This document shows, piece by piece, positions 1 to 37,260 of a DNA stretch of 37,260 nt. The stretch spans positions 1-37,260 of the forward strand of contig JAPKCC010000024.1 of the NCBI GenBank assembly GCA_028823105.1, written 5' to 3'. Below the pieces are notes generated by a model. The model did no database searches. It saw only the letters and a list, made by a program, of their open reading frames with translations, and had not been told where the DNA came from. This DNA comes from Phycisphaerales bacterium. Its GTDB lineage: Bacteria > Planctomycetota > Phycisphaerae > Phycisphaerales > SM1A02. The first letter of the stretch is position 1. The number at the start of each line of letters is the position of its first letter. The position numbers were made by a program, and so were the translations under genes.

Positions 1-1
1 C

Positions 2-2800
2 CCGAGTGTCTCGGAGCCGACCCGTCGAGCGGGACTCGGCGCCTCCGGCCAAGACGTACTGGTGACCGCCACGATCTCCGGAGCGGTCAAGTTGAGAACC
101 GTCCTCCTGAATGAGGTGCCGGTTCGCAACGGGACCGTGCTTCGCGGCGAAAAACGTCTCTCGAGATACCTGAAGACGCTGGTAGCTCGACCGCGCCCCC
201 CGCTGACGACCAGACTCGACGTGCAGATTCCTCCCCGGCCTCCAACACCCGTCCTCGAACCCGGTGGGAAGATCCTGCGAGAACGCCCCGCGGACACGAC
301 GCTCGGTCCCACGGAGATCGAACTCCCGATCTCCGGCGCTGGTGAAGTCCCGATCTTTGACCCTCGAGGATTGGTCTCATTCAACGCGAACGACGTGATC
401 ATCGACGAGGAACGTGATGCGGTCATCGTGGTGGGTTCGGTCGTCATCGACTACGACGGTGCCAACACCGGCGAGGCCATTCGCCGACTCTCGCTGGTCG
501 CCGAACGAGGCGTCGTCTTCCTCAATTCCGGAACAATCCGTGGACTCCGCGAAGGCACCGCCACCGTGCAGGCCGAAGCGATCAGCGGAATCTTCCTCGA
601 AGGCGCGGTCCGCGCGAGCGACGGCAACTACACCCTTCGAGGGTCGAGCATCTACTACGACCTGCCCAACAATCAAGCGGTGATCATGGATGCGGTGCTC
701 CGAACGTACTCCCGCCGCGGACGGGTGCTTCCCGTCTACGCCCGAGCTGAAGAGATGCGCCAACTCGCCTCCGATCAGTGGAAAGCCGATCGTGCCACGA
801 TCTCGACCAGCGAGTTCTTCCAACCGCACCTCTCAATCGGTCTCGAACGGGTCACGTTGACCGAGCGGCCGGATGCCGACGGCGAAACCACGACCTGGGT
901 CAAGGGCGATGGCCTCACCATGAACGCCAGTGGCATCCCCTTCTTCTACTGGCCGGGATTCGAGGGCCCCGCGGAACAACCCCCGCTCAAGGGAATCAGC
1001 TCGGGCTATCAGGCCGACAAGGGATTCGGAATCGGAACGACCTGGGATTTCTTCCGCCTTCTGGGGCTCGCCAAACCACAGTGGATTGCCGCGGACCTGC
1101 TCATCGACGGCTTCGAGAAACGCGGCCCCGCAGTGGGGCTCGACCTGAATCTCTCGCAACTCGGCGGGATCGCCGGTTCGGGTTCGATCGACCTCTATGG
1201 GCTCTACGACTTCGGCGGCACGGATCGCACGACGTCCGGCCGAGACGTCAAGATCGATCAAGGACTTCGCGGGGAGGCGGTTGGCCAGTATCGAGCGATC
1301 CTTTCCGCGGATCTCTACCTCGAAGCCCAGTTGTCCTATCTCTCCGATCAGACTTGGGCCACTTCCTGGCGAGAGCGTGAGTACAACAACCGCCGCGAAT
1401 ACGAATCATCCCTCTATCTCGACTACAGCCCGGACAACACCTCGCTGTCCTTCCTGGGCAAAGCGGACGTCAACGACTTCATCTCGAATGGATGGCTCAT
1501 CGCCAGCCAGCCCTACGTCGTCGAGAAACTGCCGGAAATCGTCTACGACCGGGAAGGTGACGACCTCTTCGACACCGTGACCTGGTCGAGCACCTACGGC
1601 GTCTCCAGCATGCGCCTCTCGCCCACCGCGGGAACCGCCGACTCCCTCGGCGTCAAGAAGCAGGCCTTCGCGACCAGCGACGCATCCGCCACCGTGAGTT
1701 CGCTCTATGAGGGCGTCGGCTACAACGATGATCTCGTCCAGCGATTCCACACCCGGCAGGAATTCGCGTTGCCGATCTCTGGCAAGGGATGGAACGTCTC
1801 GCCATTCGTGTTCGGACGGTTCACGGGATATATGAACGGGGACTGGAACCAGTATCGAGAGATGCAGGGAATCGACCAGGACCTTGACGAATACCGGGTG
1901 ATGCTCGGTGGAGGCGCCCGGGCGAGCACCAAGTTCGTCGCGATCGATAACGAGGCAAGGAGCGACTTCTTTGACGTGCATCGGCTCCGACACATCATCG
2001 AACCCAACGCAACGCTCTGGTACGGATGGGATAGCCTTCCTACTGGCGCCTTCCCGATTTATGACCAACGGATCGAAGGCGCTACCGGCGGCACCGCAGC
2101 ACAGATTGGAATTCGAGAGACGCTGCAGACCCAGCGCGGCGGTCCCGGCAATCGAGAGTCCGTCGACTTCCTGGTTCTTGATTACGGCGCCGTCTTCAAC
2201 GACGGCGCCGACGACTTCCAACGATCCTCCGCGATCCAGCCGAGCCTCGCGCCGCTCACTCAATACAACCCTTACTCATGGGTCCAGTCTCCGTATCCAC
2301 AGTTCTACAACTGGGAACCGGAACTGAGCCAATGGGGAAGCCACGGGTACGGAAGTGCGATCTGGCAGTTGAGTAGTTCGCTCACCCTCGCCGGCTCTGG
2401 CCTGTTCGGATGGGAGAACCGGGAGGTCGTCGATCTCACCTCGGGATCTCCGGTGACCCGGACCATCAACGGACTGTTGCGGGGATCGGTCGGGGTCGAG
2501 ATGAATCATGCTCCCGACACCAGCACCTATCTGGAGTACCGATTCCTCGGCGCCACCGACGACGAATTACTCCAGGCCGGACTTCGCTATCGAATCGGCC
2601 GCTTGTACCAGCTGGGAATCTCCCCGCAATACGACCTGCGCCGCGGGGAGTTTCGAGCCGCCACCGCCTCGATCGTCCGAACGCTTCCCGACTTCAACTT
2701 CAGGTTGACCGTCGGCTACAACCTGATTCGCGATGAGACCGTCTTCGGGATGAACATTGCAGTACCCCCCACTCCCGGCGTGGGGTTCCCGACGTATTGA
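2..2800 (+). CDS. lptD: LptD/OstA-like outer-membrane LPS-assembly protein, 5' end outside the window
   Basis: Likely the outer-membrane beta-barrel that inserts lipopolysaccharide into the outer leaflet. The frame is open from the first codon at position 2. A GTG at 62 could serve as a start, but the residues before it (ending GQDVLV) read on into the domain, so the true start is probably upstream and the gene is 5'-truncated. Counting from 62, residues about 100-240 form a beta-rich OstA-like region. From about 285 the strands alternate as in a barrel and include LptD-like pieces: SGIPFFYWPGFEGP, GYQADKGFGIGTTWDFF and RHIIEPNATLWYGWD. The chain ends in an aromatic residue, as barrels do. 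It has no cysteine, whereas E. coli LptD needs two disulfides. It is convergent with ruvB, with only 24 bases between stop codons. A different OstA-fold barrel is possible. Confidence 0.75.
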   Translation, partial: PSVSEPTRRAGLGASGQDVLVTATISGAVKLRTVLLNEVPVRNGTVLRGEKRLSRYLKTLVARPRPPLTTRLDVQIPPRPPTPVLEPGGKILRERPADTTLGPTEIELPISGAGEVPIFDPRGLVSFNANDVIIDEERDAVIVVGSVVIDYDGANTGEAIRRLSLVAERGVVFLNSGTIRGLREGTATVQAEAISGIFLEGAVRASDGNYTLRGSSIYYDLPNNQAVIMDAVLRTYSRRGRVLPVYARAEEMRQLASDQWKADRATISTSEFFQPHLSIGLERVTLTERPDADGETTTWVKGDGLTMNASGIPFFYWPGFEGPAEQPPLKGISSGYQADKGFGIGTTWDFFRLLGLAKPQWIAADLLIDGFEKRGPAVGLDLNLSQLGGIAGSGSIDLYGLYDFGGTDRTTSGRDVKIDQGLRGEAVGQYRAILSADLYLEAQLSYLSDQTWATSWREREYNNRREYESSLYLDYSPDNTSLSFLGKADVNDFISNGWLIASQPYVVEKLPEIVYDREGDDLFDTVTWSSTYGVSSMRLSPTAGTADSLGVKKQAFATSDASATVSSLYEGVGYNDDLVQRFHTRQEFALPISGKGWNVSPFVFGRFTGYMNGDWNQYREMQGIDQDLDEYRVMLGGGARASTKFVAIDNEARSDFFDVHRLRHIIEPNATLWYGWDSLPTGAFPIYDQRIEGATGGTAAQIGIRETLQTQRGGPGNRESVDFLVLDYGAVFNDGADDFQRSSAIQPSLAPLTQYNPYSWVQSPYPQFYNWEPELSQWGSHGYGSAIWQLSSSLTLAGSGLFGWENREVVDLTSGSPVTRTINGLLRGSVGVEMNHAPDTSTYLEYRFLGATDDELLQAGLRYRIGRLYQLGISPQYDLRRGEFRAATASIVRTLPDFNFRLTVGYNLIRDETVFGMNIAVPPTPGVGFPTY

Positions 2801-2824
2801 ATTCGAGAACGTCGGAAGTGAGGC

Positions 2825-3868
2825 TCAACCTTTCAGGTGCGCCTCGCCGGCAGTCGTGAGTTTTCGACCCCGCGGCGTGCGGGAAAGAAACCCGATCTGC
2901 AGAAGGTAGGGCTCCACGATGTCCTCAAGGGTTCCCGCGTCCCCCCCCATCGTCGCCGCAATCGCTTCGAGCCCCGCCGGACCACCTTCGTAAACCTCCG
3001 AAAGCACGCGAAGGTACTTTCGATCGATCTCGTCGAGACCGAGATCATCGACCCCCTCGAGTTTGAGCGCCGCCGTCACCGCCGGTGCATCAATCGCACC
3101 GGTGCCACGGACCTCCGCGAAGTCCCGCACCCTGCGGAGAAGTCGAAGCGAGACTCGCGGTGTTCCGCGGCTTCGTTCCGCGATCGCATCGAATCCGCTC
3201 ACCGCCACTTTGGAGATCCCCATGCGAACCACGGCTCGCTTGAGAATCTCGACCAGATCAGCCTTCGGGTAGTACTCGAGATGATGCGTGATCCCAAAAC
3301 GGGCCCGCAAGGGCTGCGTCAGCATCCCGGCTCGGGTCGTCGCCCCGATCAGCGTGAACGGTTTCAAGGTGAGCGTGATCACCTTGGCGTGCATCCCGCT
3401 GTCGACCGTGAAGTCGACCTTGAAGTCTTCCATCGCGGGGTAGATGTACTCCTCGACCGCGGGCGGAAGCCGGTGAATCTCGTCAATGAAGAGAACATCT
3501 CCCTCTCCGAGCTTGGTCAGCGTGCCGACCAGATCCGCCGCCTTGTTCAACGCAGGTCCACTGGTCACCCAGGCCGTCGATCCCATCTCATTGGCGATCA
3601 CGTGCGCCAACGTGGTCTTCCCGAGTCCGGGCGGGCCGTGCAGGAGCACGTGCTCCATCGACTCCCCGCGTGCTTTGACCGCCTCCATCGCAATCGACAG
3701 CCGCTCGACCAATGCCGACTGGCCCACGTAGTCCTGAAGGGTCTTCGGGCGAACCGCCAATCCCGACGGGACAAATGCGGCGGATGCGGCGGATGCGGCG
3801 GATGCGGCGGATGCGGCATGCTTCTCCCCACCCTGCGATTCTCCAGAAACGATTCGCTCTCGTGCCAT
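2825..3868 (-). CDS. ruvB: Holliday junction branch-migration helicase RuvB
   Basis: Hexameric AAA+ ATPase that drives branch migration with RuvA at Holliday junctions in recombinational repair. With ATG 3868 the protein has 347 residues, near the family norm. Visible motifs are Walker A GPPGLGKT (78-85), Walker B FIDEIH (127-132), sensor 1 GATTRAG and the arginine-finger segment RARFG, followed by the winged-helix C-terminus. The frame extends upstream to 3943, but residues before MARERIVSGE have no family counterpart, so 3868 is preferred. An unusual N-terminal Ala-Ala-Ser repeat (residues 18-31) comes from a 9-bp tandem repeat and lengthens the linker before RPKTLQDYVGQ. No ruvA or ruvC lies in the window; ruvB is the last gene of a run that begins with HAD and LemA genes. 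Confidence 0.97.
   Translation of the reverse strand: MARERIVSGESQGGEKHAASAASAASAASAAFVPSGLAVRPKTLQDYVGQSALVERLSIAMEAVKARGESMEHVLLHGPPGLGKTTLAHVIANEMGSTAWVTSGPALNKAADLVGTLTKLGEGDVLFIDEIHRLPPAVEEYIYPAMEDFKVDFTVDSGMHAKVITLTLKPFTLIGATTRAGMLTQPLRARFGITHHLEYYPKADLVEILKRAVVRMGISKVAVSGFDAIAERSRGTPRVSLRLLRRVRDFAEVRGTGAIDAPAVTAALKLEGVDDLGLDEIDRKYLRVLSEVYEGGPAGLEAIAATMGGDAGTLEDIVEPYLLQIGFLSRTPRGRKLTTAGEAHLKG
3775..3819. repeat. 9-bp tandem repeat inside ruvB (unit ATGCGGCGG on the plus strand)
   Basis: Four exact copies of ATGCGGCGG lie head to tail from 3775 to 3810, followed by a partial copy ATGCGGCAT. On the coding (minus) strand they give the tripeptide Ala-Ala-Ser. The period is a multiple of three, so copy-number change would not break the frame. 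Similar period-9 arrays occur at 6904 and 24413. Confidence 0.95.
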
Positions 3869-3954
3869 GCCCGCATCATCGGGGCAATGAGCGATCGACG
3901 CCAGTCTCCGGAACATTGCTCCAGCGATCTCGAGCGTCAGCACGTCCCGACCCG

Positions 3955-4512
3955 CTAGAACGCGGTCGAAACGGGCTCGCGAGTGGTCGAGTCGACTTCG
4001 AAGAAGCCTTCGGACTTGAATCCGAACAGGGTGGCCACGAGGTTCGACGGAACCGTCGTGCAGAGCTGGTTCATCTCTCTGACGTTTCCGTTGTAGAACC
4101 GCCGGCCCGCGGCGATTCGATCCTCCGTATTGGCCAGTTCCTCCTGCAGGGCCCGAAAATTCGCATCGGCCTTCAGGTCTGGATACGCCTCCGCCACCGC
4201 CATCAGTCGGCCCAGGCCCGAGACCAACGCCTGCTCGTCCCCGCTCTGTCGATCGGGGCGCCCCTGATTGGCCTGCGCGTGATTCCGCAGCTCCACCACT
4301 CGTTCGAGGGTCTCCCGCTCGTGCGCCGCGTACCCCTTGACCGTCGAGACCAGATTGGGAATGAGGTCATATCGCCGCTTGAGTTCGACATCCACGTCCG
4401 ACCAGCTCTCCTTGAGATGCTGGCGGACCGAGACCAGACGATTGAAGGTGACGGCCAGCCAGATCACGAAGAGGAACAGGACCGAAGCGATGATAATAAT
4501 GGTCGGAGTCAT
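3955..4512 (-). CDS. lemA: LemA family membrane protein (second copy)
   Basis: Small membrane-anchored helical protein of the LemA family. Biochemical function is poorly defined; members are often found beside membrane-stress or protease genes. Start ATG 4512 gives 185 residues: an N-terminal membrane helix (residues 2-22, TPTIIIIASVLFLFVIWLAV), then the family core WSDVDVELKRRYDLIPNLVSTVKGYAAHE, a helical region with LMAVAEAYPDLKA, and a C-terminal LFGFKSEGFFEVD segment. A frame open to 4653 exists, but 4512 fits the membrane helix and forms an ATGA overlap with the stop of the upstream gene (4509-4511), which implies translational coupling. Its sequence closely parallels the LemA protein at 5347-5925, suggesting an ancestral duplication around the gene between them. 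Confidence 0.93.
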   Translation of the reverse strand: MTPTIIIIASVLFLFVIWLAVTFNRLVSVRQHLKESWSDVDVELKRRYDLIPNLVSTVKGYAAHERETLERVVELRNHAQANQGRPDRQSGDEQALVSGLGRLMAVAEAYPDLKADANFRALQEELANTEDRIAAGRRFYNGNVREMNQLCTTVPSNLVATLFGFKSEGFFEVDSTTREPVSTAF

Positions 4513-5228
4513 GGATGGTCTTTCGTCGAAGCTGCTTGATCGGTCATCGACTTCGCCAGGTGCCGAGGCCAGTGACCGAGAAAACCATCGGCCCAGTCGA
4601 GTTGCCGGTCGAACGCTTCGGCATCCCATCGGCCCTTGCCGTCCGAGATGCAAATGAGTTCGCCTTCGATCTCGAACGCCGGCGGCGAGGTGGACATGAT
4701 GAACTCCATCATCCGTGGATCGATCAGATCGTAGGCGAACCGCTTGTCTTCACTGGAGACGTGGTAGGCCTTGCTGAATTCGACGCTCTCGAAATCGATG
4801 TCGTCGAAACCGAGCACACCCTTGAGGCGGTCGAAGAAGCCCTCACGTCGAACGATGGTCTCAGGTCCGACGCCGAACGGATTCCACACGATCAGGTAAC
4901 TGAGATTGACCGTCACCGTCCGACGGTTCTTGCCTGAACCACGCTCCTCGCGGAATCGAAAATCACCGGTGCGGACCCGGACCGACCGATCCGCGATCGT
5001 GGTCGTCCCCTCCATGGTGTTGAACGCGGCGCGGGAGTGCCCCCGCCGGAACATTCCGAACCGGGCGAACCGATCGTCATGCTCCTGATCGTGGCCCTCG
5101 GTGAAGGCGAGACCTCGTTTGGCCGCGAAGGCCTGAAGCGCCTCGCGCCGCTTGCGGGCCTGTCGATGGGCGAACACCATCCCGGCGATGATCAACCCCA
5201 CGACGAGGATGATCAGGATTACTTCCAT
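4509..5228 (-). CDS. Membrane-anchored unknown protein between two LemA genes (DUF3137-like)
   Basis: 239-residue protein with one N-terminal membrane helix (residues 3-20, VILIILVVGLIIAGMVFA), then a basic stretch and a soluble domain. The domain contains FARFGMFRRGHSRAAFNTM, a beta-rich middle with VNLSYLIVW, and VEFSKAYHVSSEDKRFAYDLIDPRMMEF. The layout resembles the DUF3137 class, with a remark-worthy F/Y-rich core, but I recognise it only by general appearance. An SD-like GGAG lies 9 bases before ATG 5228. It is translated just after one LemA gene and overlaps the next by ATGA, so it probably works in the same membrane complex or process. No catalytic motif is visible. Confidence 0.85.
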   Translation of the reverse strand: MEVILIILVVGLIIAGMVFAHRQARKRREALQAFAAKRGLAFTEGHDQEHDDRFARFGMFRRGHSRAAFNTMEGTTTIADRSVRVRTGDFRFREERGSGKNRRTVTVNLSYLIVWNPFGVGPETIVRREGFFDRLKGVLGFDDIDFESVEFSKAYHVSSEDKRFAYDLIDPRMMEFIMSTSPPAFEIEGELICISDGKGRWDAEAFDRQLDWADGFLGHWPRHLAKSMTDQAASTKDHP

Positions 5229-5346
5229 GACGGGCTGCTCCGGCGTGTGGATCGATCGAGCGCGTTCCTGGCATTGAGCCGCCGACCTTTCGAGAAGCCC
5301 GGAGGACGGATCGTGACCAGATCACTTCTCCATTGCTGGCGGTCGA

Positions 5347-5925
5347 TCAGAACTCGACCTTCGGTGCCTGCTTGACGGCGGCCGCTTCGCTCGCGTCGAG
5401 TTCGAAGAAATCCTTCTCGGTGAATCCGAACGTTCCGGCGATGAGGTTCGAGGGGAAGACCTTCGTCGCCTCGTTGTACTGATTCACCGTGCGGTTGTAA
5501 TGCTGTCGGGCGAAACCAATCTTGTTCTCGGTGCTGGTCAATTCTTCCTGCAGCTGGAGGAAGTTCGTGTTCGCCTTGAGATCCGGATACGCCTCGGCGA
5601 CCACCATGAGCTTTCCGAGTGCCTGGGTCAGCATGCCCTCGGCGCCTGACTGCGCGGCGACTCCGCTGGCACTCGTCGCGGCAGCGCGAGCGGCGGTCAC
5701 GGCCTCAAATGTTCCGGATTCGTGAGCGGCATACCCCTTGACCGAATTCACGAGATTCGGAATCAGATCGTGCCGTCGTTTGAGTTGGACATCGATATCG
5801 CTCCAGGAGTTCTGAACGCCCAGTTTCTTCCGCTGCAGTCCGTTGTAGAGACCGATCACGAAGATCACGACGAAAAAGAGCAGGCCGAGAATGACCACGA
5901 GAGGAATAAGGATTGATGCCGTCAC
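5347..5925 (-). CDS. lemA: LemA family membrane protein (first copy)
   Basis: LemA family protein of 192 residues from GTG 5925. The N-terminus is a long hydrophobic helix (ILIPLVVILGLLFFVVIFVI), followed by the family core NSWSDIDVQLKRRHDLIPNL and VKGYAAHE, an Ala-rich helix, LGKLMVVAEAYPDLKANTNF, and the C-terminal GTFGFTEKDFFELD. I chose GTG 5925 over a TTG at 5970 because GGAG lies 6 bases before the GTG and no SD is seen before the TTG. It heads the LemA, unknown, LemA series. The core is nearly the same as in the LemA at 3955-4512. Molecular function is unknown. Confidence 0.93.
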   Translation of the reverse strand: MTASILIPLVVILGLLFFVVIFVIGLYNGLQRKKLGVQNSWSDIDVQLKRRHDLIPNLVNSVKGYAAHESGTFEAVTAARAAATSASGVAAQSGAEGMLTQALGKLMVVAEAYPDLKANTNFLQLQEELTSTENKIGFARQHYNRTVNQYNEATKVFPSNLIAGTFGFTEKDFFELDASEAAAVKQAPKVEF

Positions 5926-6091
5926 AAGAAGCTCCGAAGTGGGGAATTCCCCGGAAGGGGTGTCGAACAAGATTGCTGGATCAAGGACCTAGCCACGTCC
6001 CGGTGCAGATAATGCCGGATGCCAATGTCACGAAGATAGTCAATACCGCGAATGGGGCACGTCCGATCAACCCAAGAATCGGTCATGCCAA

Positions 6092-6790
6092 TCACGAAAA
6101 TGCCGTTGCTCGACGATTTACCGCCGAAAGAAACGCGGAAAAGTCGAGATAGTCCGGTCTCACATCCACGGCCCCTGCCGCATGCAGCACGTCCGCTCGG
6201 TCACCGCAGGCGAGGCCGACGAATCCGATACCCAGCCGATCCGTGGCGATCACGTCCCAGCGACCATCCCCGACGTAGACAACCCGATCGATCTCCCTGT
6301 CTGACGCCGCGCTCGCCCGCTTGATCGCCATTCTGATGATGTCTTCACGCGGGTGCGCGTCGTCGGCGTGGGCGGCGGGAACCTCGACATCAGGTACGCC
6401 CGCGGCCTTCAACTTCAGACGAGCGGTGGTTCTCCAACCACCGGTGGCGATCGCCGAATTCCAGCCGGCGTCTGCAAGTCGGGCGAAGACGGTCGTTGCA
6501 CCTGGCACCGGCCGAAAGAGCCTCGGGTCTCGCTCAATCGCCGCTTCGACCCGACGAACGAATGCATCTCGGACCAGATGGACGGTTTCTTCGGTTGACG
6601 GCAAGTCGGTGCGGCTGGAGATCAACTCCATCGCGATCGCCTCGTCGGTGGAATGCCCGTAGTGGCCCCAGTCGGTCTCGATCGACTCCAGTCCGAGGAT
6701 TTCTTGGGCCGCTTCGACCCAGCAGGAATCATCAACTTCACTGGTGAGGGCGAGGGTTCCGTCGAGATCAAAGATGGCCAGTCCACTCAT
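6092..6790 (-). CDS. HAD-superfamily phosphatase, phosphoglycolate-phosphatase-like
   Basis: Soluble HAD hydrolase of about 232 residues that probably removes phosphate from a small metabolite. Motif I is FDLDGTLAL at the N-terminus, with both catalytic aspartates. Motif II is the IATGG segment, motif III the KRA lysine region, and motif IV VVYVGDGRWDVIATD. The helical cap lies between motifs I and II. Several ATGs are close together (6802, 6793, 6790); 6790 is preferred because GGAG lies 6 bases before it. The substrate cannot be told from sequence. The gene runs in the same direction as the LemA genes but is 166 bases away, so co-transcription is uncertain. Confidence 0.88.
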   Translation of the reverse strand: MSGLAIFDLDGTLALTSEVDDSCWVEAAQEILGLESIETDWGHYGHSTDEAIAMELISSRTDLPSTEETVHLVRDAFVRRVEAAIERDPRLFRPVPGATTVFARLADAGWNSAIATGGWRTTARLKLKAAGVPDVEVPAAHADDAHPREDIIRMAIKRASAASDREIDRVVYVGDGRWDVIATDRLGIGFVGLACGDRADVLHAAGAVDVRPDYLDFSAFLSAVNRRATAFS

Positions 6791-6903
6791 CATTGGCTCC
6801 ATGCACCCGTCCGGATCTCGAAGCGTACCAGTTCCTTTTCGGCCGCCGGAAGGCCCCGTTCGACGATGCCCCTACCCACATCTTGAACCGCCTCTTCCGT
6901 ATC

Positions 6904-6930
6904 ATGAGCGGCATGAGCGACATGAGCACC
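6904..6930. repeat. Three 9-bp tandem units ATGAGCNNC
   Basis: The units are ATGAGCGGC, ATGAGCGAC and ATGAGCACC. They spell Met-Ser-Gly, Met-Ser-Asp, Met-Ser-Thr at the start of the small gene and offer three alternative start codons in frame. The same ATGAGNNNC pattern with a 9-base period recurs on the minus strand at 24413-24457. Confidence 0.85.
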
Positions 6931-7125
6931 GCCACGCCTCGGAAGAACGCCCGGATGGGATTTGCGCCGGCGCAGAATCGCGTCGTCGTCGCGATGCGGT
7001 CGGTCTCCAATCAAATCATTACCACGCAGTACGGACGGACGCTGAATTTTCATCTCGATTGCGAGTATCCGAAGGCCGGCGAAGAGGATCGAGACTCGGT
7101 CGACCGCTACGATCTGCAGGACTGA
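6904..7125 (+). CDS. Small unknown protein of about 73 residues
   Basis: Short frame beginning in a run of three in-frame ATGs 9 bases apart (6904, 6913, 6922). The body looks protein-like rather than a shadow: NRVVVAMRSVSNQIITTQYG, then LNFHLDCEYPKAGEEDRDSVDRYD, acidic at the C-terminus. No signal peptide or known domain. The start is uncertain: none of the three ATGs has a clear ribosome-binding site, and ATG 6952 (58 residues) has GGAAGAA 7 bases upstream. It lies between the divergent HAD gene and a secreted-protein gene on its own strand. No function can be given. Confidence 0.5.
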   Translation: MSGMSDMSTATPRKNARMGFAPAQNRVVVAMRSVSNQIITTQYGRTLNFHLDCEYPKAGEEDRDSVDRYDLQD

Positions 7126-7213
7126 CCTGCCGCACCGATTTCGTCGCCTCCACTGGAGATCCGCCACGCCCCCGACACGTTCCAATCCAATATCGTCGAG
7201 CATCGCAGGCCGC

Positions 7214-8623
7214 GTGACCATCCTCTCGTTCTGCCTGATGCTGTTGTCCCTAGGCATCGCTCGCCCCGTGGATGCCCAAGTCTCCGTGGCGGAACGGACC
7301 CGACTCGAACGCGCCCTTCGATCACTCTACGAACCGACCGCGATGGACGAAGCTCGCATCAGGGGCATGGCAAAAGACCTCGGTATCGAGGACGACGATG
7401 CGGTCTCGAACGCCATCGAGACCTACCAACGAACTTGGAAGCCATTGCTTGAGGGTCCGATCAAGACGATCCGTGATCGCTGGGCCGCCTGCTTCTCCAT
7501 CGATCCCCAGATCGGCCGGATCGAGACCAGTTTCACGCCGGAGCTCACCGCACTTCTCAATGCGAAAGGCGAGGCGTTTCGCGCTGCGGATGCCGCGGAC
7601 GAGGCAGTCTTTGATCATCTCCGAATCGCCAAACGTGGCAAGGATTTCAAGGGCGATCAATCGATCGCGACCGTGCGAGAACAGAGAAAGCGGCGGCGTG
7701 AACTCCTCGGGTTTCCGGATCGACTTCCGGGCACGTCGATCGAGGCGGCCGACCTGCTGACCTCCGTCGCGACGGACCCCGAACTGCTCGACGCCGTACT
7801 GCCCGCGCTCGACGAGTGGGAACTCAAGGTGGACACCGCACTGGTGAGCCGCTGGTCGAGGCTCGAGGCGATCGAGCGAATGCGGGCGGAACTCGAGGTC
7901 GAACTGGGGCCTGGATGGCGGCGGCTCGTGGACGGTGAAGAACGCGCCACGTTGGATGCGGAATTCGAAGCGATGGATGACGCGATGGTGGCCACTGAGA
8001 TTCCCCGACGGCGGATCAACGCGGACATGGTCGCCGGTCTCGCCCGAAGGTTGCCACCGCTGGTCTTTCTTCAGATCGTCCGGCGCCATCACGAACTCGC
8101 CCACCCCGCGCTCTTTGTAGAGGATCAGCGCCTCGACCGATTGATCTTCGACGTGCTGGAGTCCGACGACATCGACGATCGCTCGAAGGAGGACGTTGAG
8201 TCACTCCTCGCGGCCACCGCCGAACGACTCAATCGACTTGGGGTCGACGCGGCACGGCAAGCCGATCTGACACTTCAGTCGCAGTACCGCCACGTCGGCG
8301 AGACGATCCCCTTCTCCCAACTCGCTGACGGGCCAAGCATCGACGACGACATCGATGCCCTGCAAGACGAGATCAACCTCCTCGATCTCGTCCTCAAACG
8401 GCGAAGAGAGTTCGATCATCTGGTGCGTCCGCTGGCGGGATTGGGCGAGAAGATCGACTTTCGCGTCCGGAATCACCGCGCCGTGACGAGCGCCTTCGAC
8501 CGCCGAGATACATGGTCGCGGGATCGACTTCGAGAGACCGTCGAGGACCTCCTGCTGATTCGCGAACGTTCCTCATGGATCGATCCTCAAATACTCGACG
8601 AATCGACTTCGGACGCTCCATGA
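7214..8623 (+). CDS. Exported, mostly helical protein of unknown function
   Basis: 469-residue protein from GTG 7214. The N-terminus is a short signal peptide (FCLMLLSLGIARPVDA, cleavage expected before QVSVAE). The rest is strongly charged and alpha-helical, rich in Glu, Arg, Asp and Leu, with likely coiled-coil stretches such as RWSRLEAIERMRAELEVELG and a segment near the C-terminus, IDALQDEINLLDLVLKRRRE. I recognise no domain and see no catalytic motif. The stop overlaps the galactokinase start (ATGA at 8620-8623), so translation is coupled. The GTG has no strong SD, so the exact start is open. Confidence 0.8.
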   Translation: MTILSFCLMLLSLGIARPVDAQVSVAERTRLERALRSLYEPTAMDEARIRGMAKDLGIEDDDAVSNAIETYQRTWKPLLEGPIKTIRDRWAACFSIDPQIGRIETSFTPELTALLNAKGEAFRAADAADEAVFDHLRIAKRGKDFKGDQSIATVREQRKRRRELLGFPDRLPGTSIEAADLLTSVATDPELLDAVLPALDEWELKVDTALVSRWSRLEAIERMRAELEVELGPGWRRLVDGEERATLDAEFEAMDDAMVATEIPRRRINADMVAGLARRLPPLVFLQIVRRHHELAHPALFVEDQRLDRLIFDVLESDDIDDRSKEDVESLLAATAERLNRLGVDAARQADLTLQSQYRHVGETIPFSQLADGPSIDDDIDALQDEINLLDLVLKRRREFDHLVRPLAGLGEKIDFRVRNHRAVTSAFDRRDTWSRDRLRETVEDLLLIRERSSWIDPQILDESTSDAP

Positions 8624-9795
8624 CCAGAACGAACCAGCCGGAACAACTCACGGCCGCTGATCGCGCCCGATTCGCATTCCGTCGTCGATTCGGGGCGGAT
8701 CCGGCACGAGTGGCTTCGGCACCGGGACGGGTCAATCTCATCGGGGAGCACGTCGACTACACCGAAGGCATCGTCCTCCCGTTCGCAATCGATCCGCGAG
8801 CAGCGATCGCGATCGGACCTGGTGCCGACCATCGATCGTTGTTCGTGGCCGAGGATCTCGCAGTCACCGTGGAGTATCCCGGCCCCCCGATCACCATTCC
8901 CGACCCATCGCCGGATCATCGATTCGCGAATCATCTGCTCGGCGTGCTCCATGCAGCCGGTGGCTCGGACGGACGGCCTCTGAACCTGCTGGTCGCCAGC
9001 GATATTCCCATCGGCGCCGGACTCTCGTCGAGCGCCGCGGTCGAAGTCGCGCTCGGCGCCGCGCTCGCCGCGTTCTTAGACCGCCCCACCGATCCCCACA
9101 CCCTCGCGCGGCAGGCGCAGATCGCCGAACACGAGTTCGTCGGCACGCCCTGCGGGATCATGGACATGCTGATCTCCGCGGCGGGAATCGCCGGGCACGC
9201 CCTCCGAATCGATTGCCGCGATCTCCGAGTGACCCCCGTGACAATGCCGGCTCCAGAAGAAGCCGTGGTGTTGATCGTGGATAGCGGGGTCACTCATCGT
9301 CTCTCGGACGGCGGCTACGCGGATCGGCGTGCCTCGTGCGAACACGTCCAGTCGATCCTCGAAGGCTCCCTCCGCGACGCGACCCTCGAATCCATCTCCG
9401 ATGCCGGACTCTCGGACCGGGATCGGAAGCGGGCCACGCATGTCATCGAGGAGAATGCGAGGGTGGACGCCGCGGTCACCGCGCTCCAGGCCGGCAATCT
9501 GCCCGAGCTCGGCAAAATCCTGTTCGACGGGCACCGCTCGCTTCGCGAACTCTTCGAGGTTTCGATCCCCGAGCTCGACTTCATCGTGGACACCGCAGCC
9601 GAACTGGGTGGCGACGGCTGTTTCGGTGCTCGCATGACGGGCGGAGGCTTCGGTGGAAGCGCCATTCTCCTCGTCGCGACGACCGCGGTTGAGACTGTCC
9701 GCCGGACGGTGGAGCGGAGGTTCGCGGCCGCGTACGGTCGGACCCCGACGTCGATGACGGTTCGCGCCTGCCAGGGCGTTCGTCTCGAATCGTGA
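8620..9795 (+). CDS. galK: Galactokinase (GHMP kinase)
   Basis: Phosphorylates galactose to galactose-1-phosphate with ATP, the first step of the Leloir pathway, in the cytoplasm. 391 residues, close to E. coli GalK. It has the galactokinase signature GRVNLIGEHVDYTEG near the N-terminus, the GHMP ATP-binding loop PIGAGLSSSAAVEVA, the GIMDMLISAAG segment holding the catalytic aspartate, and motif 3 TGGGFGGSAI near the C-terminus. The start ATG 8620 overlaps the upstream stop; a longer frame reaching back to 8512 would lie inside the preceding gene and is not used. No other galactose genes are nearby. Confidence 0.93.
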   Translation: MTRTNQPEQLTAADRARFAFRRRFGADPARVASAPGRVNLIGEHVDYTEGIVLPFAIDPRAAIAIGPGADHRSLFVAEDLAVTVEYPGPPITIPDPSPDHRFANHLLGVLHAAGGSDGRPLNLLVASDIPIGAGLSSSAAVEVALGAALAAFLDRPTDPHTLARQAQIAEHEFVGTPCGIMDMLISAAGIAGHALRIDCRDLRVTPVTMPAPEEAVVLIVDSGVTHRLSDGGYADRRASCEHVQSILEGSLRDATLESISDAGLSDRDRKRATHVIEENARVDAAVTALQAGNLPELGKILFDGHRSLRELFEVSIPELDFIVDTAAELGGDGCFGARMTGGGFGGSAILLVATTAVETVRRTVERRFAAAYGRTPTSMTVRACQGVRLES

Positions 9796-10049
9796 CCAAC
9801 GCCCCTCAGGCTTCCGGTGAATTCGGGAGTTCCATTCCCATGAACATCGTGTGAACCTTGACCGCCAGCGATGCCGTGGTCGCAAGAAGGCGTCCGAACG
9901 ATCTTCCGCTCCAGACCCTTGATTGGGGGGGAGGGGCGGATCGGTGAATAGCAGGTGAAACATGCGGTGATCCGCCGGGGGAGATCGTATCCTGTGGCAT
10001 CTCCCGTAAGAACACGTCTTCGTCGAGTCCTTCGAACCGGATCCTCTAG
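9796..10049. other. Longest non-coding gap in the window
   Basis: 254 bases between galK and the cyclophilin gene, both plus strand. It contains a G-rich run (GGGGGGGAGGGG at about 9925) but I see no convincing promoter boxes, hairpin or small gene. Minus-strand frames here have low protein-like character. Confidence 0.5.
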
Positions 10050-10739
10050 ATGCCACCGACCACTGATCCACCAAAAGTTTCCCAACGATTCCGCACCGCG
10101 TCGTTCATGCTCAGCCTGATCACCCTCACCGTTCTCTTGACGGGTTGTGGTGATCCGACGACGCCTCCCGCATCGCCCTCTGCACCGGTGACCATGGAAG
10201 ACCAGGGTCCCTTGTTTGCGACCGTCGAAACCGACCGCGGCGATTTCCGTTTTCAACTCCGACCGGATCACGCGCCGATCAGCTGCGCCAACTTTGTGAA
10301 CCTCGTGCAACGCGGGTATTTCGATGACCTCGCGTTCTATCGACACTCTCGAGTCATCCGGCAAGTCGGAAATCCCTTCAACGACGAGGACCAACGGTAC
10401 TACCCGGGATACTCGCTCGCGCCGGAGTTTGCCGCCGATCTGAAGTTCGACCGAGGCGGCATGGTGGCCATGGTCCGACTCGGCGACGACCCGACCGCGA
10501 TGGTGCGATCCAACGAGTTCTTCGTCACCACGAAGCCACAGAGTGAACGCTACACGTTCAAGTACCCGATCTTCGGCGAAGTCGTAGAGGGACAGGACGT
10601 GGTCATTGGACTGTTGAAGGACGACATGCTTCGCCGGATCACGATCGAGGGTGATCCGACGCCCCTGCTCGAAGTCCACGCCGACCAGATCGCGCAGTGG
10701 AACGACGCACTCGATTTCTCCCCTGATCCGCGGAAGTGA
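10050..10739 (+). CDS. Cyclophilin-type peptidyl-prolyl isomerase, lipoprotein
   Basis: Cis-trans proline isomerase of the cyclophilin family, anchored as a lipoprotein and so acting in the cell envelope. 229 residues: a signal helix (about 17-30), lipobox LTGC with lipidated Cys33, a Pro/Ser/Thr-rich linker, then the cyclophilin domain from about 55 to 215. Recognisable family pieces are ETDRGDFRFQL, HAPISCANFVNLVQRGYFDD, LAFYRHSRVI, the NEFFVTT segment and YPIFGEVVEGQDVV. Some canonical active-site residues differ (FYRHSR where F.R is usual with a following V.P.F), so catalytic rate may be reduced. The gene is convergent with the LON-domain gene, 10 bases apart. Confidence 0.9.
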   Translation: MPPTTDPPKVSQRFRTASFMLSLITLTVLLTGCGDPTTPPASPSAPVTMEDQGPLFATVETDRGDFRFQLRPDHAPISCANFVNLVQRGYFDDLAFYRHSRVIRQVGNPFNDEDQRYYPGYSLAPEFAADLKFDRGGMVAMVRLGDDPTAMVRSNEFFVTTKPQSERYTFKYPIFGEVVEGQDVVIGLLKDDMLRRITIEGDPTPLLEVHADQIAQWNDALDFSPDPRK

Positions 10740-10749
10740 ACCGGGCTGC

Positions 10750-11463
10750 TCAGTTCCAGCTCAGGCCCTTCGGCCAAGACGCATGGTTCTGAAGATCAAC
10801 CTGCGCGACCAGTCGATCGAGCATCTGCAGTTCCCGAGTCACTGTCTCGGCCCGGCGGCGGCAATCGCCCTGCTCGAGAAGGCGATACCGAATCGCCTCG
10901 TCCCGCACCACTGCGAAACCGATCAAGTCGAGTACCACGCTGGTGGGCAGATCGTCACGATCGAGCCACTCCGTCGCCATGCCGGCCGCCGCCAGTCGTC
11001 GAAGACGGGGGTTGCCGAGCAGGCTGCGAATCGTCCGGCGGGCTTCTGGAAGCGGCGGAGTGGACTGAAAATCCGGTTCGATCGGCCGAAGCCAGGCTCG
11101 AAGATGAAGTCGTTGGTCCGCTGGTGGGTCGAGCTCGTCGATTCGGGCTCGGCACAAGCCGTGAAGCAGAAGATTGAATCGGCCACTCGGCAGTTGTTCC
11201 ACTCTGGCGATTCGCCCGACACACACCGCTTCGCACAACGAGACCTCTCCAACCCCGGCGCTCTTGTGGTCGTCGATCACCGCCATGGCGATCGGATCGG
11301 CCCGTTCAAGGTCCCCGTTGCCGGAGGCGAGGCAGCGTTCCACCATCTGTCGGTACTTCGGCTCGAAGATGTGCAGCGGCTGTGCACCATGTGGCAACAG
11401 CGACACGCCCGGAAGCGGGAAGAGCGCGATGGGCTTGCCGAAATCAACGCGATACGAGGACAT
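10750..11463 (-). CDS. Stand-alone LON substrate-binding (N-terminal) domain protein
   Basis: 237-residue protein with the N-terminal domain of Lon proteases but no AAA+ or protease domain. Family features are IALFPLPGVSLLPHGAQPLH followed by IFEPKYRQMVERCL, then GVGEVSLCEAVCVGRIARVE, GRFNLLLHGLCRARI, and a helical second half. Such proteins are widespread; roles proposed include substrate binding or recruitment, but none is established here. It is the last gene of the minus-strand run that starts with the Maf-like gene, 54 bases after the HDOD gene. The SD before ATG 11463 is weak. Confidence 0.9.
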   Translation of the reverse strand: MSSYRVDFGKPIALFPLPGVSLLPHGAQPLHIFEPKYRQMVERCLASGNGDLERADPIAMAVIDDHKSAGVGEVSLCEAVCVGRIARVEQLPSGRFNLLLHGLCRARIDELDPPADQRLHLRAWLRPIEPDFQSTPPLPEARRTIRSLLGNPRLRRLAAAGMATEWLDRDDLPTSVVLDLIGFAVVRDEAIRYRLLEQGDCRRRAETVTRELQMLDRLVAQVDLQNHASWPKGLSWN

Positions 11464-11517
11464 CGTCCGAATGGTAGCCCGCCGAAGGGCGTGTCTGCCA
11501 ATCAGATCCTGAGAATC

Positions 11518-12393
11518 TCAGGCCGCGGCGAGCAATTCTCCACCCTCACGAGCGACGATGGCCGCCTGTGCGCGAATCGCCTCGAGACTTAAGGGATCGA
11601 GGCCAAGACACTCCAGTGCCTCAGGGGCGATCCCTCCCGACTGAAGATCGAGCGTGAAACCCCCGGCGACTTCGGCGGCGATCCGATCTGCGACGTGGAC
11701 GATCATCGGCAAATCACGATTGGCCGCTGGGACCGAGACCGGATCGTGATGGTGTCCGGCGACCCAGACCAGACTCGACGGGAATTTCCAATACTCGCAC
11801 AACGCGGCACCGAATCCTTCATGGTCGTTCCCCAGGCACTCCCGCTCGCACTCGCGAAGGTCCCGCCCGGCGGCGGATCGTTTGACGGCTTCGGCGAAAG
11901 TCGCTCGATCGTGCTGCAGTTCGACGAGCACCCCGACATCGTGGACAAGTCCGGCGAGAAAAGCTTCGTCGACCGCATTCTTCCGATTCGATTTCGCGAT
12001 GATCCGCGCCGTGCTCGCCGTGACACAGGAATGAAGCCAGAGATCGCGGGCATCGAAGTGCGGCCCAAGTTCACCATCACGAAACAGCTTGGCCAAACTC
12101 GCCGCCACGGCGATGTTCTTCACGGCGTTTAGCCCCAGAAGAGACACGGCCCGATTGATCGACGCGATCTGCCTTGGCAGCCCGTAGAACGCAGAGTTAA
12201 CCACTTTGAGCATGCGGGCCGTCAAGGCGAGGTCACTGGAGATCATGGAATGAAGATCGCGGGCGCTCGAATCAGGATCTTCGACGAGTTCGATGATCCG
12301 AACCGTGACTTCGGGAAGCGTCGCGATGTGACGAATGTTCCGCACTGCCTCGAGTGCCACATCGTTCCGTCCGTTTTTAATTCCGTGGTCCAT
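11518..12393 (-). CDS. HDOD-domain signalling protein
   Basis: 291 residues. The HDOD domain occupies most of the protein: VRNIRHIATLPEVTVRIIEL, a segment with SARDLHSMISSDLALTARML and KVVNSAFYGLPRQIASINRA, VSLLGLNAVKNIAVAASLA, and FLAGLVHDVGVLVEL, later GHHHDP. HDOD proteins are usually signalling scaffolds linked to cyclic-di-GMP, motility or cell-cycle control, and often lack phosphodiesterase activity. The start has a good SD (GGGAG, 5 bases before ATG 12393). It lies 203 bases after miaE in the same direction. A link to motility would fit the Maf-like flagellin glycosylation gene upstream, but that is inference. Confidence 0.93.
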   Translation of the reverse strand: MDHGIKNGRNDVALEAVRNIRHIATLPEVTVRIIELVEDPDSSARDLHSMISSDLALTARMLKVVNSAFYGLPRQIASINRAVSLLGLNAVKNIAVAASLAKLFRDGELGPHFDARDLWLHSCVTASTARIIAKSNRKNAVDEAFLAGLVHDVGVLVELQHDRATFAEAVKRSAAGRDLRECERECLGNDHEGFGAALCEYWKFPSSLVWVAGHHHDPVSVPAANRDLPMIVHVADRIAAEVAGGFTLDLQSGGIAPEALECLGLDPLSLEAIRAQAAIVAREGGELLAAA

Positions 12394-12596
12394 TTTATCT
12401 CCCGGTCGAGCGTTCAGTCACCGTGATCTGCGTCCACCCGGAAGGGTGAATTTGATCGAACACCGACTTGGGGAGGATCGGCCGAGGGAAGCTGCCGCTT
12501 CATGGCCTTCCCGCGGAGCCCTCGCGAGCGTCCCGATGGGTTCGGCCTGATCCATCTGGGAGTCCATCTCGACAGGTGCGACGCCCGAGAACGATC

Positions 12597-13253
12597 TCAG
12601 ATCACCCAGGAATGCATCCGTGGCCCGGGTTTCTGATCCATGACGATGGATCGTTCCGCGACCAGCATCATCTGCCATCGCTCCTCTACGACCGAAGAAG
12701 CGTCGTCGCCTTCGAGGGCGGCGACCTGGCGTGCAAGATCGATGAAGGACAGGTAGTGCCCCTTCTCGCTCGCCCAGAGCGCCTTGTACACCTTGACCAG
12801 TGAATCGTCGGTCGACACACGCGAGAGGATCTCGAATCGTTCGCAGGACCTCGCTTCGATCAACGCCGAGATCATCAGACGATCGATCGTCTCCTCGTCG
12901 CCTCCGCGACGGACCAACCCGCGAAGCGCCGCCGCGTAATCGTTGCGATGCGACTTGGTTAGCCTCCCACCTCGTTTCGAGAGTAGCCGAACGACGATCG
13001 CCAGATGTTCGACTTCGTCTCTGGCCACCGCGGTCATCGCGACAACCCAGTTGTCGGGCGGGGTGGGCTCCGGCCATCTGTGCAGGAGTTCCAACGCATT
13101 CTGTGCCGCCTTCTTCTCCAGATGAGCGTGATCATTGAGCAATGCGCAGGGATCGCGAAGGGCCGCTTCCGCCCAAGCGTCCGGGGTGTCCACGAGCAGC
13201 GGCAGTTCAACCGTGGCTCTCCGAGGAGTGACAGATTCGGTGGTCTCTCGCAT
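12597..13253 (-). CDS. miaE: tRNA 2-methylthio-N6-isopentenyladenosine-37 hydroxylase MiaE
   Basis: Non-haem di-iron hydroxylase that converts ms2i6A37 to ms2io6A37 in tRNA. 218 residues, within the family range. The ferritin-like ligand set is complete: E46 in HAHLEKKAA, E80-x-x-H83 in RDEVEHL, E133 in IEARSCERF, and E163-x-x-H166 in SEKGHYLSF. The enzyme needs substrates made by MiaA and MiaB, which are not in the window. It lies 46 bases after neuC in the same direction, so it may be co-transcribed with the sugar genes. Well studied in Gammaproteobacteria, it is less expected in this lineage. Confidence 0.93.
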   Translation of the reverse strand: MRETTESVTPRRATVELPLLVDTPDAWAEAALRDPCALLNDHAHLEKKAAQNALELLHRWPEPTPPDNWVVAMTAVARDEVEHLAIVVRLLSKRGGRLTKSHRNDYAAALRGLVRRGGDEETIDRLMISALIEARSCERFEILSRVSTDDSLVKVYKALWASEKGHYLSFIDLARQVAALEGDDASSVVEERWQMMLVAERSIVMDQKPGPRMHSWVI

Positions 13254-13299
13254 CGAAAGGATCCTAAGAAGAGTTCAGAGAGTGCGGTGCCGTCGGTGC

Positions 13300-14409
13300 T
13301 CAGAAAGCGTTCCGCTTGCGCGGCGGGCCTTCGATGGTCCACTCACCGAGCACGGACGCAATTCTACGCCCACTCCCCCCGTCCCCATAGGGGTGATCAC
13401 CGGGAGTCCTCCCTGCGATCGCCTTCTCGATGGCCTCCGCGATGCGATCGATATCCGGAGTATCGACTTCGATCACCGAAGCGGGCCGTTCGCGACCGGC
13501 CTGACGCGGTCCCAGATTCACCGCCGGACATCCCAGCGCGGCCGCTTCGATGAGGCCGGCGCTCGAATTTCCAACCAGCACGTCCGCTCGGCGAAGGAGG
13601 CCAATGAAGGACGGCCGATCGAGATGCCCGATGACCTGGATCATCGGATCCGTCGCCGCCGCCGCGATGGCTTGATTGACGAACTCGCTCCCGGGATCCT
13701 GATTGGGCCGAAGCACCGCGACCGGACCGTGGCGTCGAACGCCTTCGATTGCGACCTCCGCCCACCGACGTTCGATGGCCGGCGACTGTCCCGCGCCGTG
13801 CAGCAGGAGTACCGACGCGGGTTTTCCCCATTCCGCATGCCGAAAATCGTCTAACGACGCCATCTCATCAAGCCCGTCGATGGCGGGACTCCCGACCACG
13901 TGCACCGTCGACGGCGGCTCGCCGAACTTGAGGATTCGCTCGCCGCTCTCCTCGGTGGCCGCGAAATGAAGGTGGGCAAGTTTCGTGATCGCATGCCGCA
14001 TCGCCTCATCCGCCACGCCCTCCGCTCGATCTCCCCCGTGCACATGGGCCAGCGTTCGACCTCCAATGCTCGCCGCACTGGCCGCCGCGAACGCCTCGAC
14101 TCGATCGCCGAGTACCAGTACCACCTGTGGATCGAGTCGCTCGAAGGCCTCCGCGAAGCCGGATACTCCGCGACCGACGGCGGCCGCATCGGCGGTTCGG
14201 CCGAAGGCTCCTGGCTGTTGCATCTCCACGACCGCGTCGACTCGGACCTGGGATCGCACCTCCTCGATCGTGTGATCGGGAGGAAGCAGATGAGCGCCCG
14301 ACACAATCACCTGGAGGTCGATCCCCACGTGCGCCTCGATGGCGTCGATGGTGCTCCGGAGCAATCCGAAATCCGCCCGCGAACCGGTGATCACTGCGAC
14401 TTTCCGCAT
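13300..14409 (-). CDS. neuC: UDP-N-acetylglucosamine 2-epimerase (hydrolysing), NeuC/LegG type
   Basis: Converts a UDP-N-acetyl sugar to a free ManNAc-type sugar and UDP, the first dedicated step of sialic or legionaminic acid synthesis. 369 residues. Motifs are GSRADFGLL at the N-terminus, VVLVLGDRVEAFAAA, HVHGGDRAEGVADEAMRHAI, TKLAHLHFAATEES, and the UDP-binding GNSSAGLIEAAALGCPAVNLG. The start ATG 14409 overlaps the neuB stop by one base (TGATG), so the two are coupled. Sequence alone does not say whether the substrate is UDP-GlcNAc (sialic acid) or UDP-diNAc-bacillosamine (legionaminic acid); no LegB dehydratase is present here. Confidence 0.93.
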   Translation of the reverse strand: MRKVAVITGSRADFGLLRSTIDAIEAHVGIDLQVIVSGAHLLPPDHTIEEVRSQVRVDAVVEMQQPGAFGRTADAAAVGRGVSGFAEAFERLDPQVVLVLGDRVEAFAAASAASIGGRTLAHVHGGDRAEGVADEAMRHAITKLAHLHFAATEESGERILKFGEPPSTVHVVGSPAIDGLDEMASLDDFRHAEWGKPASVLLLHGAGQSPAIERRWAEVAIEGVRRHGPVAVLRPNQDPGSEFVNQAIAAAATDPMIQVIGHLDRPSFIGLLRRADVLVGNSSAGLIEAAALGCPAVNLGPRQAGRERPASVIEVDTPDIDRIAEAIEKAIAGRTPGDHPYGDGGSGRRIASVLGEWTIEGPPRKRNAF

Positions 14410-15449
14410 CAGGCGAGATCCTCCTCGCGGATCGGCGCGTCCGTCTCAAGCCTCGTTCGCAGAGTTCGACCGATGATTTCATCCAATCGCCAGGGCTCGA
14501 TCCCGTCGGCGGGTCGCTTCACCGCCAGATCACTTGCGGCGAGCACCACGCCGGGCCGGAGTTCGTGCGCCGCTCGTACCGATTGTCGCGCCACGTTCCG
14601 AACGTCCACTTCGATCGCCGCGACCGTCTTCCCGCCGCTTCCAACCGCCTCATAGGAGCGCCTCGTGAAGTTCACGAAACTCGTCAGTCCTTCCCGGTCG
14701 AGACTGACCGCGTGATCGGGGCCTTCCGCATTCCGGTTCCAAGTGAGGTGCTTCTCCAGGAGATGCGCTCCGGCCGCGACCGCCAGACCACCGGTGGTTT
14801 CCAGCGTGGTGTGATCGCTGTAGCCGACGGGACGTCCCGTCGCGTCGGCAATGCTCCGAATCGCCCCAAGTGACGCTTCGGATTCCGGCGTCGGATACGC
14901 ACTGACGCAATGGAGGAAGGCGATGGGCGCTTCCGGAAACCACGCATCGGCTCGCCTCACCTCATCGAGATCCGCCGCGCCGGTCGAAACCAGCATCGGC
15001 CTACCGTCCTCCACCAGCGCCGCGAGCAACGGGCGGTGCACCAGATCCGGAGATGCCGTCTTCCACGCATCCCAGGAGAGCGATCGCGCGATGCTCACGA
15101 GTTCGACGCTGAAAACGGTCACCACCGCATCCAGCCCCGCACCATGAGCGGCTTCAACCAGCCGCTCCATTCCCCGAGCATCGATCTCCAAGCCTCGAAG
15201 CATTGCCTTCTGATCGTGGATCTGCGCTTGACGCTGGTAGGCGGCGACCGCGGACGGATCTCCCACCAGACGGTCTGCTTCGAACCACTGAAATTTCACC
15301 GCATCGACGCCCGCCTCTGCCGCTGCATCGATGAGTTCGAGGCCTCGGTCGACGCTGCCATCATGGTTGACCCCGATCTCCGCGATGATGTAGGTCGAAG
15401 AATTCGGACCGATCGAGCGATCACCGATCCTGAGTTCGGCCGGCGTCAC
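14409..15449 (-). CDS. neuB: N-acetylneuraminate/legionaminate synthase, NeuB type
   Basis: Condenses a ManNAc-type sugar with phosphoenolpyruvate to form a nine-carbon nonulosonic acid in the cytoplasm. 346 residues: a TIM barrel with IIAEIGVNHDGSVDRGLELI, AAEAGVDAVKFQ, the HCVSAYPTPE segment, GYSDHT, and EKHLTWNRNAEGPDHAVSLD holding the metal ligands, then a C-terminal SAF (antifreeze-like) domain from about 285 to 346. The start is GTG 15449, overlapping the neuA stop as GTGA. Together with neuC and neuA it forms a complete three-step set from the epimerised sugar to the CMP-activated acid. Confidence 0.94.
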   Translation of the reverse strand: MTPAELRIGDRSIGPNSSTYIIAEIGVNHDGSVDRGLELIDAAAEAGVDAVKFQWFEADRLVGDPSAVAAYQRQAQIHDQKAMLRGLEIDARGMERLVEAAHGAGLDAVVTVFSVELVSIARSLSWDAWKTASPDLVHRPLLAALVEDGRPMLVSTGAADLDEVRRADAWFPEAPIAFLHCVSAYPTPESEASLGAIRSIADATGRPVGYSDHTTLETTGGLAVAAGAHLLEKHLTWNRNAEGPDHAVSLDREGLTSFVNFTRRSYEAVGSGGKTVAAIEVDVRNVARQSVRAAHELRPGVVLAASDLAVKRPADGIEPWRLDEIIGRTLRTRLETDAPIREEDLA

Positions 15450-16210
15450 GCATGCGCTCCGGATCGAAGGTCTGCGAACTTGCGATCACCCTGGTCTCGG
15501 CTGAGCATCGCCTCCGCCACCAGCAGATCGATCTCGTCATCGACGTCGACCACCGACCCTCGAGCGTTGAGCACACCGCGTCGATCGGCGCCGAGGAAGG
15601 CATGCGGCCGCGCGGGATCGATCTGAAACAATGACGCACGCCGAACCGCGATCACACCGCCGTCGGGAATGTACGCGGCGGGAAGGTCCTGCCTTCGGAA
15701 GATGTCGTTTTCCTCCCACGCACCCACCCGACCATCGTCGTCGACTCGACAGGTCCAGAAAGGATGATGCTTGCCGACCGGAGCATAGCTCTGCACGCTG
15801 TCCGCACCGGTCTCGACGAGGCGGGCCACCGCTCGGTCGATGAGGCCCGCCGGTCTGACCGGAATGTTTCCGTAGAGGATCACCACGATGTCCGAAGTGT
15901 CCTCCACCGCTTCGATCGCCTGCCGCACCGCCGAATCAACCGTCGCAAAATCACCGGCGAGGGATGCGGGGCGATCGACGATCTCCGCACCGACCGCGGC
16001 GGCGGCGCTGGCGATCGCTTCTCCGTCCGTCGAACAGAGGACACGCCCGATGGACCGCGCCGCGAATGCATGTCCCACACTCCGAGAGATCATGGGAACC
16101 CCCGCGACCAGACGAACGTGCTTCCGAGGAAGACCCTTGCTGCCGGCTCGACCGAGCACCACCGCGATGGCAACGCGTTCCTGAATGTTCTCGATGCTGT
16201 CGTCGTTCAT
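15446..16210 (-). CDS. neuA: CMP-nonulosonate cytidylyltransferase, NeuA type
   Basis: Activates the nonulosonic acid with CTP for transfer. From ATG 16210 the protein has 254 residues; GAGG lies 9 bases before that ATG, while an upstream ATG at 16243 has no SD. The nucleotide-binding loop is VVLGRAGSKGLPRKHVR, close to the family pattern ARGGSKGIPRKN. RVLCSTDGEAIA and DRPASLAGDFATVDSAV follow as expected. Where the family usually has LQPTSPLR, this protein has LYGNIPVRP, which departs from the standard motif and may mark a different acid substrate. DVDDEIDLLVAEAML near the end is typical. It precedes neuB and neuC and lies 61 bases after the Maf-like gene. Confidence 0.92.
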   Translation of the reverse strand: MNDDSIENIQERVAIAVVLGRAGSKGLPRKHVRLVAGVPMISRSVGHAFAARSIGRVLCSTDGEAIASAAAAVGAEIVDRPASLAGDFATVDSAVRQAIEAVEDTSDIVVILYGNIPVRPAGLIDRAVARLVETGADSVQSYAPVGKHHPFWTCRVDDDGRVGAWEENDIFRRQDLPAAYIPDGGVIAVRRASLFQIDPARPHAFLGADRRGVLNARGSVVDVDDEIDLLVAEAMLSRDQGDRKFADLRSGAHA

Positions 16211-16271
16211 GCCTGAAAACCTCAATTTGAACTGCGGAATCATCTAGAAAGCGGGTCGAGGGCGAAACCCG

Positions 16272-19200
16272 TCAGGATCTCATGGGGCGGAAAGGCGCGG
16301 GCATTCCGGGCCGGCCGTTGAAGTCCCGCCGGCGTTGCTGCACGACATCCTGCCAGAGGTCATGAAGCGAGCGCTCGCCGACCGTTCCAACGCTGGTCAC
16401 ACCGAACAGGTCGACTGCCGACGCAGGAACGGAACCATCCGCGAGGATCGTCATTCGGGTCGCATTCACCGCCTCGTCATAACGCGCCGGAGGCCAAGTG
16501 GCACTGAGCGGATCCGGGTCGACCCCATAAGATTCCGGCCAGTGAACCGGCCCATCGATGACCGCCACACCCAGTCTGCGCCGCCATCGCTCAAAGAATT
16601 CGGGGATCTCGGCGATGTTCTCGACTCGGCGCACGCATCGGGGGACGATCCAGGGAAGCGCGAAGTCGAGTTCGATGGGGAGCGGCGCATCGGACGTGGG
16701 AGAGAGTCGCCGTCGGCCCGCGATCAGGCGCTCCAGATTCGAGATCACCCGCTCGAAATGGCCGGGGCCGTGAAGGAGTCGGTGCGTCTCTGCAGTCTCG
16801 GCATCGAGATCCACCTCGACCACCCCGACACCCGTGGCGAGAAGGCGATCGACGATCTCCTCAGAAACCGCGAGGTCCGTTCGAAGCGAGACCACCCGCA
16901 CGCCCGCGTCGATCGCCATCTCGATGAACTCGTCGAATCGAGGATGCAGCAGCGGATCGCCGACGCCATGCAGATACAGCGTGGAATCGCCGGTCTTCCC
17001 GAGCGGCTCGATGATTCGTCGGAAGATCGACTCTTCCATGGGCGCCCGCTGGATCTCACCGGCATACGGCGTGCCGACCGGCATCCCGACGCGGCCCGTG
17101 GTGAGCTCCACGCAAAGAAACTGCGGCGAAAGCAACGGCCCCGCCAGGATTCGATGCTCCATCCGGATCGCGAGTTCCGACGCATCCGGCTCGAAGGCAC
17201 GGTCGTCGCGAACCAGCGGCTCGATCGCTCGGCCGATCCGCATGAGCTGTCGCGGAGAATCAACCGCGAATCGACCGATTGCACTGCGCACCCGCGGATG
17301 GGTCGCAACACAGAGGTCGCTCACGATCTGATCACCCTGAGGCCGTTCGGATCGGTATCCCAGCAGATGTCCGACGGTCGCGAAACGCGATCGCCGATCC
17401 GCCATTGCGGTCACCGTGCTTCGCGCGATGATCATGGCCGCCAATCCCGGAGGTCCCTGACTGAACACGTACGGCGACTTGCGACGCTCCGTGAATCTCC
17501 GAACCAGTTCATTGACCCCTCCGGCGCCGGTGATGGGGAGGAGTGACCAGTCCGGACCGACCAGCAAGGCTGCGTCGGCCTCGAATTCTTCGATCGCCTC
17601 GGCGGTGGGCTTCGGGGCCAGCACTTCGTCAAAAGCGGTCAGTCCGTGGATGCCACCTCGCCAGGAAGTCGGCGCCACGGCCCTGGCGATTCGGATCGCC
17701 TCGTGCTCGGGACCGAAGACGCTCTTTCCACAATGACGGATCTCGATCGGGAGTCCGACGCGGGTTCGATCGATGGCGGCCTCCGCGTCGAAACCATCCG
17801 GTACCAGCAACACGATCGCCTCGATCCCCGTCGCGGTTCCCAGGCGTTCGAGCGTTCGCCGGAGCACCGTCCGATCGGCCAGGTTCGATCCCAGGCTCCG
17901 GGACACGCCGGTTCCCCCGACGTCCGGATCCACGGGAACCACCGCGATCACTCTGGCCGCGGCGACGTCTTCCATCTGGATGCCTGCGGTCCGCTCAATC
18001 GCGGACAGGTCATCCTCTCGCTCGGTGAATTTCCCGGTTCGGATCGTCTCGCCCGTCCGGTCGATTAGATCCGCGAGCAGGTTCGAAGCGTCACGAGTCC
18101 ATTCAACGTTGATGATGTCCCGCTCGATCTCGGCTCGCTGCCTCTCGTAAGGTTCGAGTTCCGTCGAGAGTTCGATCCGTCGATCTGCCCGCATCCGCTT
18201 GTAGACCCCGACCTGATTGATCACGTCGATGATTTTTCTCGCGGACTCGCGCTCAGCCACGATTGCCTGCATGGGGGCGAGTCGCTCGAAGAGTTGATTC
18301 ATCCGAGCCTCGTCCCGCTGTGCGACGAGCATTCCCTCAAGGATGTCCAGCGTCTCCCCGGAAGCCTTCGAGACCTCCTGGACCTCGGACACCAGTCGTT
18401 CGAGTCGTTCGGCCACCGCCGGTCGCTTCGCGGGATTGATCTGGACCGCTCGAGGAAAATGAACGACCTTCCGGTCGGTACCTGCATGAGACGCCAAAGT
18501 GTCCGCGAGCGTGCGAGGATTGGCGTTGGCCTTCCGAACGCCACCTTCCGTGGCATCGATCACGGACAGCCCCGATGCAACATCAGCGGCGAAACGGATC
18601 TCGAAAGACTGAAGATAGTTCAACATCTGCGAATCGGTGAAGATGCGCCGACCGTGGACATCCTCACGCTCCGCGAGGTGGGTGCGATGCCGCACAATGC
18701 GTTCCCACTCCATCGTCTCGATCGTGTTGAATGCATTCAGCTCCGGAAGCCAGACGTCATGGATCGCGGTGCCGGGGGAATAATAGAGACCGTCCGTGAA
18801 TCCAAGGTCCTGCCCGATCAACGCCACCGGGTCGCATCCGAGATGGCGAGCGAAGACATAGGCGAGATGAGCAACCGTCGCCGAGGCTTCGAGTGAAGGA
18901 TGCCCCTTCGCCAGCGGCCCGAGGAACCGATCAAGTTCGGGGGAGGGAATGCAGCGGAGGCGACCCGGCCACGCCGCGGGCACCGCCCGATTGACCTTCG
19001 AATCGATCACCAGTTCGGTGTCTTCAACGGCCGCAGGATTGATGCCCTCATAGAAGCGCCGCGAGATCGAGTGGTAGTCGAGGGCGGTGACGAAGTGCGG
19101 AGCCACTCCGGCATCCAGAAGTGGTTTCAACGTCGTCTGCGTCGCCACGATCACGCATCGATCACGAACCCCGGGCGCCGCGAGCAACGGAAGATTCCGC

Positions 19201-19961
19201 CGAAGACTCGGGCCCGCGCTGACCACGATTCCCAGGCGTCCGGCGGCGATACCGGCGAGATCGTCGATGCCGGATCCCAGCGCGTAGTGATCGAGGTTTG
19301 AAAGTTGATTTTCGATCGTGGCACTGCATCGGGTCAGTGCGGTGTAGATCGAGGTTCGAGCGGTCGCCGTGATGTCGACGAGCGAACGGGTGAAGATGGT
19401 CGTCGCGCCACTCAGTCGGATTCGGCTCGGTGGGTGCTCGACGATTAACGTTCCGAGCATCAAGATCGACTCGAAACCACGAAGTCCCGACGCAAGTCCC
19501 GCCGCATCGTCCGCGTCTACCCGAAGAAGGATCCGGCTCTTGGTGATCCAGTCGGTGGCATCGATTCGCGACAGGACCGCCTTCAGGAGCGCCGCATCCG
19601 TTTCGAGCACCAGAAGAACACCGGTCCGCCCAAGGCGACGGGCGATCATTTCGACATGATCACCGAGTCCGAATCCGGCCACCACAATGCAGGCGGACTC
19701 GCGGTAGTCAATGTCCTCGATCAGACGTGCCGTCTCTTCGCCGGGGCGACGGGCGCTGGCGAGCCGACGTCCCATCCAGCTACCGGTGAGCCGGCCGTCT
19801 TCCGCCCTCTGCAGGTCAAGCGGGAGGTCGTCGGCGGCTCGAATTGCCTCGACGGCGGTGCGATTCAGTGTGCCAAGTGCGTCAAGATTTGCGTCCAACC
19901 GGTCGATTGAAACCGATGGAATCGCGGTTGATTCACGTTCCTGCGAAGTCGTCATTCCCAT
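16272..19961 (-). CDS. Three-part Maf-like protein: motility accessory/glycosyltransferase, SpsF-like domain, cysteine-free radical-SAM-like domain
   Basis: 1229 residues. (a) About 220-480 is a Maf/DUF115 domain: GRLGIVVSAGPSLRRNLPLL, ALIGQDLGFTDGLYYSPGTA, GRRIFTDSQMLNYLQSFE. Maf proteins are needed to attach nonulosonic acids to flagellin. (b) About 500-660 is helical. (c) About 668-900 resembles a SpsF-like nucleotidyltransferase fold (VIAVVPV...ADRTVLRRTLERL), degenerate. (d) 947-1215 follows the radical SAM then SPASM plan: FLCVELTTGRVGMPVGTP, LYLHGVGDPLLHPRFDEFI, TILADGSVPAS...SLHDLW, but with no CxxxCxxC and no SPASM cysteines, and GDP in place of GEP. It is probably not a working radical SAM enzyme. 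The start is ATG 19961 or 19955 (an SD of GGAGGTGA lies 1 and 7 bases away respectively). The gene heads the run before neuA, neuB and neuC, which supports a role as the transferase of the acid they make. Confidence 0.9.
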   Translation of the reverse strand: MGMTTSQERESTAIPSVSIDRLDANLDALGTLNRTAVEAIRAADDLPLDLQRAEDGRLTGSWMGRRLASARRPGEETARLIEDIDYRESACIVVAGFGLGDHVEMIARRLGRTGVLLVLETDAALLKAVLSRIDATDWITKSRILLRVDADDAAGLASGLRGFESILMLGTLIVEHPPSRIRLSGATTIFTRSLVDITATARTSIYTALTRCSATIENQLSNLDHYALGSGIDDLAGIAAGRLGIVVSAGPSLRRNLPLLAAPGVRDRCVIVATQTTLKPLLDAGVAPHFVTALDYHSISRRFYEGINPAAVEDTELVIDSKVNRAVPAAWPGRLRCIPSPELDRFLGPLAKGHPSLEASATVAHLAYVFARHLGCDPVALIGQDLGFTDGLYYSPGTAIHDVWLPELNAFNTIETMEWERIVRHRTHLAEREDVHGRRIFTDSQMLNYLQSFEIRFAADVASGLSVIDATEGGVRKANANPRTLADTLASHAGTDRKVVHFPRAVQINPAKRPAVAERLERLVSEVQEVSKASGETLDILEGMLVAQRDEARMNQLFERLAPMQAIVAERESARKIIDVINQVGVYKRMRADRRIELSTELEPYERQRAEIERDIINVEWTRDASNLLADLIDRTGETIRTGKFTEREDDLSAIERTAGIQMEDVAAARVIAVVPVDPDVGGTGVSRSLGSNLADRTVLRRTLERLGTATGIEAIVLLVPDGFDAEAAIDRTRVGLPIEIRHCGKSVFGPEHEAIRIARAVAPTSWRGGIHGLTAFDEVLAPKPTAEAIEEFEADAALLVGPDWSLLPITGAGGVNELVRRFTERRKSPYVFSQGPPGLAAMIIARSTVTAMADRRSRFATVGHLLGYRSERPQGDQIVSDLCVATHPRVRSAIGRFAVDSPRQLMRIGRAIEPLVRDDRAFEPDASELAIRMEHRILAGPLLSPQFLCVELTTGRVGMPVGTPYAGEIQRAPMEESIFRRIIEPLGKTGDSTLYLHGVGDPLLHPRFDEFIEMAIDAGVRVVSLRTDLAVSEEIVDRLLATGVGVVEVDLDAETAETHRLLHGPGHFERVISNLERLIAGRRRLSPTSDAPLPIELDFALPWIVPRCVRRVENIAEIPEFFERWRRRLGVAVIDGPVHWPESYGVDPDPLSATWPPARYDEAVNATRMTILADGSVPASAVDLFGVTSVGTVGERSLHDLWQDVVQQRRRDFNGRPGMPAPFRPMRS

Positions 19962-19962
19962 G

Positions 19963-19970
19963 TCACCTCC
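19963..19970 (-). promoter_or_regulatory. Perfect 8-base Shine-Dalgarno sequence for the Maf-like gene
   Basis: On the minus strand GGAGGTGA matches the 16S rRNA 3' end in full. It is one base from ATG 19961 and seven bases from the in-frame ATG 19955. The spacing does not decide between the two starts; it does suggest strong translation of the 1229-residue protein. Confidence 0.8.
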
Positions 19971-20059
19971 GCGACGGGATAGGCTTCTCTAGATGGAACC
20001 GGCCCGATCGGCGCCGTTCCCTGACCTCTCGGCACTCCGCCGCTTCTTGGAAGATCGTC

Positions 20060-20665
20060 ATGCCCGATACCGCACGCTCTGGTTTCCTCACCAATTTCGT
20101 GCTTGAGAATCCATGGCCGCTCGCTGTGGTCCTGGTCATCGTGGCGGCGACCATCTTCAGGCTCGCGGTCCATCGCGATGATCGCCGGCTTCTTATCCCT
20201 GCGGCGACCGTCTTCATCGTCGCCGGCGTGGCCCTCGTGATTGGCCTGCTGGTGGAGACTTCCGGTGAAGCTGCCGCCGATCGAACGCGAGCCTTCGTCG
20301 CCGCGGCGAGCGACGGTCGAATCGACGAAATGCTCGTAAGCCTCGATCCGGATGCGACCCTTCACATTGGACGGATCGAGAGTCCCGGTCTTCCGATCGA
20401 AGAACTTCGGCGAATGATCGACGCCCTCGGTTCGCGGCATCGAATCGAACAGAACACGATCACTCTCCTCAATTCGGTCGGAACCGGTTCGAACACCGCA
20501 TTGGTCGAACTTGCCTGCCTGACGAGGACGACGTCGAGCCTCGGCACCGTGCCCACTCGTTGGCTTCTGGAGTGGGACCGCGGGTCCGGAGATTGGCAGG
20601 TTCGGTCGATCACCGCGATTTCGATCGCCGGTCGGACGCCCACCGGGCGCCAAGTCCTTCCCTGA
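20060..20665 (+). CDS. Membrane protein with a C-terminal NTF2/SnoaL-like domain
   Basis: 201 residues from ATG 20060 (GGAAG, 6 bases upstream). Two membrane helices are visible at about 20-36 and 44-65. The remaining 130 residues, exposed on one side of the membrane, read as an alpha+beta cone fold of the NTF2/SnoaL type: RTRAFVAAASDGRIDEMLVS, then LDPDATLHIG and later strands ending in SGDWQVRSITAISIAGRTP. That fold call is inference from pattern. The gene is divergent from the Maf-like gene with 98 bases between starts. A longer frame from 19844 would overlap that gene's coding start and is not used. Confidence 0.82.
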   Translation: MPDTARSGFLTNFVLENPWPLAVVLVIVAATIFRLAVHRDDRRLLIPAATVFIVAGVALVIGLLVETSGEAAADRTRAFVAAASDGRIDEMLVSLDPDATLHIGRIESPGLPIEELRRMIDALGSRHRIEQNTITLLNSVGTGSNTALVELACLTRTTSSLGTVPTRWLLEWDRGSGDWQVRSITAISIAGRTPTGRQVLP

Positions 20666-20757
20666 CGCGCCTCCCGGCATTCCATCGACCGGTAATCGGC
20701 TTCGACGGGAGACCAGCAAGACCTTCGAACGCCGGCGATTCATAGAACGTCGCAACG

Positions 20758-23481
20758 TCATTCATTCACCAATGCGGTATCGACGGTTCGAGCACCACCG
20801 GCGATCGGGATCAGCGACGTCACGCCGAGTGGACCACCGAACTCGGTAATGATCACCCGAATATCCGTCTGCGCCAGTCGGGCCAGTCCGCCCTTGAAGT
20901 GGAATCGACGGACCGCGCGTTCCCCGGGCTTGAGCGCCGAAATCGGTCGTCGCTCGCGCCCGGAATGCCAGGCAACCGCTTCCATCTGAAGGTCTATCGG
21001 CCGGTCGCCGTGATTGATCACCTCAGCGCTGACGACGATTCCAGGACTTCCGTCGACCGCCGAGGTCGTGAGCGCCCAGTCGGTTCGGACTTCAAGCGTC
21101 TCGTTCCGAACCTCCATCGGAATCTCCGCATGGAACCGGATGGTCGAATCGGCTTCGAGAAGGACGGCGATCGGAACTCGCATCTTGCCCGCGACGGGCG
21201 GAGTGGTCCAGCGAACCTCGATGGGCACCCGAGCCGTCCCGCCAGCCGCGATGCGGACGTGGAGCCGCGCGGGTTCGATCGACCAGCCACGGGGGACGTC
21301 GATTTGGGCTTCACCCTCCAAGGCCACTGATGTCGGATTGTGAATCAGAAGATGGACGTTCTGCGGGCCGGCCGCGAGATCCATCACTTCGGGATCGAAT
21401 CGCATGCGAGCTGCGATTTCGACCGTCGCTGCGGACACTCCGTGGATCACCTTGGGAGTTGACCCGACCACCAGTTCGATCATGCCACCGCGTGGTACGA
21501 AGCGTTGACCGCGTCCTTCCAGATCGACCACCTCGACCGGCTGATTACCGACCGGTACGCGGACGAGCTCGGCGGAACCTTGCACTTCGGACCAGACGAC
21601 GAGATGTGATTCATCGGTATCGCCGGCAATCCAGCATCGTGCGGTGGGCGACAACGGAATTTCGCCCTTGAATCGTCGGCCCGAGAGCGTGCCGTTCAAC
21701 CCGGTCCAAGCGAGCATCGTCGGGTCTGGACCGGATCCCGGATCCCATGGAAAGAGAATTCGATCCGCATCGGACCGCCACGCGACGAGCAGCCGACGCG
21801 CCGCAGCATCCACTCGGTCCTTCGAAAGCCAGTCGTGTGGAGGTGATTCGATTCGGATCGTCGCGTTCGAGACGACACCCGGCGCGAACAGTTCATCCAT
21901 GGCGATCGCCGAAAGATCCGGCTTGCTCATCACGAAGAGTTCGTCCCCCCATCGGGCGTCGAGGGTATCGGGATGCTGCGAAATGGCTAAGACCGGATCG
22001 ACGACGAGATCTTTCATCACTTCTCGGAGGTTCGTGAGATCGGGTCCCGATCGAATGCCGCCAGGAATTCGCCAGCGATCGACGGTGGTTCCAAACCGAT
22101 CCATCCACGACCCGAGCGAGGCGAGACTGATCGAATCGTCGCCCAGCATCGCCGCATACACCTCGGCGGGCTTGAGCCGGGCGGCCCGCGCCAATCCGCG
22201 GTGGAGCCGATCGACGGCCAGCATCGGTTCGCGATACTCGGCACGTTGCCTTTCGAAGATTCTCTTGAGCGACGGAATCGCATCAATGCTTGTGAGTTCG
22301 TCGTTGGCTTCCGGCCAGATCGAGAACTCGATCGCACCGGGGTCGAGTTGCTCGATGACGGTGGCGATATCGTCGAGGTCGACGGCCTTCCACTCGGGGA
22401 TGGAATAGCCGAGACTCGGAACGCCGCTTGGTCGCCGCCTCACCTCGTCGGGTAGAACGAGGAACGAGAGATCTCGGAAAGTCTGTTCCGGCCCCGCTCC
22501 GTTCACCTGCAGACGCGCGTGATACCAGCCCGGAAGTGGCACCTTCACGCTGGCGACCAGTGGCCGTCCACTCGAGAGCGCTCGGATCGACCGCCGCTCG
22601 ACGATCCTGCCGTCGAGATCGCTGATCTCGAGCATCACGGTGGGAACCGGCTCGATCGGATCATCGATGGCGATGCGGAGTTCGACCGGACCGGGATATC
22701 GCACGATGCCCGAGGGCGAGACGGACTCAAAGTCGACCCAGGGAAGTTGCCAGACCGCGAGATCATCGAACCAAATAGTGCCGGTGACGTCCTCGATTCG
22801 GGGTTCACCCGCGACCGTCCGTTGCAGCCCCGCTTCCTCTTCGAATCCCGGTTGTGTCACCTGCATGGCGACCACGAACCGGAGGTCGGACGCGGCGGCC
22901 CGGCACGCGTCTCCCGAAGTGTCGACATCGACCACCAGTTCCCGCCATTCACCTTTGGTCCGAACTGCCTCAGAGACAAAGGAAGCCACCGTGGCGACTT
23001 CAATCGCGTCCGACATTCCGGCGGCATGAGAACGATCGAGCAGGTCGCCGTCCACGAGCCGGACTTCGAGTCGGGCCGACGCATGCTGGAGATCGAGCGT
23101 TCGCACCGAGCCGACGAGTTGAAAACGGGAATCGACGTTGGCGGGGAGGCGGACTTCCGGTCGAGTTCGGTACGAAACCGAGCCGCCGAAAATGTGGATT
23201 CGGAGACTCCAGTCACCACGCCTTCGCTCGTCCTCGTCGACGTTCGCCGTGAAGAACCGTCCCTTGGGCGGGAGTCCATTCGCCTGCTGGAAGACATGCG
23301 ACCAGTCGGCCTTTTGAATCTCTTCAAAATCGAAGCGATGGACCAATCGCCTCGTGGCCGGAGGCGCCTCCACCCCAGTCTCGACCGGCACGGCCATCAC
23401 CAACCCCGCCGCCGGGATCGAGAGAAGCGCCACGATCCCGATCAGGGTCCGGAATCGCCCCGTGGAAAACAACAAGTGCAT
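20758..23481 (-). CDS. Large exported multi-domain protein, glycosidase-like, unknown specificity
   Basis: 907 residues from ATG 23481. Signal peptide 1-30 (RTLIGIVALLSIPAAGLVMA, cleavage after Ala30). After it comes a beta-sandwich region (about 45-260) with the look of a carbohydrate-binding module (FDFEEIQKADWSHVF), a further beta region, then about 350-640 a probable TIM-barrel portion (SIPEWKAVDLDDIATVIEQL, MLAVDRLHRGLARAARL, WRSDADRILFPWDPG), and a C-terminal series of beta-sandwich domains resembling those of some glycosidases. I cannot point to the catalytic pair, so activity is unproven. A longer frame to 23748 runs across the divergent gene and is rejected. The protein is probably periplasmic or secreted. 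Confidence 0.8.
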   Translation of the reverse strand: MHLLFSTGRFRTLIGIVALLSIPAAGLVMAVPVETGVEAPPATRRLVHRFDFEEIQKADWSHVFQQANGLPPKGRFFTANVDEDERRRGDWSLRIHIFGGSVSYRTRPEVRLPANVDSRFQLVGSVRTLDLQHASARLEVRLVDGDLLDRSHAAGMSDAIEVATVASFVSEAVRTKGEWRELVVDVDTSGDACRAAASDLRFVVAMQVTQPGFEEEAGLQRTVAGEPRIEDVTGTIWFDDLAVWQLPWVDFESVSPSGIVRYPGPVELRIAIDDPIEPVPTVMLEISDLDGRIVERRSIRALSSGRPLVASVKVPLPGWYHARLQVNGAGPEQTFRDLSFLVLPDEVRRRPSGVPSLGYSIPEWKAVDLDDIATVIEQLDPGAIEFSIWPEANDELTSIDAIPSLKRIFERQRAEYREPMLAVDRLHRGLARAARLKPAEVYAAMLGDDSISLASLGSWMDRFGTTVDRWRIPGGIRSGPDLTNLREVMKDLVVDPVLAISQHPDTLDARWGDELFVMSKPDLSAIAMDELFAPGVVSNATIRIESPPHDWLSKDRVDAAARRLLVAWRSDADRILFPWDPGSGPDPTMLAWTGLNGTLSGRRFKGEIPLSPTARCWIAGDTDESHLVVWSEVQGSAELVRVPVGNQPVEVVDLEGRGQRFVPRGGMIELVVGSTPKVIHGVSAATVEIAARMRFDPEVMDLAAGPQNVHLLIHNPTSVALEGEAQIDVPRGWSIEPARLHVRIAAGGTARVPIEVRWTTPPVAGKMRVPIAVLLEADSTIRFHAEIPMEVRNETLEVRTDWALTTSAVDGSPGIVVSAEVINHGDRPIDLQMEAVAWHSGRERRPISALKPGERAVRRFHFKGGLARLAQTDIRVIITEFGGPLGVTSLIPIAGGARTVDTALVNE

Positions 23482-23542
23482 GCGTCCGATATCGGCACTT
23501 TTCGCGCGTGACTGGAGCCTTACGGCCGATAGAAGGGGAATC
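23482..23542. promoter_or_regulatory. Short divergent intergenic region
   Basis: 61 bases separate the start of the large exported protein (-) from the start of the membrane protein (+). Promoters for both must lie here or inside the neighbouring coding sequences. I see no clear -35/-10 pair. An AAGGGG SD precedes ATG 23543. Confidence 0.4.
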
Positions 23543-24319
23543 ATGAGCCATTTGCCTCCTCCTATTTCCTTGAGTTCGGCCCTGATCGGCGCTTCGGTTC
23601 GGGTGACGGGGATGGTGGTCTTGGTGGGCGGCATCCTGATCGGGGGGATCGCCTGGTGGACCACCGATCGAGAAAACCGCCTTCGCGAGGAGATAGCGGG
23701 CATTGAGGCCCGGATGGCGGCCGAAATCGCGGTCCGGGATGCCGCCATCGATCGACTTGGGCGTGATCGAAGAATCGCTCGACTTGAAGTCCTTGATCAA
23801 AGCCAGGATCAGGACAGGGAAGGCGCTTGGACCGATCTCCGTTTCATCGAACTTGATGACGAAGGTCGCGAACTCGCCTCACGAGAGATGCGACTTCCCG
23901 GGCGAGTCATCTACGTGGACGCCTGGACGGCCCGATTCCCTATGGAATCAGTCGCCTCCGCCACCGACCCTTTTCGTGACCAGACCATCGTCCTGCTCCG
24001 CCGGATCTACTCCGATCAGATCCCGCCTCGTGAAGGCATCCCAATCGACACCCCGGGGGGAATCCCCGATGGGTATGCGGGGAGCGATCAAGCTCGATTC
24101 GAACAAGCCATCTGGTCTCGTTTCTGGACGCTTGCCTCGGATCCGGACGCCGCGCGACGATCGGGGATCCGAGTCGCCCAAGGCGAAGCGGTCTACAAGC
24201 CGATGCAACCCGGAGAGACGTACGAACTTCGAGTCGAAGCCGCCGGGGGCATGACTCTGATCCCAATCTCAGACGTGGCGATCGCCGGATCCGGCGACTC
24301 CGACCTGTCAATGCCCTGA
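23543..24319 (+). CDS. Single-pass membrane protein with coiled coil, unknown function
   Basis: 258 residues from ATG 23543 (AAGGGG SD 5 bases before). One membrane helix at about 19-40 (VTGMVVLVGGILIGGIAWW), then a charged coiled-coil segment (about 42-82, RENRLREEIAGIEARM), then a soluble alpha/beta part with a stretch of FRDQTIVLLRRIYSDQIPP and RRSGIRVAQGEAVYKPMQPG near the C-terminus. I recognise no family. It is the first gene of a plus-strand run that includes a lipoprotein, threonine aldolase, HAD phosphatase and M29 aminopeptidase, the next start being 51 bases on. Confidence 0.8.
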   Translation: MSHLPPPISLSSALIGASVRVTGMVVLVGGILIGGIAWWTTDRENRLREEIAGIEARMAAEIAVRDAAIDRLGRDRRIARLEVLDQSQDQDREGAWTDLRFIELDDEGRELASREMRLPGRVIYVDAWTARFPMESVASATDPFRDQTIVLLRRIYSDQIPPREGIPIDTPGGIPDGYAGSDQARFEQAIWSRFWTLASDPDAARRSGIRVAQGEAVYKPMQPGETYELRVEAAGGMTLIPISDVAIAGSGDSDLSMP

Positions 24320-24370
24320 GCTCGGCCTCCGACGCCGTTGAACGACGACCGCATGGGATACGATCGCGGC

Positions 24371-25237
24371 ATGCCTCGCATTCTCACGATCTTCGGCCCC
24401 TTCCGGCTGCTTCTCATGATTCTCATGATCCTCATGTTTCTCATGTTTCTCATGGTCAGCGGCTGTGCGTCCAACGGCATTCAGGTTGGGGTTCAAAATC
24501 GCTCCGAACAGTACACGCAGATGCCGGAGCCTCAGTCGATCCTGAGTAGCAAGACGCCGCGTTGCGCCGTGCTCCCAACCTTCGCGTCCGGATCCAACAC
24601 AGGCATCGCCTCGTTCGCAAACGTCTCGTTCGCATACGTGGCACGGAAGCAGATCGAGGATGTCAACATCCTGTTCCACGCCGACGTCGTCAATCGCCTC
24701 AACCTGACGGGCGAAGTCGATCTTCTGAATCAACTGCTCGCCTCGATCGAACCTGGCGATTTCCTCGAACGGGACAAGTTGCAGCGGGTCGGAACATCTC
24801 TCGGCGTCGAATATCTCATTCTTCCTCGACTTGTCACCGTCATTACCGACAATGCCACCCGGCTCAGTTTCGCGGGACTTACCTTCATCAGAACCGGATG
24901 GACCACGATCGAGCTCGGATTGCAACTGTGGCACGCGCCAACCGGCCAGTTGGTCTGGCAGGCCACGGGAAGCGGTACGCTCGTGGGGGAAAACGTGATC
25001 GGAAGTTCACCGGCGATCCAGACCACGCTCGACGCTCTTCTCGCGGCGATGCTCATCGATTTCGTCGCCGGACGTTCCGAGTCGTGGATTTCCACGGATC
25101 TGCCCACGCCGACCATGCAAAAACTGCCACAGCCCCCCACCTTGATTGCCCCCGTTGATTCAAATCCCGCCAATGCGGCGGAACCGACGGCCGACCCAAA
25201 ATCTGCATCCCCGACACCGACGGCCGCCCAACCATGA
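24371..25237 (+). CDS. Lipoprotein with LMx-repeat signal peptide, possibly CsgG/LpoB-like
   Basis: 288 residues from ATG 24371; an in-frame ATG at 24353 and a TTG at 24338 are alternatives. The signal peptide core is five copies of Leu-Met-X (residues 15-29) encoded by a 9-bp tandem repeat, followed by lipobox VSGC with Cys32. The mature part has RCAVLPTFASGSNTG, ILFHADVVNRLNLTG, VGTSLGVEYLILPRLVTV, and TIELGLQLWHAPTGQLVWQA, a pattern resembling the envelope proteins of the CsgG/LpoB fold; that is an inference. The C-terminal 45 residues are rich in Pro, Ala and Thr. Its stop overlaps the ltaE start (ATGA). Copy-number change of the repeat would alter the hydrophobic core without shifting frame. 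Confidence 0.85.
   Translation: MPRILTIFGPFRLLLMILMILMFLMFLMVSGCASNGIQVGVQNRSEQYTQMPEPQSILSSKTPRCAVLPTFASGSNTGIASFANVSFAYVARKQIEDVNILFHADVVNRLNLTGEVDLLNQLLASIEPGDFLERDKLQRVGTSLGVEYLILPRLVTVITDNATRLSFAGLTFIRTGWTTIELGLQLWHAPTGQLVWQATGSGTLVGENVIGSSPAIQTTLDALLAAMLIDFVAGRSESWISTDLPTPTMQKLPQPPTLIAPVDSNPANAAEPTADPKSASPTPTAAQP
24413..24457. repeat. Five-copy 9-bp tandem repeat in a lipoprotein signal sequence
   Basis: CTCATG recurs exactly every 9 bases at 24413, 24422, 24431, 24440 and 24449. On the minus strand the units are ATGAGNNNC, the same pattern as the plus-strand units at 6904. In the gene they read Leu-Met-Ile, Leu-Met-Ile, Leu-Met-Phe, Leu-Met-Phe, Leu-Met-Val. Confidence 0.95.
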
Positions 25238-26295
25238 ACACCACCGAATTGAGCACTTCGATCGATCTTCGAAGCGACACCGTCACTCGTCCGACCGACG
25301 CCATGTGGGACGCGATGCGATCCGCACCGCTCGGCGATGACGTGCTTGGTGACGAACCGAGCGTGCAGGCGTTCGAAGAAGCCGTCGCCGAGAAGATCGG
25401 AAAGGAAGCGGCCCTCTTCACGCCCAGCGGGACCATGGCGAATCAACTCGCCATCCGCGGCGCATGCGAGGCCGGCGACGAGATCATCGCCCATCGTGAG
25501 AGTCACATCATCCACTACGAGACCGGAGGCCCTGCCGCACTTTCCGGGTGCATGGTGGCCGGGCTGGATGGCGATGCGGGCATGTTTGCGGCCGAGGCGG
25601 TGCATGCCGCGATTCGGCACCGCGACATCCATGCTCCTCGGTCCCGCATGCTCGTGGTCGAGAACACCCACAATCGTGGCGGCGGTTCCGTTTGGTCGAT
25701 GGAACGATTTCGCTCGGTCACTGATGCCGCCAGAGAACATCATCTTCATGTCCATGTCGACGGCGCCAGATTCTTCAATGCCGCGACCGCCGCGGGTTAC
25801 GAACCTTCCGAGTTCGCGGCACTGACGGACACCATGTCGATCTGCTTCTCCAAGGGGCTCGGCGCTCCGGTGGGAAGCGTACTCCTCGGCCCACGAAAAT
25901 TCATCGATCGATCACGACGGTTCCGGAAGATGCTCGGCGGCGGTATGCGCCAGTCGGGGATCCTCGCCGCCGCAGGTCATTACGCTCTAGACCATCACGT
26001 CGCCCGCCTCGCCGAGGACCACGCCAACGCCGTTCGACTGGCCGACGGACTCGCGAAGATACATGGCATCGACGTCGACTCACCCTTCGATGGCTTGCGC
26101 ACCAACATCGTCTTCTTCCGACCGGACCCCGCATGGGGCGGCGCCCCCGCCGTCGCAGAGCAACTCTCGGCTCGAGGCGTCAAGGTGCTTGCATTGGACC
26201 CGGACCGTATCCGTGCGATCACGCATCTGGACGTCGATGGAGCCGATATCGACCGGGCGATCGAGATCGTCGCCGGACTCGCCCACCCCGCGTGA
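25234..26295 (+). CDS. ltaE: Low-specificity L-threonine aldolase
   Basis: PLP enzyme that cleaves threonine or allo-threonine to glycine and acetaldehyde in the cytoplasm. 353 residues, typical length. Features are DLRSDTVTRPTDAMWDAM at the N-terminus, FTPSGTMANQLAI, HVDGARFFNA with the PLP aspartate D176, and the Schiff-base lysine K207 in CFSKGLGAPVGS. The start overlaps the lipoprotein stop (ATGA) and the stop overlaps the next gene's start (GTGA), so three genes are coupled. A beta-elimination role on other hydroxy-amino acids cannot be excluded. Confidence 0.94.
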   Translation: MNTTELSTSIDLRSDTVTRPTDAMWDAMRSAPLGDDVLGDEPSVQAFEEAVAEKIGKEAALFTPSGTMANQLAIRGACEAGDEIIAHRESHIIHYETGGPAALSGCMVAGLDGDAGMFAAEAVHAAIRHRDIHAPRSRMLVVENTHNRGGGSVWSMERFRSVTDAAREHHLHVHVDGARFFNAATAAGYEPSEFAALTDTMSICFSKGLGAPVGSVLLGPRKFIDRSRRFRKMLGGGMRQSGILAAAGHYALDHHVARLAEDHANAVRLADGLAKIHGIDVDSPFDGLRTNIVFFRPDPAWGGAPAVAEQLSARGVKVLALDPDRIRAITHLDVDGADIDRAIEIVAGLAHPA

Positions 26296-27005
26296 CGAAC
26301 CCTCGTCCCCAGGATCCACCTCCAGTGCCCGACACTCCACTCGCCGCCATCTTCGATCTCGACGGAACCCTCATCGACTCCTATGAAGCGCATCACCGCG
26401 CCTGGAAGGCGGTCTGCCTCGCGCATTCGATCGACCTCACCCCGGCGCAATTCGCCTGGAGCTTCGGCCGGACCAATCCCTCGATCATCGATCGCATCTG
26501 GCCCGATGCCGGACTTCCCGCCCCCGACGAGGAGTCGAGGAACGCCATCGCCGACGCGAAAGAGACGGACTTTCGTCGCGAACTCGAACAATCGTTTCCA
26601 ACCATGCTCGGCGCCCCCGGACTCCTTGCCGATCTCAGTCGCTCGGGCTGGCGGCTGGCGATTGGAACCAGCGCGCCTCGGGGAAATCTCGAGACTGCAT
26701 TGCGATATCTGCCACACGCGGATCAGTTCGATGCGACGGTCTGCGGCGACGAGGTCGTCCATGGCAAGCCTGATCCGGAGGTCTTCCTGCTCGCGGCGGA
26801 ACGGCTCGGGATCGAACCCCAGCGCTGCGTGGTAATCGAGGACGCCGGGCCGGGAATTGATGCGGCCCGCGCCGCCGGGATGACGTCCGTCGGGCTGGTC
26901 TCTACGGGGCGGACCCCCGACGAACTCGACCATGCACATCTGGTCGTTCGACAACTCACCGAGTTGAACTCCGAACGCCTTGAGGCCCTGATCCAAAACC
27001 GCTGA
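26292..27005 (+). CDS. HAD-superfamily hydrolase, beta-phosphoglucomutase/phosphatase-like
   Basis: About 237 residues from GTG 26292, which overlaps the ltaE stop as GTGA; GTG 26325 is another possible start. Motif I is FDLDGTLIDSYEAHHRAW, with the cap domain after it; motif II TSAPRG; the Lys of motif III in GKPDPEVFLLAAERLG; motif IV VIEDAGPGIDAARAAGM. The layout matches the beta-phosphoglucomutase and phosphoglycolate-phosphatase group. Substrate unknown. Coupling to ltaE suggests common expression more than a shared pathway. Confidence 0.9.
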   Translation: MTNPRPQDPPPVPDTPLAAIFDLDGTLIDSYEAHHRAWKAVCLAHSIDLTPAQFAWSFGRTNPSIIDRIWPDAGLPAPDEESRNAIADAKETDFRRELEQSFPTMLGAPGLLADLSRSGWRLAIGTSAPRGNLETALRYLPHADQFDATVCGDEVVHGKPDPEVFLLAAERLGIEPQRCVVIEDAGPGIDAARAAGMTSVGLVSTGRTPDELDHAHLVVRQLTELNSERLEALIQNR

Positions 27006-27085
27006 TTCGCATCCTGCCCTGATCTCGCCGGTTCTGTCCGATGCCGGCCCTTCGAATTTTCACTCCACGAAAGCCTGACTCCCGC

Positions 27086-28207
27086 ATGAATGACCCACGA
27101 TTCGATCGTCTTGCCGAACTGCTCACCACGCACTCCACGAGACTCGAAAAGGGCGAGCACGTCCTGATCGAGGCCTTCGATGTTCCCGAGGCGTTCCTCT
27201 GCGCGGTGATCAAGGCGGCCCGTGAATGTGGTGCCCACCCCCATGTCGCGATCCGCTCGACCCGCGTGCTTCGGGCGCTGGTGGACGGCGCGAGCGAATC
27301 GGGCATCGAGGCCTGGGCGGCGATCGACGAACATCGAATGAAGAAGATGGATGCTTACATCGGCGTTCGCGGTTCGGAGAACGCGTGTGAGATGGCCTCG
27401 GTCGACGAAGCATCGATGAGCCTGTTCGGTCGGAAGTATCAGAAGCCCGTGCATTTTGAGCAACGAGTCAAGCGGACGAAGTGGTGCGTGCTCCGATGGC
27501 CGACGCCTTCGATGGCCCAACTCGCTGGCATGAGCACCGACGAGTTCGAGGACTTCTACTTCCGGGTGTGCTGCCTCGACTATCGCCGCATGGCCGGAGC
27601 CGCAGCCGCCCTTCAGGTACGAATGCAAGGAGCCGAGCAGGTGCACATTCTCGGCCCCGGGGAGACGGATCTCCGCTTCAGCATCAAGGACATCCCGGCG
27701 GTCGCCTGCACGGGGGAAATGAACATTCCGGACGGCGAAGTCTTCACGTCACCCGTCCGCGACTCCGTCAACGGCGTGATCGCGTTCAACACCGCCACCA
27801 TCTACCACGGCGTTCCCTTCGAGAACGTCCGCCTTCGGTTCGAGAACGGGCGGATCGTCGAGTCTGGCGCGACGGTGGGCGGAGAACGCCTGAACGACAT
27901 CTTCGATGCTGATGAGGGAGCCCGATACATCGGCGAATTCGCCATCGGCTTCCACCCGCACATCCTCGATCCGATGAAGGACATCCTCTTCGATGAGAAG
28001 ATCGCCGGGAGTTTCCACTTCACGCCGGGCCAGGCCTACGAAGAGGCGGACAATGGGAATCGAAGCGAGATCCATTGGGACCTCGTCTGCATCCAGCGTC
28101 CCGAATATGGAGGCGGCGAAATTAGATTCGACCATGAGACCATCCGCAAGGACGGTCAATTCGTGGTCGACGATCTTCTCGCCCTGAATCCCGATCAACT
28201 CGGCTAG
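27086..28207 (+). CDS. M29-family aminopeptidase (leucyl/AmpS-like)
   Basis: Metal-dependent aminopeptidase, likely cytoplasmic, releasing N-terminal residues from peptides. 373 residues from ATG 27086; an upstream ATG at 27041 adds 15 residues without family support. M29 elements are visible: [16 protein letters not shown] (metal glutamates), [11 protein letters not shown], the [10 protein letters not shown] segment and the His-x-Asp in SEIHWDLVC. The N-terminal half has the alpha/beta fold of the family. The gene follows the HAD gene by 80 bases and is convergent with a small lipoprotein gene. Confidence 0.9.
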
Positions 28208-28310
28208 CCTCCGAGCCATGACGCCTGCATGACGTCGCCGAGGTATCTGCAAGGCAACCCACGAAGATTCGAAATCGTCCGCCCGACCATGAACGAAACA
28301 GCGTTCGTCC

Positions 28311-28589
28311 TCAGCCTCCGTCGGGGAAGTCGCCGGAGTCCTCGAGTTCGCGGGCGGCCTTGTCATCGAAGACGGTGTCGGCTTGACGGGAGATGGCCGC
28401 CTGCCTGGCCTCCATGTCCGCGATGGTGTCCTCGGCGAACCCCTTGGCCTTCCCGAGGGTCGACTTCGGACCATCGTCGATCACCGGGCCGGGCCCCGCG
28501 ACCTCGGTGTCCTCGCAAGCGATCAGCGACATCGCCAGACCGATCATGGTGATCGACGCGACGCGGACGAGGGTGAGACGAACTTGCAT
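28311..28589 (-). CDS. Small lipoprotein of unknown function
   Basis: 92 residues from ATG 28589, with GGAG 7 bases before. Signal sequence LTLVRVASITMIGLAMSLIAC with lipobox LIAC and Cys25. The mature part is short, acidic and partly helical: GKAKGFAEDTIADMEARQAA, then ISRQADTVFDDKAARELED. No domain recognised. It is divergent from the PepSY-FKBP gene, with 157 bases between starts. A longer frame to 28685 lacks an SD and is not used. Confidence 0.8.
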   Translation of the reverse strand: MQVRLTLVRVASITMIGLAMSLIACEDTEVAGPGPVIDDGPKSTLGKAKGFAEDTIADMEARQAAISRQADTVFDDKAARELEDSGDFPDGG

Positions 28590-28746
28590 CTTGAATCTCC
28601 GAGGTGACTTCCGGCGGTTTTGAGCAACAATACCCGCGTATCTTGCACATCGCACCTTCCGGACCGGCCCGGACCGACCTACCATGCTCGCCCGTCGTCA
28701 CACGGCGACGATCTCCTTTTTTGGCTAGGACCCGGAGCAGACCGCG

Positions 28747-29610
28747 ATGTCCATGATCAACCTTCTTGCAGCCCTTCTGCCAAGCGCCACGCTACTTATG
28801 AGCAACCCACCCATCGATTCACCTGATTACACGTCCGTTCCGCCCGACCCCTACGAGGTCGAACAACGCCTCTCCGCGGCGCCCGTCAACGCCCAGGAAG
28901 CCGTCAAGCAGGCCGAAGCAAAGACCGGCGGCTCGGTCAGGAGTCTCACCACCAAATTCGATGGCGACACCCTCAACTATGAACTCATCGTGGTCCACAA
29001 CGGCGTGACCCGCAAGGTCACCGTCGACGGTGCCACCGGCGCAGTGACCGCACCGATGGTGACCATTCCCAATGCGATCCGCACCGCGATCGAAGCCAAC
29101 GATGGCCTGGTCAAGGCGGTCTTCGAGAACACCGATGCGGACCCACCGACGATCACCGTGGTCATGTACAACGAAGGCAAGCGACACGACGTGGTCGTTG
29201 ATGCGGTCAGTGGGAAGATGGTCTCCGACACCGTGGTCCCCCGATTCCCGGGCGCCGCAGTCGGTGATCGAGAGATGATCTCGATGGAGAGCGGGCTGAT
29301 GTACGTCGACCTCGAAGAGGGTGCCGGCGAGATGCCGCCGAATGCCAGTTCGAAGGTCTCGGTCCACTACACCGGCTGGCTCGTAGACGGCACCAAGTTT
29401 GATTCATCGGTGGACCGGGGGCAACCCACGGTCTTTCCGCTCAATGGTGTGATCAAGGGATGGACCGAGGGCGTCGGCGGCATGAAGGTCGGCGGAAAGC
29501 GGAAACTGATCATCCCCTTCGACCTCGCATACGGACCTGCAGGACGAGGACCCATTCCAGCTCGAGCAACGCTCATCTTCGATGTGGAACTCCTCAACAT
29601 CGAAGAATGA
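28747..29610 (+). CDS. PepSY-PepSY-FKBP fusion, peptidyl-prolyl isomerase
   Basis: 287 residues. After a weak hydrophobic N-terminus (residues 4-18) come two PepSY-like modules at 47-101 (VNAQEAVKQAEAKTGGSV, YELIVVHNGVTRKVTVDGAT) and 105-160 (TIPNAIRTAIEANDG, VVVDAVSGKMV). The C-terminal FKBP domain at 182-287 is canonical: VSVHYTGWLVDGTKFDSS, GVIKGWTEGVGGMKVGGKRK, PFDLAYGPAGRGPIPARATL, with FDVELL. It should be a proline isomerase in the envelope. PepSY modules are commonly protease-inhibitor or interaction domains, and joining two to an FKBP is unusual. The signal peptide is atypical (no basic start), so its location is less sure. GGAG lies 9 bases before ATG 28747. Confidence 0.9.
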   Translation: MSMINLLAALLPSATLLMSNPPIDSPDYTSVPPDPYEVEQRLSAAPVNAQEAVKQAEAKTGGSVRSLTTKFDGDTLNYELIVVHNGVTRKVTVDGATGAVTAPMVTIPNAIRTAIEANDGLVKAVFENTDADPPTITVVMYNEGKRHDVVVDAVSGKMVSDTVVPRFPGAAVGDREMISMESGLMYVDLEEGAGEMPPNASSKVSVHYTGWLVDGTKFDSSVDRGQPTVFPLNGVIKGWTEGVGGMKVGGKRKLIIPFDLAYGPAGRGPIPARATLIFDVELLNIEE

Positions 29611-29640
29611 GACGGAACCGAATACGGTGACGACAAGAAG

Positions 29641-29676
29641 ACGACGGCGTCGGGCCATGGAGCCCGACGCCGTCGT
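29641..29676. terminator. Strong hairpin terminator, probably bidirectional
   Basis: A perfect 15-bp GC-rich stem (29641-29655 with 29662-29676) and a 6-base loop, followed on the plus strand by TCTTTTC. It lies 30 bases after the FKBP stop and 78 bases after the rpiB stop on the opposite strand, so it may serve both convergent genes. The plus-strand U-tract is short. Confidence 0.85.
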
Positions 29677-29754
29677 TCTTTTCGTTCAAGCGATCCCTCT
29701 GGAATCGACCCTCGGGTGATCTGCCGCCGTTCGACGCAAAGCCCGTCGTGACGC

Positions 29755-30234
29755 TCAGTCGGTGGACACCTGCATCGCTTTGAATTCCGCGGTGCGAGAC
29801 TCGATCGACGCGACCTTCGCGAGTCGGCGGGCGTGCCGCGCCTCGCCGGTGTATGCCGCTGCGAGATAGCCGCGGACCATGTCCTCTGCAAGGGCGGATC
29901 CCACGATTCGGCCACCGAGCACAAGGATGTTCATGTCGTCATGCTCGACTCCTTGATGCGCCGAGTAGTAGTCTTCGCAGTTGGCGGCCCGGATTCCGGG
30001 GACCTTGTTCGCCGCGACGCTCGCACCAACGCCAGAGCCGCAGAGCATGATGCCGCGATCGACCCGCCCGGTGATGATCTCGATCGCGACCTTCTCGGCG
30101 AAGTCTGGATAGTCGACGCTCTCCGTCGAATGCGTCCCGACATCGACGACCTGATGTCCGAGCGACTCGACAAAGATCCGAAGCTGCTCCTTCAGTTCGA
30201 AGCCCGCGTGGTCCGATCCCATGGCGATCTTCAC
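29755..30234 (-). CDS. rpiB: Ribose-5-phosphate isomerase B
   Basis: Interconverts ribose-5-phosphate and ribulose-5-phosphate in the non-oxidative pentose phosphate pathway. 159 residues, typical RpiB size. Motifs are MGSDHAGFELKEQLRIFV at the N-terminus, GTHSTESVDYPDFAEKVA, GIMLCGSGVGASVAANKV with the catalytic cysteine, and DDMNILVLGGRIVG. The start is GTG 30234, overlapping the transketolase stop (GTGA), so it is translationally coupled to tkt. Frames further upstream are inside tkt. Confidence 0.96.
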   Translation of the reverse strand: MKIAMGSDHAGFELKEQLRIFVESLGHQVVDVGTHSTESVDYPDFAEKVAIEIITGRVDRGIMLCGSGVGASVAANKVPGIRAANCEDYYSAHQGVEHDDMNILVLGGRIVGSALAEDMVRGYLAAAYTGEARHARRLAKVASIESRTAEFKAMQVSTD

Positions 30235-32366
30235 GAAGATGCTCCCGCCATGCGATCGATGGTCCGCCGCGCGGCAGCCACGATGTTCTCGGGTTCGAAC
30301 CCGAACTCTCGCTGGAGCTCGGCGATCGGAGCACTGGCCCCGAATCGAGTCATGCCGATGATCTCGCCGTCGATGCCTGCATATCGCTCCCAGCCGAAGG
30401 TTGCGGCCTGCTCGACACAGACTCGTGCCCGAATCGCCGGTGGAATCACCGACGATCGATACTCCTCGCTCTGCCGCTCGAAGAGCGTCCAGCAAGGAAG
30501 ACTCACGACCCGACTGCGAACGCCATCCGCCGCGAGCGTGTCGTGAGCTTCGAGGCACGGATGCACTTCACTGCCCGTGGCGATGAGGATCACCTCGGGT
30601 TCGCCGTCGCAATCCGCCAGGACGTATCCGCCTCGTTCGACGCCCTTCGCGGAACCGTACTTCGTCCGATCGAGGGTCGGGAGATTCTGCCGAGACAACG
30701 CCAGGAGCACCGGCTCATGCTTCATCGGCATGAACGTCCGCCAGCACTCGGTCACCTCGTTCGCGTCACATGGACGGAACACCATGATGCCCGGCATTGC
30801 CCGCAGTGACGGAATTTGCTCGATGGGCTGATGGGTCGGGCCATCCTCGCCGAGGCCGATGGAGTCATGGGTGAATATGTAAATCACCGGAATCTCCATC
30901 AACGCACTGAGGCGGATCGCCGCCCGACAGTAATCGCTGAAGATCAGGAATCCCGATCCATAACTTCGGACCTTCGAGAGCGAGAGCCCGTTGCAGGCCG
31001 CGGCCATCGCGAACTCGCGGATGCCGAAGTGGAGATTCCGGCCGCCGTAATCGCCGGCCGCGGATCCGAAGCCGTCCGGCCGCTGGAAACTCCCCGCCTC
31101 CGGATCGGTGATCAAGGTTTTCGTACTCGGTGCGAGGTCGGCCGCACCGCCGATCAACCAGGGTACTTTTGCCGCCACCGCGTTGAGCACCTTGCCGTTG
31201 GAGGAACGCGTCGCCATCCCCTTCTCATCCGCGGGGAACTCGACGAGGTCGGCATCCCATCCTTCGGGGAGTTCGCGACGCTGCATGCAAAGAAGTTCTT
31301 CGGCGAGCTCGGGATACTCAACCTTATAGCGATCGTAGAGCTCGAACCAAGCGTCGCGTCCCGCCTTGCCGCGGGCGCCGACCAGTTCCTGGAATCGTTC
31401 CATCACGCCGTCGGGCACCAAGAACTTCGCGTCTGGCGGCCAGCCATAGGCTTCCTTGACGAGTCGGATCTCATCCTCGCCGAGCGGCTCACCATGCGCG
31501 GAGGAGGTGTCCTGCTTGTGCGGGGATCCCCAGCCGATGTGGCTGTCCACGATGATGATCGTCGGGCGATCATCGGTGGCGTCGAAGATCTTGAAGCACT
31601 GCGAGAGACGGTCGACGTCGTTCGCGTCACCCACCCGCAGCACGTTCCATCCGTAGCCGAGGAATCGAGTCGCGACATCATCGCCGTAGGCAAGGTCGGT
31701 ATGCCCTTCGATCGTGATGTGGTTGTTGTCGTAAATCCAGCAGAGATTGCTGAGACCGAGGTGACCTGCCAGCGACGCCGCTTCGTTGGAGACACCCTCC
31801 ATCAGACATCCGTCACCGCAGATCGCGAAGGCGGAGAAGTCGAAGAGTTCAAACCCAGGCCGGTTGTAACGCGCTCCAGTCCAACGGGAGGCCATTGCCA
31901 TGCCGACGCTGGTGGCGATCCCCTGCCCGAGCGGGCCCGTCGTGGTCTCGATACCGCTGGTCCAGCGATACTCCGGATGACCGGGGCACTTCGAATCCAT
32001 CTGCCTGAATCGTTCGATGTCGGCGAGCGTGACCGCCGGATTGCCGGTGGTCTCATACTTGGGGTTGACCGCTTTCACCCCCGCGAGGTGCAGGATCGAA
32101 TACAGGAGCATCGACGCGTGGCCGTTGCTGAGTACGAAGCGATCGCGGTTAGGCCAGATGGGATCCGCGGGGTCGTAGTTCAGTCGGTGCTGCCAGAGCG
32201 TGTACGCGACCGGGGCCAGCGCCATCGGTGTACCCGGATGACCACTGTTGGCCGCCTGAACTGCATCCATCGACAGCGTCCGAATGGTGTTGATGGCGAG
32301 CGCATCGATGTCTGGCACATCTCCTGGCGTACCCGCAAACGGTCGATCGGTATTTGTCTTGGTCAT
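30231..32366 (-). CDS. tkt: Transketolase
   Basis: Thiamine-diphosphate enzyme of the pentose phosphate pathway and Calvin-type rearrangements; transfers two-carbon units between sugars. 711 residues, longer than the usual 660-670. Motifs are NSGHPGTPMALAP, the ThDP-binding GDGCLMEGVSNEAASLAGHLG with NNHITIEG, the pyrimidine-domain HDSIGLGEDGPTHQPIEQ, and a C-terminal domain with LIATGSEVHPCLEAHD. ATG 32366 has a clear AGGAG 8 bases before; the frame running on to 32663 has no such signal. It forms a two-gene unit with rpiB. Confidence 0.96.
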   Translation of the reverse strand: MTKTNTDRPFAGTPGDVPDIDALAINTIRTLSMDAVQAANSGHPGTPMALAPVAYTLWQHRLNYDPADPIWPNRDRFVLSNGHASMLLYSILHLAGVKAVNPKYETTGNPAVTLADIERFRQMDSKCPGHPEYRWTSGIETTTGPLGQGIATSVGMAMASRWTGARYNRPGFELFDFSAFAICGDGCLMEGVSNEAASLAGHLGLSNLCWIYDNNHITIEGHTDLAYGDDVATRFLGYGWNVLRVGDANDVDRLSQCFKIFDATDDRPTIIIVDSHIGWGSPHKQDTSSAHGEPLGEDEIRLVKEAYGWPPDAKFLVPDGVMERFQELVGARGKAGRDAWFELYDRYKVEYPELAEELLCMQRRELPEGWDADLVEFPADEKGMATRSSNGKVLNAVAAKVPWLIGGAADLAPSTKTLITDPEAGSFQRPDGFGSAAGDYGGRNLHFGIREFAMAAACNGLSLSKVRSYGSGFLIFSDYCRAAIRLSALMEIPVIYIFTHDSIGLGEDGPTHQPIEQIPSLRAMPGIMVFRPCDANEVTECWRTFMPMKHEPVLLALSRQNLPTLDRTKYGSAKGVERGGYVLADCDGEPEVILIATGSEVHPCLEAHDTLAADGVRSRVVSLPCWTLFERQSEEYRSSVIPPAIRARVCVEQAATFGWERYAGIDGEIIGMTRFGASAPIAELQREFGFEPENIVAAARRTIDRMAGASS

Positions 32367-32571
32367 TCGTGATTCTCCTACCCAATCCCAACTCGCTTCC
32401 AGAAGCCCCTCGCTGGGACCCTTGTCGTGCCATGGTACAGAGGCGGCATTGATGTCACCCGAAGGGCGAAACTGTGGCCCGGGCCGGTCGATCGGTCGAT
32501 GATTGGAGAGAACCGCCCGCCCCTCGTTTCCGGGCCGACCCGATCCAAATCCAATCCGAAGGAATGCTCCG

Positions 32572-33078
32572 ATGCGATATCCCGTCCTCCTGCTCACCTT
32601 GCTCGCTGCCACAGGATGTTCCACCTCGAAGCAAGCCGAACCAGTCATCTGGGCAGGCGCCATGCAGGATCAGAACTACGAGATCAAGGGCAAGCCCCAA
32701 GCGGCACCGCCAGCAGCTCCGCAGGCCGGCGGAGAAGTGAATCCTCAGTCCCTCGCGGCCCAGGCGATCGGCTCCCCTCAGGTGCACTACCACTATCACG
32801 TTCACAATCATCACTATCCCGGCGGGTCCTACTCGATCGCCGGGATGCCTCAGATGACCACCAGCATGAACGGGTACGCCCATCCGGCGTACATGGTCCC
32901 TCACCATGCCGCGATGCAAAATCCGGCGAGCCCCTACGCCAACAATCCGAATGATGGGAATGCCGCCAATCCCTACACCAGTAGCACGCTGGGTGGGAAT
33001 CGCAACGGCGGTTCAAGTTGGGCGCCCGGTGACTTCAATCCCTGGGCCAACAACGGAACCGGCTCGATCAACGAGTGA
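32572..33078 (+). CDS. Lipoprotein with a His/Tyr-rich motif, unknown function
   Basis: 168 residues from ATG 32572 (AAGGAA, 7 bases upstream). Signal peptide MRYPVLLLTLLAATGC with Cys16. The mature part is low in hydrophobicity and rich in Pro, Ala, Asn and Gly, with a striking HYHYHVHNHHY cluster at 72-82 that could bind metal. The C-terminal half, NNPNDGNAANPYTSSTLGG and similar, looks disordered. No family recognised. It is divergent from tkt, with 205 bases between starts, and is followed by a perfect hairpin. Confidence 0.8.
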   Translation: MRYPVLLLTLLAATGCSTSKQAEPVIWAGAMQDQNYEIKGKPQAAPPAAPQAGGEVNPQSLAAQAIGSPQVHYHYHVHNHHYPGGSYSIAGMPQMTTSMNGYAHPAYMVPHHAAMQNPASPYANNPNDGNAANPYTSSTLGGNRNGGSSWAPGDFNPWANNGTGSINE

Positions 33079-33123
33079 TCCGACGCCGTCATCGACCCTT
33101 GTGGTCGACACAGAAATCCGACC

Positions 33124-33157
33124 AAGACGCCCGCGTGAGTATTCACGCGGGCGTCTT
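33124..33157. terminator. Hairpin terminator after the His-rich lipoprotein
   Basis: A perfect 15-bp stem (33124-33138 with 33143-33157) with loop GTAT, followed by CTTCTTA. It lies 45 bases after the lipoprotein stop and 71 bases before the PHP-type gene start, so it should separate the two transcripts. Confidence 0.85.
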
Positions 33158-33228
33158 CTTCTTATCGAAACCCCGGATCCACCGTCAATTCGACGTGACG
33201 AGAAATCGCTCGTTGGTACGGTAGAAGC

Positions 33229-35664
33229 ATGCGAACCCTCTTTTTCACCATCATCGTCGGCGTCAGCGCCATCGCAATCGGCCTGAACGCTGGATTCGGG
33301 AGTCACGCCGTGACCTCGAGCCAAGAGGCCGCCGAGGCCTCTGCGCCGAAGACCGGAGTCCTCGTCTATCGCATCAACGGGCCGAATGGGCCGGTCCCCG
33401 GACGCATCACCGTCCTCGAACCCGACGTGGATCTGGTGGCGCTGGGTGGCCCCTTCGATGATCGCCACGCCGTTCGCGAGGACGTCTGTTACGCGATGGA
33501 TGGAACCGGAGAACTGGTCCTACCAGCCGGCGTCTGCGAGATTCTCGCGAGCCGAGGCATCGAATGGACGCTCGATCGCCAGCGGATCGAAGTCCCTGCG
33601 GGCGGACGAGTCGAAATCACCCTCGAGATCGAGCCGGCGGTGGATACCACGGGGCTGGTGGGTGGCGACTTGCACCTGCACACCCTGACCCATTCGGGCC
33701 ACGGCGACTCGAACATGCCCGAGCGGATCGTGAGCCTCCTCGGTGAAGGGGTCGATTTCGCGGTGGCGACGGATCACAACCGCAACATCGACTACCGACC
33801 GACCATCGACTCGCTCGATGCCGCGAGTCAGATCACCTCGATGGTCGGAAACGAGGTTTCGACTCCCGTCGGGCACTTCAATGCCTTCCCCCTGGACGCG
33901 GCGCGGCCGCCCGTACCCAGTCGATTGTCTGCCGCACCACCGCTCTTCCGACTTCTTCGGGCGGAGACAAACGACCTCGGCGTGGTCCCGATCATCCAGG
34001 TCAATCACCCTCGATGGGAAGGGATCGATTACTTCTCGCAGGCCGAGCTGGACGAGACCACCGGTTCCAGTGACAGCCCGCGATGGAGTCCGGATTTCGA
34101 CGCGATCGAAGTCCTCAACGAGAACTGTCTCTGGGGTTGGCGGGATCCTGAGAACTCAGCCGGAATCGACGTCGGCTCGCAAACGCATTCCTCGATGCGG
34201 GATTGGTACGCCCTGCTGGACACCGGCCATCGCGCCATCGCCACCGGCAATTCCGACAGCCATTCCGTGAAGGCGAACTTCGCTGGTGTTCCCCGTAACT
34301 ACTTTCCCTCGTCCACCGACGATCCGGGATCAATCGACCCGCGTGAGATGATCGACGCACTCCGGAGCGGCGACGTGGTGGTTTCCAGCGGGCCGATCGT
34401 TCGAGCATCGATCCCCGATCGCGGCATCCATGACGATCCGAGAATGGCGACCGCCGATGCGAACGGCGACGTGGTCATCGCGGTCGAAATTCAGGCGGCG
34501 CCCTGGATCGACGTCGATCGGATCCGAGTGATTCAGGACGGCGACGAGATCTCGACGATCAATGTGAATTCCGGCCGGGACCGGATTCGATTCGAAGGTG
34601 ACATCCGGATTCCGACGAAGGAAGACGGGTGGATCATCCTGCTGGTCGAAGGCGACGATTCGCTGGCCCCGATGATCGAGGGCAAGCGACGGCCGGTGCT
34701 GCCAGTCGCGATCGTCAATCCGTTCCGTATCGACGCCGATCGAGACGGTGTCTGGACACCACCGCTGGATCGAGTTCGAACGCACGTTGCGGCGATGAAG
34801 TCAGCCGCGGTCGACGCGGAATGGTCAGCAGCCTCAGGATCGGAACGACGACGCATCATCGCCGCCGCCCGGTCAACCGAAGGACTCAACGATGAAGTCA
34901 GAACGAGACTCATCGGGCTGGGATTGTCGGACGATTCAACCGAACGAACCGTGGTCCGACTCAGCGCCGCCCGCGGCGCCGCCGGTGATCCTCGATTCGC
35001 CGATACGCTCGAAGCGGCGCTGATCGACGAATCTACGAGCGACCGAGCCGCGGTCGCCGTGCTGCAGAGCCTCGCGGTCACTGCCCCGAGGAAAGCAAAC
35101 GAACGACTGCAGGAGTTCATCACGAACCGCGGCATCGAGAATCTCCGAAATCTCGGAGCAAAGGGCATCGACGATGTGGCCGGCCCCGCTCCTCGCCACT
35201 GGCTGGTGGCGGGTCCGTATCCGGGCACCGCCGATCTCGAGTCGTTCGCTCGTTCATTCTCAACCCTCACGACGCCCCCGAAAACCAATGGGGGAACGCA
35301 GGGTTGGGAACTGAAGCGAACCAGGCCGAACGGACTGCTCTCGTTTCTGGAAATCGCGGCTGAACCGTCGGCGACAGAGAACGCCATCGCCGTCGCGGCC
35401 GGTTGGATCATGTGCCCTCGCCCTCTGACTGCAACCATCGCTTTCGGTTCCGACGACGGCGCGGTCGTTCTGGTGAACGGCGAGACGATCCTGCTCGATC
35501 GAACCACTCACGGTGCCTCACCGTTCGGCTCGATCCTGCAGGTTCCGCTTCGACAGGGACCGAACCAAGTGATCATCGCGGTGGAGAACGGAAGCGGAGA
35601 TTTCGGTTTCCACTTCCGTCCCCTAGATCGCGAAGCCACGGTCATGACGTCGATCGACGACTGA
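33229..35664 (+). CDS. Exported PHP-type metallohydrolase (CehA/McbA-like) with C-terminal beta domain
   Basis: 811 residues. Signal peptide within the first 30 residues. A beta-rich N-terminal region (45-135) precedes the PHP catalytic domain at about 140-430: GGDLHLHT (D147, H149, H151), FAVATDHN (D182, H183), a middle NHPRWEGIDYF, and GNSDSH (D343, H345), all metal-ligand positions of the family. Substrate not predictable. Beyond about 520 is a helical repeat-like region (STEGLNDEVRTRLIGLGL and following), then from about 640 a beta-sandwich domain with WLVAGPYPG, FGSDDGAVVLVNGETILL and FGFHFR, similar to carbohydrate-binding or sugar-cleaving accessory domains. Likely periplasmic or secreted. 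Confidence 0.85.
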   Translation: MRTLFFTIIVGVSAIAIGLNAGFGSHAVTSSQEAAEASAPKTGVLVYRINGPNGPVPGRITVLEPDVDLVALGGPFDDRHAVREDVCYAMDGTGELVLPAGVCEILASRGIEWTLDRQRIEVPAGGRVEITLEIEPAVDTTGLVGGDLHLHTLTHSGHGDSNMPERIVSLLGEGVDFAVATDHNRNIDYRPTIDSLDAASQITSMVGNEVSTPVGHFNAFPLDAARPPVPSRLSAAPPLFRLLRAETNDLGVVPIIQVNHPRWEGIDYFSQAELDETTGSSDSPRWSPDFDAIEVLNENCLWGWRDPENSAGIDVGSQTHSSMRDWYALLDTGHRAIATGNSDSHSVKANFAGVPRNYFPSSTDDPGSIDPREMIDALRSGDVVVSSGPIVRASIPDRGIHDDPRMATADANGDVVIAVEIQAAPWIDVDRIRVIQDGDEISTINVNSGRDRIRFEGDIRIPTKEDGWIILLVEGDDSLAPMIEGKRRPVLPVAIVNPFRIDADRDGVWTPPLDRVRTHVAAMKSAAVDAEWSAASGSERRRIIAAARSTEGLNDEVRTRLIGLGLSDDSTERTVVRLSAARGAAGDPRFADTLEAALIDESTSDRAAVAVLQSLAVTAPRKANERLQEFITNRGIENLRNLGAKGIDDVAGPAPRHWLVAGPYPGTADLESFARSFSTLTTPPKTNGGTQGWELKRTRPNGLLSFLEIAAEPSATENAIAVAAGWIMCPRPLTATIAFGSDDGAVVLVNGETILLDRTTHGASPFGSILQVPLRQGPNQVIIAVENGSGDFGFHFRPLDREATVMTSIDD

Positions 35665-35697
35665 CCGGGGCAGGGTTCTCTGGAAACCGAACGGAGC

Positions 35698-35736
35698 CGG
35701 GCGGAATCGGCTGCATTCGCATACCGATTCCGCCCG
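35698..35736. terminator. Hairpin between convergent genes, possible bidirectional terminator
   Basis: A 13-bp perfect stem (35698-35710 with 35724-35736) with a 13-base loop lies between the PHP gene stop and the chitinase stop. No T-run follows on either strand, so a terminator role is plausible but weaker than for the other two. Confidence 0.55.
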
Positions 35737-35746
35737 TCCCACGAAA

Positions 35747-37258
35747 TCATTCGGCCATCACGGACGCTGCAATGAGATCCACGAGCGACTCCTGACGATC
35801 CGCGGTGATCTCCCAGTACATGACACCGCCCAGTCCGAGGTTCTGGAGATAGGCCAGCTTGTGGGCCATCGACTCTTCGTCTTCGTAGGAGACGAAGTGG
35901 CCACCGAACGCGGTCGGCGAGTACAGATACGGCGCCTTCGCGACGTCATCCCAGTACCGGGTGTACGAACCGGATTCGAGCAGTTGGAGAATCCCGTCCC
36001 GCCCCGTCGATCCCGCATCGAAATCGCTGACGCCCGTAGCGCCACTCGACCAGTCATCCCAGGTTCCGTCGGGCACGGAGCTGGCGGATGCGAACAGATT
36101 GCCGTTTCCGGAATCCGCCACGCCACCCCAGGCTCGACCGTAGAACGGCACCCCCATCACCAACTTCGAGGGATCGACCCCTTGATCGAGGAACAGATGG
36201 AGCGTGAAGTCAACGGTGTACTTCTCTGCCATTTCCGGATCTCCGGGTTCTGCAGGGTTCATATAGAGCGGCGCATGGTGGCCAGTCTTGGAGAGATCCC
36301 AGGCCCCGCGCATGTCGTAGGTCATGACGTTGATGAAGTCGAGAATCTCACCGAGTCGATCGCATTCGAGATGTCGAATCTTGTCAAAGCCTGCTGGTGC
36401 CGCGATCGAGAGTTCGTAGTACACCCCGTCTTCGTCTCCCGCGACGTCGAGTTGATCACGAAGCTCCTGGAGGAGATGCGTGTAGTTCACGCCGTCTTCC
36501 GGCCGGTAGACGTTGCTCGCGAGCCCACCCTCGACCGGATACTCCCAGTCGATGTCGACACCGTCGAAGTTGTAGTCTCGGATGAACTGGACACAACTCT
36601 CCGCGAAGTTCGACCGTGATTCAACGGTCAAGGCAACGTCACTGAATCGCCCCGAGAGCGTCCAACCCCCGACCGAGATCATGGTCTTCAAGTGCGGATA
36701 CTGAGGCTTGTAGACGTTGTTGATCTGATTGATGAGCCCGCGATAGGGTTGATCCCAGGTATCACCGGGAAAAGACTTGTCGATGGCCGCGAACTCGTCG
36801 AAGAGTGCGACTCGACCATCGGCCCCGATGTCTACAAACGCGTAATTCAGATGGGTGATCTTGTCGTACGGGATGTCCGCAGGTTGATAGTCCCGACCGT
36901 AGGTCCCCCACTCGATGTAGTACGCCACAACCCGTCCATCAACACTGACCGGACATGCTCCCCACGCGGCCAGCATGAGTCCAAGGTCCGCTCCGTCGAC
37001 GACGCCGCTCTGGTTGAGATCGCCGTCACCGGACTCCCCCCACGCGGCCAGCATCAACCCGAGATCACCTCCATCGACAACACCAGATCCGTCCAGATCA
37101 GCAGGACAGGGATCGTTTGGCGGCGGATCGCCGCTGCCGTCGCCGCTGCCGTCGCCGTCGCCGTCGCCGCTGCCGTCGCCGTCGCCGTCGCCGCTGCCGT
37201 CGCCGCTGCCGTCGCCGTCGCCGCTGCCGTCGCCGCTGCCGTCGCCGTCGCCGCTGCC
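35747..37258 (-). CDS. GH18 chitinase-like protein with dockerin-like repeats, 5' end outside the window
   Basis: The visible part is a C-terminal fragment that runs off the right edge. In coding order it has a Gly-Asp/Gly-Ser linker encoded by hexamer repeats, PPPNDPCPADLDGSG, two dockerin-like Ca-binding repeats (DLDGSGVVDGGDLGLMLAAW and DLNQSGVVDGADLGLMLAAW), and a GH18 catalytic domain starting VVAYYIEWGTYGRDY. The active-site motif is FDGVDIDWEYPVEGG (DxxDxDxE). SVGGWTLSGRFSD and the final GVMYWEITADRQ strand complete the TIM barrel. It should hydrolyse chitin or related beta-1,4-GlcNAc polymers outside the cell. The duplicated repeat is usually found at the C-terminus of such proteins; here it precedes the catalytic domain. 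ATG 37057 is internal and not the start. Confidence 0.93.
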   Translation of the reverse strand, partial: GSGDGDGSGDGSGDGDGSGDGSGDGDGDGSGDGDGDGSGDGSGDPPPNDPCPADLDGSGVVDGGDLGLMLAAWGESGDGDLNQSGVVDGADLGLMLAAWGACPVSVDGRVVAYYIEWGTYGRDYQPADIPYDKITHLNYAFVDIGADGRVALFDEFAAIDKSFPGDTWDQPYRGLINQINNVYKPQYPHLKTMISVGGWTLSGRFSDVALTVESRSNFAESCVQFIRDYNFDGVDIDWEYPVEGGLASNVYRPEDGVNYTHLLQELRDQLDVAGDEDGVYYELSIAAPAGFDKIRHLECDRLGEILDFINVMTYDMRGAWDLSKTGHHAPLYMNPAEPGDPEMAEKYTVDFTLHLFLDQGVDPSKLVMGVPFYGRAWGGVADSGNGNLFASASSVPDGTWDDWSSGATGVSDFDAGSTGRDGILQLLESGSYTRYWDDVAKAPYLYSPTAFGGHFVSYEDEESMAHKLAYLQNLGLGGVMYWEITADRQESLVDLIAASVMAE

Positions 37259-37260
37259 GT
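37129..37260. repeat. Hexamer repeat encoding a Gly-Asp/Gly-Ser linker
   Basis: Runs of CGCCGT and CGCTGC-type hexamers reach the window edge. The last 60 bases are two exact 30-base units (37201-37230 and 37231-37260), a higher-order repeat. On the coding strand they give alternating Gly-Asp and Gly-Ser. It is likely a variable-length flexible linker in the chitinase. Confidence 0.95.

Follow-up and report, generated by a model that had tools for sequence, protein, structure and literature searches.

A Maf glycosyltransferase of Phycisphaerales fused to a predicted radical SAM/twitch-type barrel without cluster cysteines

We identified a fused gene in the window (the whole stretch of 37,260 nucleotides analysed) which encodes a 1229-aa protein. 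In this protein a Maf glycosyltransferase is joined to a C-terminal module that consists of a cytidylyltransferase-fold domain and a predicted radical SAM/twitch barrel. The features of the locus, all on the minus strand, are as follows:

16272..19961 (-): fused gene, 1229 aa, Maf glycosyltransferase plus cytidylyltransferase-fold domain plus predicted radical SAM/twitch barrel without clusters
18021..19874 (-): Maf glycosyltransferase part, residues 30-647, from PF01973 and superposition on 5mu5
18792-19313 (-): MptE-like Pfam match, residues 217-390 of the fused protein
17967..18011 (-): linker between Maf and the module, of low model confidence, residues about 651-665
17112..17960 (-): predicted cytidylyltransferase-fold (GT-A-like) domain, residues 668-950, from superposition on 6oew
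16284..17135 (-): predicted radical SAM/twitch barrel without clusters, residues 943-1226, from PF04055 and superpositions on SuiB, MoaA and BtrN
17067..17102 (-): former CxxxCxxC loop, TTGRVGMPVGTP, residues 954-965, with R957 at the position of the first cysteine
16941..16967 (-): GVGDPLLHP, residues 999-1007, at the position of the GGE/GEP motif
16344..16484 (-): remnant of the twitch/SPASM auxiliary-cluster domain, residues about 1160-1206, free of cysteine
15446..16243 (-): PseF-like cytidylyltransferase, the next gene downstream (TIGR03584, E 1.5e-23, 83.6 bits, under the cut-off)
14409..15449 (-): NeuB-family nonulosonate synthase (PF03102, E 7.6e-58)
13300..14409 (-): NeuC-type UDP-GlcNAc 2-epimerase (TIGR03568, 289.9 bits, over the cut-off)

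A Pfam scan of the 1229-aa protein gave the MptE-like match (PF01973) at residues 217-390 with an E of 8.9e-31, and the N-terminal part of the fused-protein model (residues 30-647) superposes on the Maf protein of M. magneticum (5mu5) with a Z of 22.8 and an rmsd of 6.5 over 518 aligned residues. A phmmer search with just the Maf half gave no hit to a solved structure at E 0.01; a profile search with A6 finds 5mu5 (E 8.4e-6). Within the linker, pLDDT falls below 50 at model residues 622-625 and 631-636 of the 1200-aa AlphaFold2 model. An ORF upstream of the fused gene (19952-20761, minus strand, 269 aa) was first read as a member of the operon and then dropped as probably spurious. Since this ORF looks spurious, the fused gene is probably the first of its own operon. 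The strand opposite to the ORF carries, from an ATG at 20060, a membrane-protein-like sequence at 20060-20665 (+), MPDTARSGFLTNFVLENPWPLAVVLVIVAATIF... In two relatives (L031 and L179) the gene is split over two overlapping frames, with the break in L031 inside Maf near window residue 545; the split is either a frameshift or a real fission elsewhere than at the joint between Maf and the module.

The original prediction had described residues 947-1215 of the protein (about 16317-17123) as following a radical SAM/SPASM plan, and both profile and structure searches bear this out. Radical_SAM (PF04055) matched residues 994-1080 (E 8.7e-8, 32.9 bits), exceeding its cut-off of 29.5 bits, and scored 35.5 bits on the C-terminal 302 aa alone. 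The match starts at profile position 47 of 166 (43 for the C-terminal fragment), so that the part of the profile which bears CxxxCxxC is unmatched. SPASM (PF13186) reached only an E of 0.3 in the C-terminal 302 aa, and the best NCBIfam matches of the fused protein (W_rSAM_matur, 41.4 bits; spiro-SPASM, 40.9 bits) are both far under their cut-offs. The AlphaFold2 model was of high confidence for residues 660-1229 (67 sequences; pLDDT 92.5, pTM 0.93) and of fairly high confidence for residues 30-1229 (50 sequences; pLDDT 89.3, pTM 0.84). A radical SAM barrel was predicted for the C-terminal half and aligns with radical SAM enzymes at Z 19-21: residues 943-1226 of the model superpose on SuiB (Z 21.1), DesII (20.2), MoaA (19.5) and BtrN (19.1). 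According to the model, residues about 943-1226 are a radical SAM/twitch-type partial (beta/alpha)6 barrel without cluster cysteines. A remnant of an auxiliary-cluster domain does occupy the proposed SPASM position, and it is more exactly of the twitch (one-cluster) type than SPASM. The barrel also does not stand by itself: it is accompanied by the cytidylyltransferase-fold domain, as in spiro-SPASM. In the predicted model residues 668-950 superpose on a Leptospira cytidylyltransferase (6oew; Z 19.1, rmsd 3.1, 223 residues) and on CMP-Kdo synthetases (Z about 14.5).

In true radical SAM enzymes the GGE/GEP motif binds SAM. The corresponding motif of the window protein is GVGDPLLHP, in which aspartate replaces the glutamate as had been noted. 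Likewise as predicted, the CxxxCxxC motif is absent: when the window protein is aligned jointly with four canonical radical SAM/SPASM proteins, all of which have the three cysteines, its R957 takes the position of the first cluster cysteine, and its second and third positions hold no cysteine. The canonical proteins (L218-L221) are ordinary radical SAM/SPASM-type plasmid genes; a plasmid search with an unfused relative returned such genes, and none of its 25 records covers 80% of the query. Only two cysteines, C950 and C1109, are present in residues 930-1229, neither of them at a cluster position, and no auxiliary-cluster (SPASM/twitch) cysteine is left in the window protein.

The comparison was extended to 75 proteins of the order (the window protein and 74 from relatives) and 17 proteins from elsewhere in the phylum, one of which is truncated. 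The latter, used as outgroup, were obtained by searching 392 genomes of this phylum for the cytidylyltransferase-like domain; 44 genomes were positive, 27 in the order and 17 outside. Left out were four weakly matching ordinary radical SAM proteins (L084-L087), together with other matches that were weak or incomplete, among them those in G021, G037 and G093. The fusion state of L029 and L054 is undefined, and L031, despite the break of its ORF within Maf, was included among the fused proteins. Homologues that keep CxxxCxxC, sought in order to place the loss on a tree, were not found: none of the 91 usable module-bearing sequences, window included and unfused and phylum-wide ones too, has the motif at the right place. 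Nor does any of 80 module ORFs from 79 named loci have it, although these probably overlap to a large extent with the 91. As a control, L084-L087, from the same genomes, do carry CxxxCxxC. Because the loss is common to all module-bearing sequences compared, a sequencing error or frameshift was ruled out as its cause, as was a loss specific to the lineage of the window, which is excluded by this comparison together with the tree. The position of the first cluster cysteine holds arginine in 67 of 75 proteins of the order against 2 of 16 usable outgroup proteins, in which the position is mixed (two arginines, two gaps).

The twitch cysteines follow a different distribution. All four are kept in 16 of 16 usable outgroup proteins, which are unfused; among the 19 unfused proteins from the order, 17 have at least three, so that the 35 usable unfused proteins divide into 29 with all four, 4 with three and 2 with none. 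The 54 fused proteins comprise 50 with no twitch cysteine and 4 with one. The spacing in L121 is C-x17-C-x44-C-x2-C. When the PDB was searched with a profile built from 11 unfused proteins, BtrN was hit at E 2e-14, and the four twitch cysteines line up in the alignment.

A quick maximum likelihood tree, calculated without the twitch columns, placed the fused proteins in one clade (44 of 79 rows, SH-aLRT 100). For this tree 13 of 92 rows were left out: six of the same genus, L135, L054 and L029 (contig edges), L031 (broken), and L035, L039 and L047 (divergent Maf). A careful tree of 59 thinned rows, with 20 more rows left out, supported the fused clade (31 rows) and the outgroup split at 100/100 each. 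The plainest reading of these sequences is that CxxxCxxC was lost before the divergence of the members compared, that fusion to Maf happened once, within the order, and that the twitch motif was broken on or just after that branch, the latter wording being required by the single remaining twitch cysteine in four fused proteins. The loss did not take place in the fused gene itself: CxxxCxxC was already gone in all members compared of a family spread over the phylum, and it is the twitch cysteines that went at or soon after the fusion. As there was only one fusion, the link between fusion and cysteine loss rests on a single event, and an independent-pairs test of the two has no power. Two unfused proteins without twitch cysteines (L065 and L067) branch separately in the tree and hint at additional independent losses, and the patchy spread across the phylum (44 of 392 genomes) makes transfer between lineages possible. 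Maf is a separate gene directly before the module in 18 of 19 unfused loci of the order; in the outgroup, 8 of 17 loci have it nearby and in the same orientation. In one genome (G127, L128) the unfused module gene lies between two Maf genes, one on each side, on the same strand.

The gene neighbourhood was compared over the named loci. A PseF-like gene follows downstream on the same strand in 76 of 79 loci, with the start of its match 1.2-3.6 kb behind the start of the module match, and NeuB (67 of 79) and NeuC (64 of 79) are found downstream as well, some contigs ending early. In the outgroup, PseF, NeuB or NeuC was seen in at most 3 of 14 loci. Three records named otherwise, Limnohabitans (L149), Candidatus Kuenenia (L155) and Vicinamibacteraceae (L189), have the same gene set as those named Phycisphaerales and are probably mislabelled genome bins. 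Among 101 genomes, the module was found in 79 (two of these by weak or partial matches: an ordinary radical SAM protein with CxxxCxxC, L086, in G031, and a 97-aa frame in G037) and flagellin in 78. Both were present in 74 genomes, only the module in 5, only flagellin in 4 and neither in 18 (Fisher p 5e-12, without correction for kinship). NeuB was found in 74 of the 101 genomes, 71 of them with the module, and no NeuB match was obtained in eight module-bearing genomes. The genome of the window has three flagellin matches. Maf proteins transfer nonulosonic acid to flagellin, and by analogy such a transfer by the Maf of the window would fit its NeuC/NeuB/PseF-like operon and these flagellin matches. 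Flagellin was undetected in five module-bearing genomes (G004, G032, G045, G057 and G058), so the target may not always be flagellin. In G032 (L039) and G045 (L047) the Maf part is also very divergent, and the target may differ there; it may differ too in G058 (L054), where the module is present.

The barrel is under strong purifying selection. Between the window and four close orthologues (L138-L141, 85-86% identical) its dN/dS is 0.076-0.096, compared to 0.104-0.125 for Maf and 0.102-0.144 for the cytidylyltransferase-like domain. Constraint is weakest on the twitch remnant (0.141-0.289) in each of the four comparisons. For the more distant L142 and L143 (dS 1.2-1.8) the values are 0.17-0.18 for the barrel and 0.21 for Maf. 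Conservation was scored in 38 fused rows, six same-genus rows having been left out beforehand; ten divergent fused rows, chosen by eye, were treated separately. R957 and R1111 are each conserved at 100%, D1002 at 97%, R1027 at 95%, and W1104 and R1108 at 92% each, and all six are unlike the residues of the four canonical proteins. T1028 and W1126 are invariant as well. In the predicted model (strands at model residues 289-292, 335-338, 364-369 and 445-451; protein numbering is 659 higher) strands 1, 2 and 3 have R957, D1002 and R1027 at their C-terminal ends or beyond, and W1104 is the first residue of strand 5, with R1108 inside that strand and R1111 directly after it. It is on the face at the C-terminal ends of the strands that the radical SAM fold has its active site. 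Most of the ten divergent rows are without GxGDP and half are gapped at R957; R1027, W1104, R1108 and R1111 are kept in them at 90-100%. A group of divergent fused proteins (L078-L083, L075 and L059, all but L059 from family f2) has lost GxGDP and mostly the R957 region, and mostly keeps R1027, W1104, P1107, R1108 and R1111; judged by their sequences, they are a further step of the same drift.

That the fold had been reused, as originally proposed, is supported by this constraint (low dN/dS and new conserved residues); the non-redox role in binding or scaffolding that was proposed with it is what we infer here. Probably, the C-terminal half is a pseudoenzyme that serves Maf as a non-redox binding module. 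A cytidylyltransferase-fold domain would be followed by a barrel that lacks the cysteines to hold either the SAM-cleaving [4Fe-4S] cluster or an auxiliary one, and the module would do no radical chemistry. Metal binding through residues other than cysteine is conceivable. The former SAM/cluster face would now carry R957, R1027, R1108 and R1111 together with D1002 and W1104. Because these conserved arginines lie about where SAM and its cluster sat, we favour the binding of an anionic partner, whether donor or acceptor: they would suit a CMP-nonulosonate, through its carboxylate or phosphate, or flagellin as the acceptor. The module may thus work as the binding part of a flagellin glycosyltransferase, the bound donor or acceptor being held for transfer by Maf, which suggests an old redox enzyme turned into a binding module.

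A pure scaffold, in which the barrel would only mediate dimerisation, or docking of Maf to flagellin or the CMP-nonulosonate synthetase, and the pocket would stay free of ligand, agrees with the fusion to Maf, the operon linkage and a full-length model that is fairly confident (pTM 0.84). We regard it as unlikely, since in the predicted model most of the newly conserved residues are found at barrel strands or strand ends, where a ligand would sit; the exception is R1083, newly conserved (95%) and off the strand ends. The strong constraint, the new set of conserved polar residues and the sugar-biosynthesis operon would suit a new, non-radical active enzyme in which the SAM pocket has been rebuilt as a catalytic site with the conserved Arg, Asp, His and Trp (e.g., for sugar or nucleotide chemistry). 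This is rather improbable, as no acid-base or metal site is recognisable, the His of GDPLLHP is also present in three of the four canonical proteins, and GxGDP is lost in most of the ten divergent fused rows while the arginines are kept. A decaying, functionless relic carried along by the fusion, to which the loss of both cluster sites and the faster evolution of the twitch remnant would point, is hardly credible given a barrel dN/dS below that of Maf itself, invariant new residues and the presence of the module in 79 of 101 genomes.

Returning to the binding module, a longer history can be proposed more tentatively. A former CMP-sugar synthetase and a former radical SAM/twitch enzyme may both have lost their chemistry and come to hold donor or acceptor jointly for a flagellin glycosyltransferase. 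The module would have begun as a phylum-wide (perhaps spirochaete-shared) partner protein keeping only the auxiliary-cluster site; with the one fusion to Maf, that site too would have been dropped and arginines would have replaced the SAM cluster. Annotation by profile would assign this barrel to the radical SAM proteins, which rank among the largest enzyme superfamilies. In the family described here the fold is kept throughout under strong selection with the cofactor gone, and the order of the losses can be read from the tree, with unfused members that have an auxiliary-cluster site and no SAM cluster. The family would offer a clean case of a radical enzyme that became a non-redox part, and may also be relevant to the way Maf locates its donor or acceptor.

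Several known systems share parts of this architecture. The fold of residues 668-950 is common to SpsF/KdsB-type cytidylyltransferases (6oew and the CMP-Kdo synthetases). CMP-sugar cytidylyltransferases have an N-terminal signature with conserved Arg and Lys. In a HMMER alignment of the unfused family with one solved chain (6oew), the 6oew segment QARMGSTRLPGK is altered at both arginines and at the lysine, which makes cytidylyltransferase activity doubtful on sequence grounds. The solved Maf chain (5mu5, 632 residues) is matched within the Maf part of the window protein, which adds the module. BtrN, a twitch radical SAM dehydrogenase (PDB 4m7t), is the best solved sequence relative of the 11 unfused proteins; passages of two papers describe C16, C20 and C23 for its SAM cluster next to a four-cysteine auxiliary cluster (PMC9012708, PMC6231123), and one of them (PMC6231123) presents BtrN as being of the twitch type, with a single [4Fe-4S] cluster bound by these four cysteines. 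Unlike BtrN, the window protein has neither the SAM-cluster cysteines nor the auxiliary-cluster cysteines. A pseudo-SAM family is already known by name in NCBIfam, the 'pseudo-SAM/SPASM protein' TIGR04347, which matches weakly (window, E 0.025; unfused relatives, at most 43.5 bits; cut-off 525). The open-access literature gave no paper with 'spiro-SPASM' and none joining planctomycete, flagellin, glycosylation and Maf, and in the four open-access papers with both 'radical SAM' and 'pseudoenzyme' neither term occurs in any title or abstract. The closest family is the uncharacterised spiro-SPASM (TIGR04321, NCBI's name), which has the same domain order as the planctomycete module and is the best family for all eight unfused relatives scanned, the best of them scoring 159.2 bits over positions 75-506 of 510. 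All eight are under the cut-off of 250 bits, and the window protein scores 40.9-44.5 bits, a weak match with its best stretch at 189-377 only. By sequence comparison, the spiro-SPASM architecture appears to be matched by the cytidylyltransferase-fold domain plus barrel, a likeness drawn from the profile and the planctomycete relatives; in contrast to spiro-SPASM, the window protein is fused to Maf and has no SPASM cysteine. The comparison suggests a function for the spiro-SPASM family, that of a Maf partner.
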